DNA from: Paraphysoderma sedebokerense
Lineage: Eukaryota; Blastocladiomycota; Physodermatomycetes; Physodermatales; Physodermataceae
Assembly (NCBI GenBank): GCA_025602915.1
Contig: JAHLJZ010000007.1
Span: forward strand, 524,992-588,991
Direction: 5' to 3'
Length of the DNA stretch: 64,000 nucleotides
Every line of letters begins with the position of its first letter. The first letter of the stretch is position 1. A model generated the notes under the pieces. That model made no database searches. It had not been told where the DNA came from and saw only the letters and a program-made list of their open reading frames with translations. Below are positions 1 through 64,000 of the stretch, one piece after another. Position numbers and translations under genes: made by a program.

Positions 1-830
1 GGTATGTCTGGATATACCGAATCGTTTGTACTGTACCATACCATCAATGTTTCAATATCTCGAGAACAATACATATTATCCAGATCTAAACATACCGATA
101 TCTTCTGCGGGTTCTCTCCTCAGTATAATGGGTATAACTTCTGGAATCTTTAAATAGCCAAAATTCAAGTTAGTCGTAATCAAATACAAACTTACGATCT
201 CACGCAACATGAACTTGAAATCAAGATTACCTCTTCAACGGTACCCACCACTTTACCCAACGTCTGTTCAAAAATCGATTGCTGAAACTGATTCAATGTC
301 TGTAACATCCTCCCCGACGACGCCCGTTTCTCATCACCTACTTCAACTCCCTACATCAATCGCACCAAACACAAATCAATCCATCAGTCAACCGTCAAGG
401 AAAGTATAAAATGGTATAAAGATAAGTACAGTAACGGTATCAGAAGAATGTATCACTTGAATTTGAATTTCATGAAGATAATGTAACTCTTGATGTAGAT
501 CCTAGGTTTATTGTTTAACGGAAAATCCAAACGTCAAACGTCAAACGTTAAACGGTTAGACGGTTATTCGATCGTGAATAAGGTCAACAAAAATAGTAAA
601 AGTGATGTAAATTGTAAATGATTTTTGGGAAATAAAAATCTGAGTAAGATGAGTTTTGGTGAATGTGGGTAACTGACTTTTATATCTTGAATTAATCGAG
701 TTCCAATCATTCGTTCAATATCGTCTCGCTCCGGAATAGGAATTCGAGGCTCAATATACTTCCACACTGATCCAGTGGGAACCAAAGAAGATTGTACCAA
801 GTCGGATTGAGTCCGTAATAAATAATTCAT
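1..830 (-). CDS. unrecognised protein, five-exon gene cut by left edge
   Basis: I do not recognise this protein. A consistent spliced reading frame runs from an ATG at 830 through exons 678-830, 457-501, 231-350, 96-147 and 1-30. All introns are GT..AG and phases match across every junction. The encoded N-terminus of about 135 residues is mostly helical and charged. It contains IPERDDIERMIGTRLIQDIK in exon 1, DLHQELHYLHEIQIQ in exon 2 and LQTLNQFQQSIFEQTLGKVV in exon 3, then a short proline-containing stretch. Heptad-like leucine spacing in exons 2 and 3 suggests a coiled coil. There is no signal peptide or membrane segment. An in-frame upstream ATG at 872 is possible, but the sequence before 830 looks like an intron end. 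The C-terminus lies outside the window. Confidence 0.5.
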
Positions 831-1151
831 GACGACGAGAAAAGGTGTAATAGCCTTTAAGGAAAGGAACAACGTAGGTGGAGTGGGTCAAATGCAGGAA
901 GAGTTGAAAGTGCAAAGTCGCGTCGGTTTGGTCTATGCAGTATCAGGTGCAAGACGGATTCTAATCACGATTTTATTGTCTAAGATTATACAGTAAAGAT
1001 ACAGAAATTGTCTATTTTGATGAAATAGTCTATTGAAGAAACACCTTCTAACAAAATAACTCCTCAACCCAATCCCGCTAAATAGCGTTGCTGAAATTCA
1101 TATATCAGTAAAGTAATACCGAATAACGGCTACATGTAGAAATCATTACAA
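831..1151. other. intergenic, nothing recognised
   Basis: This 0.3 kb lies between the start of the left-edge gene and the stop of the mitochondrial carrier, both on the minus strand. It is AT-rich, and I see no coding frame, RNA gene or repeat in it. Confidence 0.4.
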
Positions 1152-2841
1152 TCAGTTCATTACTTGGGTGTTGATAGCCTGAAACAAAAGAATGACGAAA
1201 ACGTACCGAAATGATCATACAACGTGGAATGATTCCTTTAAATAGAGCTTTTGGACCTTCGTTTTGTACAATGTACCTAGTACAGATCCGTTAATGTCGA
1301 ATTTCGCAAAATGATAAGTACGTAGTGGAACTTACCTGAAACATTGCACGATTCCAGTATAAACCGGCGCTCCAGGTTTCGGTTTCACTTGAAGTCGAGT
1401 TTTGATGACTAACATTTCAAGGTTCGTCAGGTTCTTTGATATCGAATGATACAGAAAGAAATGTTAATGTAAAAGCATATGAGGTTGACGTACCATCCAT
1501 GGGAGTGACTGAACCGGCTCCTATGATTCCACTCACAATTCCGGAAGCGAATACTTTTGGGAACGTCACATTACCATTCTGATCGGCCAATAACATTTTG
1601 AAATACGCATGCAGCGGAAAAAAAATAAACGAGAATGGTACATCTCTTTAATTAAGGTTAAACAAAATTGCTTCAAACGGTAGTGGCGTGGGCGCAATGA
1701 TCAAAAATGAAGTCACTCACCGGAGTAAAGTTGCCCTTGTACCTCGATACATTCCTTTTAATCCTAAATCTTTAACAACGGTTCCTAATGATGGTTTTGG
1801 TTGACCAGGTGGGGTATTTAAAGAGGCTAATTGTAATTGAATTTTGGTGATTTCCATTGGATTTGTAGCGATGACTTGGCAAAACCCGGCCGTGGCTCCT
1901 GCAATCTAATTATTTTCCATTGTCACATTGTCAGAACAAAATCAAAATGTACCAAGAGACCAATGGCGGATTTAGAAATTGATAAGTCATACCATGCCTA
2001 GAGGAATCGGAATGTTATCAGCATCATAGTTTGTATGGTTCCTTTCGTTATACCAATTTGCGAGATGTTCTCGTGCGTAATCATTCACCGCCAATTTGAT
2101 TGCTTTTTCGGGAGTTATTCCAATCTAATCATCGCACTATCAATATCGAGCAAAACCACATTCCGTAACAATCAAACGTCCTACCAAATTCGGCAACAAG
2201 CCTACGAAACGAGACGAGAGTAAAATCAGGGTCCGTAGACGATAGAGTACCAAGTATCAATGAATAAACGTACCCCTGTATAAACCTCTCCATCCTTCTG
2301 TTCTCACAATAGATTTAAAACAATCAACTCTAGAATCACAGAGCAGAGCAACAAGCGAATATGGATTTCAATGGTTAATACGGCCTTTGATCCCGTACAA
2401 AACCTGGTATCAAAAGGTCTTAATAACGAATTCAACATACCCGCCCTTGTACTGTACTGTTGAAGTAGAGGGTTTACTTTGATTTTGTAATCGGGTTTTG
2501 ATGATATCTAGGTTTGAATAGTTAAATATGCAATCGTGGCGGGAGTGGAACTAGCACGAACTCCTGATAGCGTACCAAGCGGATAAATTCTAAATCAGGC
2601 AAAGAGTTTAGCGTTGGTAACGGTGTAAATGGTAATTCAATGATGTAGGGATAAAAGACGTACATTGTTGTTCCTATGATACCAGCTGTTGCAGCGCATG
2701 CTAATTTTGTTGAGAGACTATATATCAGGCAGTGTGAAATTACAGACGGTCAGTACTGATTTACGACCTAAACAGTGGAGATAAGTAAGGCAGTGCGAAC
2801 CTCGTCTTCGGTTTCGATGTATTATGGCTCTCTTTAGACAT
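1152..2841 (-). CDS. mitochondrial carrier, glutamate carrier-like (SLC25A18/A22 type)
   Basis: Solute carrier of the mitochondrial inner membrane, most like the animal glutamate/H+ symporters GC1 and GC2. The gene has many short exons. It starts at the ATG at 2841 (MSKESHNTSKPKTSL) and stops at 1152. All three Solcar repeats are visible: IYPLDIIKTRLQ, then NPMEITKIQLQLAS, then SVTPMDVIKTRLQVKPKPG. Their second halves read EGWRGLYRG, LGLKGMYRGTRATLLR and EGPKALFKGIIPRC. The phrases GITPEKAIKLAVNDYARE and AGFCQVIATNPMEITKIQLQ are particularly GC1-like. A phase-checked junction joins IYPL to DIIKTRLQ. The C-terminus after RCMIIS is only nine residues (ending TQVMN), shorter than usual, so the last junction may be misplaced. 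Substrate is inferred from family resemblance only. Confidence 0.82.
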
Positions 2842-3143
2842 AACGATGAGCTGATATAAACTTTAGCCTTTCAATACTTTTGACCCGACGGAATTCCGTG
2901 ATTGCTCGGATGGATTCGAGTTCGGGTGAAGCAGGCAAAGTTGGCGACACAAGGGAGAATTTGGGTTCACTATATTTCTTGTTAAGAGTTGATTTTGCAA
3001 GGTTCAGAAACCACATCAATACATTTATTTATTAGAATTATACACAGAGAATAAACTAAAGAATCCGGTCGTCATCCAGTACTGCAATACGACCTATGCT
3101 ACATAATAGATAAAAAGAGGAAGGACACTACACTCTACATCGT
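2842..3143. other. intergenic, nothing recognised
   Basis: Spacer between the stop of the ubiquitin-AN1 gene and the start of the carrier gene. An open minus-strand frame at 2834-3019 has no recognisable content. The 5' UTR and promoter of the carrier must lie here. Confidence 0.35.
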
Positions 3144-4799
<1,656 letters not shown>

Positions 4800-6446
4800 T
4801 CAAGTATTCTTCACTCCTTCTTCGAGTCCCTCTGCCACCGTACCCTTGTCTGTCACTCCTCCATCTACTATATTGGACGAGTTCTTGCTTTGAGTACTGT
4901 TGAACCCATTACCGGCAGCCTGAAGTAAATCCATGCTCTGCAATCCCTCCAGACCGGTTGCGCCAAACCAGGGTATCGTGGGCAGTCCCATCACTTGGTT
5001 CATTTGGCCCATGTTCAGTCCCATGTTCATACCTCCAAACGGTAGACCGAATCCCATGTTCACCCCGAGCAAGTTTTGCACCGCCATTTGAGATAAAAGG
5101 TTTGAATTGACTTGAAGATTGTTGGAAAAGTTTGTCGACTCGAGTGATGCGTTTAGATTCGGAATCACGAAATTTGACAGCGTCCGTGCTCTTCGACTTC
5201 CCTTGGCGTGGATCTTGAGATGCTGCGACAAATTATCTGTCCTTGAAAATCGCTTGGTACATCCTGCTATCGGACAAGCGTATGCTATAGAAGTAAATTG
5301 AAGGTATTAGAAAAGGATTCAATGAATGTCTTGTGGGATCAAACCAAAAAAAAGTCTACTCACGTCGCTCTCCGGTATGTGTCCTGACATGTCTCTTCAA
5401 ATGCTCGCTCCGTTTAAAACTCTTCCCGCAGTCTGAAAATGGGCAAAAGTATTTCCTCGGTCGTCTAGCATCCACACTATCCTTTTGTTTTCGCCTCCTC
5501 TTCTTCTTCTCTGTGCCAGAGTCGGGGATTTCGATTTCGACCTCCTGAAAATTCGAATTGCAACTCGAAGAATTACTTTCATCATCATCCATTTCATTGT
5601 CCACATCCATTCCAACACCAAAGCACGACGCCGAAAGCATGGCTGCTTGAAGATCAGCGGATACAGTGGATAAATCTAACCCATTTAAATGTGCAAACAG
5701 GTTAGACTCGATTGTTTGATCCCCTCGGATATCACCCGCCATATCGAAAGGAAATTCCATCTTGTCCGGCGAAGAAACACTTTCATTTGTTGACGGACTT
5801 AATGTCGGTGACTCGATCTCTGGCTCTGGCCTGTATGCGCTCAAGTCGGAAGAAATAATGGCATCGTCACCAAAATCGAGAAGAAAGTTGCATTGGTCTG
5901 AAAACGTGGAGGGTTGGGAAGCACTCGATTGATTGCAAGGATAAGTCGTCAATCCGTCATTACTGAATATTGTGTTGATGGTATTATGATAATCGATAGA
6001 GTCGGGGGAGAGAGTCAAGGTTGGCGTAGTTTCAAGTTGTCCGGACTTGCACCACGACCAAAACGATGAATCGTCAAGACTAAGTGTGTTGTTCTTGATT
6101 TGGAGTGCAGTAGAAGCATCCTGCTGTTTGTCACCAGTATTAGACGAACCACTATGTTTCAGGTTTCTTGCAGCGAATTGTTTGTCCAAGTACGATTCTG
6201 GCGAGGAACTAATTGAGCCGAGGGACTGACATGACTCGCAAGAAGCACAGCCAGTTGGCGGAGCAGCATCCATCGACCCGAGCGACTGCACACCATTTTG
6301 ATTTAACGATTGGAAGGGACCCACCAGGGATGATAATATACAGTCATCACCGTTTCCTTTGGACAACGCTGTTTGAGGTACGCGGACGACCGGCGAAGCA
6401 AGTGCAGGAACGAGCAGGACATGAATTTCAAACGTAGATTGTTCAT
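4800..6446 (-). CDS. C2H2 zinc finger transcription factor, Msn2/4-like fingers
   Basis: Nuclear DNA-binding regulator of about 500 residues with two C-terminal C2H2 fingers. Finger 1 reads FCPFSDCGKSFKRSEHLKRH and finger 2 has YACPIAGCTKRFSRTDNLSQH. FKRSEHLKRH followed by FSRxDNLSQHxKxH is the signature of the yeast Msn2/Msn4 stress regulators that read AGGGG elements. The main exon reaches 5364 and joins an exon from 5284, giving HTGERPYACP across the junction. Before the fingers lies a Ser/Asp-rich, low-complexity activation-type region and a basic KKKRRRKQK stretch that may be a nuclear signal. After them comes a Gly/Met/Asn-rich tail. The start is uncertain. The main frame is open upstream without ATG to about 6366, and its first ATG is 6273. 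A short first exon at 6446 (MNNL) could join it through a 63-nt intron. Confidence 0.8.
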
Positions 6447-8902
6447 GTTAGTTGCACAGGTATTGCAATCGCTTTTACTTCTTAATTAATGGAATTCACA
6501 TTTAAATTAAACTTCGACACTGCCATCCCTTACTACATTCTCCTTCTGCTGATCCGACTCCTCAACGACTCCGCGAACTGCGAATCAAAGCCTTGCAACA
6601 TACCAGTGACTTCCTTTGAAGAAGAACATCGCTTTAATCTATCCTCGAATCCTGAGTTTGAATCTATTTCAAGTGACGACGCCTTCGATATAGACATTGT
6701 TCTCCGTGTTTATTTTTACTTTATAACCGTCTTTAGTCTTTGTTACGGCGGCGCCAAAGTTCTTTGTTCTTGATGGCTTTGACGGGGGTAGTAGTTGGGG
6801 TTTGAAATAAGGGAGATGGGAGTGTTCAATATGAGGAAGGGCTTTTTTTTCTTTGTTTGAGATCAGGAGAAGATAAGGAGTTTTAAAAGGAGTAAGACTG
6901 AGGGGTTTGCCGTGGGCATTTAACCGTTCAAAGTCCTTTGAGGGCTGGATGCAGAACACCCTGGGCCCGTGGGAGAAAGTCTCGACATGGATAAGGGAAA
7001 TTGCTGGAAATTGTACCAAAAAATCAGGATTCGGGAGACGTCGTGGCATCCACCTGACAGACCTGTACAAGGCTAGACCTTAATAGACTTTAACTCGGCT
7101 ATATTATGCGAATATCCGCTTTAACCATTCAATATATCCCCTACCCATCTCGCCATCATGGCGACATGCACATCCCGTGCTACACTGTGTGAGTCACAAT
7201 GCATCAAGTATATCCAATTAACAGTATCCTGATATCGAAATACTTAAGGTTTCATCCCCAAATATACATTCGCATTGCGTTCTCGCGTGATTGAGATCAT
7301 GAGAGTCTAGCAACCGAGCGTTCCATGCCACGGTGGAATCAACTTGAACACGGTTACGTGATTGGGCAAACAATCCACCAACTGTTTGGCCTCGCCTCCG
7401 ATCGTTAGAGATCATACGATCAAATAAGATCAAATAAGGTTCATAATTGCACGATATAACACTCAATCCGATGAACTATACGACAAAATACCATTCTATG
7501 AGGTATTTTTTGTATTTATGAATTAATGGGAAATACAACTGTGAACTGTGAGGTTTTTGTTCAGAATTACACCGCTGTGGCCTGTACAAACTTGTAATTG
7601 TCGCAAACAGTTTATGCAGTTCGGTCGTCGTAGCTTATGCGGGTATCCTTTTAATCTCTATCCTTTAATCACATGGTCACATTCATTCTTTGACGCCATG
7701 GATGGAGTGGAGTTTTCTGGTTCCCAAGTTGTGGGCAAATTGGACTGCAATTGAATGGAGATTGGAGAACAGCAGCTATGAATAATGAATTAGCGGTAAA
7801 ATATTTGTTGTGCACCATTTGATATTCAACAGAGACATGGTATGCACGGATAACGGAGCCATGTGAATTGTGAATTTTTGGATCAATCTACATTCTAAAG
7901 TGGCCCTGACGTTTGGGCAAGTACTATTGTCTCGACCCCTCGGGACTCGGTTCGACGAGACTGAGGGTCTAGAAAGACATGGAAGATCAGAGAATAATAA
8001 TTTCCGTCGCCTCCGCAAGTTCGCATGTGAATTTGAGCGGTATGGCTGATGGCTCAGTATACGCTATGCATGTATCTGCGCTCATGCCGAAATTCAGATT
8101 TCAAAACTGTGGGAATTTTGAAATTTGAACAAATCGACCATGTTCTAGGTTCTAGGTCTTTGTGGGGGTAATGTCTAGATGCCCTTTAGATGTCCTTAAA
8201 TGCGTACGATCATTGCATCTTATCTTTTACCATCGCCAAGGACCCAAGATTGTCGGAGATTGTCGGCCTACGAGAGTTCTAACAGCTGACTTCTATGGTG
8301 GCATAGCCGCATAAGGCATTCAATCATCAATGTGGTGTTGCGAGTTTGGATTGCCAAAGTATTGCCAAATGTTGGTTCTCCACCTCCTGATGATATCTTA
8401 TTAGTTTCTTTTTTATCGATCCGATCAGATTCCGTCGTGTTCGCGGTCTTGGTGAATCGCCTGACAGTCTTAGATTGAGACTGTGAGTGTTCAGTTGCAA
8501 TTTCATCATAAATTGTCATAATTATTCGAAATTGAGTATGCTTACGGCATGCATGTTGGAATAGAAACGTTTCTGATTGTGTTTTTCGTTGTTCACGTCA
8601 TTTTCGCATCAGAATCGTCTTGTCAGTGCCATGAGCCATTGTCTTGGAGCAAATCCTAGCGAATCTTCATCGACGGTCATACTATCTCATAGTATTCGAT
8701 TAATTCATATGCAAAGCTGCAGCTTCCATTGAGCCGTTAAAGTGGCTTCATTAAGTATTTTTTCGTTCTGATTCCTAATATGGTATGACAAGGTCAATCG
8801 GAGTAGGCGATATGATGTCATTGCTCGTTCCATATAAAGCGACATTCGTCTCCTTCACTACCATTAACGATCCAAAAAAACACAAGATTTTAAACGCAAA
8901 CT
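6447..8902. other. 2.5 kb without a convincing gene
   Basis: The longest gene-poor stretch of the window. Two overlapping frames on opposite strands exist at 6489-6773 (plus, 94 codons, hydrophobic start) and 6669-7070 (minus, 133 codons). Neither resembles a known family and neither has flanking splice signals. Several shorter frames at 7218-8519 look like chance. No terminal repeats, transposase or RNA gene was seen. The right end, from about 8700, is the promoter of the CBS-domain gene. Confidence 0.4.
8833..8839 (+). promoter_or_regulatory. TATA-like box of the CBS-domain gene
   Basis: TATAAAG lies 64 bp before the ATG at 8903, a plausible distance for a core promoter with a short 5' UTR. 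Confidence 0.4.
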
Positions 8903-10143
8903 ATGATTTCTGAACTTCTCAGTTACCGTTCAAAAAAATTGCACGAACAAGATATTACGCATAACATCGTTCTCAACAAACTAAATCAACCTCCCATCAT
9001 CGCATTACCACACAATGCACCCATCAAAGATGCCCTCGACATTTTTGTCTTACATCAAATCCACAATATTCCGTTATTCGAGATCAACCCGACAACGAAA
9101 CAAAAAAATTATATCGGAGCATTAACTTTGTTCGATGTATTGGGTTACCTCTATCTTGAGAAATGGTTTGATCAAATCTGCGAATACGTTAAGAGACAAC
9201 AACCACAGTTAGAAACTGCCGCCCCCGAACAGAGTTATTGGAAATTTGAAAATGATTTGACAGTTCAAAGTGTTGTTGAGTTTTGGGATAAACCGTTAAA
9301 CGAAATTATAGGGTTAAGTGAAGAATCAAAGAACCTCAGGATTCTCAAAATTACTGAACCCGTGTCAACCCTCATGGAGTTGTTTACGACAGGGAGGAGC
9401 CATTTCGTTTTATTAACGGGTGAATCGCAAGAAGATAATCTGACTCTTTTGACGCCTTTGGATATGCTCTCGTATATTCATGATAACGATGAATCATCAA
9501 TGACACGTTTACGTAGTATTACTGCTGGAGAGGCGGTAATGCAAGTGAGGAAACATATCGGTGTAGGAGACTATGTGCCAAAAGTTCAGCACATCAAAAT
9601 TGATGTAAAGGATGCAGAAAAGTTGAAGAAATTGAAGACAGATTTGGAACATGTAAAGGAACACGAAAGTGACTTGATCGTAGTGGATACCAGTACTTGC
9701 GCTTTGGAAGCATTTCGAATCATGTGGTTAAAGAAAGTGTCCTGCGTCGGGTAAGTACAGCTTTGATGCTCGATTTTTGTGAATTCTGCTCACACATGGA
9801 TAGAGTTTTAAATGAGCAAGGAAAACTCGTGGCCAACCTATCGGCATCGGACATTCGTTTAATTGCGTCCAAGCCGCGAAACGAAAGGTTAAAACCATCT
9901 GCCATCTTGTACCTTCTTCGACCCATAGAGGAGTATCTCAGGCAGGATACGGATTTGACGGATCTTCGTCCGTTTAGAGTTTCAAAAAGTCTCGATATGT
10001 CGAAAGTGTACAAAATAATGTTGGATGCTTATGTTTCCAGAGTTTGGGTCGTGGATGAAAACGACAAACCGGTCGGTGTAATTACTAGGCGCGATCTGTT
10101 GGATTTAGTTTCATTGTCCAAAGGGACTCGCAAAGAGGAGTAA
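8903..10143 (+). CDS. four-CBS-domain protein, AMPK gamma/SDS23-like
   Basis: A 395-residue protein made almost entirely of CBS domains, which bind adenine nucleotides. Exons are 8903-9750 and 9804-10143; the splice joins SCVG to VLNEQGKLV in frame. CBS-type segments are seen near residues 30-90 (HNAPIKDALDIFVLHQIHNI, then YIGALTLFDVLGYL) and 155-200 (EPVSTLMELFTTGRSHFVLL). Others are at about 250-310 (DLIVVDTSTCALEAFRIMWL, then LVANLSASDIRLI) and 345-385 (MSKVYKIMLDAYVSRVWVVD, then GVITRRDLLDLV). The last domain keeps the T-x-x-D ribose-binding pattern. Four CBS domains in tandem are typical of the Snf4/AMPK gamma subunit and of Sds23-type proteins. I cannot decide between them, and the N-terminus before CBS1 does not look like Snf4. 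A role in energy sensing is inference. Confidence 0.82.
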
Positions 10144-10214
10144 GCTTAGGGTTTCGAAGGTGATGTTCTGTACATAACTATCCTTTATTGAATAAATAAT
10201 CTTTTCTGAACGGT

Positions 10215-11122
<908 letters not shown>

Positions 11123-11273
11123 TTGGAGAATCAGTATACTTTCCGCCTGGATTGAAGTCGCTTAGTATTTACTGTCGTTAAGCAATGAAGGCAACGGGCG
11201 CGTGAAAGTAAACAAAATTCATTCTACTCTGAGCCCGTTCGAATTTGAATGATTAGATGATATATCAAGAATA
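11123..11273. promoter_or_regulatory. divergent promoter between NAT9-like and TRM11
   Basis: Only 151 bp separate two divergent ATGs. The sequence contains GAAAGTAAACAAAATTCAT and scattered A/T runs but no clear TATA box. It must hold both 5' UTRs and any shared control elements. Confidence 0.5.
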
Positions 11274-13149
11274 ATGGATTGCCTTATACATTTCGCACAA
11301 TTTCATGTCAATTTTAGAATACCTGAAATCGAATCCCTCGCTAAATTGCGCAATATAAATGTTAAATATTTCTTAGATGACTATATACCATCAGTAGGTT
11401 CTGCGTGACCTTTCCAATCTACTCTGATTCATCATATTTACTGACGTGAAATCAAATAGAGGCCTTTCTTAAAAGTTCAAGTCAAAAACCGAGAAAATGC
11501 CATAAGTCTGATCAATCGGTCGATTTTGGCAAAGTTCGTTTTAGCCGTCATATTCCGACATTGTGGACACTTGCTGATTTATTCTATACAGAGCTATGTA
11601 TGATTTATGGGAGGAAGCAACGACATATGAAGAGATGTTTGATAAAATTAAACGAAAGCCAGAGCGTTATGTGAGTTTAAAATTAATTGAGAAAATGAAG
11701 AATTTGCGATTAATAGTTCACTTTCGCGGCAGGCACCGTACATGCAGACTTCATTTAAATTCGTTGTCGACAGTTACGGTTTATCAGTGCCACTAGAATA
11801 TCAGGTTTCAACAATCGAAAGCTTCTCGTTTTTAGGATTCGAAGGGAAAATTGATCTGAAGCATCCAGAAGTCACTTTTGTTATCGTGGAAGATTACGGA
11901 GAGAATTCTCAAGCCAAAGCAGTATTAGGGAAGCCGAACCGGATATATTTTGGTGTATTGGTAAGATGAATGATTCCCATTGTTTGTGATTCTTGGTTAC
12001 ACCAATCAGTTTGTTAACCTCCTCTTGTCAGTTGAGCAAAGGTCATAGACAAGCTGTGGATCGGTACAATCTTAAAAAGCGAAAATATCTTGGCACCACT
12101 TCAATGGATGCTGAGCTTTCCTTAGTTATGGCCAATCAAGCGCTGGTACGTCGTTCTTTGTTTAGACGATACTTGCCGCGGTATCTGAATTTTCAATCAA
12201 CAGGCTGCCCCCGGAAAACTCATGTACGATCCATTCGTTGGGACTGGTTCTTTCCTTGTTGCAAGCGCTCATTTTGGTGCCACTACAGTTGGATCAGATA
12301 TCGACGGGCGTCAGATAAGAGGCAAAGGTCTGAGCTTTTCATCGCCGTTGACATGAATTTAATATACAAGTTAGCTAATGATGGTGGCACGCTATAGATA
12401 AACATTCCATCCGCTCCAATATTGAGCAATACGGTATCGGAGCAAACGTTCTCGACTGTCTTGTCTTCGACGTCAAGCACAATCCATGGCGGGAAAATAT
12501 TGAATGGTTTGATGCCATCATTACGGATCGTTTGTATATTCCGATCACCTCTTCTTACCGTTTGGCTCCTAAATTTTTCTCCTTATAGCACCTTACGGAG
12601 TTAGAGCTGGAGCTAAAACTATTGCACCTGATGTAAATTATGATAACTCAGATGCCGTGGCTTCTTATGAAAATCAGAGACACTCGTATGGTCGCTATCC
12701 ACAAACCGTACCGTATGAACTGGATCAAATTATGGTAGATTTAGTTGAGTTTTCAGCAAGATATTTAAAGGTTGGCGGTAGATTAGTTTACTGGCTGCCT
12801 ACAGTAACCGATGAGTGAGCATTTTAGTTAGCATCTGTTGTCTTATCCGATGCTAATATCCTATGCTATCTGAAGGTACCACGATTCCGATCTCCCCACC
12901 CATCCCTGCTTAAAATTGATATCAAATAGCGAGCAGAATTTCGGCAGCTGGTCGCGAAGACTAATTACCCTAGAAAAGACACAGACCTATCAATCCGACG
13001 GAACTGTGAAGGCGTCGTCAACTTATCAACTTGGAAGGAAACTAGAAAAGAGTGCTAAGATATCGGGAAGGGATGTAAATGATAGTTCGAACGCACCTGC
13101 TCATAAATTTTTTAGGGAGAAGTACTTTTCTCCAAAAACGAAGGAATAA
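11274..13149 (+). CDS. TRM11: tRNA (guanine10-N2)-methyltransferase catalytic subunit Trm11
   Basis: Trm11, working with Trm112, methylates the amino group of G10 in tRNA. The start MDCLIHFAQFHVNFRIPEIE is typical of the N-terminal ferredoxin-like/THUMP part. Further exons give KNRENAISLINRSILAK, MYDLWEEATTYEEMFDKI, SFKFVVDSYG and SFLGFEGKIDLKHPEVTFVI. The methyltransferase core follows. It has motif I MYDPFVGTGSFLVASAHFGA, an acidic SDIDGRQIRGK, IEQYGIGANVLDCLVFD and the catalytic ITDPPYGVRAG. The last crosses an intron in which GAT C joins CA CCT. The C-terminus reads SARYLKVGGRLVYWLP, then LKLISNSEQNFGSWSRRLIT, as in other Trm11 proteins. A 60-residue basic tail, ending FSPKTKE at 13149, is less conserved. 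About eight exons. Confidence 0.92.
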
Positions 13150-13409
13150 AAAAGTTACAGTCTCTAAAAATAGCAGGAAAAAATTGTCAAGGGAATTAAA
13201 GTGGACCGTTTTCTGATATTTCATTATTACAGTCCGAGCCATATTCGTTTCGAGTTCTGCTTCAAACTCTCGAGCAAAAATAATACTAAAAAGCATATGA
13301 ATTTATTCACTTCTTTCTTTAGAATACTAACATTAATTTATTCAGACAATCTACGTATAATGACCTATTTACAATCTTTACACTCGAAATAACACCAGTT
13401 TATTTCGCT

Positions 13410-14818
13410 TTATACGAAAACCGCCATTCCCATACTCAATTTCAACTCTCCATTTTGTAGAGCCAAAGGTTGCTTTTCGACGGCCTTTCCTCGGCCACCG
13501 CTAATATCAGCCACGACAATTGATGTCTCCTTTGGTGCAAAAGAATACAAGAAGTCACCACCGACTGAGATGTCAATGAGTCCGCCAATACCTCCTTGGT
13601 TGAGGTCAAGAGTTTGAACAATAGCCCCATCAGCGCTAAAAGGATCGACCTCTAGAATTCTATTCTTGCCGATATCGGTGACGAATGCAGTTTTTCTTTC
13701 TCTTGACACAGCAACCCAGCAAGTAGCCTTTTGGCCGTCGACGCGAGTTAGTGACTTTACAGCAGCCTGGCCGTTATTGGATACTTGAAGCGTAGCAGCT
13801 CCAAATGCAGCATCTGTTGCCACCAATGTCGAGTCATCCACGAAAAGTGAACCAAAGAGAACAGCAGTACCGTTTGGTGAGCTGCGAACAAGATCGGTTT
13901 TGACTGTCTTCGTCGCTCTATCAACTTCAAATGAACCCAAGAAACCCTCTTTTCCACTCATTGGGTCCCCTTTGATGGTGACAAAAACTCGCGATGCTTC
14001 TGGATTGAAGAAAATGTGAGAAGCAGTTCCGGTAGGGCCTTTTGGAGGGGTGGATTGACCGATATTTAGTTTTCGAGCCTCGCGATCGATGCTTTGCAAT
14101 CCTTTTTGCGCATCCACAGAGTAGCAAGCGACACCATCAGCAGCACCCCCATTAAGCTGAAAAATGAAGTTTTAGTTAACTATTGCAACAGTCAAAGTGA
14201 TTTTCGCAATTTAGTACTTACCACACAAGCAATTTTTAACCCATCTGAGTAGGCCACACTGACAGGAAATTCTCCCATTGTACTAACTGGATTCCCAACA
14301 AGAGTAAGTTTTGTAGGATCGTTTGGATCGATATTGAACATTGACACTGTATTGGTGCCCGCGTTTACAGCGAAGAGGTGATTGCCTCCATCACCACGAG
14401 TAATAGCTCCTTGTGAGAATAACGGATCAACTTCAACCGGTCCTCCTGTTTTTCCGTCCAGACCAACTCCACCTGCTCCACTTGTTGAAGTTGATGTCGT
14501 CTTTTGTGAGTTAACTGAACCATCGTCATTAACCGCGAAAGCCATGACAGCATTTCCTTTAGGATTGTTGGTCTGAAAATATAGTGCTTTCGCTATTTTA
14601 ACTCCTTTTCCTTCTTTCCCGCCTTTCATTGCCCTTTGACAATCAGTTAGATATACACGATCGCAAATGCTGATGCGTTTGTAGTTCATATACACTTACT
14701 TTGGATTTCGCATTTGATAGCCATTATTGTTGCCGTTTGCACATTTTTTAGTCGGTACGGCTTCACAATTGAGGACAGCTAGAGTCAGAATAGTATACAA
14801 AAATGCGGTGATCTTCAT
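13410..14818 (-). CDS. secreted 3-carboxymuconate cyclase-like (lactonase-fold) protein
   Basis: Secreted beta-propeller of 425 residues. Exons are 14700-14818, 14222-14633 and 13410-14156, with phases checked. The N-terminus MKITAFLYTILTLAVLNCEA is a clear signal peptide. The mature part is a chain of short beta-rich repeats typical of the 7-bladed YVTN/lactonase fold: ALYFQTNNPKGNAVMAFAVN, FAVNAGTNTVSMFNIDPNDP, KIACVLNGGAADGVACYSVD, IFFNPEASRVFVTIKGDP and CWVAVSRERKTAFVTDIGKN. In ascomycetes this family is annotated as 3-carboxymuconate cyclase and includes abundant secreted or cell-wall glycoproteins such as gp60-70. The enzymatic name is historical and activity cannot be assumed. A Gly/Ser/Thr-rich insert (TSTSGAGGVG) occurs in exon 2. 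Confidence 0.82.
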
Positions 14819-16125
14819 TATAATAGTATTGCAAAGTCGATTATGAGAGTGAATTTGGTGATGTTTCTGTAGGTAACTCGGCGCTGGCTTTATAGTCGCG
14901 TCCATAAGAGTTTAATGGAACGCACGCGTTCCAACGCATAATAGTGCTGCTCATTAGCCGATTGTGAGTAATCAATTAATCACAGATCCTGGTCAATTGT
15001 TCAAAGCATGACTAAATCATCATAGAAGATTAGTGGTGGATTAGCCTATTGTTTAGTGTAATGCAAAATTGCAATTTTCTGTTAGTCATCCATTCGAGCC
15101 ATTGGAGGTCATTGAAATGGGGAACGCAGTTGAAAATTTGTCAGAGCTAAAAATTAATGCGAGGGGCCTTGAGAATTTGCGCAACATGAATAACTCTTTG
15201 GAACTGAATAATGACTAAGAGAATGAATGCGTATTTCTTAGTTCCTTCATTGATACATGTGTCATCAAGCCAAGTGGACTTGATAAAGTCTAAGACTTTA
15301 TAACTGTACACCTGCCTCCCTGGATAATTTAAGTCATCCGACAAAATTTTGACCTCGCCGGCTGCCGCCTCACCGGTCGGTGCGTGTCTAATGACAGGTA
15401 CTGCGGTTCCCTTTATTTATTTACCAAATTTTAGACCAATTTAATTTACTCAACTTGTTCATTTCCACTCGCGAGGGTTATATCCAGCATAAAAGCGCCA
15501 AAGCGGAAAACATGTAGAGAATGTGTAACAACAGTCCTTACATTTAATATGGATTGAGTTCACAGCAAAAATGACATTTAACTGTGACTGCAGGAAAGCA
15601 TTTAAGGCGGGACAAAGTAAATGTAGCCAAAATATGCACACAATTACCCCTAACTTATTAAAAATTGTAGCGAATACGTTTTATCCTGTTGCAGCATGAA
15701 AACTTCCAATTTTGGGCATCTAATAGAAGCAGGTGACAATTGACAGATATGGACAATTGTTCTGTGATTTCATCGAACCCGCCCCATTGGTTTCGCGTTT
15801 ACATTCCGTTGCGGCTACCACGTCGTCTTCATGAATGCGACAAGCTTCATCCTTGTCCCACGAGCGTTTCGATAAGAGAAATGACGAAAAAAAGCGGAGA
15901 TAATTTCGGAGAATAATCGATCCGCTTCAGTACGTTTTGTTGCATCAAATTGCCGAATTGATTCTCGGAAGTGCTCATCTGTGTGGGCGTCGACCTGTGT
16001 TACCGTGTTTTCTGTTTGATTTAAGACTTTCATTCTGCTGTGCCCGGCCCTGCAGATGCTATATAGGACCCGCGGAATTCATTGCCTTCAACTGATTTGA
16101 CAACATTTACATTGATATCTCCACA
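14819..16125. other. 1.3 kb intergenic with one weak small frame
   Basis: Between the secreted propeller and the membrane protein lies mostly AT-rich non-coding DNA. One minus-strand frame at 15815-16033 encodes 72 residues rich in charged and aromatic amino acids (FSEIISAFFRHFSYRNARG). It starts at an ATG just after TATATAG. It matches nothing I know, and I would not call it a gene without transcript support. Confidence 0.4.
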
Positions 16126-17199
16126 ATGTCCGCTCTGTCACTGGTGGCACTTTTAACCAACGACACCGTTTTCGCGAACGACACCATTTTTACGAGCAAG
16201 GACCCAGTTGCTCGGCGACCACGGTTCAAAGAATTATCTTTAGATTATATGTACACCCAGGATGAAGTTAACTTTCTTTGTATACGTATTGCCGCCATTG
16301 TTTTATACATTGTGGTTTTGCGAGTGTGGGTAAGAGTATTTCGAAATCATCGAAAAACGATATTAGCATGGCTGGTGCTGGCCAGCATTTTGGCTTTCTT
16401 TATGGGCGTGATAGGTAGTTCATTTCATTTAAAACCTGATGCAATCCTTATAAGAATTTATTTACATATTAACGACGATTTTTCTCTATAAAGTGCAATT
16501 CTTGCCTTACATTGGTGCAGTTGAATACGATGGATTACGATCGAAAGCTTTCGGAGTTGGCGGGTACCTCTTATCCACAGAAATCTACAATTGGTGAGTA
16601 CTTTATTATGGGGCAATGTTGGAGCTAATAAATATCTAATTATCTTGGATTACCACAGGGTCTTGTTCATTCGCTTCACCAATGTCACTCCGATGCAAGA
16701 CCGATTGAATACCGTCGTTAAAGCGGTTTTATGCCTTGAATCGATAGTCGTCTTTGCAAATTGGATTATATGGCTACTACCATATTACCCTACTGGAATT
16801 AATAATACACAACTAGGGGTCGACATATATGGTTACGTTGCGGCCTTTCAGACCCTTTTTTCGCTTGCTATCAGCACCCATTTCATTTTCACATTCTACA
16901 TCCCAATCATCCAGTTTAGTAAAGGGTCATCTTGGTGGATGAAAGCCTTGTCATCGGGGCTACTGTACTTATTGTTGGAATCTGTTTTGCATATGGCATA
17001 CACTATCACAAATTCATTACGGGCGTCGATGCAGATGCTGTCTTCAGTCAGTAATCTCACGCAGGCCGTCAGGTTCTGGCTATTTTTAGCCTTCTTGGAG
17101 AATCTGAGGACGGTAGTAAATGTCGAGAAGAATAGTATCACCGAGCGATTGAATTTGAGTGATTGGAGCGGGAAGAAATCCAATGGGTCTTCAGTTTAA
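16126..17199 (+). CDS. orphan polytopic membrane protein, about seven TM helices
   Basis: I do not recognise the family. Three exons (16126-16414, 16494-16593, 16659-17199) give 309 residues with consistent phases. After a polar N-terminus with two N-glycosylation sequons (NDT), hydrophobic helices start at about residues 57 (IRIAAIVLYIVVL), 81 (ILAWLVLASILAFFMGVI), 116 (AFGVGGYLL), 155 (AVLCLESIVVFANWIIWLL), 190 (YVAAFQTLFSLAIS), 230 (SGLLYLLLESVLHMAYTI) and 260 (AVRFWLFLAFLENL). The N-out, seven-helix layout with a short basic/Ser tail (DWSGKKSNGSSV) suggests a receptor- or channel-like protein. No rhodopsin-type DRY or NPxxY motif is evident. Size, helix number and exon count resemble the other orphan membrane protein at 55931-56976, but I see no clear sequence match. 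Confidence 0.7.
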
Positions 17200-17291
17200 T
17201 GACTCCATAACTGTATAATATATTTAAACCACCGGATAGAATTAATGTTCGACTGTATTATAGTAAATTGATAGACCTATTATTGTTCTGA

Positions 17292-18805
17292 TCACAATTT
17301 TGCTTTCTCGCTCGCATTCCATATAACTTTGTCTAGCCAATCCAAGAGGAGTGCCGACAACTCTTCTGGCTTCTCTTGCTGAACCCAATGCGAGGCATCC
17401 TCGATGTGCTACATATAGTACTCAATTAGAATACATTAGCATAATGTTTTAAATGAAGTCCGACTCACCTTCATCGTCAAGTTCTTCACAAATCGGGTCA
17501 TATTCCTCCCCATTGTCGGTGGAAAAGCGGGATCTTTGCCAACCGTAACCTATTGGTATTTAAGATAAATATCTAGAACGTTTTGTCATCACATCACGGC
17601 TAATAAACTCTCACCATTAGTGTCGGCATCTTTAATATTTTCCCTTCTGGTGCTTTAGCGAATTGGAGCTCATCTGCCCAATTTATCTTTCTGACGCGAT
17701 AACAATTCAAACCTCCATGAAAACCAGTTCGGTTTAGGCAGTAACGGTAGTAATCTTTTTCCTGCGCAAACCATCACGATCTGTTAATGCGACAATGATT
17801 CTGGAATAAAGACAATCGAATCTTCACCTTCTCATTCAGCAAGCAATTCGACATTAGTCGCTTGACATCGGGATCATCCGAATTGGGGTCTAATAGTCGT
17901 CCAATCTCGCTGAATAAATGTGTCGGAACCGGATCATGAGCCGGTCGAAACATAAGATGTATTATGAAGTCAACCTATCAAGAGATTCACATGAGTAAAG
18001 ACCACAATCAAAGTCCAGATGCGATGAAGAAGCACTACGACTTACATGGTTATCAAACAACCATTCGACTTTATCACTTTCGGAGAACCACAATTGGTAA
18101 GCAAAATTTGGAACGAGTTTTACCATATCTCGCGGTGATATGTACTTTTCATGAGGTGGAGAATAAGGAACGCAGAAACTGGCGACCCCGTCTACCAATT
18201 CTGGAAAATACAAACACATCCTCCAGACTAAATAGCTTCCCCAGTCATGCCCAACCCAGATTATTTTCTTTTTCTGTCGGTTCGGAATTACTTGAGTGAC
18301 CAGTTCTTGAAGGTCTGTACATAAAGTTTTGGCAGAATATTGATTCAGCCCGACCTCGTCGGTGATGGGTACATAAGGGAAATCGGAAAGCCCGTATCCT
18401 CTGACGGAAGGAATGATGATGCGAAGAGATTGCTTTGAGTTTCGAAGCAAATGATAGACAAGATGACGGTAACAATACCAAATCTATTTAATTGAAAGTC
18501 AGTATAAGTGTTGCCTGTCAATTTTGCAGACGACGTAGGATAAATTCCACATCCAAACTCTGCAAAAGTACTTACATCCGGGAAACCATGAACAAGAACA
18601 AGAACGGTGGAAGCCTCTGGATCGCCTTCATCGACATAGTCTACCCGTATACAATGGTATTCAGATAAACTCAATGAAAAATAAACAAAGTACGAAAGAA
18701 ACAAGTCCGTGGATGATACTGACGTAATCTGATTCCATTCACGGCGGCAAACCTATGATTATAACTGTTAGGATCCGTCGGATCCTGTAGAACTTTGCTG
18801 TTCAT
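17292..18805 (-). CDS. alpha/beta hydrolase, soluble epoxide hydrolase-like
   Basis: Enzyme of the epoxide hydrolase branch of the alpha/beta-hydrolase fold. It begins MNSKVLQDPTDPNSYNHRFA then AVNGIRL, and an intron leads to the exon VDYVDEGDP and VLVLVHGFPD, the oxyanion-hole HGFP motif. PSVRGYGLSDFPYVP follows, then KIIWVGHDWGSYLVWR, with the nucleophile Asp in GHDWG as expected for epoxide hydrolases. The cap region has YSPPHEKYISPRDMVK. The C-terminal exons give VGKDPAFPPTMGRN, where the triad acid region lies, and IEDASHWVQQEKPEELSALL, whose His completes the triad. The stop is at 17292. All catalytic landmarks are present, so the protein is probably active. The substrate is unknown. 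Confidence 0.85.
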
Positions 18806-19144
18806 TATTTTCAATCAGGGAATGCCTAATGTCGCTGACTCGCTCAACTACTGCTGTTGGGTTGGAAGATTTCAGGCAATACAAGCGATCTCCATCTGAA
18901 GGCGAAGACTTGGCCTTGCCATATTCGAACAATAGGGTACAGTCAGCTTAAGTGAGGACACACCTATCAGACAAAATAATAATGAATCAATAGACAGAAA
19001 GTGGTTTATGCATTAATTATTTACCCAAAATTTCCCATGGAAGCTTTGATTATTTCAACTAGGGATAAGATCGCCAAAAGATCGCCAAATTCTCGGTCAC
19101 GGCATATAGCACCACTTAAGAATTACTCTTCAACTATATAACTT
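18806..19144. other. divergent spacer, nothing recognised
   Basis: Short stretch between the divergent ATGs of the epoxide hydrolase-like and CABCOCO1-like genes. No ORF or repeat is apparent. Promoters of both genes are expected here. Confidence 0.4.
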
Positions 19145-20749
19145 ATGTCAAATACAAATCTGAAAACACCATCAAAGGTCCGCACCCCTTCGGCAAAGCT
19201 TGCGGATAAACAAAAATCCAAATCCTCGAAATCTTCATTAAAAGATTCAGCCAAAAGCAAACGAGATCGCAGGAAAAGTTTAACGGGAGATGATGACAGG
19301 GTACGAAACATAGAAACGATCCGTTTCGTCGTTCTTGAACACTAAATGTCAGATTCACATGTCCCAACTGTAATTTCCATCCCTGCATAAAATCCAGGAT
19401 GCGAGAGACGGTGAATCGACTTCTCTGGCATGGTTCGTTTTGAACGAGGATCAATTAGACGAATTAGAAGGAGAAGATAATTCTGCATCATTACAGTACG
19501 ACTTCTAGAATCATTTCAGAAAACAAAACATCATTTTAATCTCTGCGAAAATTTTGACATGCCTTGATTTTTACCCTATTCGTTCAACACAAGAAAACTG
19601 AGCTCGTTCTTGAACCTACCGCAATACAAGACAGACGTGATGCAAAATATAGCGGCTAGTTATCATTTTGGAAACTATTTGTTAGTTGGACTTTGTTTTT
19701 TATTCCCCAGGATATGCAGAGATTAACAATACCTAAACTATCCAGATTCGCGAGAAATCACGGATTTAGTCATATCCAAATTTCAACGTTTATGGGTATC
19801 ATGAAGTTAATACTAAACAGATCAATAGGTTTTATGCTGTCTCCACTTGTCCTTCCCTGTTATGCGTATTGACAAAGGGAGTTCTCAACGTTTTCAGAAG
19901 AATCATTGACCTTGATGAAAAGTGTCCAATACTTTAAAACAATACTCCTAAATCATTCTGGGGGTAAGACATTCAGCAACGACGATGAATGGGCCATTTT
20001 TACACAAAAGGAAACAAAACTCATTAGTGACTTTGCCATGTCAACGTAACCGTCTTGATCTTCTCATCGTTATGCGCCATGATCTAATGACAGTCACCGA
20101 TTCCTTTATTCTGTCAACCGTGTTTATAGATTCTATCAACACTACCGTCTTTTTTGCTACGTCTACAACAACGATCAAGAAAAAGAAGAACCAAAAGATC
20201 TAGTCGCGTTACCATCTTCCACAACTCCAGACTCCCAGTCTATAAAACCCCAAGAATCGTCAGTTCCTACTACTATATCAAAATCAGAATCCGAAAATCA
20301 GAACTTTGCGCCCGAAAACTCGACTGCTAATGTTGGAGTAATGACGACAGCAGATGTAACTATTTTGTCCTCCTCTACAGCTGATTGGTCCTACAAGACG
20401 TGGTAATTCTGTCCAACATCAGCAATGCATCTAACCAACAAACCTTTTTTTCCTATGTAATAGAACACCACAATACCACTTCCTTCAACCACCGATGCTG
20501 CACCCCTAAACCCAATCTTCTCTGGCATGTATCACCTATTCTTCCAAATTCCATTGGCTCTACCTCCAATCTCACCAAAATTTTGGATTACATTCAAAAG
20601 TAGATTCTGAATCTATGAGTACAATACAAACTCTACTTGATACCTTGGAATCCAAAATGACGTTAGAAGTAGAAAGCAAGTTGGATGTGCTGAAAGGGAG
20701 GGTAGAGTCGTTGGAGAAGTTAATCGGTAGGAAAGAAAAGAAAAAGTAA
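19145..20749 (+). CDS. coiled-coil protein, possible CABCOCO1 (cilia-associated) homologue
   Basis: Multi-exon gene. It starts MSNTNLKTPSKVRTPSAK with a long Lys/Ser basic stretch, followed by TSLAWFVLNEDQLDELEGED. Next come LNLPQYKTDVMQNIAASYHF and LSRFARNHGFSHIQISTFMG, then KLILNRS, SLTLMKSVQYFKTILLNH, WAIFTQKETKLISDFAMST and FYQHYRLFCYVYNND. A Ser/Thr/Pro-rich linker leads to a final coiled coil (TLESKMTLEVESKLDVLKGR, VESLEKLIGRKEKKK). The order of a helix ending QISTFMG, a linker, and KxxxDF...FYQHYRL resembles my recollection of ciliary calcium-binding coiled-coil protein 1, which would fit the SPAG6 and TTC6-like neighbours. This is a tentative assignment. Several internal splice sites, including a weak GTTTTA donor near 19828, are uncertain. 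Confidence 0.55.
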
Positions 20750-21174
20750 GAATGTGAAAATGTAAGAATCAGTGATAATTAGAAATCGATGATTCAGGTT
20801 ATATTTATGTAAAAGATTGATTGGCGAGATTGTGCATCGGAAAGGATCTGGTTTGGAGGATAATAGAAAACAAAATATCATTTTAAAATCGATTTATTAT
20901 TATCGTTTCAAATATGCTATACAAGTTTGTTCCCGCTTGATCGGTTGTTTCTCTCTCCGACCGTTTGGCCAGATGGGGAACGAAGCGATCATAAGAGGAT
21001 ATGGAAAACTAAAAATGACGCGGTAAAAAGACAGAAAATAAGATTATTAAAGTTTTAGCAATCGATCAAAGTAGCAATCAAGACGTTTGTCGGCATCACC
21101 CGTCCGAACGAGGGAGTTTGAGTGGAACCCCTAATTATCGTTTGTTCTCTCTTCTCTAGCAAAACTCATTACAC
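20750..21174. other. convergent 3' spacer
   Basis: Between the stops of two convergent genes. It holds both 3' UTRs; nothing else was seen. Confidence 0.4.
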
Positions 21175-23838
21175 TTAAACGCCGACACCTTGTGCATGGT
21201 GACTAGATTGGTCTTTCCCGATATCAATTCCACCAACTCCATCGTTGACCGTGTTTGTGCCGTTGCCCGCACTCGAAGGTTTACTTCCAGGTTTACTTCC
21301 AGGCTTAGACCCAGTCATGTTCGCATTCGAAAGATGGGACGCGTGACTGTTTAACCCTTTATCGAGGGACCCTGGATTCATGGATCTCAGTCCCCCGTTG
21401 GACAATTTCGCGGATCCGGATGGACGAGAAGGAGAGGGAGAATTGGAATGTACTGTGGCCGCGGGGGATGTAGAGTACTCGTCAATTTTTGCGAGTAGAG
21501 TGGTGGAGTAACCGGGGGAATAGTAACGAACTATTTCTTCAGGATAACACTCGTTGATAGTACGAATGCATTCGTATAGTTTTGTTCCCAGTAATGCATT
21601 TCCAGTTGAGGTCGCAGCAGCGGTAACAGCAGATGTACTGGCATTGTGTGAGTCGATTGTGGTAATACCACTTGCATTCTTTCCAACGGCAGTGGCATTA
21701 GCGGACTCGTTGGAGTTAAAAGTAGTCGGATTACTTGGCGCAGTTGTACTCCCCCACTTGTCTCCGACAGATTTGTAAGTAGCCGCGATCTCTTGTAAAC
21801 GCTGCAAACCACCCGAAGTCACGAAACTTCGACGAGCGCCAACATCATGGGGTAGAATTTTCGCGAATTGTCCAATAACGTATTTCAAAATATTGGGAGG
21901 TGTGGTGAGCTGAAGTAAAGCATCCAGAGACTCTAAGTGGAGGGTCTTTTCGAGGATACACTTCAACGCTCGTTTAGTCTGTATGTGGCGAAGGTTGCGA
22001 ATTAGTTGGAGAGCCCAGAAACATTCGAAGTATGCTCAATTTAGCAATACCTTTGTTCTTAAATCCTCGCCTGCATCCTGAGTTGACGCTGCCATTAGCA
22101 CTTTTAATAGTTTAGGCAATACCGTGTGGTCTGCCAATGTTTTGGCATGATCCGGGCTATGTCTGCCGATTTGTCCTAAAGACCAAGCACAAGCAGCCTA
22201 TCCCAACCATTAGTATGAATTTCAAATTATGGAACAAACAGGGCTTTCGAGAATCAAGAATGGGTACCTTGATATGTTCTTCACTTTCTGTTGCCAATGC
22301 GACTGATAATGGCGGAACCCCTTTAGATACAATAACACTTAAGGCTAAAGTTTCCGAGAAGGCGGAAATATAGCCAAGTGCCATGATACCGGGTAATCGA
22401 GCATTGCCTTTGGATTCGGTGACGTAGTCGACAATGGCGGCAACACCACCGGAGTTTACGACAAGTTGAGCGAGCTAATAAAATGTACGCACAAAGAGAA
22501 ATGGCGGCGAAAACAACATTTCGAGTCATAATGTTAGTTTGAACTGAAAGGAGAAAGACTCATTCACAGGGGCCATTAATGAGGTTGTAGGTGAGTAAAA
22601 AAAGAACTCACCTCAGGTGAATGCTTTGCTATTTCACAAACTAATGTCACCGCGTGTTTCCGAACATGACTATCCAAATCTTTAAAACAATTCAAAACAG
22701 CCGGAAATATATCGCCGTCGACGACCGCTTCGGCCAAATCAACGTTATGTTTTGCAATTTGAGATAGCGCAGAACAAACTTGTCGCTTCACTTTCGCATC
22801 GGTACTATTCAACAACGGGGCGAGAAAATGGATGCTGTTGCTGTCGACAACAGCTCTCGCAAGCTTTACAAGAAATTATTTGAGTGATCGAGAAAGTTGA
22901 ACAATGAATAAAGTAGAAAAGGGTAAATTGAGACAATTACCTCTGGGGTATGTTTGGAGATATCGCTCAAAGCAGAAGCGGAGATTCTCTTTAAAGAGAG
23001 TTCTGGTTCCTGTACGCAGATGACCAGGAGTGGGATAGCCCCCGAGTCCACGACAGCTTGTGCCAGCTCTAGAAGGGTTCGTCATATGGAGGAGATGGGA
23101 CATATTTGAATATTTAGATCCAGTTGCAAGTTATTGTTAGTGGAAGATGGCATCAGACTGTACCAGCGTTATGTCGAGCAATATAACCCAAAGCCCAAGC
23201 AGCAGACTCTTTGACTCCTGGATCGAATTCTTCCAAGCATGCAATGAGAGCTGTTAGTGCTTTTGCATCCACTACTGCTTTAGAGAGTTCTGGTGAATGT
23301 TTTGAAACAGCTCGGAGAACGAATGCAGCTGCTTTTTTGTAAAATCTCTAATAGTGTGCAAAACGGCAACATTGATTGAATCTCTTTGTCAGTCACAACA
23401 TGTATTGGGCTGATAATCTTATTGCCGAAAATCACCTACGTTCTGGCAAGCCAAACTATAAACCAACTGCGGTAGGATATCGCTATCGACGACCGACTGC
23501 GCTAGACTTTTGTTGTAATTTGCCAATCTTCCCAACGCTAGGGCAGCTGCCTGCTGGATAGCGGGTACAGTGTCAAGCAATAGTGGTCGAAGTAGGTACA
23601 TGACGTTTGCCTTTTGGAGAGCGTCGATATTTGATTCTCGCGCAGCATAGTCTGCAATAGTCTGGGCGAAATACAGTCTATCTTTTTGATATTTGTCAAA
23701 CTAACAACGGAGGATAGAGATGAGTTAGCAAATACATCTTCACTGGTCACACGATGGTTGTAGACGTACTGTTGCGAGGATAGACCTAAAGGCATTCTGG
23801 TTTTGGGAGGCAGGGGATGTCGGAGAGGGAGAAGCCAT
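21175..23838 (-). CDS. SPAG6: SPAG6/PF16 armadillo-repeat protein of the axonemal central pair
   Basis: Orthologue of SPAG6/PF16, an armadillo-repeat protein of the C1 central-pair microtubule needed for flagellar motility. It starts at the ATG at 23838 (MASPSPTSPASQNQNAFRSI). Armadillo repeats follow in successive exons: DTVPAIQQAAALALGRLANY, FYKKAAAFVLRAVSKHSPEL, FDPGVKESAAWALGYIARHN, LARAVVDSNSIHFLAPLLNS, VKRQVCSALSQIAKHNVDLA, VRKHAVTLVCEIAKHSPE, NARLPGIMALGYISAFSETL and AACAWSLGQIGRHSPDHAKT. The conserved C-terminal part is FAKILPHDVGARRSFVTSGG and then IRTINECYPEEIVRYYSPGY. Two additions are unusual. One is a Ser/Thr/Asn/Ala-rich insert of about 60 residues after GDKWGS. The other is a tail of about 90 residues with GSKPGSKPGSKPSS. 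It implies that the organism builds a 9+2 flagellum. Confidence 0.95.
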
Positions 23839-24586
23839 ATTCTCTGGGCGTACTTGCAATTTGCAGTTGCAGAGATGACTTTATCTGTAGCGAATACTGT
23901 CTGATGTAGCGACGTCGCGGACGATGAGCATGAATGGAGGATGTGCAGAGAGGGAATTCAAGGAGGAACGCGTTCCCTTTTCTGCCAGAGTGAGAGATTC
24001 ATTCCACTCTCGTCGGATATAACACTCTATTTATCATTCTAAATATTATTGTCTTCTGCGCTGTGGATTGGAGAATGGAATAGCAACACTGGGGTATTAT
24101 GTGCATCTACCCTTTGAGCCGACGGATGCAGGAATGGTAGCAGCAGAGATCGATCGAGCCTGTTCGGGTGTTACCACGGTAGTATTAACTCTCGATGTAT
24201 GATATATCAAATCTGTTGTTTTTGCATTCTGTGAGATACGTAGTGTGAATTGTCTGAAGATGTATATACGGATCGTGCAAGTGATAATACACCGGAATGT
24301 GTAGATTACCACACTGTACTTAAATAGACCTCTACGATGCACACAATGCCATACATTCTATCTACTAATAATATTTTGAATATGTCAGATCCAATAGAGG
24401 TGTATATTTGCACTCACAAGTCCAAATAACACGCACAACCCAGATATCACAAAATAAGCAAACAATCTGTTCCGTGCCCAATTTGAACTCTTCGGCAAAG
24501 CAAGACTTTTAAAACACAGTCATAATAATTAATATGTGCTTCTGAACAATTCGATAGGAATATAAATATAGAAACATATCAGCAAT
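23839..24586. promoter_or_regulatory. divergent spacer between SPAG6 and WDR59
   Basis: About 750 bp between divergent starts. It is AT-rich, with short open frames that look fortuitous. It must contain both promoters, but I cannot point to a specific element. Confidence 0.4.
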
Positions 24587-27500
24587 ATGGAGTACAGTGC
24601 TTCTCCCCCGCTATCATCGTCGCCCTCGATATTTGCACCTCGTATTCTTACTACATTCCAAGAAAGTGGCAAAACTTCCTCTTCGCTATCACCGCAGACT
24701 CCACCACATACCTTATTTTCAGAATCAAAACGTCGCTCTCCAGCCGGAAGATCCCTGCAATCAATCGAACATTCAAAGGATGCTCTCTTCGACCAGGGAT
24801 TTAGTGTCCACATCGCAAACTCGGAATCAACTTGCATGTCGATTTCACCGAGTCAACGAGATGTCGTAGTCACCAGCCGTAAAGGATTATTCATCATAGA
24901 TTTGGAAAACCCATTCGAAGACCCGAGATTGTTGGAAAGGAGGAAACCAAAGTCTGTGTGGTCCCGACAATTCAGTGCAGTCAGTCAAGTGCAATGGAAC
25001 CCTCATCAAGCCCGAGAATCGTGGGTCGCCAGCACCGTGAGTATTTTATAGCTCCTGCAAAAAGAAATCACCATCTAATTACAGGGAATACTGATTCTCC
25101 TTGCCATCATTTCTACAGAGCAATGCCAATGTTTTGATTTGGAATTTGAACTTGTTTTCGTCCACGACTTCAACACCAAACCAAACACCACCGTCCTCTC
25201 CTCCAACCTCGACATATCCTGACTTTCTCTCTTCTCCTTCTGGCTCACCTGTTGAACGAGTACTATCTGGGCACAGTAGAACAGTCACCGACTTGAATTG
25301 GAGTGTGTTTCAGACCGAAGTTTTGGCGACCTGTGGATTGGATTCATACACATTACTCTGGGATCTCCGAAAACCGGGGAAAGCGGTGAATTCATTTTGT
25401 GCTTGGACCGGTTTGTCAAATGTTTGAGTGTATGCAATGGAGTCTGTTAATTGTTATACTCATATCATTCTTGAACTTTGAATAGCTGGAGTTTCCCAAG
25501 TTAAATGGAATCCAAGAAACAATTGGATCCTGGCCACAGCTCATGAAGAACGGTTGATGCTTTGGGATATTCGAGTTCGTATTGCTATCAAATATCCTCC
25601 ATCGCGTCTGAAAACTTTCTGACTGTCATTCGTTCTATATATAGAAAGGGTCGATACCGATGGCCCAAATCCCGACTCATAATGCCAAGATTTACAGCAT
25701 CTGTTGGTCCCCGGTAAACGAAAACGAAATTGCGACTTCAAGTCAAGACAAGACTGTCAAATTTTGGAACATTATAGACCTTGAGAACTCTCAAGGGGTA
25801 ATCAATACAGGCTATCCTGTCTCCAAATGCCAGTATACTGTAAGTTTAAATTGCCCGCTTTCTTACGTGTAGCATTTTTCTGATTGAGTTCTTTCAATTG
25901 CAACTAGCCTTTTGGACTTGGTGTGGTGACAACTTCGTACAGAAAGCAAGAGCCATCATTAGTGTTTTGGAGTCGAAGCGACTTGTCTCAGCCTGCGTTT
26001 GAAGTAACTGGATTTTCCGACATAGTGCAAGACTTTGGTTGGAGAATCAAGAGGCAAACCGAGACCAATGATGGTAATATTTTGCAACCGTTTCCTTTCA
26101 ACTTTAGCATTACTTTGGCACTGACTCATGACTAAAATTTGAACAGATAACAACGAATTCCAACTCATCACATGGTCATCTTCCCAGCAGCTAAAAGTTT
26201 CAACTATGGAACCGTCCCAGCTCAAAGCGTTAGGCCACACGCCGTTTTCGACCCACTTATCAACCCATGATTTGCCACCACTGCCAACTGCCGCGTCCGC
26301 TTTGTCCTCCTTCTCATTCCGTGATCCTCCTAAGCCCTCCCGAGTGAATTCATTAGTGTCCCTCAAAATGGCTGGTACAAGACGTAGATCGTCTAACAAC
26401 AGTACAGACGCCCTTCTCAAAAATCTGCGGGGCCTTATCCCAAAATCCAACGCTTCCACGAAAACCGGAACTTCTGATTTCGGTTTCAAAAGCGGTGAAC
26501 TGCCCTTGCGTAATTTAAAAGATGAAGTCATTTGGGTGTCTGGTAAATACCCGAATGTCAAATTTGAAAAAGTTGACGTCCCATTAAGATTTTGTGGGAT
26601 CGGGTTATACGGTCCTTGGGGCCCGGACGGCAAGACTTTGTTTGTGAGAATAACAGTGAGGTTCCCTGAGAAGTATCCAGATAACGAAACCCCTATATTC
26701 GAGTTTAACCAAACTGAAGAATTAAGTGTGAAGACCAGGGAAGAATTGTCGCAGGTATGCGTTAAAAGGCTAACCGCTTCCATGTCATCGTGTCACCTTT
26801 GAGATTGACAATGGGCAAATTTTGTAGGAGCTGAACTCGATAGCGGAAAAATATGTGTCTAAGAACCGACCATGTTTGGAACAATGCCTACGATATCTAC
26901 TCGGTGAATCGAATCTGTCTCGTACCCTTACTGCCTCTCTTATTGAACCTACCGCAGATAAATTCACGTCCGAAGAAGAAAAACTATCCGAGCCGACTTC
27001 ATCGTCCGAAGATACCGATGAAGACGAATCGCTGCAAGGTTTATCAAAGCGTAAGGACGACGTGAGACTACTGGTCAAAAGTGTTGCAGACAAATATGAC
27101 CAAGGCGTTCCGTTCCCCGTGGTGTGTGGTGTATCGTGGACCGGGAACGGAAACGTTGTTGCATTTTTCAGTCCCCTGACACGAATGAATCGACGAACGT
27201 CGAATGCATCACCATCACCGTCCCACCACGCCAGCCCTAACCATAGTCAAACTTCAAACCCTACAGGCACTGCAAAAGATAATGTAGGGGATGAAATCAT
27301 TCAAGTTATTCATACCCATCCTAGGAGTTATGATCAGTATGAAATGTTTGTCAGCAAAATGAGGGTATCTGATGTACGAAGTCGAAATGCCACCGATTCA
27401 AGCGTGCATGATGATACGATGGATGAAGCGGATGACCAGGATGACATTTATACGGTGCCTAGTTTGTATTTCAGACCTCATAGGGTTCGTATCGTTGTTT

Positions 27501-29410
27501 TGCTGTCCGTCATTTTCCCATATAGAAAGGATCTCACTGATGGAAGTGTTGTTTCCTATATAGACTCAACCTACCCAAAACGAAGAATTTATCACCCGTT
27601 TCCGTAATAAGCTATTTGGACAGCCCAAGAATTCTGTAGCGGTCTCAACTACTTCGTCGGGCAACTTGACTGCTGCCGCCCCTCACAACCGACGAAAGTC
27701 CATCCCAAGTTCACTTTCGAAGTTGACGTCGCAAACTTCTTCCTCAACATCATCGTTGATGGGGATGGGTAACCAAAGGGATCCACCTAGAAGTGTTGGA
27801 GGAGGCTCGGTGGGTGACACGAGAGATATCTTTTCACCAAAGACTAAAGAGATTATGTACGGCATTGTGATTAAGGATTTCCGACAATATTTACCGGTGT
27901 CGCCAGATTTGGCTAAAGCTTATACGTATGTCAACCTTAATTGCTTTCTCTGTCCAATTATATTTCAACTTCAATGATACGAGGCTCACCGTTATGATTA
28001 CAGTCTCCGAGATACCCATCCGATCAAAATATGCCGCTATAACGCCCAAGTCGCCCGATCATTTAATCGACCCGATCTCGCCAAAATCTGGACCTGTGCG
28101 GAACTCATTCTGGCCAGGTGTATTCCTCCTTCCCTTCAATCTTTGCATGGATCCCGGCGCGGACCTTCCAATACACATGTATTGAGTGAAGAATGGAGAT
28201 CAATCAGTTGGGGTCGACACCCATTTGGAAGGAAAATGGTGGATAATATATTTGCCCATTTTGAACGGATTGGGGATGTACAGACTTTGGCATTACTGTC
28301 CTGTGTATTCACTGAACCGTTCCAAAAATCACGCGGTAAAACAGTGAGTACATTTCCCTTGTTATATGGTTCATTTTTGCCCCCCATTCAATTCAAAACT
28401 CACCTTTTGCCATTATGAATATATAAAGACGCCTCACGCAACTCAACCAAAATCGTCACCATTGTTATACCATGTTCCTTCCAATACTCATTCCGAACCA
28501 CATTCACAGACGCCATATAAAACAATATCCCAACAATACAACTCCCCCCGTTACTTCGCCACCTCCATTCCTCAATCATATAATCCCCCTCCCATCCCCC
28601 CATCACTCACGCTTCCTCATAACGCCGTCACGATGTCCGATTCACCTGGCATGGTGCTGGTTTCTGATTTATCGAGTCCCGGGAAAAGTCCAAGACGAGG
28701 TAGTGTAAAGGTTAGAAAGGAGAGTTTAGATGGGCAGGCTGTAATGGTTAAAATGATGGGGTCGCCGGGTGAATTTGATTTTGAAATGAAGTTTGTATTG
28801 TTTTATCTCTCTACTGCGATTGTTCCTTTAACATCATTGCCGTTCGTTTAATCTCGCAATTAGCCCAAAACAAGTTCCTCTGCTGAATCCCGATCGAATT
28901 CACATATTCAATCAATACCGCCTTGCGTATGCTGATTTATTGTTCCGCTGGGGATTACTGGAAGCCAGAGCTGCCGTCATGAAATTCGTAGGAACAATCG
29001 ATAAAGAGGGGGAATATGGTTTGCTTTTTCATTGCCACTTTTTTTTCCGGCAAAAGATTAATGATTGTTCTTTTTGATTTTGATAGTTTCTGGAATTAAG
29101 ATTCGGTGTCCTATTTGCTACATTGAACTGCGCCCAGGTGAGAAATGTGTAGGTTGTGAACGACAACGATTCACAAGGTGTTCAATATGTCATTTATCAG
29201 TTAAAGGTCTGTCGCATTACTATATCTACTATTTCAGTCATGGATATTTCTCTTTTAACTGTTGTTGTTGCGATAATACCAGGGTTAACCATATTCTGTC
29301 CGGTCTGTGGACACGGCGGTCACGCTGAACATATCCGAGATTGGTTTGCTGAGGGGAACAAAGCTTGTCCGACAGGGTGTGGCTGTAAATGTGCATTCTT
29401 AGGGCTGTAA
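24587..29410 (+). CDS. WDR59: WDR59/Mtc5, GATOR2/SEACAT subunit
   Basis: Large multi-exon gene for the WDR59 (yeast Mtc5/Sea3) subunit of GATOR2/SEACAT, which controls TORC1 at the lysosome/vacuole. The N-terminal propeller is plain: LFIIDLENPFEDPRLLER, VSQVQWNPHQARESWVAST, LSGHSRTVTDLNWSVFQTEV, LATCGLDSYTLLWDLRKPGK, VKWNPRNNWILATAHEERLM, LWDIRKGSIPMAQIPTHNAK and ATSSQDKTVKFWN. After a Ser/Pro linker comes an RWD-type domain (VTVRFPEKYPDNETPIFEF). Long low-complexity linkers follow, then a helical segment (YRLAYADLLFRWGLLEARA). The C-terminal RING-like zinc fingers are IRCPICYIELRPGEKCVGCE, TRCSICHLSVKG and FCPVCGHGGHAEHIRDWF, then CPTGCGCKC to the stop at 29408. Domain order WD40-RWD-RING matches the family exactly. 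Exons in the 27.5-29 kb linkers are less certain. Confidence 0.92.
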
Positions 29411-29640
29411 AGAGTTATTACTGTAAATCGTATAATTAACATGTATTATCTAGCACAATACTGTAATGTAAACAGTGTATAAAGTTAGTCGGTGATTGTA
29501 AGGAGAGGAATGAGGAAAACCATCAAATTGAGGAACGCGTTTGGACATTCTCTGAGCATCCCTTTTATTACTTTCATTGATATATTGACGATACACAACG
29601 ACTGTTAATTGGAAAAATAATAGTGTCATACAAACATTCA
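29411..29640. other. short spacer, nothing recognised
   Basis: Tandem spacer between the WDR59 stop and the ATG of the TPR gene, both on the plus strand. No feature was seen. Confidence 0.4.
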
Positions 29641-32600
29641 ATGGCCGAAACAAAACCTTCATCTCATGATACTGTACTCGATCTTCGATCATTGAACGAT
29701 ATCGACAAGATTTTAGTGAAATATTCCTCAAAGATCTCAGAAAAGCAGAAAGAATTGAATCTTCCCTCGTTACCATCCCATTCAAATATTCAACAATCTC
29801 AAAGTTTAACTACCGATTCGAATTTGCCGAAACCTAAGGAAGAAACAAAACCGATTCATTCTACGTACGAAACCACCATCTCAATCTGTGCGATCTCAAA
29901 TCCGACGTTATCTAATCCACTATCAAAGGGTTCCTCCATTACGAACATTGACAAACCAATATCCAGTGCGCAGAAATTATTAAATCAAAAGACTACAGAG
30001 CAAAAACTAAATTCTACGGCTACATACCTACCAATTCATCAGGCGAGTGCTACTCTCTCGGTCACCACTAACGCGTCGTCGGAACAAAGAATCAATTTGA
30101 AGTACTCTAAACCAGAGTTGTTGACTGAGCGAAGACCATCCAGATTAGAAAAATGGAATATAAAAAATGGGATGTCAGGATCGGGGTTAAGGAGTTGTAC
30201 TAACCGTAATAGAAAACGGGTGGAAAAGAAGTTTGAACCGAGGAAATTGGGAACGTCGATCTCGGATTACCTTGCGAAACGAGGAAAAAACGATGGTAAA
30301 TAAAATTTTATTTATATTCATCGCAATATATGCGGGGAACTCATTGTCAACTTTGTGGTCTGAATTAATACAGGGATCCGCGAGAAAGATTTAATTACGA
30401 TACATCAGTTACCTGTTAAATCCAACAAACCAAAACCTGGCACATTATCGTACAATGGTCAAACAGAGGACACTGATCATTGGTTGGAAGAGAACCAAGA
30501 TGATGAAACACTGTCGGAGAATGCCTTCAAAATTAGTATTGACTTTTTAAGACCGAAATCACCTATCCGATTCAGCAATACCCGATTCAGCAATATCCGA
30601 TGGAACCCAAATTTTGATCGCTTGCATGATCCGACTGCTACATTATCAAATGAAAATCATCCTGAGATGGAGAGTCAAACCAGAACTGATGGCAAGGTAG
30701 ATACGAGCAAAGTACTGCAACAAACGAGGGATTGGCATCCACCGATGGCAATGGACGAAGAGACGAATCCGAGTGAGATAGGTGTAAGTACACTATTAAC
30801 ATAAAATATATTTATTGATTATCCAGATTGACTATAGCATTGTGTATCCAGGTTCTTGGGCAAGCTGTAAAATATGAGATCGCAACCGATAGGTCCAACT
30901 CTCCGCTTCGGTTGTTGCCTTCTAGGCTTCATTTACGTTCGCCTTCTCTTCACCATTATCAAATCTCATGTGAAAATGATTTAAGTACTTCAGTACAGGT
31001 ACACCAATATTGAGACCTTGTACTGTGAGTTGGCCAGACTTTAATTGCCATTTGCTAGGTCCCCGAAAATCGTCCGTCGTCCTCTCCATCTCTCACTATT
31101 CCACGATCGCCGGTACAATTCGCCGCACAGTTTTCACCAAATTTATCAAATATGATTTCGAATCAACAGAATAATTCCCGTCCGTCTTCTCCTGAGCGAC
31201 CAGACGTGTTGTTATTAGGGAATAACGCTGATGCCGAAGTAACGATCACCATTGAGACCCAACCTCATCATCCCAATTTAATGGGTAATGATTTATCCAG
31301 CAATGATAGCGCTGACGACGACATTTATATTTATTGTTTACCGACATCTGCTGCTGCGGACGGCCAGGTATTGCCGAATGTGCTGGCTGGCACTGAGATT
31401 TCCGAGAATATTGACTTGGAAGTAAAATCAAAGGAACATCAGCGGCCCAGCACAATCAAGACAGCCGGGAGCGGTAGGCAAAGGTCTAGCAATAACAAAC
31501 ATCGAGTAGCATTCGATAGCACCGTTCAAGATAAAAATGATATCCAAGACCGAAGACCAAAATCCAATGGTCCGTCTTCGGCAAGAAAATATTTCACATC
31601 ACCTGGCCAAAGTAACTCTAATGCTACCACTGGCGAGGATGATTCGGCACTCTCCACTTCAAGCGTACATATTGATGATCCGGGTCTGGAGTGGTCCGGT
31701 GAATCATCGGAGTCCGCGTCTTCATCCTTAACCGACATTCGAAAAGAATCGGTACCAACAACTCCCAATCCGAATTCACTCAAACTGTTGCGACAGAAAG
31801 TCGATCTGTTTTCATATGTAGCTCACTGGGAAGGCTGGACCGAGATTATCACTAATCCGAACTCCGATTATCATCTTGTAGTTATTGTTCATTTTCTTGA
31901 ACTGACGATGCGAAGTATCAACTAACAGCGGATCAAAGTTCTGCATGCCTCAAGCGACGGATGCCGAAGATGATCTGAAAGTAATAGAACAAGAAATGGG
32001 CCGGTTTGGAAAGTTTGAACCCATTCCAGTTGAACTGCAGTTTCGAAGGCTGTATTCCATGGCGCGGCTAGACATGTTTGACGAACTGTTACAGTTATCG
32101 GAGGCCGTCCTTCGTACAAGTATGTTTGAAGCGTTGTGCCTCTAAATAGGTGTATTCTTCCTTACGATTTCATTGGCAGGCTACTTGTTCATGCCGATAA
32201 GATTTCTTCGAGCGATGGTTTACCTTAAATCAGGAAATGCCGAAGACTGTTTGCGAGAGTTAGATTATATAACGGATAGAACAAAAGAGATTCTTGAAGC
32301 GTGGATCATAAAAGCCCGCTTATGCTCCAAATTAGGTTTTTATAGCGACTGCGTATTATCTGTTTCGTGACCTTTTCAATTAAACTCGAATTGCTTCGGT
32401 AGGATATACCAAAATTGCGATACACGCTTATTCTCACCTACTTCGAAAGAGGCCAACATCATGGAAATGCTTCTGCGAACGAGCGCAACTGTACGAAAGT
32501 GTAGATGTAAGTACTGTAAATCCGAAATTTTTTATGTCTCGTGATATCATTTCAACATACTTTAAATAGGATCAACGCGCGGCGATGGAAGACTTTAAAT

Positions 32601-35600
32601 CAGTATTAAAACTGGACCCAACAAACTGCATGGCGCTCTGGAAATATGCGTACTTCTATATGGAAAAAGAATTATGGGACGACGCTCTTGATACTTTAAA
32701 TCGATTACTGGATATTGAGGGCAAAAATGACAAAATTTTTTATTTAAGAGCGAAAGCGCATTCGATGATGCTACACTGGGACAATGCATTAGAAGTAAGA
32801 AGAACTTTCGATGACTTGATCGGCGCGTTAATTAGAGGAAAATTGAAACTGTTTTAGAATTTAACGATAGCCATCAAGATAAATCCGAGGAAGGCAAAAT
32901 ATTATACCCGTAGAGGTGCGTTGCTGCGGAATTGTAACCCGAAGTGGGCTCTCGAAAATTTGAGCATTTCTTTGCTCCTTGACGACGGAGCAGATAATGC
33001 GAGTGCATACTTCTTTCGAGGTACTTTTTGTTCTTGGTGGTGGTAATATGAATTCGGAATGATAATGCTTATTTGTACTTTTAGCATTTGTGTATCTCAA
33101 ACTGCAGAAATATGAACTGGCATTGGGTGATTTGATTCGACGTATGTTACTTCAGTTGATCTGTTGCCGCCAAACTCGAGACTTAACTCATATTCACAGT
33201 TTCTGAATTGGAACCGATTAACGCACACAATTATTTAAATATGGGTATTATAAGCATGCAGCATTTGGAGGAATATTTGCAAGCGCTCTATTACTTCGAC
33301 ACCGCATTGAATCAAGGTAAATATCCGAATGACGAATTTCTAAACGCGGTAGTGCATATTTGCAGCAATTATCTAATGCTTTCTCTAGACCCATTGCTAC
33401 TGCAGGCATATCTGTGTCGAGCGGAATTATATCGAATTTTACATAGCGAGTCGTTAATAACTTCGTTCCTCGGTGCGACGATCGCAATGAAACTGAAGCG
33501 AAAGTCGGGCGAGGTGGGACTACTTAATAAAGCTATAAGAGAATACTCTAAAGCGATACATCTATTCCCGACGGATTATCAGTTGTATCTGCGTAGAGGC
33601 CGGTTATTATTGAAGGAAAGGTCAGTGAGAAAACTGCCAAGTTTTGGACTTCGTTGCGTACTGATTTCGCATCTAGTAAGATTAAAGCTGCTATCCACGA
33701 TTTTCAGTCTGCGTTTGAGCTCAATTCCGGAATTGCGCAGACATTCTTGCAGGTTAGTCACAACTTTTGGGAACCTCAGTTACTTAAACTTTAACGGCTT
33801 TTTGTCCCCGCTTATTCGACAGAGAGCATTCATTCTGTCATTTCAAGGGGAATACAACGTTATACTGCGTGAATTTGAGCGATTATCAACCCCGGAGAGG
33901 AATGATCCGAGTTTATTGGTTCTTATTGCACAAGCAAAAATTCAAATGAATGATACGAAAGGGGCATATGAGGCAATGAATCGCGCTTCCGATTTGACAG
34001 AAAGTGAACCGCAGATATTTTTACAGCGTGGCATCTGTTTGCAGAATATGGGAGATTATACGGGAGCTCAAGCTGAATTTGGAAAGTGCATTAAAGTGCA
34101 TCCAAATTTTGCCAGAGTATGTACAAATCCCCTTATATAGTGATCCAAGTCTTCATCCTTTATTGACATATCTGGTAGGCGTGGTATCACCGCGGAGCAT
34201 GTCGGTTGCTGATGAAAGACGAAGATGGAATCGCTGACATTTGTGAATCCATTCGTCTTGATCCGGATTACGTTGATGCGTATCTCAGCAAGGCGACTTA
34301 CCTTGACGAGAAGGGAAGATACGCTGAAGCCTTAGAGGACTGCAATGAAATAGTAAAACTGGATCCGATGTGCAGTAGAGCTTACCTTCTGCGCGGTTCC
34401 TTGAAGTGCAAGTTAAAACAATTCGGATTGGCGTTGTCCGATTTCACACGGTGCATAACTCTTGATCCGGTTTGTCTTCTGTTTTATATTGAAAGGTGGT
34501 GCAAAATTATTCACATGATCTTGCAGAGATGTGTCATTGCGTATTTTAATCGTGGTGTGACATACCAAAACTTCGACAGTTATTATAAAGCAATACAAGA
34601 TTACAGCGTTGTTCTGTTGCTATCGTCTGACTATGTAATCATATTATGTTCCTTTTAAATTCGGCTGACACTTGCTCACCGTATTTTATGCAGAGTGCGT
34701 ACAGAAATCGCGGGCTTCTATACTTAATGCTTGAAGACTACGACAACGCGCTGAGAGACTTCCAGATGGCAGTTGAACAATTCCCCGAAGACAACGGGTT
34801 GAAAGGTTTGCTGGGGCTATGTCTGCATAAACTAGGTAAAATGTCGGAAGCTGTCGAAGTTTTTACAAAAGTAAGTAACTAAGAGTTGATGAGGCATTTC
34901 CTACCGAATACTGACTTCTCTTTACAATAGGCCATCGCGATGTATACTGCGGCTGTCGAAAATTACTTGGAGCGAGGCAATATTCTGGCACATACAGGGA
35001 AATTTCAGGGGGCAAAGTAAGAATTTCATTTTTCCGAGCATTTCTTCACGGAAATGTTGTGTTGATTATAAACCCACAGACGTGATTATGTACGCTGTAT
35101 ACATACAGACCCTTCCTGCATGGAAGCATACATTAATTTAGGGTACATTATGCAAAAGTCGGGCAAATATAACCAGGTAATTTCTTACATTGTTGAATCA
35201 CTCATTATTTTAGTTACTTTTACCAATACAATCTTCTAGGCGTGGGCTTGCTTTACTTCCGCAATAACTCGGGATCCACATTGCACTATCGCTCTTGAGG
35301 GCAGAGCAGTCATTAATATATTGACAGGCAACTATTTCGCGGCTATGTTGGATATAAATAAAGCCATCCAGGTTTACTCAGATGAACCTGAATTGGTAAC
35401 AAATCGTGGTGTCATACATCAGTATTTTGGCGATTTTGCAAATGCTCTCAAAGACTTCAAGGTAGAATATTTCCTCTTTTGTGTAAACCTTATAAATATT
35501 AGATTTAACCAAAGTTTCTTCAGCTGGCAATCCGTTTAAACGAAAATTACGCTCTCGCTTATTTCAATGCTGCAACTATGTATTTTCAGCAGTCTTCGTG

Positions 35601-36110
35601 GAAGAAAGCTCTGGAGTATTACGACAAAGTTCGTCATTTGATTTAATTATGCTGGTCATGGTTTATTTTCCTTACTCGTCCTTAGGCTATTCAGCTTAAT
35701 CCTACAGACATCGCGTCCCTACTGAATCGAGGTGTCACGCATTCAATGTTGCATGACTATGATCGCGCCGTCTCAGACTTTAATGTGTGTCTAACATTAT
35801 CAACGAATCCGTCATTTCAAGCCAGAGTTTATTTTAATCGTGCTAAAGTGTTCGAAAATTTTGGTGAATTGAGTAAGGCAGAAGATGACTTTTCAAATGT
35901 CCTGAAGTTAAACCCGAACGACTCCAGTGCGTACGCCAAGAGAGGAGAAATGTTCGTAGACTTTTTTTTTTTGCCAAGCTCTTTTTCAAAATTAGCATTC
36001 TTTTTCTGACAACAATGTACCATAATGTCAGACGCGGAAAACTGTCGAATCCTCAAGCTGCCATGGCAGATTACCAGAAATATTTATCTCTGAAAATGGA
36101 GAGTGAATAA
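29641..36110 (+). CDS. TTC6: TTC6-like protein with long array of TPR repeats
   Basis: Very large multi-exon gene. The first ATG of the opening frame is 29641 (MAETKPSSHDTVLDLRSL). About 600 N-terminal residues are disordered, rich in Ser, Thr, Asn and Pro. From 31.8 kb on, the exons encode a near-continuous TPR array. Examples are AMEDFKSVLKLDPTNCMALW, KAIREYSKAIHLFPTDYQLY, AQAEFGKCIKVHPNFARAW, AYLSKATYLDEKGRYAEALE, AYRNRGLLYLMLEDYDNALR, AYINLGYIMQKSGKYNQAW, ALAYFNAATMYFQQSSWKKA and YFNRAKVFENFGELSKAEDD. The end is AMADYQKYLSLKMESE, with the stop at 36108. A disordered N-terminus before many TPRs, and the ALAYFNAATMYF and YFNRAxxxENF phrases, resemble vertebrate TTC6, a ciliary TPR protein. 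Joining of N-terminal and TPR parts rests on one phase-compatible junction (SDYHL to FCMPQATD). The gene ends 40 bp from the convergent DUF262 gene. Confidence 0.75.
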
Positions 36111-36150
36111 AGAATTAATGATTTAAAATATTTATTCTACTCTTCACGGT

Positions 36151-38918
36151 TTAATTCACCCCATTGTGAAGCGGGCAGAAAGGTACTGACCCTTCATTGT
36201 CTATTAGCTTTCCAATGCAACGCTCACCATCCATAACATAATGACATTGTCCACAATTCCTCTCCTTCGTAGAAACTGAGTTTCCGCAGATATTCGGTAT
36301 AGAAACGTCTGGTGGGTCTTCGACGATTAATATCGAGCAAAATCGTTTGCTTATATTTTGTGGAAGAGCGGAAGAGGAATTCTGAAGTGAAGAACTGTCG
36401 GGATTTGGATTCCGTATCGTGTCTTCCACCGATAGTTCTGACGGTTCCATAGCTGAAACATTAGAGATTCCCAAAAAACAAGCTCGCTTAACTGCTTTTT
36501 GTATGGTTTCGGCCAGTCTCTTACGTTTAATGGCTATTCCTGATTCTGACTCGTTGATATCCGAAGTATTACCGGAATTCGGCAAGGAAGAATTGTTTTC
36601 TGACAAGATTAACTCCATTGCGGATTGAATTGTGTCCGATTGGCTGGTATCTTCATCAGAGCTGTCTTCTATCTCGTACACTTCCCTCTCCGTACTGGGC
36701 TGATTCTGCATTTTCCTATCCATGTACCTGATCCTTTCATCCAAATAATCCAGCTCTCGCTTCATTTCTTTCTCAATTGAATAGATAGATCCTAAAATAG
36801 TCAACCATTTTTTCTGAGTTTTCAAACATTCCAGAGGTGTCCATCTTTCATTCTCCTTGCATACGGTTATTGTAATAGCAAATGGTGTAATTTGATGGTT
36901 CCTGTCAGATAAATAAGCTTTCCTTTTGATCGCCCATTCCTTATTGGAACAATGCTTGTTATGATCTTTTCGGAGTAAAACAAGGTTTCCAATTATATCA
37001 ATGCAGCTGAGGCGGTACCTATCAGTCCATGTTTTAACCCATTCTGATCGATCTTGCGGATTCTGCGGGCAGACGTGTTCAATCTCTGCATCAGTGTAAT
37101 CATACACCACGCCTCGTCCAACTAGCTGCTCATTGATTCTAAGTAAAAGGTATCTTGCAACGTTCGTTCTCGACCCATAAACGTCCCGTGAAAATGATTC
37201 GACTAATGATTTCTTCTCGTCTTTTTCTAATGTTAAGCTCTCTAGAATCATCCCCTCCAATTTAGATCGTCTAGCTGATGACATCGTATCTTCGTCAGGT
37301 ATCGACAATTTTTCAAGTATATAAATCGTTCGAGTCGCAATCTGATTCTCATCCCTTCTTTTCGCAAATAGACATAAATATGCAAAAAGATTTTCAATCT
37401 TATGAAGGAAATTCGTAACTAAATGAGAATTGAATTCGACCGGAAATTTTCGTAAAATACTCATCACCAAGGGAAGCCAATACTTCTCATATTTCTTCTC
37501 TAACAGATTCAGAAATCGTAAACTTCTAATGATATTAGGGTAACGTTTAAATGATGCTGTGTGATCTATTAAATTACAAAAAATGGCGGCGTAAGGAACA
37601 AGCCAATCATCAATAAATTGCTTTGTGTCAAGGTTGCCTTCCAAAACGAATCTATAGATATTGGAAGTTTCCGGAAACAGCGGATCATCGAATTGAACAG
37701 ACTTCTTTATAAATAACGCCGTCTTATCTCCTAGTGTCATGGTGTTGTCCATCGCGCTGTGAATTCGCAACATGTACTCGAACAATAACTTAAAATTTTC
37801 ACCCGAATCGCCATGTCCTGTTGTCAGCATGTTCTCGCATCGTTCCCATTTTTCCTGTTAATAGTGTCAGCATATAGCTCATAATTCCTTGGATGTGTCA
37901 TAGCAATATGTTTACCAAATATCTTGTGCTGGCGCGAGAGTCGCTTGCGTCCAGACGATCTTGAAGTTTTGCAAAAAGGCTCGCTTTCAAGTTATCCAAA
38001 AGATTTAAACGTACTCCTCTAATACCAAAATGGTTAAACGATGTTTTCAATGAGGGATGTAAAGCAACTAACCTGGCATTCAATGTTCTAAATATCACAT
38101 ACGCATTGGAAAGCGTGTCTGGTTCCAAAATGACCAGTTGAGTGTCATTCATCAAAAAGAGCGCAAACTTGAACAAAAATTCCACTAGTGTTGTTTTATT
38201 AGCGGTAAACTTCGTCTCAGAATGCTTGGCATAAAGTTCTGATAGACGATTATGTACACTTTGCGAAACTGACCGAAGTTTCAACGTAAACGAAGTCGGA
38301 TCAATAGAATACCGCAAAGGCGAAAAATTAGGATTCAACAATTCCTGCATTCCTTCGGGATCGGAAATGAATCGACGAAACAAGGTTCGCTCAGAATTTC
38401 GTTCTCTTAGGAAGAATTTGTAGTGAAACGGGTCATCTCGCTTGGTTGTTTTGGGAAATCCGGTAATCCATTCATCCATCACACGGTACTCTTCCGTACA
38501 TTGCGAGGATATCATGTACCGTATCACAGAGAGAATAATGATTATTGTTGTTATTCGTTGCTGGCCATCAATTATTAGGTAGGATCGGAGTTGGTTGTCG
38601 GAACACGCTAAATGAATTAATCGTGTTAGCCGAAAACATATGAACCGATTCTATCATCAAGTAACCAATGACTCAACCAATGATTATGCTTCCTAAAAAG
38701 TGCGGCCGAGGCGGAGATTTGTTCAGCGATGCTGCTATATCCAGTAGCAATAATTCTGTCTGTTGTCCGTTCCAGGCATATCCTCTCTGATAAATTGGGA
38801 GTGTAAGTTGGCTAATATTCGGAGACGTCAGCAGGGCATGAGGTGTGGAGACTGTACAAGCTAAATTTTGCGACGATGCGGATAGCGGTAGGGATAGCGA
38901 AGAAGCTGATCGATTCAT
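36151..38918 (-). CDS. DUF262-DUF1524 (GmrSD-type) nuclease-like protein with zinc-finger tail
   Basis: An 878-residue protein built like bacterial GmrSD-type type IV restriction enzymes. Exons are 38678-38918, 37916-38607 and 36151-37854, with phases verified. The N-terminal DUF262 part has QRGYAW (residues 44-49) and, just after the first intron, DGQQRITT (94-101). This is the nucleotide-binding/hydrolysis signature. The DUF1524 HNH-type nuclease domain has EHVCPQNP (570-577), IGNLVLL (599-605), N610 and SNKEW with following Lys (614-623), so the catalytic pattern is complete. Beyond it come a coiled-coil-like stretch (EKEMKRELDYLDERIRYMDR), an acidic Ser-rich linker, a basic KRKR patch and a C/H cluster at 845-874. 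In bacteria such proteins cleave modified phage DNA and depend on NTP. The role here is unknown. Two spliced introns show that it is resident in the eukaryotic genome. Confidence 0.87.
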
Positions 38919-39179
38919 GATTCCATACTATATTCTTATTGTGCATATATAGACGGTGCCAATGAAGCCAGCGACTCGCGATGAAGACGAAAAGGCAACT
39001 CCGATAATTACCGGCCCGGCGATTACCAAAGCATATCAGTAATAAATGAATTGCTTTCAGGCGACATTCAAATGTATCAATCCATAAAACATGTATTATT
39101 ATTTAGTTCGATATAAAATATGCTCAATTCTAATACATTAAATCAAATAAATCCCAATATGTACAAACACTAAATTGCC
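38919..39179. other. short spacer, nothing recognised
   Basis: AT-rich spacer between the DUF262 gene start and the myosin stop, both minus strand. It contains the nuclease-like gene's promoter. Confidence 0.35.
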
Positions 39180-42100
39180 CTATCGTCGCGGAGGTGCCGG
39201 GGGCCTAATTCCACCAGGCACACCTGGACCATTAGCCGGTCTCGATGGAGGCATAGGTCCCTATTTTAGCAAAACAGACAATTTGTGAGATAAGCATTCG
39301 TTTTGCTTTCATTCATCCTTGCGACATACCTTGTTTATACCGTTTCCGGTTCTCAATGGTGGTGCGGGGGCTGGCTTTGATGCAATAACGGGTGGATTAT
39401 GACCGGGCGCAGGACGAAGACCCGCTGCAGGCGGATTAGGTTTAGCGGCTGGAGTGGGAACTGTGTTGTTTCGACCAGGAACAGGCTTCAATCCAGCGGC
39501 AGGAGCGGGAGTGTGTGAGGTGGCAGGTGCCTTTGGAAAGAATTAGTAAATCGTCTACCATCAACATCTTCCATGCATAAAGACAAAGAAGAGCAACATA
39601 CCGGAGCCCGTCTGGCTTCCATCTCTGCCTTCCATGCTGGTACATTCGAATTGTTGTTACTAGACGGAGGATTTGGCGTAGTCTGTACCAGAAGGGTCAT
39701 ACTTAGCTTAATATCCATGAATTCAACATTGACCTGAAACACTACTTACATTACTTCTTTTTGCAGCAAGTTCTTGTTGCCACGACGGTGTAGAAGAGTT
39801 TGATGCCATATTTTGGATATCGGAAGAACTCTGAGAAAGGAGAGTCAATTACCAAAAGCCAGACTTAAAATAAAATCAAGTAAAAACGTACATTGTTTGC
39901 AGATCTCCTTGCAGCTAATTCCTGCTTCCATGATGGAACGGCAGGGTCTGCCGCTAAGGATTGTATATCGTTATTGCTCTGGAAATTAACTTAATTAGCT
40001 TACAATTCTTATAATACTTCCGCTAAAGAGATCCGATAGAATGCAGAAATCAGACATACGTGATTCGCAGCTTTCCTGGCAGCCAATTCCGCTTTCCACG
40101 CCGGAACAGCAGGACTGGACGCTATAACCGGTTCACTTTTTGTAAATGATTTCTTCACTAAAACGGGACTCGTGGTTGTTGGCGATGACGATTGCTTAAT
40201 CTGATTTTTTCGTGCTTGTTCAGCGACTTCGTGTGCATGAATGTTGGCGTCAGAAGAAGAACGACTGGCAGGGGCGGATGGTCGTCTTGGAGGTGGTGCT
40301 GGAGCTTGTCCGGATTTGACTTCCTCGAGGTAATTACTTAGAGTGAAAAATCGTTAGATCATCATCAAATCAACATTTGATGAGCGCTAGGAAAAATTTA
40401 CCTAGGAACCCATCCTTCTTCACCGGAAGAATTTCTTGCTAGCCACCATCCATTTTCATCTTTGTCCAAAATCTCCACAATCTCGTTTCCTTGAACCGTC
40501 AATTCACCTTCCTCTTCCTTCCTGAATTCATATATGGCTTTGAACATATCTTTCCTTGGCTGAGGAGCGTTGGATCTGGCCGGAACACGAGGAGCTGGAG
40601 CCGGAGCCGGCGCCGCAGGCTCCTCTGGTAAATTCGGAATTGCCATGGACGATGGAATCAAAACTGTAGGGGGGTGGGGAGCGATAACTGGATGCAATTT
40701 CGGATCACTCAACTGCATTCCACCGGAAAATAAGGAGGCATTAGCAATGATGGAGTCAGAAATGATACTTGAAATCATTAATTACCTGTCTGGGCGAGAA
40801 TGAAGGCGGTGGAGGCACACCAACTTTCAACCCACCTCCTTGTTGTTGCGTAGGTACCATCGGGGGTCTGGGCATACCCATCACAGCAGGAGTAGGCGCC
40901 GGTTGTCTCGCCGCAGGAGTGGGTATGGCCGGTGCCGGAGCTGGAGCTGGTTGTCTTACAGCAGGGGCAGTTGCAGCTGGCGGCGGTGCTGGTTGCCTCG
41001 GAGTGACTGTTGGTGGCGCTGGAGCTGGCATCCTGGAATTCTGTGTGGGGGGCATAGGAGCGGGCGCTCGTGCAGACACTGGTGGGGGTGGGAGGTTATT
41101 GTATGCATTATTAGCCACTGCAGGCGCAGCTGGTGCTGCTGGCTTTCGAGCAGCAGCTGCCTTCTGCGGAGCGGCTCTCGGTTGATTGTTTTGTCTGGGT
41201 CGCTGCTTTCTTGGAGGCGGAGCATGCGATACTAAGAATTGGGAAAGCACAATTACCAACATTTTCTCGCATGATTCAATACATATCACAAGACTTACCA
41301 CTTCCGGGAGGTTCGCCGGGTCCAACTGTCACTTTATCTTTCTTGTACTTGGCTTCCATGTTTGGTGGCAAGGTATCATCTCTCACAAATTTAAGTTTTC
41401 CTTTCTTTTGATCCTTACTATTCGTGTACTCGATCCTATGTTACACAATTACAATGAAATGGAGGTGTCAGAATAAGAACCACAAAGTACCGACACAAAA
41501 AAAATAGTTTAATCAACGTACTCAGAAGCCACCGCTAGTTTGATTCGGCCGTTTCCAAGATGAACTAAATAACTCGCCAACTCGGTTTTAAAATGATTGA
41601 CAAGCACAAGATCTGATTCAGCGCCGAGGTGAATAACCAAAAAGTCATCTTGTAAGTTCGACATAGATAGATGTGTGATTGATTTTATATCGATTTGTCG
41701 ATCCACTCTCTGAACCGCGATATTATTCTCAATCTTGGTAACAATCACATAGATATATTTATCCGTCTAAAGAGTAGTGGAGGATGGTTAGTTCAATGAC
41801 TACTCTGGTGTCAGGACCAAAGAAAAGTCGAAATCAAACCAGTAGAAGAATACGCGGGGAAAGCTTGTTGGAGCGTAACATTCTGGACACAAGAATATGA
41901 ATTTTTTCCGAAAAAATAATCAACTCGGACGCTGTACAGTTATGTATAAAATGGACGATTAACTTCATATTCTACAGACAATAACGCTGATCGCAAAAAA
42001 ATTCAACGTACCGGCCAAATTTGCTACTTCTCTTAAAGCTTTGCCGCCGTTACCAGCGACATCCAAGTAATCACCCAAATAACGTCTGTAACTTATCAAA

Positions 42101-45100
42101 CTGAATCTTCTCCTTTCTTTTCTACCACTCAATACTTGATGTCCGTAATCTCTCATTTGAATATAAACATTGAGTCCTTTCGATTCTCTCCAGGCTGCTT
42201 GGATTTTACGAGCGCACTTGTGTCGGAATAATATGAATTTTCTCCATTGTCGCTGGATACGGATAGCCATAGTATGCCAGTATCGCTCCCTCATTGCTTC
42301 GAGTTCAAAAAGCTGGAAAGAAATGCGAGAAAGTTGTTAGCTCACAGTAAAATACAAAATACAAACGATTTAAATATTGAATGGTTACCGTTTCTGGACG
42401 TTTGATAAATGCTTTTGTTCTTCCAATTTGCCATTCTTCGTTACCGATACCGGAATCATTCAAAATGATTTCACAACCTTTCCTTGGATCGCCGGTCCAC
42501 GACACTTCACCGGCATAACATGTGCGTCTCGATAACATGTAGAATCTGAACAATTTCAAAAGTGAGTGCAAAAATTCATTAGCGTGATAAAAAATGGCTA
42601 CAAACCGCTCTAAAAATCTCTCAGCCGGTTGACGATAGGCGAAACCAGCTCGTCTAACTCTAATATTCTCTAACAATCCGAGATATTTAATCTGGTGAAG
42701 CACCATTTTCTCATCAAACTCTTTAGCACTCTTGTTGCTGTTTGGTTTGATACATCTGATATAACTGGGTGTACAGGCCATCAAAGTATCTACAAGAGCT
42801 TGCGCCGATGTTTTGATACGGTCACTGGCAGTTGGTGGACGTTTTTTGGAATCGGAATCGAATTCATCAGGGAATAATGATTTTGTGAACTGGTTGGTAG
42901 ACATTTGCATCAACGATATAAGATCACGATTGAGTTGATCCTTGTTTTTGTCGGTCATGCTACGGATTTCGTAAATGACATCACCTATAAAACGACGGTC
43001 TATGTGAAAATTTATACATAGAGACAATAATGTCGAACGTCTACGAACCAGCGTAATGCTTGATAATAAATGCATCACCACGGTTGTGAAAGTGAGGATG
43101 GCTACTGATACTTCCTAATCGCTGTTGGAAACTTCTGTCGGCCGCATCAGAGTCGGCGTGAGCAGTAGCGCAGGAGTCATTAAGAATTGAGAAAACGCCG
43201 GGAGGACGCTAAAGCAGCCAGCGGTCAGCTATGCAAAATTACAACACTAACAAATTATTCTGAAACGACCTACCTTTTCTTCAATCAGATCACACACAAT
43301 CTTGTTGTTGAAAAATTCAATAGGGGTCTGCGAAAAAGAATTCTGTGTTAGACCTTGATTTGCGGTTAACGTCGATAGAAGCATAGTCATACCCATTTGA
43401 TCCCTTCGGCTACGTAGTCTTCTTGTTCGGCTTTCAATGTCAACTCAATGAAAATCTGCTGTAATTTTTCATTGACGTAGTTACTGATAATAAAAATAGA
43501 ACGTTAAAATCAAACAAAACAAAGGACACTGTGAATATGCTACATACATGCAAAGTTGTTCAAAACTATTGTGATCGAAAATTTCGAAACCGTAAATATC
43601 CAATACACCAATGGTTAAAGGAGCTTCTCCTCTTTGTCTCATGGCGTTGTTAACTCTTGCGACAATCCAATCAAATAGTCGCTCGTAAATAGCCTTAGCG
43701 AGGGCATCTCGTACTGCCGTGGCCTGCAGCGAAAAGCAACGGTGATTTAGTATAAATAAGTTAGAAGGGCTTGAATGCATTAGAACTTTACCTGGGTGAG
43801 ATTTAGAGGCACTTCGTATGAAGTACCACGTCGACCGCCTCTGTTAGTCTCGACCAATCTGGAACAGAGACTTTTCTCAACAAAGTCCACTGGAACGTCG
43901 AGCAAATAGGCAACGGTGTCGAGGGCTAAGATGAACAAATAACGAAGACAACATTAGTAACTTTGTGAACTAATCACAAATCAAGCCAAACTATACCATC
44001 TCGATCCGTAATTTGAGACTGATCTTCGTTATCAGTTGTAACAAAGCTAATGTTTCCAAGCCACAAAATTGCAGCTAATAATCTGTGTATACTGTCCTGC
44101 TCATTCTTTGCGATTCCTATAGTTTTCATCGCAGTCTGTTGAAATTTTGTTAGGGCAACGTCCGAAACCATTTACCATTTAGAATGCTAGAACAGACGGA
44201 TGAATACAAACCAGGACATCTTGATATTCTTCGGCATCATTCATACCATTCACTGTCATACAACCGCTCTGGCAGGTGAAAAGGTAGTGATCTGCACTTC
44301 CAATTCCGAAAGTGTCACGATATTCTTGTGACGCTCCAGCACAGAATTGATAAAATATATGGAAATTTCGCTCGTTTTTGATTTGCGATACGACACGTCC
44401 CTTCATTTTTGTTTGTATTAATGATTGAGGAGCTAGCAGTTCTTGTAATCATAGAAATTACCTTTTCAAGTAAATAATTAATGACATTAGCACCGACGGG
44501 TTCACCGTGCGAATTAAACTGAATCTCGAGGTATTTTCCCTAAATGGCACATCAACATCGTCATTAGTTTCTGTCTTTGAATCGAATCACTAAAGTAGAG
44601 GACTTACAAAGCGGGATGAATTATTGTTTCTTAAGGTTTTGGCATTACCAAAACTTTCTAGTAAGGGATTAGTAGCCAACACCATATCTTTAATCTGCTG
44701 AATTTGCGAATTGGAAGAACCGCCGGATACAGAAGCTATGTATTGCATAATTTTCTTTGCAGCTTCTGTCTTTCCTGCTCCGGATTCACCACTGATAATT
44801 ACACATTGACGTTCCTGGTATCCCACCATCTGACGATACATAGTTTCAGCAATAGCGAAAACGTGTGGTGCCATTTCCAACCTATTTCTGTCAACGTAGG
44901 ACTCTAGAACGGATTGAGTATAGATTGGTAATTCTCGAAACGGGTTTACTGAGATCAATACATGTCCAATATATGTCTAAAACGGAAGGCGGCGTTAGAT
45001 TGTACCCGGGGAGGGAACACAAAATATGTCGACAGTTGTTGCTATTGTTAAACGAGTAACTCGGAAAGACATTGCAATTTCCCATGAAATTTCAAGAACT

Positions 45101-45401
45101 AGAGAATAGAAGGAAATGACATTTACATAGATTTCTCCTTCACGAAATCTTTTTTCCAAGTTATCAAAAATGGCTTCGTTTCTAATTGCAGTCAACAAAG
45201 TCATATCCTCCACACCGACTATTGAAGGAATGATGTCAATATTTCATTTTCTGTCAACACATGTATTTATGTTGCAAACTTGCCTTTGTTGACTTTTCGG
45301 TCAGCCCAGTCGGCCTTCCTATATAGTTTGTCTGGTACGACACTAGGCTTCGGAACAGCCGACTCGTTCGACGCTTGCTTTTTCCCTATTTGTAGCTGCA
45401 T
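39180..45401 (-). CDS. MYO1: class I myosin with TH1, Pro-rich region, SH3 and repeated C-terminal motif
   Basis: Actin motor of the fungal Myo3/Myo5/MyoA type, active at endocytic patches. It starts [20 protein letters not shown] at 45401; an alternative first exon consisting of ATG at 45480 is possible. The motor has [28 protein letters not shown], the P-loop [19 protein letters not shown], the TEDS-site region [11 protein letters not shown] and the relay region [20 protein letters not shown]. The actin-binding and converter parts have [40 protein letters not shown] and [17 protein letters not shown]. Two IQ motifs follow ([30 protein letters not shown]). Then come TH1 ([16 protein letters not shown] at its end), an Ala/Pro-rich TH2 and an SH3 ([39 protein letters not shown]). 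The tail has four PxWxxExxA(R/K) repeats and a Pro-rich end, APPRR. The acidic DDDW Arp2/3-binding end of yeast Myo3/5 is absent. The first long intron uses a GC donor at 45283. Confidence 0.95.
39602..40170 (-). repeat. four exon-encoded PxWKxExxAR repeats in the myosin tail
   Basis: Four consecutive exons, all phase 0 to phase 0, each end in a related motif followed by the splice donor. In order: [46 protein letters not shown] and [14 protein letters not shown]. The second and third exons also share their starts (SNNDIQSLA and SSSDIQNMA). This is what repeated exon duplication would leave. Confidence 0.85.
45278..45283 (-). other. GC-AG intron donor in the myosin gene
   Basis: On the minus strand the exon ends AACAAAG followed by GCAAGT. 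The intron ends CAATAG before TCGGTGTGGAGG. Splicing here gives [12 protein letters not shown] in frame, matching other myosins. The AAG/GCAAGT context is the usual one for GC donors. Confidence 0.75.
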
Positions 45402-46341
45402 AACGTAAGGAAAGCGACAAAGAGGGATAAGTAGTCTAGTTTATGCTCATGAGTAATGTACAAGTCTAATTAATTACCATTTTGGGATATCAACACGCTA
45501 AAATGCAATTTTGTTTACTGGCTTTAATTCGTGCTGGGGAGGAGACAGCCGCAATTCGGGTCGCCTCTGGATGGTGACTGCGCTCAATGGAAGGATGAAA
45601 TAGCGACGTCGACGAGGGTTTGGCGGTGTACAAGACGACGGGGGAAGAGAGCAAAGATAGATAAAAGAGTCGAAAGAAATTTGATGTTTGTCAGATATAA
45701 AATCCGCAGACTTGTCTTGTTAATTTGCGAGCGGACCACAGGGAACGTGGATTGCGATGACGAGAGAGCGCCGAGGAACACAGCAAGGACACAGCTATTC
45801 TTACCTTTCTTGCCAGACGATGGTACTATATCTCCTACAGACAAGAGAGCCAAAGAGTATGTTTAGATATCAGAGCAAGTTTGAGACTGGCCTCGTCGAT
45901 TAAGATTGTAGTCAGCGGGGCCCGTATCAGCTAAAATTGTTAATTTTTTCAATTGGCGGACTTGAGATAACACCGTCGTTGCTTTAAAATGCTGATAATG
46001 CGACAATCAGTGACTTGACTCGAAGCGGAAATCTCGCTTTGAATGAAAAAAAGATATAAAAATTAATTCGGCAACCCCGCTCAGTTGATGCGTTCTTTCG
46101 TCTCCAACGCGGGTGGAATGACGCGGAGACCGATGACAGCTTTTCTCCTTTTGGGAATAATGAGGAAGAATGAAGAGAAAAACCCATCCAATGTCCAGAT
46201 ATCTGTCGACATATGCAATTGGCACACATAGACAATGGTTTAATATGTCAAGTAGGATATCAATTGGGTTATTCGGTTTATTATGGACTACCACTATGTA
46301 CATGGCCGACAGCTCTGCCAGACCCTCGTCGACATACTGTC
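45402..46341. other. 0.9 kb intergenic, nothing recognised
   Basis: Upstream of the myosin gene and downstream of SNAPC3. A plus-strand frame at 45531-45866 has a basic, low-complexity translation and no family match, and I regard it as chance. Confidence 0.4.
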
Positions 46342-48438
46342 TCACTCCCCAGTCTCGGCTACAGTGTCTCCATCTCCTGACCTCTCAGCAGTCCCAATTC
46401 TATTCCTCGACTGATCGCCGATCTTGTCAAATTCTTCCGGCAGGTATGTAAACCACATGAAGTCACGGTACAGTATCTTGTCTTCGCTATCGTAATGAAA
46501 CTCTATAAAGCACGGCTCGCACCAGTAACACGGATTATCGCCGACAAACTTATCGTTATATGTAACATGTTGAGTCGCTAGATCATTGCAAATAAAACAT
46601 CTCGGACGTTTGATTTGAGACTGAAAAGTCAGATGTGGGTAGCTGCTCGGAGACTGAAAATCTGTCGGATGGTGGAGCCTGAGATAGCACACCAGTTGAA
46701 ATCTAGTCAGCAAATCTAACCACAGCAAAAGATAAATGTATCATAATAATTTACCTCACATCGCGAAAAATCACAATATGTTCACAATCACCTTGGTGCA
46801 TGAATGAATAAGGATAATTCAATCGTATAGAGAGATCCTGAAAGAACGTAGATTCCATATTGCCTTTTCTGTAACTCTGAAATCCCGGTCGACTAGCGTC
46901 AGAGTTCGCCCATTGTATTATCGGACTTTAAGGAATTCAAGTATATCAATACTTATCCAATCAGTTTGCACTAAGGAATTGAAAAAGAACACGCACTCCG
47001 AATAATCCATAAACCTATCCCCGGATCTGTAATCCAAATAGAATACATTTTCGAAGAAAAAAAATGATGGACTAGTCTTACGATCAGTTGTATTCAAATC
47101 TCTGTCGCCGACGCTTGTGAAATCAGACAAACAATACACCGCATCTCGTAAGGCGGTGAGGGGCTGGTTACCAAGTACCTGAAATTCTTGTAGTCGTCTA
47201 TTCGGTTTATCCGGTAGATGAATAGAAATGGTTATGACAATATTTGGCTGAGGAATAGCTTCTTCAGGTGATGAAGGCTCTGCTTGCTTCTGTATGAAAG
47301 CAAAGTCGTTCAATTAGTATATAATTTGACCTGGAGGAGATATCTCTCTTCACCTTCACTTTCGTTTCATAGTTCAACTCTGTTCGCATGAATGATTTCG
47401 ATTCTTTTCTGTTTGACGGTCTTGTAGAAATAGAATTGATTAATTCTCATGCGATATATCCAAAACAAATAATAATTTACTTTAGAGTCTCCAGCGGACA
47501 ACCGGCAAGGGCCCGACTAAATTGGTGGAATTGGCTTTCAAAATCTCCACCAACATTCAGCTCAGACTGGGTAGTATCTTATTATTAGCATGAAGAGTCG
47601 TTATTAATCAATCGATAATTTGTAAACAGAACAGCGGAAACATAGCAAACCGTTCGTGGATTCGTTGATGGCAACTGTAGATTCTCTTGAGGACCGAGTC
47701 GAACTTGGATGCAGACTCTCTAAAATGGCTGCGGCATCAGCCAAAATTTCCGCCTCATAATCTCTACTATGGCTTTCATCAGAGTAACCTTTTCGTTTCC
47801 TTTTCTTTCTTCCTGTGCCTTCCCCACCATCCACGTTGCCAGGAGTAACACTGCCCGCTCTCGAGTTTGGTTTCGTGGCAGGTTGTGATGGAGTCGACGC
47901 AGTGGATGAGATCGGTGAAGATTGACCGTTAGAGTCCAATTCTTTATTGTTCTTTGTTGATTGTATACTCGCAAAAAGGGTTAGATTTGTTTGGAATTGT
48001 CTCTTGAAATCATTGAATTCGTCGACACTGAGGGCGAACCGGAATCGTGTAAAAATTTCAGTAGTAAATGGATATATACAAGAAACAAAAAGAAATAAAT
48101 TCGACTGCATCAGATATCAAAACCTTCATTGGGCATATATATCATGAAACGAGGTAAGCCAGAACGATAAATCATAAGTGAACCTACCTAAACCGATCTT
48201 GCAATTGACTTTCATCTTCAATTCCTAATGCCATCACCGCTTCTTTAACCTTTTCTTGCGATTCAAAAATACAATCTGAAGCTTCTTTGAGAAACAATCT
48301 GAGTGGTATCCGCCTTGAATGGATTGCTTTTGCGAATAAAAGTTGAGGCGGAATTCTTCGTTTCGGAACTTTGATCATAGGCGGAGAAGATTCAGAGTCT
48401 GACGGTGGGTTGGAATTCGTCGGGACGGATCGAGGCAT
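46342..48438 (-). CDS. SNAPC3: snRNA-activating protein complex subunit 3 (SNAP50)
   Basis: Subunit of the complex that binds the proximal sequence element of snRNA promoters. Exon 1 starts at the ATG at 48438 (MPRSVPTNSNPPSDSESS) and is followed by a Ser/Lys-rich middle region. The conserved C-terminal half gives the identification. It has VITISIHLPDKPNRRLQEFQ, LGNQPLTALRDAVYCLSDF, FFFENVFYLDYRSGDRFMDY, MESTFFQDLSIRLNYPYSF, MHQGDCEHIVIFRDVRLHHP, RPRCFICNDLATQHVTYNDK and PCYWCEPCFIEFHYDSEDKI. The HQGDCEH and CxxC...CxxC zinc-binding clusters are complete. The stop is at 46342 after a short acidic tail. I know of no SNAPc in the common Dikarya models, so its presence fits an early-diverging fungus. 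About seven exons; the N-terminal boundaries at 47.6-48.2 kb are less certain. Confidence 0.88.
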
Positions 48439-49063
48439 TATGATTCTTTATATACTAAAAATAAATAGGATATATTGTATGGAGAAGTAGTTCTTTTTAT
48501 GGTTAGATCGTAAACAGTTCCGGGGAATATGGGCACCGGTCAAATTGGCAATTGTTCGGAATTCGTACTTGCGGGCTTACAATAAGAAATGATACCATCA
48601 TTATCGCCTCTTGAATAGAAATTGCGTATTTACAGCAATTATCCGCCTGTATCTATTTTCAAAAATATCACATTATATTAATCAATACAAATTGATAGAT
48701 CATGTAAAAGTGAATTCATAATTGTCTTGTATCATTGTTCAGCATGACCTATAAATCATTTAGATCTTGTCCAAGTATCTATGATCAAATTCTGAATGGA
48801 GATAATAATTCCATCTGCATTTTTGCATCATTGATACATAAATCAGAATGAGGGAACACCGAATAAAATTCGACGCGATAAGCTCCGATGATGTTCAGTC
48901 GGACTTTCTCTCGACTTTTCTTTTAATAACAGAAAAATTGAAAAATCGATAAACACCAGCTGCGACATTGCATATTCCGCAAGAAAAGAAAAAGAAGTAT
49001 GTATTTGTGATCATTCTGATTCCTACCAGTGGGCAAAACTAATATTCATGTTTTATGTTGAAA
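48439..49063. promoter_or_regulatory. divergent spacer, very AT-rich
   Basis: About 625 bp between divergent starts of SNAPC3 and the MGSENS orphan. It is strongly AT-rich with no ORF and no recognised element. It must include both promoters. Confidence 0.4.
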
Positions 49064-50158
49064 ATGGGATCAGAAAACTCTCGACAGTTCTCGAAAAACC
49101 TAATCACACAGACTACAGCCATAGCCAACAAACTTTCTACATTTAAAGTAGAAAATTCTAAATTCGAAGTCTCCTTTTTCTACTCCACGTTTGCTCCCTG
49201 TTTATTGTCATATTCCCCCTAAAAGTAGGGGTTGAACAAGATCTCCATCCTGGCGCAACAGTCTCCTCGTAATATGCTGCAAGTCCCTCGCCATGGGTCC
49301 CGAAGTCGGTTAACAAGTGAAACAAAAGATAACAGGTTATCAGTCCCACAGATAAACGCAGAGCGCATTTCTCATTCCCACTATTCTGTGGATCCGTCCC
49401 CATCTCCGTTTCACTCCAATCATTCAAATCCTGACGTCGTGTCTATCCAAAACCTCGAACATCGCACAATAGATTCAAACCAGCACCCTAAAAAGCCACA
49501 ACGACCACAAACTGGACAAAACAATTTATTCAGTATAATTACTCACACCAAATCACCTAAATCATCTTTGTTACCTATTGTTACAGCTCCCTTAAATTCT
49601 AAAACGCGAGTACAATCTCCCATGAACTTCATCAAGAGTGTTCAAATGTCACCTTATGCAAATGCGTCTCAACTCTCGTACACATCTACTGTTGGAAATT
49701 CAGCAAACTCGGTAACAGTACCCGGAGAATACAGAAAACAAGAAGAAGAAAATAACAGTGTACCCACCCTGAGAGAGAACGTTAGTGGTAGTTTTCCTAG
49801 AATTGATATCTCCGTGACAGACGTAAACGGGAGAGTGAAAGAAGTTTATAAATCTTCGTACGAGATAAATGAGGAATCGGATGTAGATTTAAATATGACG
49901 ATGGAAGAATTAGAGTTTGAAAGAATAAAGGAAAAAGCATTACAGTTGAGTCGCGACTTGTATGGATATGAAGTGGAATTGTTTGGTGGCGAATTTGGAA
50001 TTGGGTTTGAAGGTCCTAAGAGCAAAAAAGGTAATCTGAAGGGAGTCAATTTGGAAGAGTTGTACAATAGTAAATTAGGCTATGGGGGATACACAACACG
50101 CAAACAGTGGAAAAATATTAAAAGAAGGATCAAAGAGATATTCTACCAGATATTGTAG
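49064..50158 (+). CDS. unrecognised protein with possible N-myristoylation signal
   Basis: I do not recognise this 337-residue protein. Exon 1 is 49064-49147 (MGSENSRQFSKNLITQTTAI, then ANKLSTFK) and joins at phase 0 to the long exon 49229-50158, beginning GLNKISILAQQSPRNM. That exon is open for some 310 codons, with TTG but no ATG near its 5' end, which supports the upstream exon. MGSENS fits the MGxxxS consensus for N-terminal myristoylation. The middle is disordered (Ser, Pro, Asn, Gln). The C-terminal 110 residues look folded: RIDISVTDVNGRVKEVYKSS, MEELEFERIKEKALQLSRDL, GYEVELFGGEFGIGFEGPKS and GYTTRKQWKNIKRRIKEIFY. There are no membrane helices. It is convergent with the transporter gene, with 191 bp between stops. 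Confidence 0.62.
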
Positions 50159-50349
50159 TGGACGGAAGAGGATGATTCTATGTACAGTGAGTAGCCATAA
50201 AAATCAATGACAGCTTTTACGCAAATTAATGTAAAAATAAAGTAAAATTGCAAATTTTTGCTATATTTTCAATAATTGCACCATAGTATTATATACAAAA
50301 GATCAATTTATAAAAAAGTTTCGTTTCGTCTTCCGTTTTCACTGTCTAT

Positions 50350-53145
50350 CTAAACAGGACTACTCACACTATACACGCCATCGTCTACATTTTGTAACCG
50401 ATCATAACCGTGTACTTTTTCGTTTTTCCCTTTCTTCAATTTTCGTGGTCTAGCAGCATCTACATGTCTCGAAGTAGAACTCACCACTTCCTCATCGCCT
50501 CCATCATTATTGTTATCATTTTCATCAAGACCATCGATTTCATTGCCAAGCGACACATCTTCCTCTGTGTCTTCGACGTATCTCCATCCCCAAGATAAAT
50601 ACAAAAAGACGGCCAAAGCGACAAAGATCAATCCGGCGAAGAAAACGAATTCGGGCATGGGATTGAAGAAATGAGATTCGGCAATGACAATAACCAAAAC
50701 GTTACCGATGGCGGTGGTGAGAAGCCAAGCAGCTTGACAGACTGATTTCATGGTAGTCGGTGCTTGCGAGTATGCTGTTATATGAAAAGTGAAAAAGTAA
50801 CAACGTTATGAATCAGCTGGAAAGGGATCATGCAAATAATGAAGGAAAATCACAGAAAAGAGACTGACCAAATTCTAAACCAGTAATACTAAACATAATT
50901 TCACCAACAGTGATAACTATATACTGAGGAACTTGCCATAAGATATTGACACAATTTTCCACACAAACAAGCTGGTCGGTTCTAACTTCAACCCCGTCAT
51001 TTCCCTTTCCAACCAACACTTTCAATCCATTCACAATTGTCAAAGTACCACTTCTCCAATTTCCATTAGGATACTCTAACCCGAATGTCTCCGGTGAAGC
51101 AAAAGTACCCTGATCGATCCAAATTTGTATGAAAGCGGCCATTAAGAATGAGATACCAGTGAATGCCATTCCCCAAACCATTTTTTGGTGAGGTTTTAAG
51201 AATATCCGGAAAGATTCGAGAGTTGGGTATACCAGTTTTTGGAAGAACGGGATTAGCAAGAGAATTAAAATGGCATTGCAGACTTGCATTTGGTCTGGTT
51301 TGATTTGAATTGTGTGATTGAAAACAGAAAGTTTGGGGTCCATAAGAAGGGCTTGTGAAGTCCATCGAGAAGATTGCTGATCGTAAAGTGTCCAAAAGGC
51401 AGGCTAAAGTAAGGTAACAGGAATTAGTATTTCTTAACGTACAACCTTGAAAAGCCAGTAACTCATACCAAAGGTAAGAATATCCACAATACATTCATCA
51501 ATGTTTTTGTATCGTTCACCAAGCTCTGATCAAATTTTCCTTCCAAAAGAGCATAATCCAACCAAGATTTAATAGCAATAGTGCGGGCGGCTGAATTTTC
51601 TTCCAAAGTTCCATTTGCGTCGACCGCCAAGGGTTGATCAGACTCGTCTGGGACAAAAGTACCATTCGTGACTTGCTTTTTGTACTTTTTGCGATTCGCA
51701 ATAGCTGCTTTAATAATTTGAACGACGGAACCAAGCACGTTACCGCTGGGTGGTTGCACTTTGTAGTATTTCTTTCCGGAAATGAAGATAAATGTGGCAA
51801 TCAACATGAGAATGGAAGGAACACCGAACGCAATAGGAAAACAATCCTGTCGTCCAAAACTAGAAAAAATTTGATGAGCATAGAAGTCCCCAGCTGGATT
51901 TTGACCTGGAATATATACAACATACCACTTCATGTCTCCTCTCAACACTGGTGTGAATATCATACTCAGGACACTCCCACTATTTATAGAGAAATAAAAC
52001 ATGCTGAAAAACAATCCGATTTCTTTCCTTTGGTCGGGTCTAAATTGATCGCCACCGAAAGCACTGACACATGGTTTAATTCCCCCTGTTCCCACTGCCA
52101 ACAACCCTAATCCTAAGGCTACACCCCAAGCGGATGGAGGGGTTCCGGTTACGCCGGGAATAGCCGTCACGGAAAGAATAATATTACCGAGACAGTATAC
52201 AAGAGAGAGATAGACGATAGTGTTGAAACGACCGAGGTAGCTATCGGACAAAACGCCACCGAGGAGAGGGAAGAAGTAAGCGAACATATTAAAAGTATGG
52301 ACTAAAGCTGTGGAAGAGTCTGCCGTAAATCGCAGGAATGAAGTAAGATAGATGTATAGAATAGCTTTGATGCCGTAAAATGTGAACCTAGATAGGATAA
52401 GACAAGAATTCAGGTCAAACTGTGGGCCCAATTACCATCCTCACCGTTGAGGAAGAAAGAATCTAAATAATACATACCGTTCACAGAATTCATTTCCGAC
52501 AATAAAAAACACTGAGCCTGGAAATCCCTCAGGTAATATCTTCCATTTCCGAGACTCCGGCTCTAAATCGCTTCTAGACCGATACATGGAAGAATAACTA
52601 CCACTCGGTAACAGCGGCGAAGTCTCAGAAGCCGGGACAATATTCGACAAATCACTAAATGGAGGTTCGACAGCCGTATATGTGTATTTTGATCTCTGAG
52701 AAGGTGAAGTCGGTGGAGTGTATCTTTCAATCTTAAATGCTCGCGGCGGGTCGATGGTATTACGTCCGAGTTTTGACGGGTTTGACGAATTTGCAGGATG
52801 TGGGGATGGTAAATTTGAATGTGCGGTGTGATATGATTCCGGTGATAATGCTGCACTAGTAGGGGATGGTGGAGATAACGGAGTCGTCTATACCAATAAT
52901 CGAATATCGTTCATATAATGTTAATACAGTCAATTCCTCCTTTCGTAATTTACATCAATTCCGCCTATATCGCATACAGAAAGATATTGCGATATACATA
53001 CAGGTTGAGACTTTTTCCCTTGCAATGTTGTATTCTTTGTTGTATTCGACGGTGTACTACTGGATTCTGTATTCGCAACGGCTGAATTATCAGTGGCTTG
53101 ATTTCGTTCCGCAGGGACTGGTTTTTGCTTTCCTTTCCTCCCCAT
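50350..53145 (-). CDS. POT/PTR2-family proton-coupled peptide transporter
   Basis: Oligopeptide/H+ symporter of the plasma membrane with 12 helices. It starts at the ATG at 53145 (MGRKGKQKPVPAERNQAT). The first 150 residues are disordered, rich in Ser, Pro and Thr, and reach VPASETSPLLPSGSYSSM. The transporter body has PGSVFFIVGNEFCERFTFYG, FAYFFPLLGGVLSDSYLGRF and TGGIKPCVSAFGGDQF; the GGxxxDxxxGR and E-x-x-E-R-type POT signatures are intact. FFSMFYFSINSGSVLSMIF is the PTR family signature 2 region. Later exons give PAFWTLYDQQSSRWTSQALL, then MAFTGISFLMAAFIQI, VPQYIVITVGEIMFSITGLE, FAYSQAPTTMKSVCQAAW and NPMPEFVFFAGLIFVALAVF. An acidic and basic cytosolic tail of about 80 residues ends at 50350. 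The FWxLYDQQ and AYSQAP phrases are closest to animal-type SLC15A1/2 transporters, which would be unusual for Dikarya but not for early fungi. Confidence 0.92.
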
Positions 53146-53758
53146 CGAATAATGACAAAAAGAATAACTTGGCAATAAAACTGAACTGTGAACGAACGAT
53201 ACTGCGTGGATAGAAAACTACAATGGATAACTCCAGGTGTTTGTATTTCTGATTGCGTATTCAAGTTAATGAAATCGTTCTCATGACTAGCTGTGGTCAT
53301 GACTCCATTTTGTACACGCACGCAACCGAGGATCATCAATCAGAGAATATTTAAATTTAGCTCATGCCGGATGTGACTGACTCCCGCTTGGATCCGAGAT
53401 AACATATATTCAGTATATATTCCGTCATTTCGGAATTCGGACGTCGCAATCATTTGATTTAAGTGGAGCTGGCAAGTACAACAATGTCAGCTTGAAATCT
53501 CAGAATAAGTGTTGCCATTCCCTCATCGAATAAAGTAAAATAAAATATGGGATACTGAATAAAATGTTTTTGAATTATTTGGCAAATGTGCACGATTTCG
53601 TCATTAATCGCAGATTAGATATATTTACACCTATAGTTCTACAACAACTCCAACAAAAGGACAGCCCTTTGCCCTTATATACATTATCTCTACACTCACC
53701 AATCCGGTGAATAACAAGGGCTGACAAGGGCTGACTTCATACATCACAAATTTATAGT
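53146..53758. other. 0.6 kb intergenic, nothing recognised
   Basis: Spacer upstream of the peptide transporter and downstream of the F-box/LRR-like gene. Apart from a tandem ACAAGGGCTGACAAGGGCTGAC at about 53716-53737 near the F-box-gene stop, I see nothing notable. Confidence 0.35.
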
Positions 53759-55255
53759 TCACTCGTCTATTTCAATCGTAAAGTTCATTCCCTGCTTCTT
53801 TGACAAACTCTCGTCATCTTCTTCGTCTATATCCATATCATCTTCATTCGCCGCCAAAAACTTTGTTCTATACCAATCCATAACTCGCTGCTTATGCTGG
53901 ACAACATCAATATCAGGACTCTGTTTCAATCGATAAATCACTTTTGCTTTCGACAAATACTGCGCGCCGATAATGAATGACTTCACATCAGGAACTTGTG
54001 CGTGCCAAGGTGAAATATCGAGAACTTGCAATGATGATTTGAATTTGACAACTAAAGTCGTTAACCAACCAAGTTGAAGCATTCGAACATTATTGAGACG
54101 GAGGTGTTGAAGGTGATTGATAGATGAAAGGAATCGTTCAAAAGATATATCCGTTGTCATGATATCAGAAAGGTAAAGATGAGTAAGCTTTGGAAGAGTC
54201 ACGCCTTCCATATCGGCTCGTTGGTTTTGAAATGGCAGCATCGAGTTTATTCTGGAGAGCGAGAGGTGGGTCAAATTAGGAAGGAGATTCAAAAGACCGT
54301 AATTCTGGAAGAAATCGATAGAGCTGAGCGTGAGGGATTTGAAATTTGGGCAGCGACCCAAGTAAGTGAATACCGCTTCGATATGCTGTAAATCTTTGGC
54401 GGTGAGTTGAAAGTTGTGAAGCTCTAGTGATTCTAATCCAATTGGTGCCATTGTACCAGCACAAGAGGGATCAAACCGGGGAAACGTAGTGAGACGGAGA
54501 TGTCGGAGGTGACGAAGGGCGAGTATAGCGGTGCTAAGTTCAGCTTTAAGGTTCCATTGACATTCGACATCTAATGAGCGTAAATGAGGAAGGTGATGAA
54601 TAAGATCCACCAGTTTTTCCTGGTTTTCCTTTGTCAGATCCCTAGCCCATTTGAAATCCCGCAATCTCTTGTTCTTCAACTTTTCCAAATCTAGGTTATG
54701 CAACTTTGAGGAACTCTTCTTTCCAATTTTGAGTTTAGTGAGATAAGCCCCATGACTCTCCAACAGCTTGTTTAGATGACCACAAGTGACTTTGTAGCAA
54801 GAGTAGGTCAAGTCAACAGATTCTAGTCTTTTGGCTGTTTCATAGATTTTCTCAATCAACTTTTTGTACTCCTCCTGTCGTTCCATTTCCATTGCCCCTT
54901 CGGAGGATGGAGAGAATTGAAGAGTCAAGTGACGCAAGGCAGAATTGACATCAGGTCTCTGCAAAACAGATTTCACAAAGCGTTTGGTGGTAGAGAACTC
55001 TTCTGAATCCGAAATTGTATGATTGTTCCATAAGAATCGTTTGCATTCTGCGGCAAAGGTTTTGTTGACAGTCAAGAGTCTAAGCAGGGATTGACGACGG
55101 TGATGGGAGCAGAGGGGATCGAGAACAGAATATTCTATGATGGAGGAGACTATGAGATGGTTGCTCAAAGCCAAGTCTGCAGCAGATTTCGGGTAATTCC
55201 CCTGCTCATGGATATCCATGCCACTCAGCATCTTTGGAGCAACTTTGAGCAGCAC
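53759..55255 (-). CDS. F-box/LRR-like protein, intronless
   Basis: A 498-residue protein encoded by one uninterrupted exon, unusual here. Residues about 25-80 resemble a fungal F-box: NHLIVSSIIEYSVLDPLC, then RRQSLLRLLTVNKTFAAECK and RFLWNNHTI. The rest is a leucine-rich-repeat-like solenoid: LRHLTLQFSPSSE, LESVDLTYSCYKVTCGHLNK, LHNLDLEKLKNKRLRDFKWA, LPHLRSLDVECQWNLKAELS, LRHLRHLRLTTFPRF, GLESLELHNFQLTAKDLQHI, FKSLTLSSIDFFQNYGLLNL and LQHLRLNNVRMLQLGWLT. A short acidic tail (NEDDMDIDEEDDESLSKK) follows. Such proteins usually recruit substrates to SCF ubiquitin ligases; the F-box is weak, so this is inference. The first ATG is 55255 (MLLKVAPKMLSGMDIH); a later ATG at 55231 would lose eight residues. 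Confidence 0.72.
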   Translation of the reverse strand: MLLKVAPKMLSGMDIHEQGNYPKSAADLALSNHLIVSSIIEYSVLDPLCSHHRRQSLLRLLTVNKTFAAECKRFLWNNHTISDSEEFSTTKRFVKSVLQRPDVNSALRHLTLQFSPSSEGAMEMERQEEYKKLIEKIYETAKRLESVDLTYSCYKVTCGHLNKLLESHGAYLTKLKIGKKSSSKLHNLDLEKLKNKRLRDFKWARDLTKENQEKLVDLIHHLPHLRSLDVECQWNLKAELSTAILALRHLRHLRLTTFPRFDPSCAGTMAPIGLESLELHNFQLTAKDLQHIEAVFTYLGRCPNFKSLTLSSIDFFQNYGLLNLLPNLTHLSLSRINSMLPFQNQRADMEGVTLPKLTHLYLSDIMTTDISFERFLSSINHLQHLRLNNVRMLQLGWLTTLVVKFKSSLQVLDISPWHAQVPDVKSFIIGAQYLSKAKVIYRLKQSPDIDVVQHKQRVMDWYRTKFLAANEDDMDIDEEDDESLSKKQGMNFTIEIDE

Positions 55256-55930
55256 CGGAGGGGAGAGAAGCGGTTGGAGAGAGCGAGAGAGGGCGAGGGA
55301 GCGAGGGAGGTTGAGACGGAGAGACAGAGACGGTACAGAGCAGCTTTCTGAGTGCCTACCAGACGCAATACCACTACTTTTTGATAACTAATCTCTTCTG
55401 ATATAATCGCAAAGATGTGTTTTTCCCTTTTCCCTTTACCGTGCGGAAACGGAGCACACCGCCGGGTTGGCCAAGTGGACAATCCACAGCCTCACGCGCA
55501 CAAATTAAATCCATTGAGAAAAATTATTATTCGGGAAATATATTTGGGAAAATTATTTTATCTGTTTAGTATGTGTACATTTTACAGTGGAAAGACAACG
55601 TCAACGGGAAAAGATGCTGAAAATATACATATTTATCTTGTCAATCTTTTACCAGCAGATGCAAAATTGCCAAATTTCTGGGCACTCGCTAAGCACAAGC
55701 AAAAAGCCTCATTGGTGCTGCAGGAAAATGAACAATGATTTGGCAATGTCGACATTCTATTCTTTGCACCGCTTACGTTTCAGATAACTAATTTTTATTT
55801 GATTGTGGGATATAATATAAGAGTGTAGTAATATTGCATTGAGATACAATAAACTACCTATAGGATACAGTTCTGATTAAAAATAAATATACACTCCACA
55901 GAGGCAGAATGTGAACAGTCTGTATATTGC
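55256..55930. other. intergenic with purine-rich tract
   Basis: Upstream of the F-box-like gene. At 55257-55336 there is a GA-rich run with repeated GAGAGAGCGAGAGAGGG-type units. At 55465-55477 the sequence GGTTGGCCAAGTG resembles a tRNA A box, but no B box follows. The remainder is AT-rich and empty. Confidence 0.4.
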
Positions 55931-56976
55931 TTACGGATCAAAACTGCTGGTTTGCATGGTCGCTACTGTGGCAACATTGGTCTTTTGAGGTGCATGTAAC
56001 GTAGACGCACCGCCTGCTTTGCCGTCATTTTTCACAGTCGCGGAATGGAGTGGAGTTGCCTCAACCCTTGCGAGCTCCATTTTGCTGAGAATGTATTCGA
56101 CAAGGTAAAGGGTCAACATAAAGTTACCGTATGAGTCCAGTAATCGGTAAATGTATTGACCGCCAATCGTTTCTTCCCCGCCACCCAAAACGTCCATTTT
56201 ACCTTTTGAATACGTGTAGTGTAAGTACCAGCAGACAATATCCATTTAGGGAGATGTATAATTGAACTAACCATAAGTCAAGATACTGTAAAAGACCAAT
56301 CCTGTAAGGTTGATACAGAAGACACGAAACAGTTTGTTTTTACAGAATTGTTGAACGATAACAGAGGTAGTGGACTGAGTCTCAACATATTCCAGAATAG
56401 AGGTAATCGAAAATAAAGTGTCTGCAAGCACGATGGAGAGGTAGGCAAAACCCATCTGGAATAGCAGGTATATATAGTCAGCAATGCTCGCATTGAAGTT
56501 TAGTATAATAATTGCCTAAAAAAGGGAAAGCTTACCAATTGACGAGGAACCTTTGGTCCAACGAGGTCACAGACCTTTTCGAAATCACAGCGAGCTTCCA
56601 AGCTGAGACCAGTAAGCCAGAAAATACCCCAGACAAAGTATGTGCCAATAACCATGTGTTTCTTGTATTTTCCGACTTTGCTTTGAGGTGGAATAAGTAG
56701 AATGGTGTACATGGCCGTCATTGGGAACAAGACAGTTTTCAAATAATCAAAAGTTTTCCAAAGCGCCGAAACCCCATAGTTATCAGTTGGATTGACACAC
56801 GTGTATATCATTGGAATTTGAATTAAAATATCGAGTAAAGCTCTAAGGTAGAGGACATTGATAGCTCTGCCACGACCTATTCGAGAGAAAATAAACAATG
56901 CGACTATAAAGTTCGCAAATGTCAATTGGATGAATGAAGCATTGAAGCATTGGTCGAATTCTGCAGCGGTAACCAT
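55931..56976 (-). CDS. second orphan polytopic membrane protein, about seven TM helices
   Basis: Family not recognised. Exons 56536-56976, 56272-56455 and 55931-56202 give 298 residues with matching phases. The N-terminus MVTAAEFDQCFNASFIQLT is short and carries an N-glycosylation sequon. Hydrophobic helices follow: FANFIVALFIFSRI, LRALLDILIQIPMIYT, TVLFPMTAMYTILLIPP, HMVIGTYFVWGIFWLTGLSL, GFAYLSIVLADTLFSITSIL, VFCINLTGLVFYSILTY and NFMLTLYLVEYILSKM. Loop cysteines in SLEARCDFEKVCDLVG could pair. The cytosolic tail of about 45 residues is polar. The arrangement suggests a G-protein-coupled-receptor-like protein, but no diagnostic motif supports that. It resembles the 16.1 kb gene in size, helix number and three-exon structure only. 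Confidence 0.7.
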
Positions 56977-57969
56977 TTCGAAAACTCGTGGGGAAGCACA
57001 AAAAGTGAGATGTGACGAACTCTCGTTATTTATGGAAAGTGAACATTTGATTACTCCTGAGGATTGAGGAGAGAACGTTGTTTTTCCTTCAGAATAATGA
57101 CAGACAATAAAACCAATGGATTGTGGCGGAAGGCAGGGCAGGGCCTACGGCCTGAATAGCATCAACACGATTTACCCGCATCTCGAATCCGGACTCCAGA
57201 GTGCATTTAAACCAAAACATGCATAAAAAGCATGGAATGGTGGATTCCTATCGATATTATTTTTTTCGGTCTACATAAGCCCTTCATTGAATGTCAAATT
57301 ATGGGTAATAGCAACCAAAATAGACTCTACCCACTGTCTCTTTCATTTGCATGCACTATCAATATTTAATTGAATATATCTCATAGAGTAAACCATAAAG
57401 CATTTACAAATTAATTTGAATGCAAACAAACCGTCTAACAGGAAACTCTTTTCTGCCGAGAGGACTTTTGTGTTACTATTTATAATTTCTGTTCATTGAA
57501 TTCCAGGCTCTTCCCTCCTTCAGGGGCTAAAATGGAACGAGTGGAGTATCGGTAATCGATGTCCATAACATGATGCTCTGGCACTTCTGCTTCCTATTCC
57601 GGGTGAGCTTTTCAAAACAAGAGCTAATGAGTGGACACATTTGGTAAAATTGACGATGGACATTTTGATTTTTATTACAGTCAAAGTACTGGTAAGGTTA
57701 AAATCAAAATTGCAGTTCACAAATTCAACATGTTAGCAAACTCATTATTGCATGTTGTCCGAGCGTAATATGAAATGATAATAGTAAAAGCAAATTAATT
57801 GTCGTGAGAATTCTAAATTAAGCATAATACTCGAGTCGGGTTCAACTCGATCGACCAGCGAGATCGAGGCTGACAAAAAACGAGGCAAATTCGTTCCCTT
57901 TTTGTCCATCTAATATCTTTCCTCTTTTCATACTAATTTCGCCAATTCATTTATAAAGAATTAGCAAGT
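56977..57969. other. 1 kb intergenic, nothing recognised
   Basis: Divergent spacer between the second membrane protein and the SDR array. It is AT-rich, with a few meaningless short frames. The end, TTTATAAAG at about 57950, lies very close to the SDR ATG and may be a TATA-like element or part of the 5' UTR. Confidence 0.35.
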
Positions 57970-59336
57970 ATGGGAAACGGATTTTCGTCTGAAAGAATCC
58001 CAGACCTCTCTGGAAAGGTGAATACTCTCGTCATGTTATGGTTGCTTCGAGCCAGGACCCTGAATGTTTGCTTGACTCTAACTGTCTTGAATTTGTCAAT
58101 TTCTCACAAAATAGACTGCCATCGTTACTGGTGCCAATACTGGTATTGGTCTTTCGACTTGCTTCTATCTCGCTGAGAGGAATGCGAGAGTTATTCTCGC
58201 CTGCAGAAACGAAACAAAGGTATGGTTGTTGTCGCGATGGTAGCCCAAAACATCAACACAGGATAGTCATTCATTGTTGCGTTTGTCGATATCGTTTTAT
58301 ACATAGGCAAAAGCTGCTATCGATACTATTAAACAACGACTAGCTAAATCTGGAAAGTCACAAGCTGAAGTTGATGCAGCCAAATTGGAATTCTTGCCGC
58401 TCGATTTAACCGACCTTAACAGTTGTGTTAAAGCTGCAGAGGATGTGTTGGCAGGAAACGGAGTTCAGAAAGTTGAAAAGTTGGACATGTTGATCAATAA
58501 TGCCGGTATCATGGCGACTCCATACGAATTAACTAAACAAGGGGTCGAATCTCAATGGGGCACGAACCATTTGGTATGCTAAACAAGCATATTCAGCATC
58601 GATAGTGTGTAAATGTTTACGGTTGAACTTTTCTCTTTCGAAATAGGGACATTTCGTGTGGACAATGTTACTTCTTCCCATCGTCCCTGAAAAGGGAAGA
58701 ATAGTCAATGTATCGTCTGAAGCTCATCGTCAATCATACAAGTTCAAATTATGCACTCTACAGCAAATGTTGCCAGAAGTTGAAGAAGCTCAAGAGGGAC
58801 AAAAGAAAGAAGCTGAAAAGATCTACTCCCCAATTAACGCCTATGGGCATTCCAAACTCAGCAATGTTCTTTTCTCAAATTGGTTGGCTGCTAAACGACC
58901 AAACTTGTACGTCATGAGTTTACACCCTGGTGTGATTGCTACCGAACTCGCGCGAAATATTGGAAAATCTTATGGCAATACTATACAAAAAATTTATGAC
59001 ACCGTCGGACCGTATATCCGTTCGTAGATCTATCTTCTCTTTTTGGGTTTCCATACTACAATGCTAACGGTTGACTGCTTTGTATATCATTCTCCAGTGA
59101 AAAGCGCCGATCAAGGTTGCGTAACTACTCTTTACGCTGCTACATCCCCAGACATCGAAACAAACAACTACAGTGGTAAATACCTAGTCCCGCAAGGTAA
59201 ACTTGGTAGTGCAATTTCTGCTGCCGGCGATGTAAAGTTACAAGAAGGATTGTGGGAGTTGAGTCTTGATATCGTTAAACGAAAGCTTGGTGAAGACATG
59301 GTGAATAGAATTAAGAAGAATGCGGGAGAATTGTGA
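57970..59336 (+). CDS. short-chain dehydrogenase/reductase, array copy 1
   Basis: NAD(P)-dependent oxidoreductase of the classical SDR superfamily, nearest to the retinol-dehydrogenase/WWOX-like group. It has 343 residues. Exons are 57970-58017, 58115-58219, 58307-58573, 58647-59019 and 59098-59336, with every phase checked. It starts MGNGFSSERIPDLSGK. The cofactor motif is complete (TAIVTGANTGIGLSTCFYLA), followed by NARVILACRN. The structural NNAG motif appears in LDMLINNAGIMATPYEL, the catalytic Ser in GRIVNVSSEAHRQS and the YxxxK pair in INAYGHSKLSNVLFS. The C-terminus has LYAATSPDIETNNYSGKYLV, then VKRKLGEDMVNRIKKNAGEL. MGNGFS fits an N-myristoylation consensus. There is no hydrophobic N-terminal anchor. 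The substrate is unknown. Confidence 0.92.
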
Positions 59337-59909
59337 ATTTAAGCGTATTTAATGTCTAAAACGGATGAGCCAAGATAGTCTGTTGATTTGTAACAAATAT
59401 ATTCATGAACTTTAAATGCATCGACCTTGGAGGACGATGAATAACATTGAAATGACGTCTGTTCCTTTCGCTTTCTTGGGTTCTTGGGAGTGTTATTTCT
59501 ACCGACATAAACCGGACGATACAATCATACAGTGCGGTCGCAAAGCTATTGTAGTCACCACCAATGACTTACCTAGCAGAGTCTTTCCTAAATATTTTTA
59601 GTTATTTATTGCGATTCCAAAGAGTTCATTGAAAGATACTATTGATTGTTCTCCAACGTAAATTTAGAGTCACTGTACTTCTGTGTCCTTCTGTGAATTC
59701 AGTTAACGAATTTCGGTATCGGTATAATTCATTATCCGATGCCGACAATGAATCACGCATGAAAAATCAGGCATAATTGGTGGCGCGCCAGTCAAGGCTG
59801 GACCAAAGTTCGACAAAAGCCATCGTCAAGCTTTCTATGCGACTCTGATTCATCTGTCACATCATCCCTATATAACTCACATCCCCCATGAATTTAATAT
59901 CTCAATCAA
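59337..59909. repeat. intergenic flank shared with other SDR copies
   Basis: The first part (59340-59600) is clearly related to 61265-61530 downstream of copy 2. Both hold AGATAGTCT(G/A)TTGAT, then TGTAACAAATATATT and CATTGAAATGACGTCTGT. The last part (about 59700-59909) is related to 63770-63967 upstream of copy 4, including GACAATGAATCA and CAAAAGCCA before the TATA box. Duplication units therefore included intergenic DNA. Confidence 0.75.
59869..59875 (+). promoter_or_regulatory. TATA box of SDR copy 2
   Basis: TATATAA 41 bp before the ATG at 59910. The equivalent TATATAAA is found before copies 3 and 4 at nearly the same distance. Confidence 0.6.
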
Positions 59910-61267
59910 ATGGGTAACAGTTTTTCTACGAAACAAATCCCCGACCTTTCGACCTTTCGGGTAAGGTAATTAACATATTGCGCTTTCGTTCTGACCCAAG
60001 TTAATGGAGTATAAGCTAAAATCTCTTAATTCCTCAATTTGCTCAACTTGAATGCATAGACTGCTATTGTGACCCTTTCGACTTGCTTTTACCTGGCGCA
60101 AAACAATGCGAGAGTTATTCTGGCTTGCAGAAACGAAACGAAGGTACGTTCATAATTCGGAGCAGTTCAAACGGTCGGGGCAGTTCAAACTGAAGCAATA
60201 TTGATATTGACTGCTTTTATTTTGGCGTAATGATGCGAATGTTTGTTACAAAGGCACAAACTGCAATTGAAATTATTAGAAAACGACTCATTGAGTCCGG
60301 GAGATCACAAGCGGAGGCGGATTCGGCCAAGCTGGAATTTTTACAACTGGATTTGACGGATCTCAACAGTTGTGTAAAAGCTGCAGAGAATGCTTTAGCC
60401 GGAAATAGTATCGGAAAAGTTGATAATTTGGACATTTTGATTAATAATGCTGGAATTATGACAACTCCGTATGAATTAACTAAGCAGGGTGTGGAGTCAC
60501 AATGGGGAACTAATCACTTGGTATGCATGAATTTTGCAAACCATGTATATATACGTTTTAATGATATTGATGGCTGGTTTATTAGGGCCACTTCGTGTGG
60601 ACGATGTTACTTCTTCCCGTCATTCCCGAGAAAGGAAGAATTGTTAATTTATCTTCAATCGCTCACCGCCAATCATACAAGTCCAAATTATGCACCCTAC
60701 AGCAAATCTTACCAGAAGCTGAAGAAACCAAAGACGGGCGAAAGAAAGAAGCCGAAAGAATTTACTCCCCTGTTTACGCCTACGGGCATTCTAAGCTAAG
60801 CAACATACTTTTTTCAAATTGGTTGGCTGCTAAACGCCCAGACCTATTGGTGATGAGTTTACATCCTGGAGTCATTGCCACGGAACTTTACCGAAATATA
60901 GGACGATATTACGGAAGTGTCGTACAAATGATTTATGAGACACTGGTGCGATTTTTCCGTCCGTATATTCCTTCTTTGCTTCAAATTTTCCCAATACCGT
61001 CTGACGGTTGACAATTCATTTTTTGCAGTGAAAAATGCCGATAAGGGCTGTATCACGACGCTGTACGCAGCTACATCCCCGGATATTGAGACGAAACATT
61101 ACAGTGGGAAATATTTAGTTCCTCAAGGTAAACTTGGTAGTGCAATTTCTGCTGCCGGCGATGTGAAGTTACAAGAAGGATTGTGGGAATTGAGTCTGGA
61201 AATCGTTAAACGAAAGCTTGGCGAAGAAATGGTAAATAGAATCAAGAAGAATGCTGGAGTATTGTGA
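59910..61267 (+). CDS. SDR array copy 2, cofactor glycine motif deleted
   Basis: Paralogue of copies 1 and 3, but altered. Exons 59910-59960, 60060-60143, 60254-60520, 60586-60958 and 61029-61267 give 337 residues. In exon 1 an 8-bp duplication (ACCTTTCG, at about 59943-59958) would shift the frame if the usual donor were used. A donor five bases upstream (CGG followed by GTAAGG) restores phase 0, giving MGNSFSTKQIPDLSTFR. In exon 2, 21 bp are missing relative to copies 1 and 3. TAIVT is followed directly by LSTCFYL, so GANTGIG, the NAD(P)-binding glycine motif, is absent. The rest is intact: LDILINNAGIMTTPYEL, GRIVNLSSIAHRQS and VYAYGHSKLSNILFS. The C-terminus is nearly identical to copy 1. 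It is either a decaying copy or a catalytically dead paralogue. Confidence 0.85.
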
Positions 61268-62042
61268 ATTTCAACGTATGGAAGATAGTCTATTGATCTG
61301 TAACAAATATATTTATGAACTTTAATGCATTCCCCTGTGGATGGCAATGGATGACATTGAAATGACGTCTGTCCCTTCCGCAATCTTACTACAGAGAGGA
61401 GCTAAACAGTCACTTCACTAAACTGTTACTTCTACCGACATGAACCGGCGGATACAATCGTGACAGGGCGGTAGCGAAGAAATTGAAACTACCACCATAT
61501 GACTTATCTGGCAGGGCTTAAATATTTTTAGTTACTTACTACGATTTCAAACGTTCATTGAAAGATACTATTGATTGTTCTCCCATATTATTCGTCTATT
61601 CCTAAGCGTGATCGGAGAAACCCCGGCATTCTGTTGATGCTTATAATACTAGGAAATCATACCGTTGCCTGCTAGATAAAATAGATTTTCATGCATACAT
61701 ATTGTGCCGAAAGCTTATTGACGGCTATTGCTCGCATTTCTTCAACGCTTCTAATGACGTTTGGTTCAGGAATTTCAGGTTATTGATTTTTGCTCGTTAA
61801 AATGAATTAAATGGACGTAATTAAGAGTAGGCTAGAAATAATAAAATAACGTCACTGCTGAAAGTAAGCAAATGTTGATGTCCGATCTCAACAATTATTC
61901 TCCTGAAATTCTGGGTCAAAATTGAGCTTACAATCAAGTCCGCCACCCATAATATGGCGCGAATGCAGACTGAAATGACCGATTTTTGTGCACTTCATTC
62001 CTATATAAATTTCTTCATCCGTGATAACAGTAACTAACAAAA
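61268..62042. other. 0.8 kb spacer between SDR copies 2 and 3
   Basis: The first 260 bp resemble the flank after copy 1. The remainder is AT-rich and not obviously shared with the other copies until the TATA box. Confidence 0.45.
62002..62009 (+). promoter_or_regulatory. TATA box of SDR copy 3
   Basis: TATATAAA 41 bp before the ATG at 62043, the same position as in copies 2 and 4. Confidence 0.6.
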
Positions 62043-63415
62043 ATGGGAAACAGCTTTTCTGCTAAACAAATTCCCGACCTTTCGGGTAAGGTAATGCATC
62101 GCCTTTCTGTTCTCGTCCAAGCTCATGCAATATTAGCTAAAGTTTTCTTAATTCGTCAATTTTTTCTATTGAATCTATAGACTGCTATTGTGACTGGTGC
62201 TAATACCGGTATTGGTCTATCGACTTGTTTCTATCTCGCCGAAAAGAATGCGAGAGTTATCCTCGCTTGTAGAAATGAAGTGAAGGTATGTGCATTGCAC
62301 CTTGTTAGTTCAAACTGAGATTTAGATTTGATCTAATGAAGTATTTGGGACGTGGGACGACATGTCACTTTATGTGTTACATAGGCAAAAGCTGCTATTG
62401 ACACAATTAAAAACCGCTTAATGTCGTCCGGAAAATCACAAGCAGAAGTGGATACCGCCAAATTGGAATTTTTACAACTCAATTTGTCGGATTTGAACAG
62501 TTGTGTGAAAGCCGCCGAAGATGCGTTGGCGGGGAATGGAATAGAGAAAGTGAAGACCTTGGATATTTTGATTAATAATGCTGGTATTATGACGACTCCA
62601 TACGAGTTAACTAAACAAGGTGTGGAGTCACAATGGGGAACCAACCACCTGGTATGTCGGATATGACCTTATCAATCAAACATCAATGAAAATTACATGT
62701 TACTTATATTGTTTTTTCGACTAGGGTCACTTTGTGTGGACCATGCTGCTTCTACCCGTTATGTCTGGAAAGGGGAGGATTGTCAATTTGTCTTCAGAAG
62801 GTCATCGACTTTCATACGGCTCTGAGTTATGCACTCTACAACAAGTCTTACCAGAGGCCGAAGAGACTCAAGAGGGACAAAAGAAAGAAGCCGAAAGAAT
62901 CTACTCCCCGGTTTATGCCTATGGACATTCTAAGCTAAGCAATGTACTATTTTCTAACTGGCTGGCCAGGAAAAGGCCAAATTTGTTCGTCATGAGTTTA
63001 CACCCTGGTATTATCGCTACCGAGCTAGGAAGAAGTATTGGAAAAACATATGGAATTATCATACAAAAGATTTACGACATTTTTTCGCCATACGTTTGTT
63101 AGTACACTTATCCTCCTCTCTTTCTTGCGTCTCCATAGTAGTGATCTAACTGTTAACTTTGCATCCATTCTTCCAGTGAAAACCGCCGATCAAGGTTGCA
63201 TCACTACACTTTATGCTGCCACTTCCCCTGACATCGAGATAAACAATTACAGTGGCAAATACCTAGTACCTCAAGGTAAACTTGGTAGTGCACTTTCCGC
63301 TGCCGGCGATCTAAAATTGCAAGACAAATTATGGGAATTGAGTCTGGAAATCGTTAAACGAAAGCTTGGTAATGATATGGTAAATAGAATTAAGAAAAAT
63401 GCAGGAGTAGTATGA
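62043..63415 (+). CDS. short-chain dehydrogenase/reductase, array copy 3
   Basis: Complete paralogue of 343 residues. Exons are 62043-62090, 62181-62285, 62385-62651, 62725-63097 and 63177-63415, identical in length to those of copy 1. It begins MGNSFSAKQIPDLSGK, again an N-myristoylation-type start. All SDR elements are present: TAIVTGANTGIGLSTCFYLA, LDILINNAGIMTTPYEL, GRIVNLSSEGHRLS and VYAYGHSKLSNVLFS. The C-terminus is LYAATSPDIEINNYSGKYLV and then VKRKLGNDMVNRIKKNAGVV. Divergence from copy 1 is mainly conservative and spread over the protein, whereas introns differ more, so the copy has probably stayed under selection. Confidence 0.92.
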
Positions 63416-63967
63416 ATTTTATTATTTATCTTTAACAAATGTTGGATATTATTATAATCCGTAAAAATGAATGTTGAACTCTAAATGCAACAACGTTCGG
63501 AGGAAGGGGATGTCATCAAAGATGTCTGTTCTCCGGATTTACAATTCATAGAAATATTCATCGGCTCAAACCAACAGATAATGTCTCATGATCTATTCAT
63601 TTTGATTTTCATACGACACGTAAATTAAGTGTCACCTTACTTCCGAGTAACTGTTTTTCCGAACCAAGTTGGCGGATTTCGGAAAAACTGTTAATGCCTA
63701 AATGTTTTCAACAAAATTCCGTACTCCACAATCATCACTTTGTTCAACGAGCTACTAGGCGCCGACAAAGTAAACTTCAGTATCCGATGTCGACAATGAA
63801 TCAGATGTGTGGGCATGAAAAGTCAAGCATAATTTGGTAGCGTGCCTATCAAGCGTGGACCAAAATGCGACAAAAGCCACCATTAAGCTTTTAATACGAC
63901 TCTTGATTCCCCCGCCAGTTCATCCCTATATAAACCACAGCTTCCATGAGTTTAATAGATGAAAAAA
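63416..63967. repeat. spacer with promoter related to that of SDR copy 2
   Basis: The last 200 bp are recognisably the same as the region before copy 2 (about 59700-59909), including the TATA box at 63927-63934. The first 350 bp hold nothing I recognise. Confidence 0.6.
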
Positions 63968-64000
63968 ATGGGTAACAGTTTTTCTACCAAGCAAATCCCC
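63968..64000 (+). CDS. SDR array copy 4, first codons only
   Basis: ATGGGTAACAGTTTTTCTAC opens a reading frame, MGNSFSTKQIP, that is identical over 11 residues to copy 2. It is cut by the right end of the window. The upstream TATATAAA is at 63927-63934. A fourth gene of the array evidently continues beyond the window. Confidence 0.85.
   Translation, partial: MGNSFSTKQIP

Follow-up and report, generated by a model that had tools for sequence, protein, structure and literature searches.

The stretch of DNA analysed here, called the window below, comprises 64,000 nucleotides and corresponds to bases 524992-588991 of a contig of 588,991 bases, in a genome of 27.3 Mb assembled into 195 contigs. 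The gene of main interest lies on the minus strand at 38918-36151 (window coordinates) and encodes one fused DUF262-DUF1524 protein. Its neighbours are a TPR protein on one side and parts of a myosin motor and an SH3 domain on the opposite side. The latter region, at 39200-43114 on the minus strand, contains the end of a myosin motor and an SH3 domain, followed by several repeats of a 16-letter protein motif in short exons. Elsewhere in the window, the C-terminal part of a SPAG6/PF16 homolog at 21178-22035 (minus strand) runs into a long low-complexity extension. Three tandem blocks with about 71-75% DNA identity occupy 58151-63419, and an open reading frame (ORF) within them, at 60194-60796, resembles by eye a short-chain dehydrogenase.

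Two sets of matches bear on the nature of the host, which an earlier note on this DNA had described as a flagellated fungus. The SPAG6/PF16 homolog matches the human-type SPAG6 entry 9IJJ at 9.3e-30, so the organism probably makes flagella, and this part of the description is supported. Chitin synthase yields 46 matches in the genome with a best E-value of 4.8e-204, in a family that also matches in 4 of 14 prokaryotic controls; these strong matches support the assignment to fungi without proving it.

Gene structure and protein architecture

The gene is divided into four exons on the minus strand. Exon 1 (38678-38918) begins with the start ATG at 38918 and carries the QRGYAW motif at 38789-38772, while exon 2 (38073-38607) carries DGQQR at 38569-38555. 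Exon 3 (37916-38018) contains the remainder of the FRTLNARGVRLNLLDNLK segment of DUF262, and exon 4 (36151-37854) encodes a helical linker, DUF1524, an acidic low-complexity stretch and a Cys-His tail up to the stop codon. The three introns are predicted from the sequence: intron 1 at 38608-38677 (70 nt, GTTGAG...CTAAC...TAG, phase 1), intron 2 at 38019-38072 (54 nt, in frame, GTTAGT...TTAAC...TAG) and intron 3 at 37855-37915 (61 nt, GTAAAC...CTGAC...CAG, phase 0). All begin with GT, finish with AG and contain a site resembling CTAAC, CTGAC or TTAAC 11-17 nt upstream of the 3' end.

The earlier note proposed two introns and a protein of 878 residues. Both of its introns (38677-38608 and 37915-37855) are compatible with the frame, and splicing them alone does reproduce 878 residues; the count was nevertheless too low, as the 54-nt intron 2 had been overlooked. 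This intron is open in the frame of the gene, is read through in the 878-residue model, and separates FRTLNAR from GVRLNLLDNLK. Its removal restores the FRTLNARG segment of DUF262 and raises the Pfam GmrSD_N score from 92.6 bits (profile positions 8-190 of 199) to 105.3 bits (8-199 of 199, that is, to the last position). BLASTP scores also increase in all six rows listed, for example from 138 to 149 for the bacterial relative L018. Because excision completes GmrSD_N and improves both the DUF262 and the BLASTP scores, the protein most likely comprises 860 residues from four exons rather than 878, as judged from these comparisons.

Both halves of the GmrSD architecture are recovered by Pfam in this spliced protein. 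GmrSD_N/DUF262 (PF03235; 37973-38822, a span that includes introns; residues 33-274 of 860) matches at E 6.1e-30 with 105.3 bits against a cut-off of 33.2, and GmrSD_C/DUF1524 (PF07510, the His-Me finger nuclease domain; 36829-37188, residues 516-635) at E 1.5e-16 with 60.9 bits against a cut-off of 23. E-values of this order exclude chance matches for either domain. The search for both domains suggested in the earlier note thus gave significant results, and its identification of a bacterial-type GmrSD (DUF262-DUF1524) protein holds. The key residues it listed as intact (QRGYAW, DGQQR, EHxxPQNP, IGNL, N and SNxxW) are likewise all found. In the 860-residue numbering, DUF262 contains QRGYAW at 44-49, DGQQR at 94-98 and FRTLN at 253-257, while DUF1524 contains EHVCPQNP at 552-559 (37080-37057), IGNL at 581-584, DHNK at 590-593 and SNKEW at 596-600.

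The traits that characterize the GmrSD family are present as well. The QR, DGQQR and FxxxN motifs of DUF262, as defined in passages of PMC11411939, all occur, and the H...N...H/N signature of a His-Me finger on a beta-beta-alpha fold is found both in the sequence and in the predicted strands and helix. About 240 residues, predicted to be helical, separate the two Pfam matches (274-516) and fall within the 200-400 residues of the alpha-helical linker expected of the family. The long linker had been read in the earlier note as eukaryote-style. According to the family description in PMC4619093, however, bacterial members commonly have long helical linkers of this size (200-400 residues), so the inter-domain linker is no eukaryotic mark; the additional part of eukaryotic style is the acidic stretch after DUF1524. 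In phylogenetic trees the protein is nested among prokaryotic DUF262-DUF1524 proteins, which are the only kind of protein in the trees, so that this grouping indicates placement rather than membership. The conserved motifs correspond to those tied to NTPase and nuclease function in the relevant parts of PMC4619093 and PMC11411939.

Comparisons of exon 4 lead to the same family. An alignment of 30 rows, 29 of them prokaryotic, has F25, E259 and H260 of exon 4 invariant, with P263, G289, N290 and N299 among the columns conserved at 90% or more. PADLOC defence models match exon 4 at 1.4e-25 (Orf5), 2.9e-18 (HEC-06) and 1.9e-9 (SspE); NCBIfam gives no match at E 0.1 for exon 4 or for two paralogs. 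As a single sequence searched against the PDB, exon 4 retrieves SspE at no better than E 0.0053. The 30-row profile retrieves 9JFL (5.1e-71), 20YV, SspE (1.1e-38) and BrxU (1.2e-5), results that tell more of the family than of the window protein because 29 rows are prokaryotic. The AlphaFold2 model of exon 4 alone (567 residues, mean pLDDT 67.6, pTM 0.61) consists of a helical bundle followed by a beta-beta-alpha finger, with strands at 256-260 and 291-295 and a helix at 296-302 in exon 4 numbering. The first 67 residues, which belong to the linker, are modelled at low confidence. In total, 207 of 567 residues have a pLDDT below 50, as do most positions from 464 to the end, tail included. A Foldseek search of the PDB with this model gives no match at E 0.001 or less. 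Its four highest-ranking matches, three C-terminal chains of SspE and one of BrxU, have E-values from 0.029 to 0.12, probabilities of 0.89-0.98 and TM-scores of 0.21-0.27, and this weakness is due in part to the low-confidence residues.

After DUF1524 the protein continues with the acidic stretch, then KRKRLAETIQKAVKR (36484-36528, minus strand), which we take to be a possible bipartite nuclear localisation signal, and finally CGQCHYVMDGERCIGKLIDNEGSVPFCPLH, the C-terminal Cys-His tail (36166-36255, minus strand; residues 827-856), a zinc-finger-like CxxCH-x7-C-x13-CxxH. Simple basic patterns are found in none of the four paralog rows. The tail is real as a pattern and is not confined to this protein, the earlier note having pointed it out here. 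Expressed as C..CH.{5,11}C.{8,15}C..H, with spacing limits set after the paralogs had been seen, it occurs in the window protein and in three of the four paralog rows. The fourth row, C44, stops short of the tail, and its locus has the pattern behind a stop together with a second, interrupted one. The pattern is absent from all 44 prokaryotic homolog rows, the five prokaryotic rows added for the second tree, the 167 long ORFs of the prokaryotic loci and 5000 shuffles of the window protein. With a profile built from the paralog tails, the window tail obtains 8.5 bits, against 6.2 for the best of 2000 shuffles, and the whole window protein reaches only E 0.98 among 851 sequences. One paralog tail used as a genome query gives five matches, all within the paralog loci; the window tail is not recovered even at E 10. 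Because this profile match is weak and the paralog query misses the window tail, a tail common to the window protein and its paralogs is likely on the basis of the pattern, but not proven. A Pfam search with three tails at E 10 returns no curated zinc-finger family above its cut-off; the single match, zf-TRM13_CCCH (PF11722), to which one paralog tail is vaguely alike, has an E-value of 2.8 and 8.1 bits against a cut-off of 20.9, and no relation is claimed. Behind the copy at the C44 locus (L112/L113), the tail seems to recur two or three times, with stops and changes of frame in between.

Further copies in the genome and origin of the family

The genome contains additional members of the family. 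GmrSD_N gives seven matches at six places, the window gene accounting for two of them, and GmrSD_C matches at five places. Apart from the window gene, there are four near-complete copies (C167a, C167b, C192 and C44), one broken copy (C58) and one fragment (C123). C167a and C192 share 65% identity, while C167b and C44 are 47-51% and 40-43% identical to the other paralogs, respectively; the window copy is about 22-25% identical to all four. The five own-genome rows do not vary at QR, Y, W, DGQQR, EH.CPQ.P, GN (including GNL), HN and N..W, and the PADLOC models HEC-06 and Orf5 match the paralogs too.

The state of these copies bears on the possibility of a decaying relic without activity. C58 retains only the first half, with three TGA and one TAA inside the match, C123 is a fragment, the tail of C44 is reached only by reading through stops, and the open frames of C192 and C167b have no ATG upstream of their QRPYQW motif. 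The window gene, however, keeps 860 codons, canonical splice sites and all family motifs, and the comparison of C167a with C192 indicates selective constraint (dN 0.19 and dS 0.42 by NG86; 0.20 and 0.39 by YN00). A decaying relic is considered very improbable. Pairs of C167b with C167a or C192 have dN of 0.36-0.42 and dS above 2, near saturation (NG86). YN00 gave values for one of six paralog pairs, and NG86 gave no dS for the three pairs with C44.

The setting of several copies raises the idea of a selfish or cargo gene, in which mobile elements in repeat-rich contigs would carry the family around, the window copy having settled and being of little use to the host. By eye, C192 is surrounded by retroelement-like ORFs, along with tandem repeats, C44 lies beside a hAT-like transposase, and contig C167 holds two copies in opposite orientations. 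On the other side, neither terminal repeats nor target duplications bounding the copies have been established, the DNA similarity between C167a and C192 (77.6% over 2446 bp) is largely limited to the gene itself, and the window copy has no DNA-level match to the paralog loci. A selfish or cargo gene is regarded as quite unlikely. Other features were noted at these loci. Directly upstream of the C44 copy, at L013 2562-5085 on the minus strand, lie ORFs that by eye resemble a hAT transposase and include a zinc finger of TTF type. Adjoining C167a (L014 300-2867, minus strand) are ORFs that by eye resemble a UvrD-type helicase, at 16.7 bits under the cut-off of Pfam UvrD_C, and possibly part of a RecB-like nuclease. 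Beside the broken C58 copy (L017 5825-7187) there is a 682-bp perfect direct repeat, head to tail, which is either a recent duplication or an assembly artefact.

On sequence evidence, the window gene is a genuine, resident member of the GmrSD family. Contamination, which the earlier note had also dismissed, is ruled out by the 589-kb contig with its eukaryotic neighbours, the introns and a host-like base composition: the third-position GC of the gene is 0.405, within the 0.375-0.484 of seven neighbouring ORFs. The copies elsewhere in the same genome and their grouping in one clade also support residence.

To place the family, 174 relatives were found and 80 kept, of which 44 loci entered the first tree; short, partial or redundant loci were left out by hand. 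Seven of the 49 rows, with long branches or doubtful, were dropped for the second tree, including the alphaproteobacterial L020, and five were added. Neither tree includes C58 (broken), C123 (a fragment) or L098. Long branches and an uneven composition are present in both sets, in which the own-genome copies are the only eukaryotic rows. In the first tree (49 rows) the five own-genome rows form one clade (100/97), sister to seven alphaproteobacterial rows with a joint support of 95/89; in the second, the corresponding values are 98/96 and, for the joint group with alphaproteobacteria, 99/96. The closest named relative is L018 of Novosphingobium percolationis, with 27% identity over 593 residues. 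ORFs on both sides of L018 read by eye as type I restriction-modification genes, and GmrSD genes are described in type I loci in part of PMC11411939. Among 385 genomes of the class of L018, six match at E 1e-12 or less, none of them a clearly closer donor.

The window copy and the paralogs could also derive from two separate bacterial acquisitions, with tails that merely look alike. The 22-25% identity between them is no higher than that with bacterial L018 (27%), the tail profile match is weak, and in the second set the topology test does not reject a tree that forces the window protein together with nine alphaproteobacterial rows (p-AU 0.084). Against this, the own-genome clade is well supported in both trees, and in the first set the topology tests reject placing the window protein with alphaproteobacteria (p-AU 0.018) or with L018 alone (p-AU 0.0003). 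The tail pattern, moreover, is shared with paralogs (in C44 behind a stop) and missing from prokaryotic rows and shuffles. Two acquisitions appear unlikely.

A search for a viral source gave no positive result. In three viral_contigs scans, the window protein gave no pattern match, A4 gave 48 stretches with no relative and A1 gave 70 stretches with one relative, L098, which reads as a bacterial gene. Phage records contain no relative, and viral structures none at E 0.001 or less. L098 (5001-7810), from an IMG/VR contig filed as viral, looks by eye like a GmrSD-like gene of bacterial kind that IS-like transposase ORFs interrupt.

Known relatives, possible function and significance

Many fungal entries in protein databases carry the GmrSD domain name, and fungal GmrSD may consequently be less rare than the literature suggests. 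In searches of an open-access library, no title or opening of an abstract dealt with a fungal GmrSD enzyme. GmrSD in other eukaryotes is already published: the survey portion of Machnicka et al. (2015, PMC4619093) reports 1119 homologs, counts three eukaryotes among 613 fully sequenced organisms, and names Bacillariophyta, Chlorophyta and Heterolobosea, fungi not being among the groups given there. Among fungi, a list in PMC5406856 includes a DUF262 protein of shiitake, and one in PMC6453484 two DUF1524 proteins in the secretome of Duddingtonia flagrans. As described in passages of PMC4619093, E. coli GmrSD and its family of type IV restriction enzymes resemble the window protein in the N-terminal DUF262, the C-terminal DUF1524, the helical linker, DGQQR and (E/D)H..PQ. 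The window gene differs in being eukaryotic and in its three predicted introns, and its acidic stretch and Cys-His tail after DUF1524 are not among the extra domains given in those passages (DUF4268, DUF4357 and DNA_binding_1).

Better characterized bacterial proteins share the same domains. SspE (PDB 6JIV, 7DRR, 7DRI; PMC13251355) has a similar domain order, and the structural matches are to its nuclease domain, but it senses phosphorothioate DNA, partners with SspABCD and has very low identity to the window protein. BrxU (PDB 7P9K, 7P9M), HEC-06 and PADLOC Orf5 are, like the window protein, single fused DUF262-DUF1524 proteins; unlike it, they are bacterial and have no tail. TgvB of the Vibrio cholerae system TgvAB is a DUF262-DUF1524 protein in the account of PMC11411939, which reports that its active-site mutants lose anti-phage activity; TgvAB, however, is a two-protein system, whereas the window gene encodes a single protein. 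For SspE (PMC13251355) and for BrxU and TgvAB (PMC11411939), the sections concerned describe a DUF262 that senses modification, NTP hydrolysis that relays the signal and a DUF1524 that cleaves. As identity to any known relative is only about 25%, the specificity of the window protein cannot be read from them.

The preferred reading, with a probability of roughly one half, is that of a resident eukaryotic GmrSD nuclease, derived from bacteria, duplicated, and most likely used to restrict invading DNA. A bacterial restriction enzyme, most likely of alphaproteobacterial type, would have entered the lineage long ago and duplicated, and the window copy would have gained introns. By analogy with the solved bacterial relatives, the N-terminal DUF262 would bind NTP and DNA with some foreign or modified feature, the DGQQR pocket would hydrolyse the NTP and so release the C-terminal DUF1524 His-Me finger, and the freed finger (E552/H553, N583, N592/N597) would nick or cut the DNA. 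The protein keeps the parts for sensing, NTP hydrolysis and cleavage, through which it may be active and modification-dependent. The Cys-His tail is likely to bind zinc and to anchor the enzyme to a partner or to nucleic acid. The acidic, flexible stretch with its possible nuclear signal suggests a nuclear location, and the DNA restricted in such a defence would be that of viruses or mobile elements.

Instead of acting against invaders, the enzyme may have been recruited as a housekeeping nuclease for the cell's own DNA, in repair, modified-base turnover or transposon silencing. The window copy is a single one surrounded by ordinary genes; it has introns, a base composition like that of the host and a long branch of its own. 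The genome may also carry modified bases, as suggested by 11 matches to the DNA C5-methyltransferase family and one MT-A70 gene (two matches), which an enzyme that cuts in response to modification would need either to tolerate or to exploit. The C5-methyltransferase-family matches lie on contigs C18, C53, C72, C132 and C150, some of them on near-identical repeats (twice on C18; alike on C72 and C150). TET/JBP gave no match in the genome, nor did the control of that search. The paralogs, however, are multiplied, diverged, partly broken and located beside transposon-like ORFs, as is often the case with conflict genes, and the relatives whose role is known from the relevant parts of PMC11411939 and PMC13251355 are defence enzymes. 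A housekeeping role is held to be rather unlikely.

The defence reading can be extended. The lineage would then have several copies of a nuclear GmrSD nuclease that senses modification, was taken from alphaproteobacteria and was directed to other targets by a new Cys-His zinc tail. One stable copy with introns would coexist with copies in repeat-rich regions that evolve fast, a pattern like that of an arms race against DNA viruses or transposons. Such a full eukaryotic restriction system is put forward only tentatively, as a somewhat doubtful possibility.

Nucleases that restrict DNA according to its modification are seen as a defence of prokaryotes. If active, the window enzyme could represent a restriction-type defence inside a eukaryote. 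The role of a nuclease of bacterial descent may have changed in its eukaryotic host. The family itself is already known; what is new is a GmrSD variant with introns and a Cys-His tail, worth testing as a eukaryotic restriction enzyme. Because the next-nearest alphaproteobacterial genes are close, the transfer could be dated given related fungal genomes. The presence of the family also raises the question of how a sensor of modified DNA would be spared from cutting a host genome that is itself possibly methylated. Conserved, duplicated and tailed, this GmrSD family in a flagellated and probably fungal genome offers a concrete case for studying whether such enzymes serve eukaryotes against DNA viruses or transposons.
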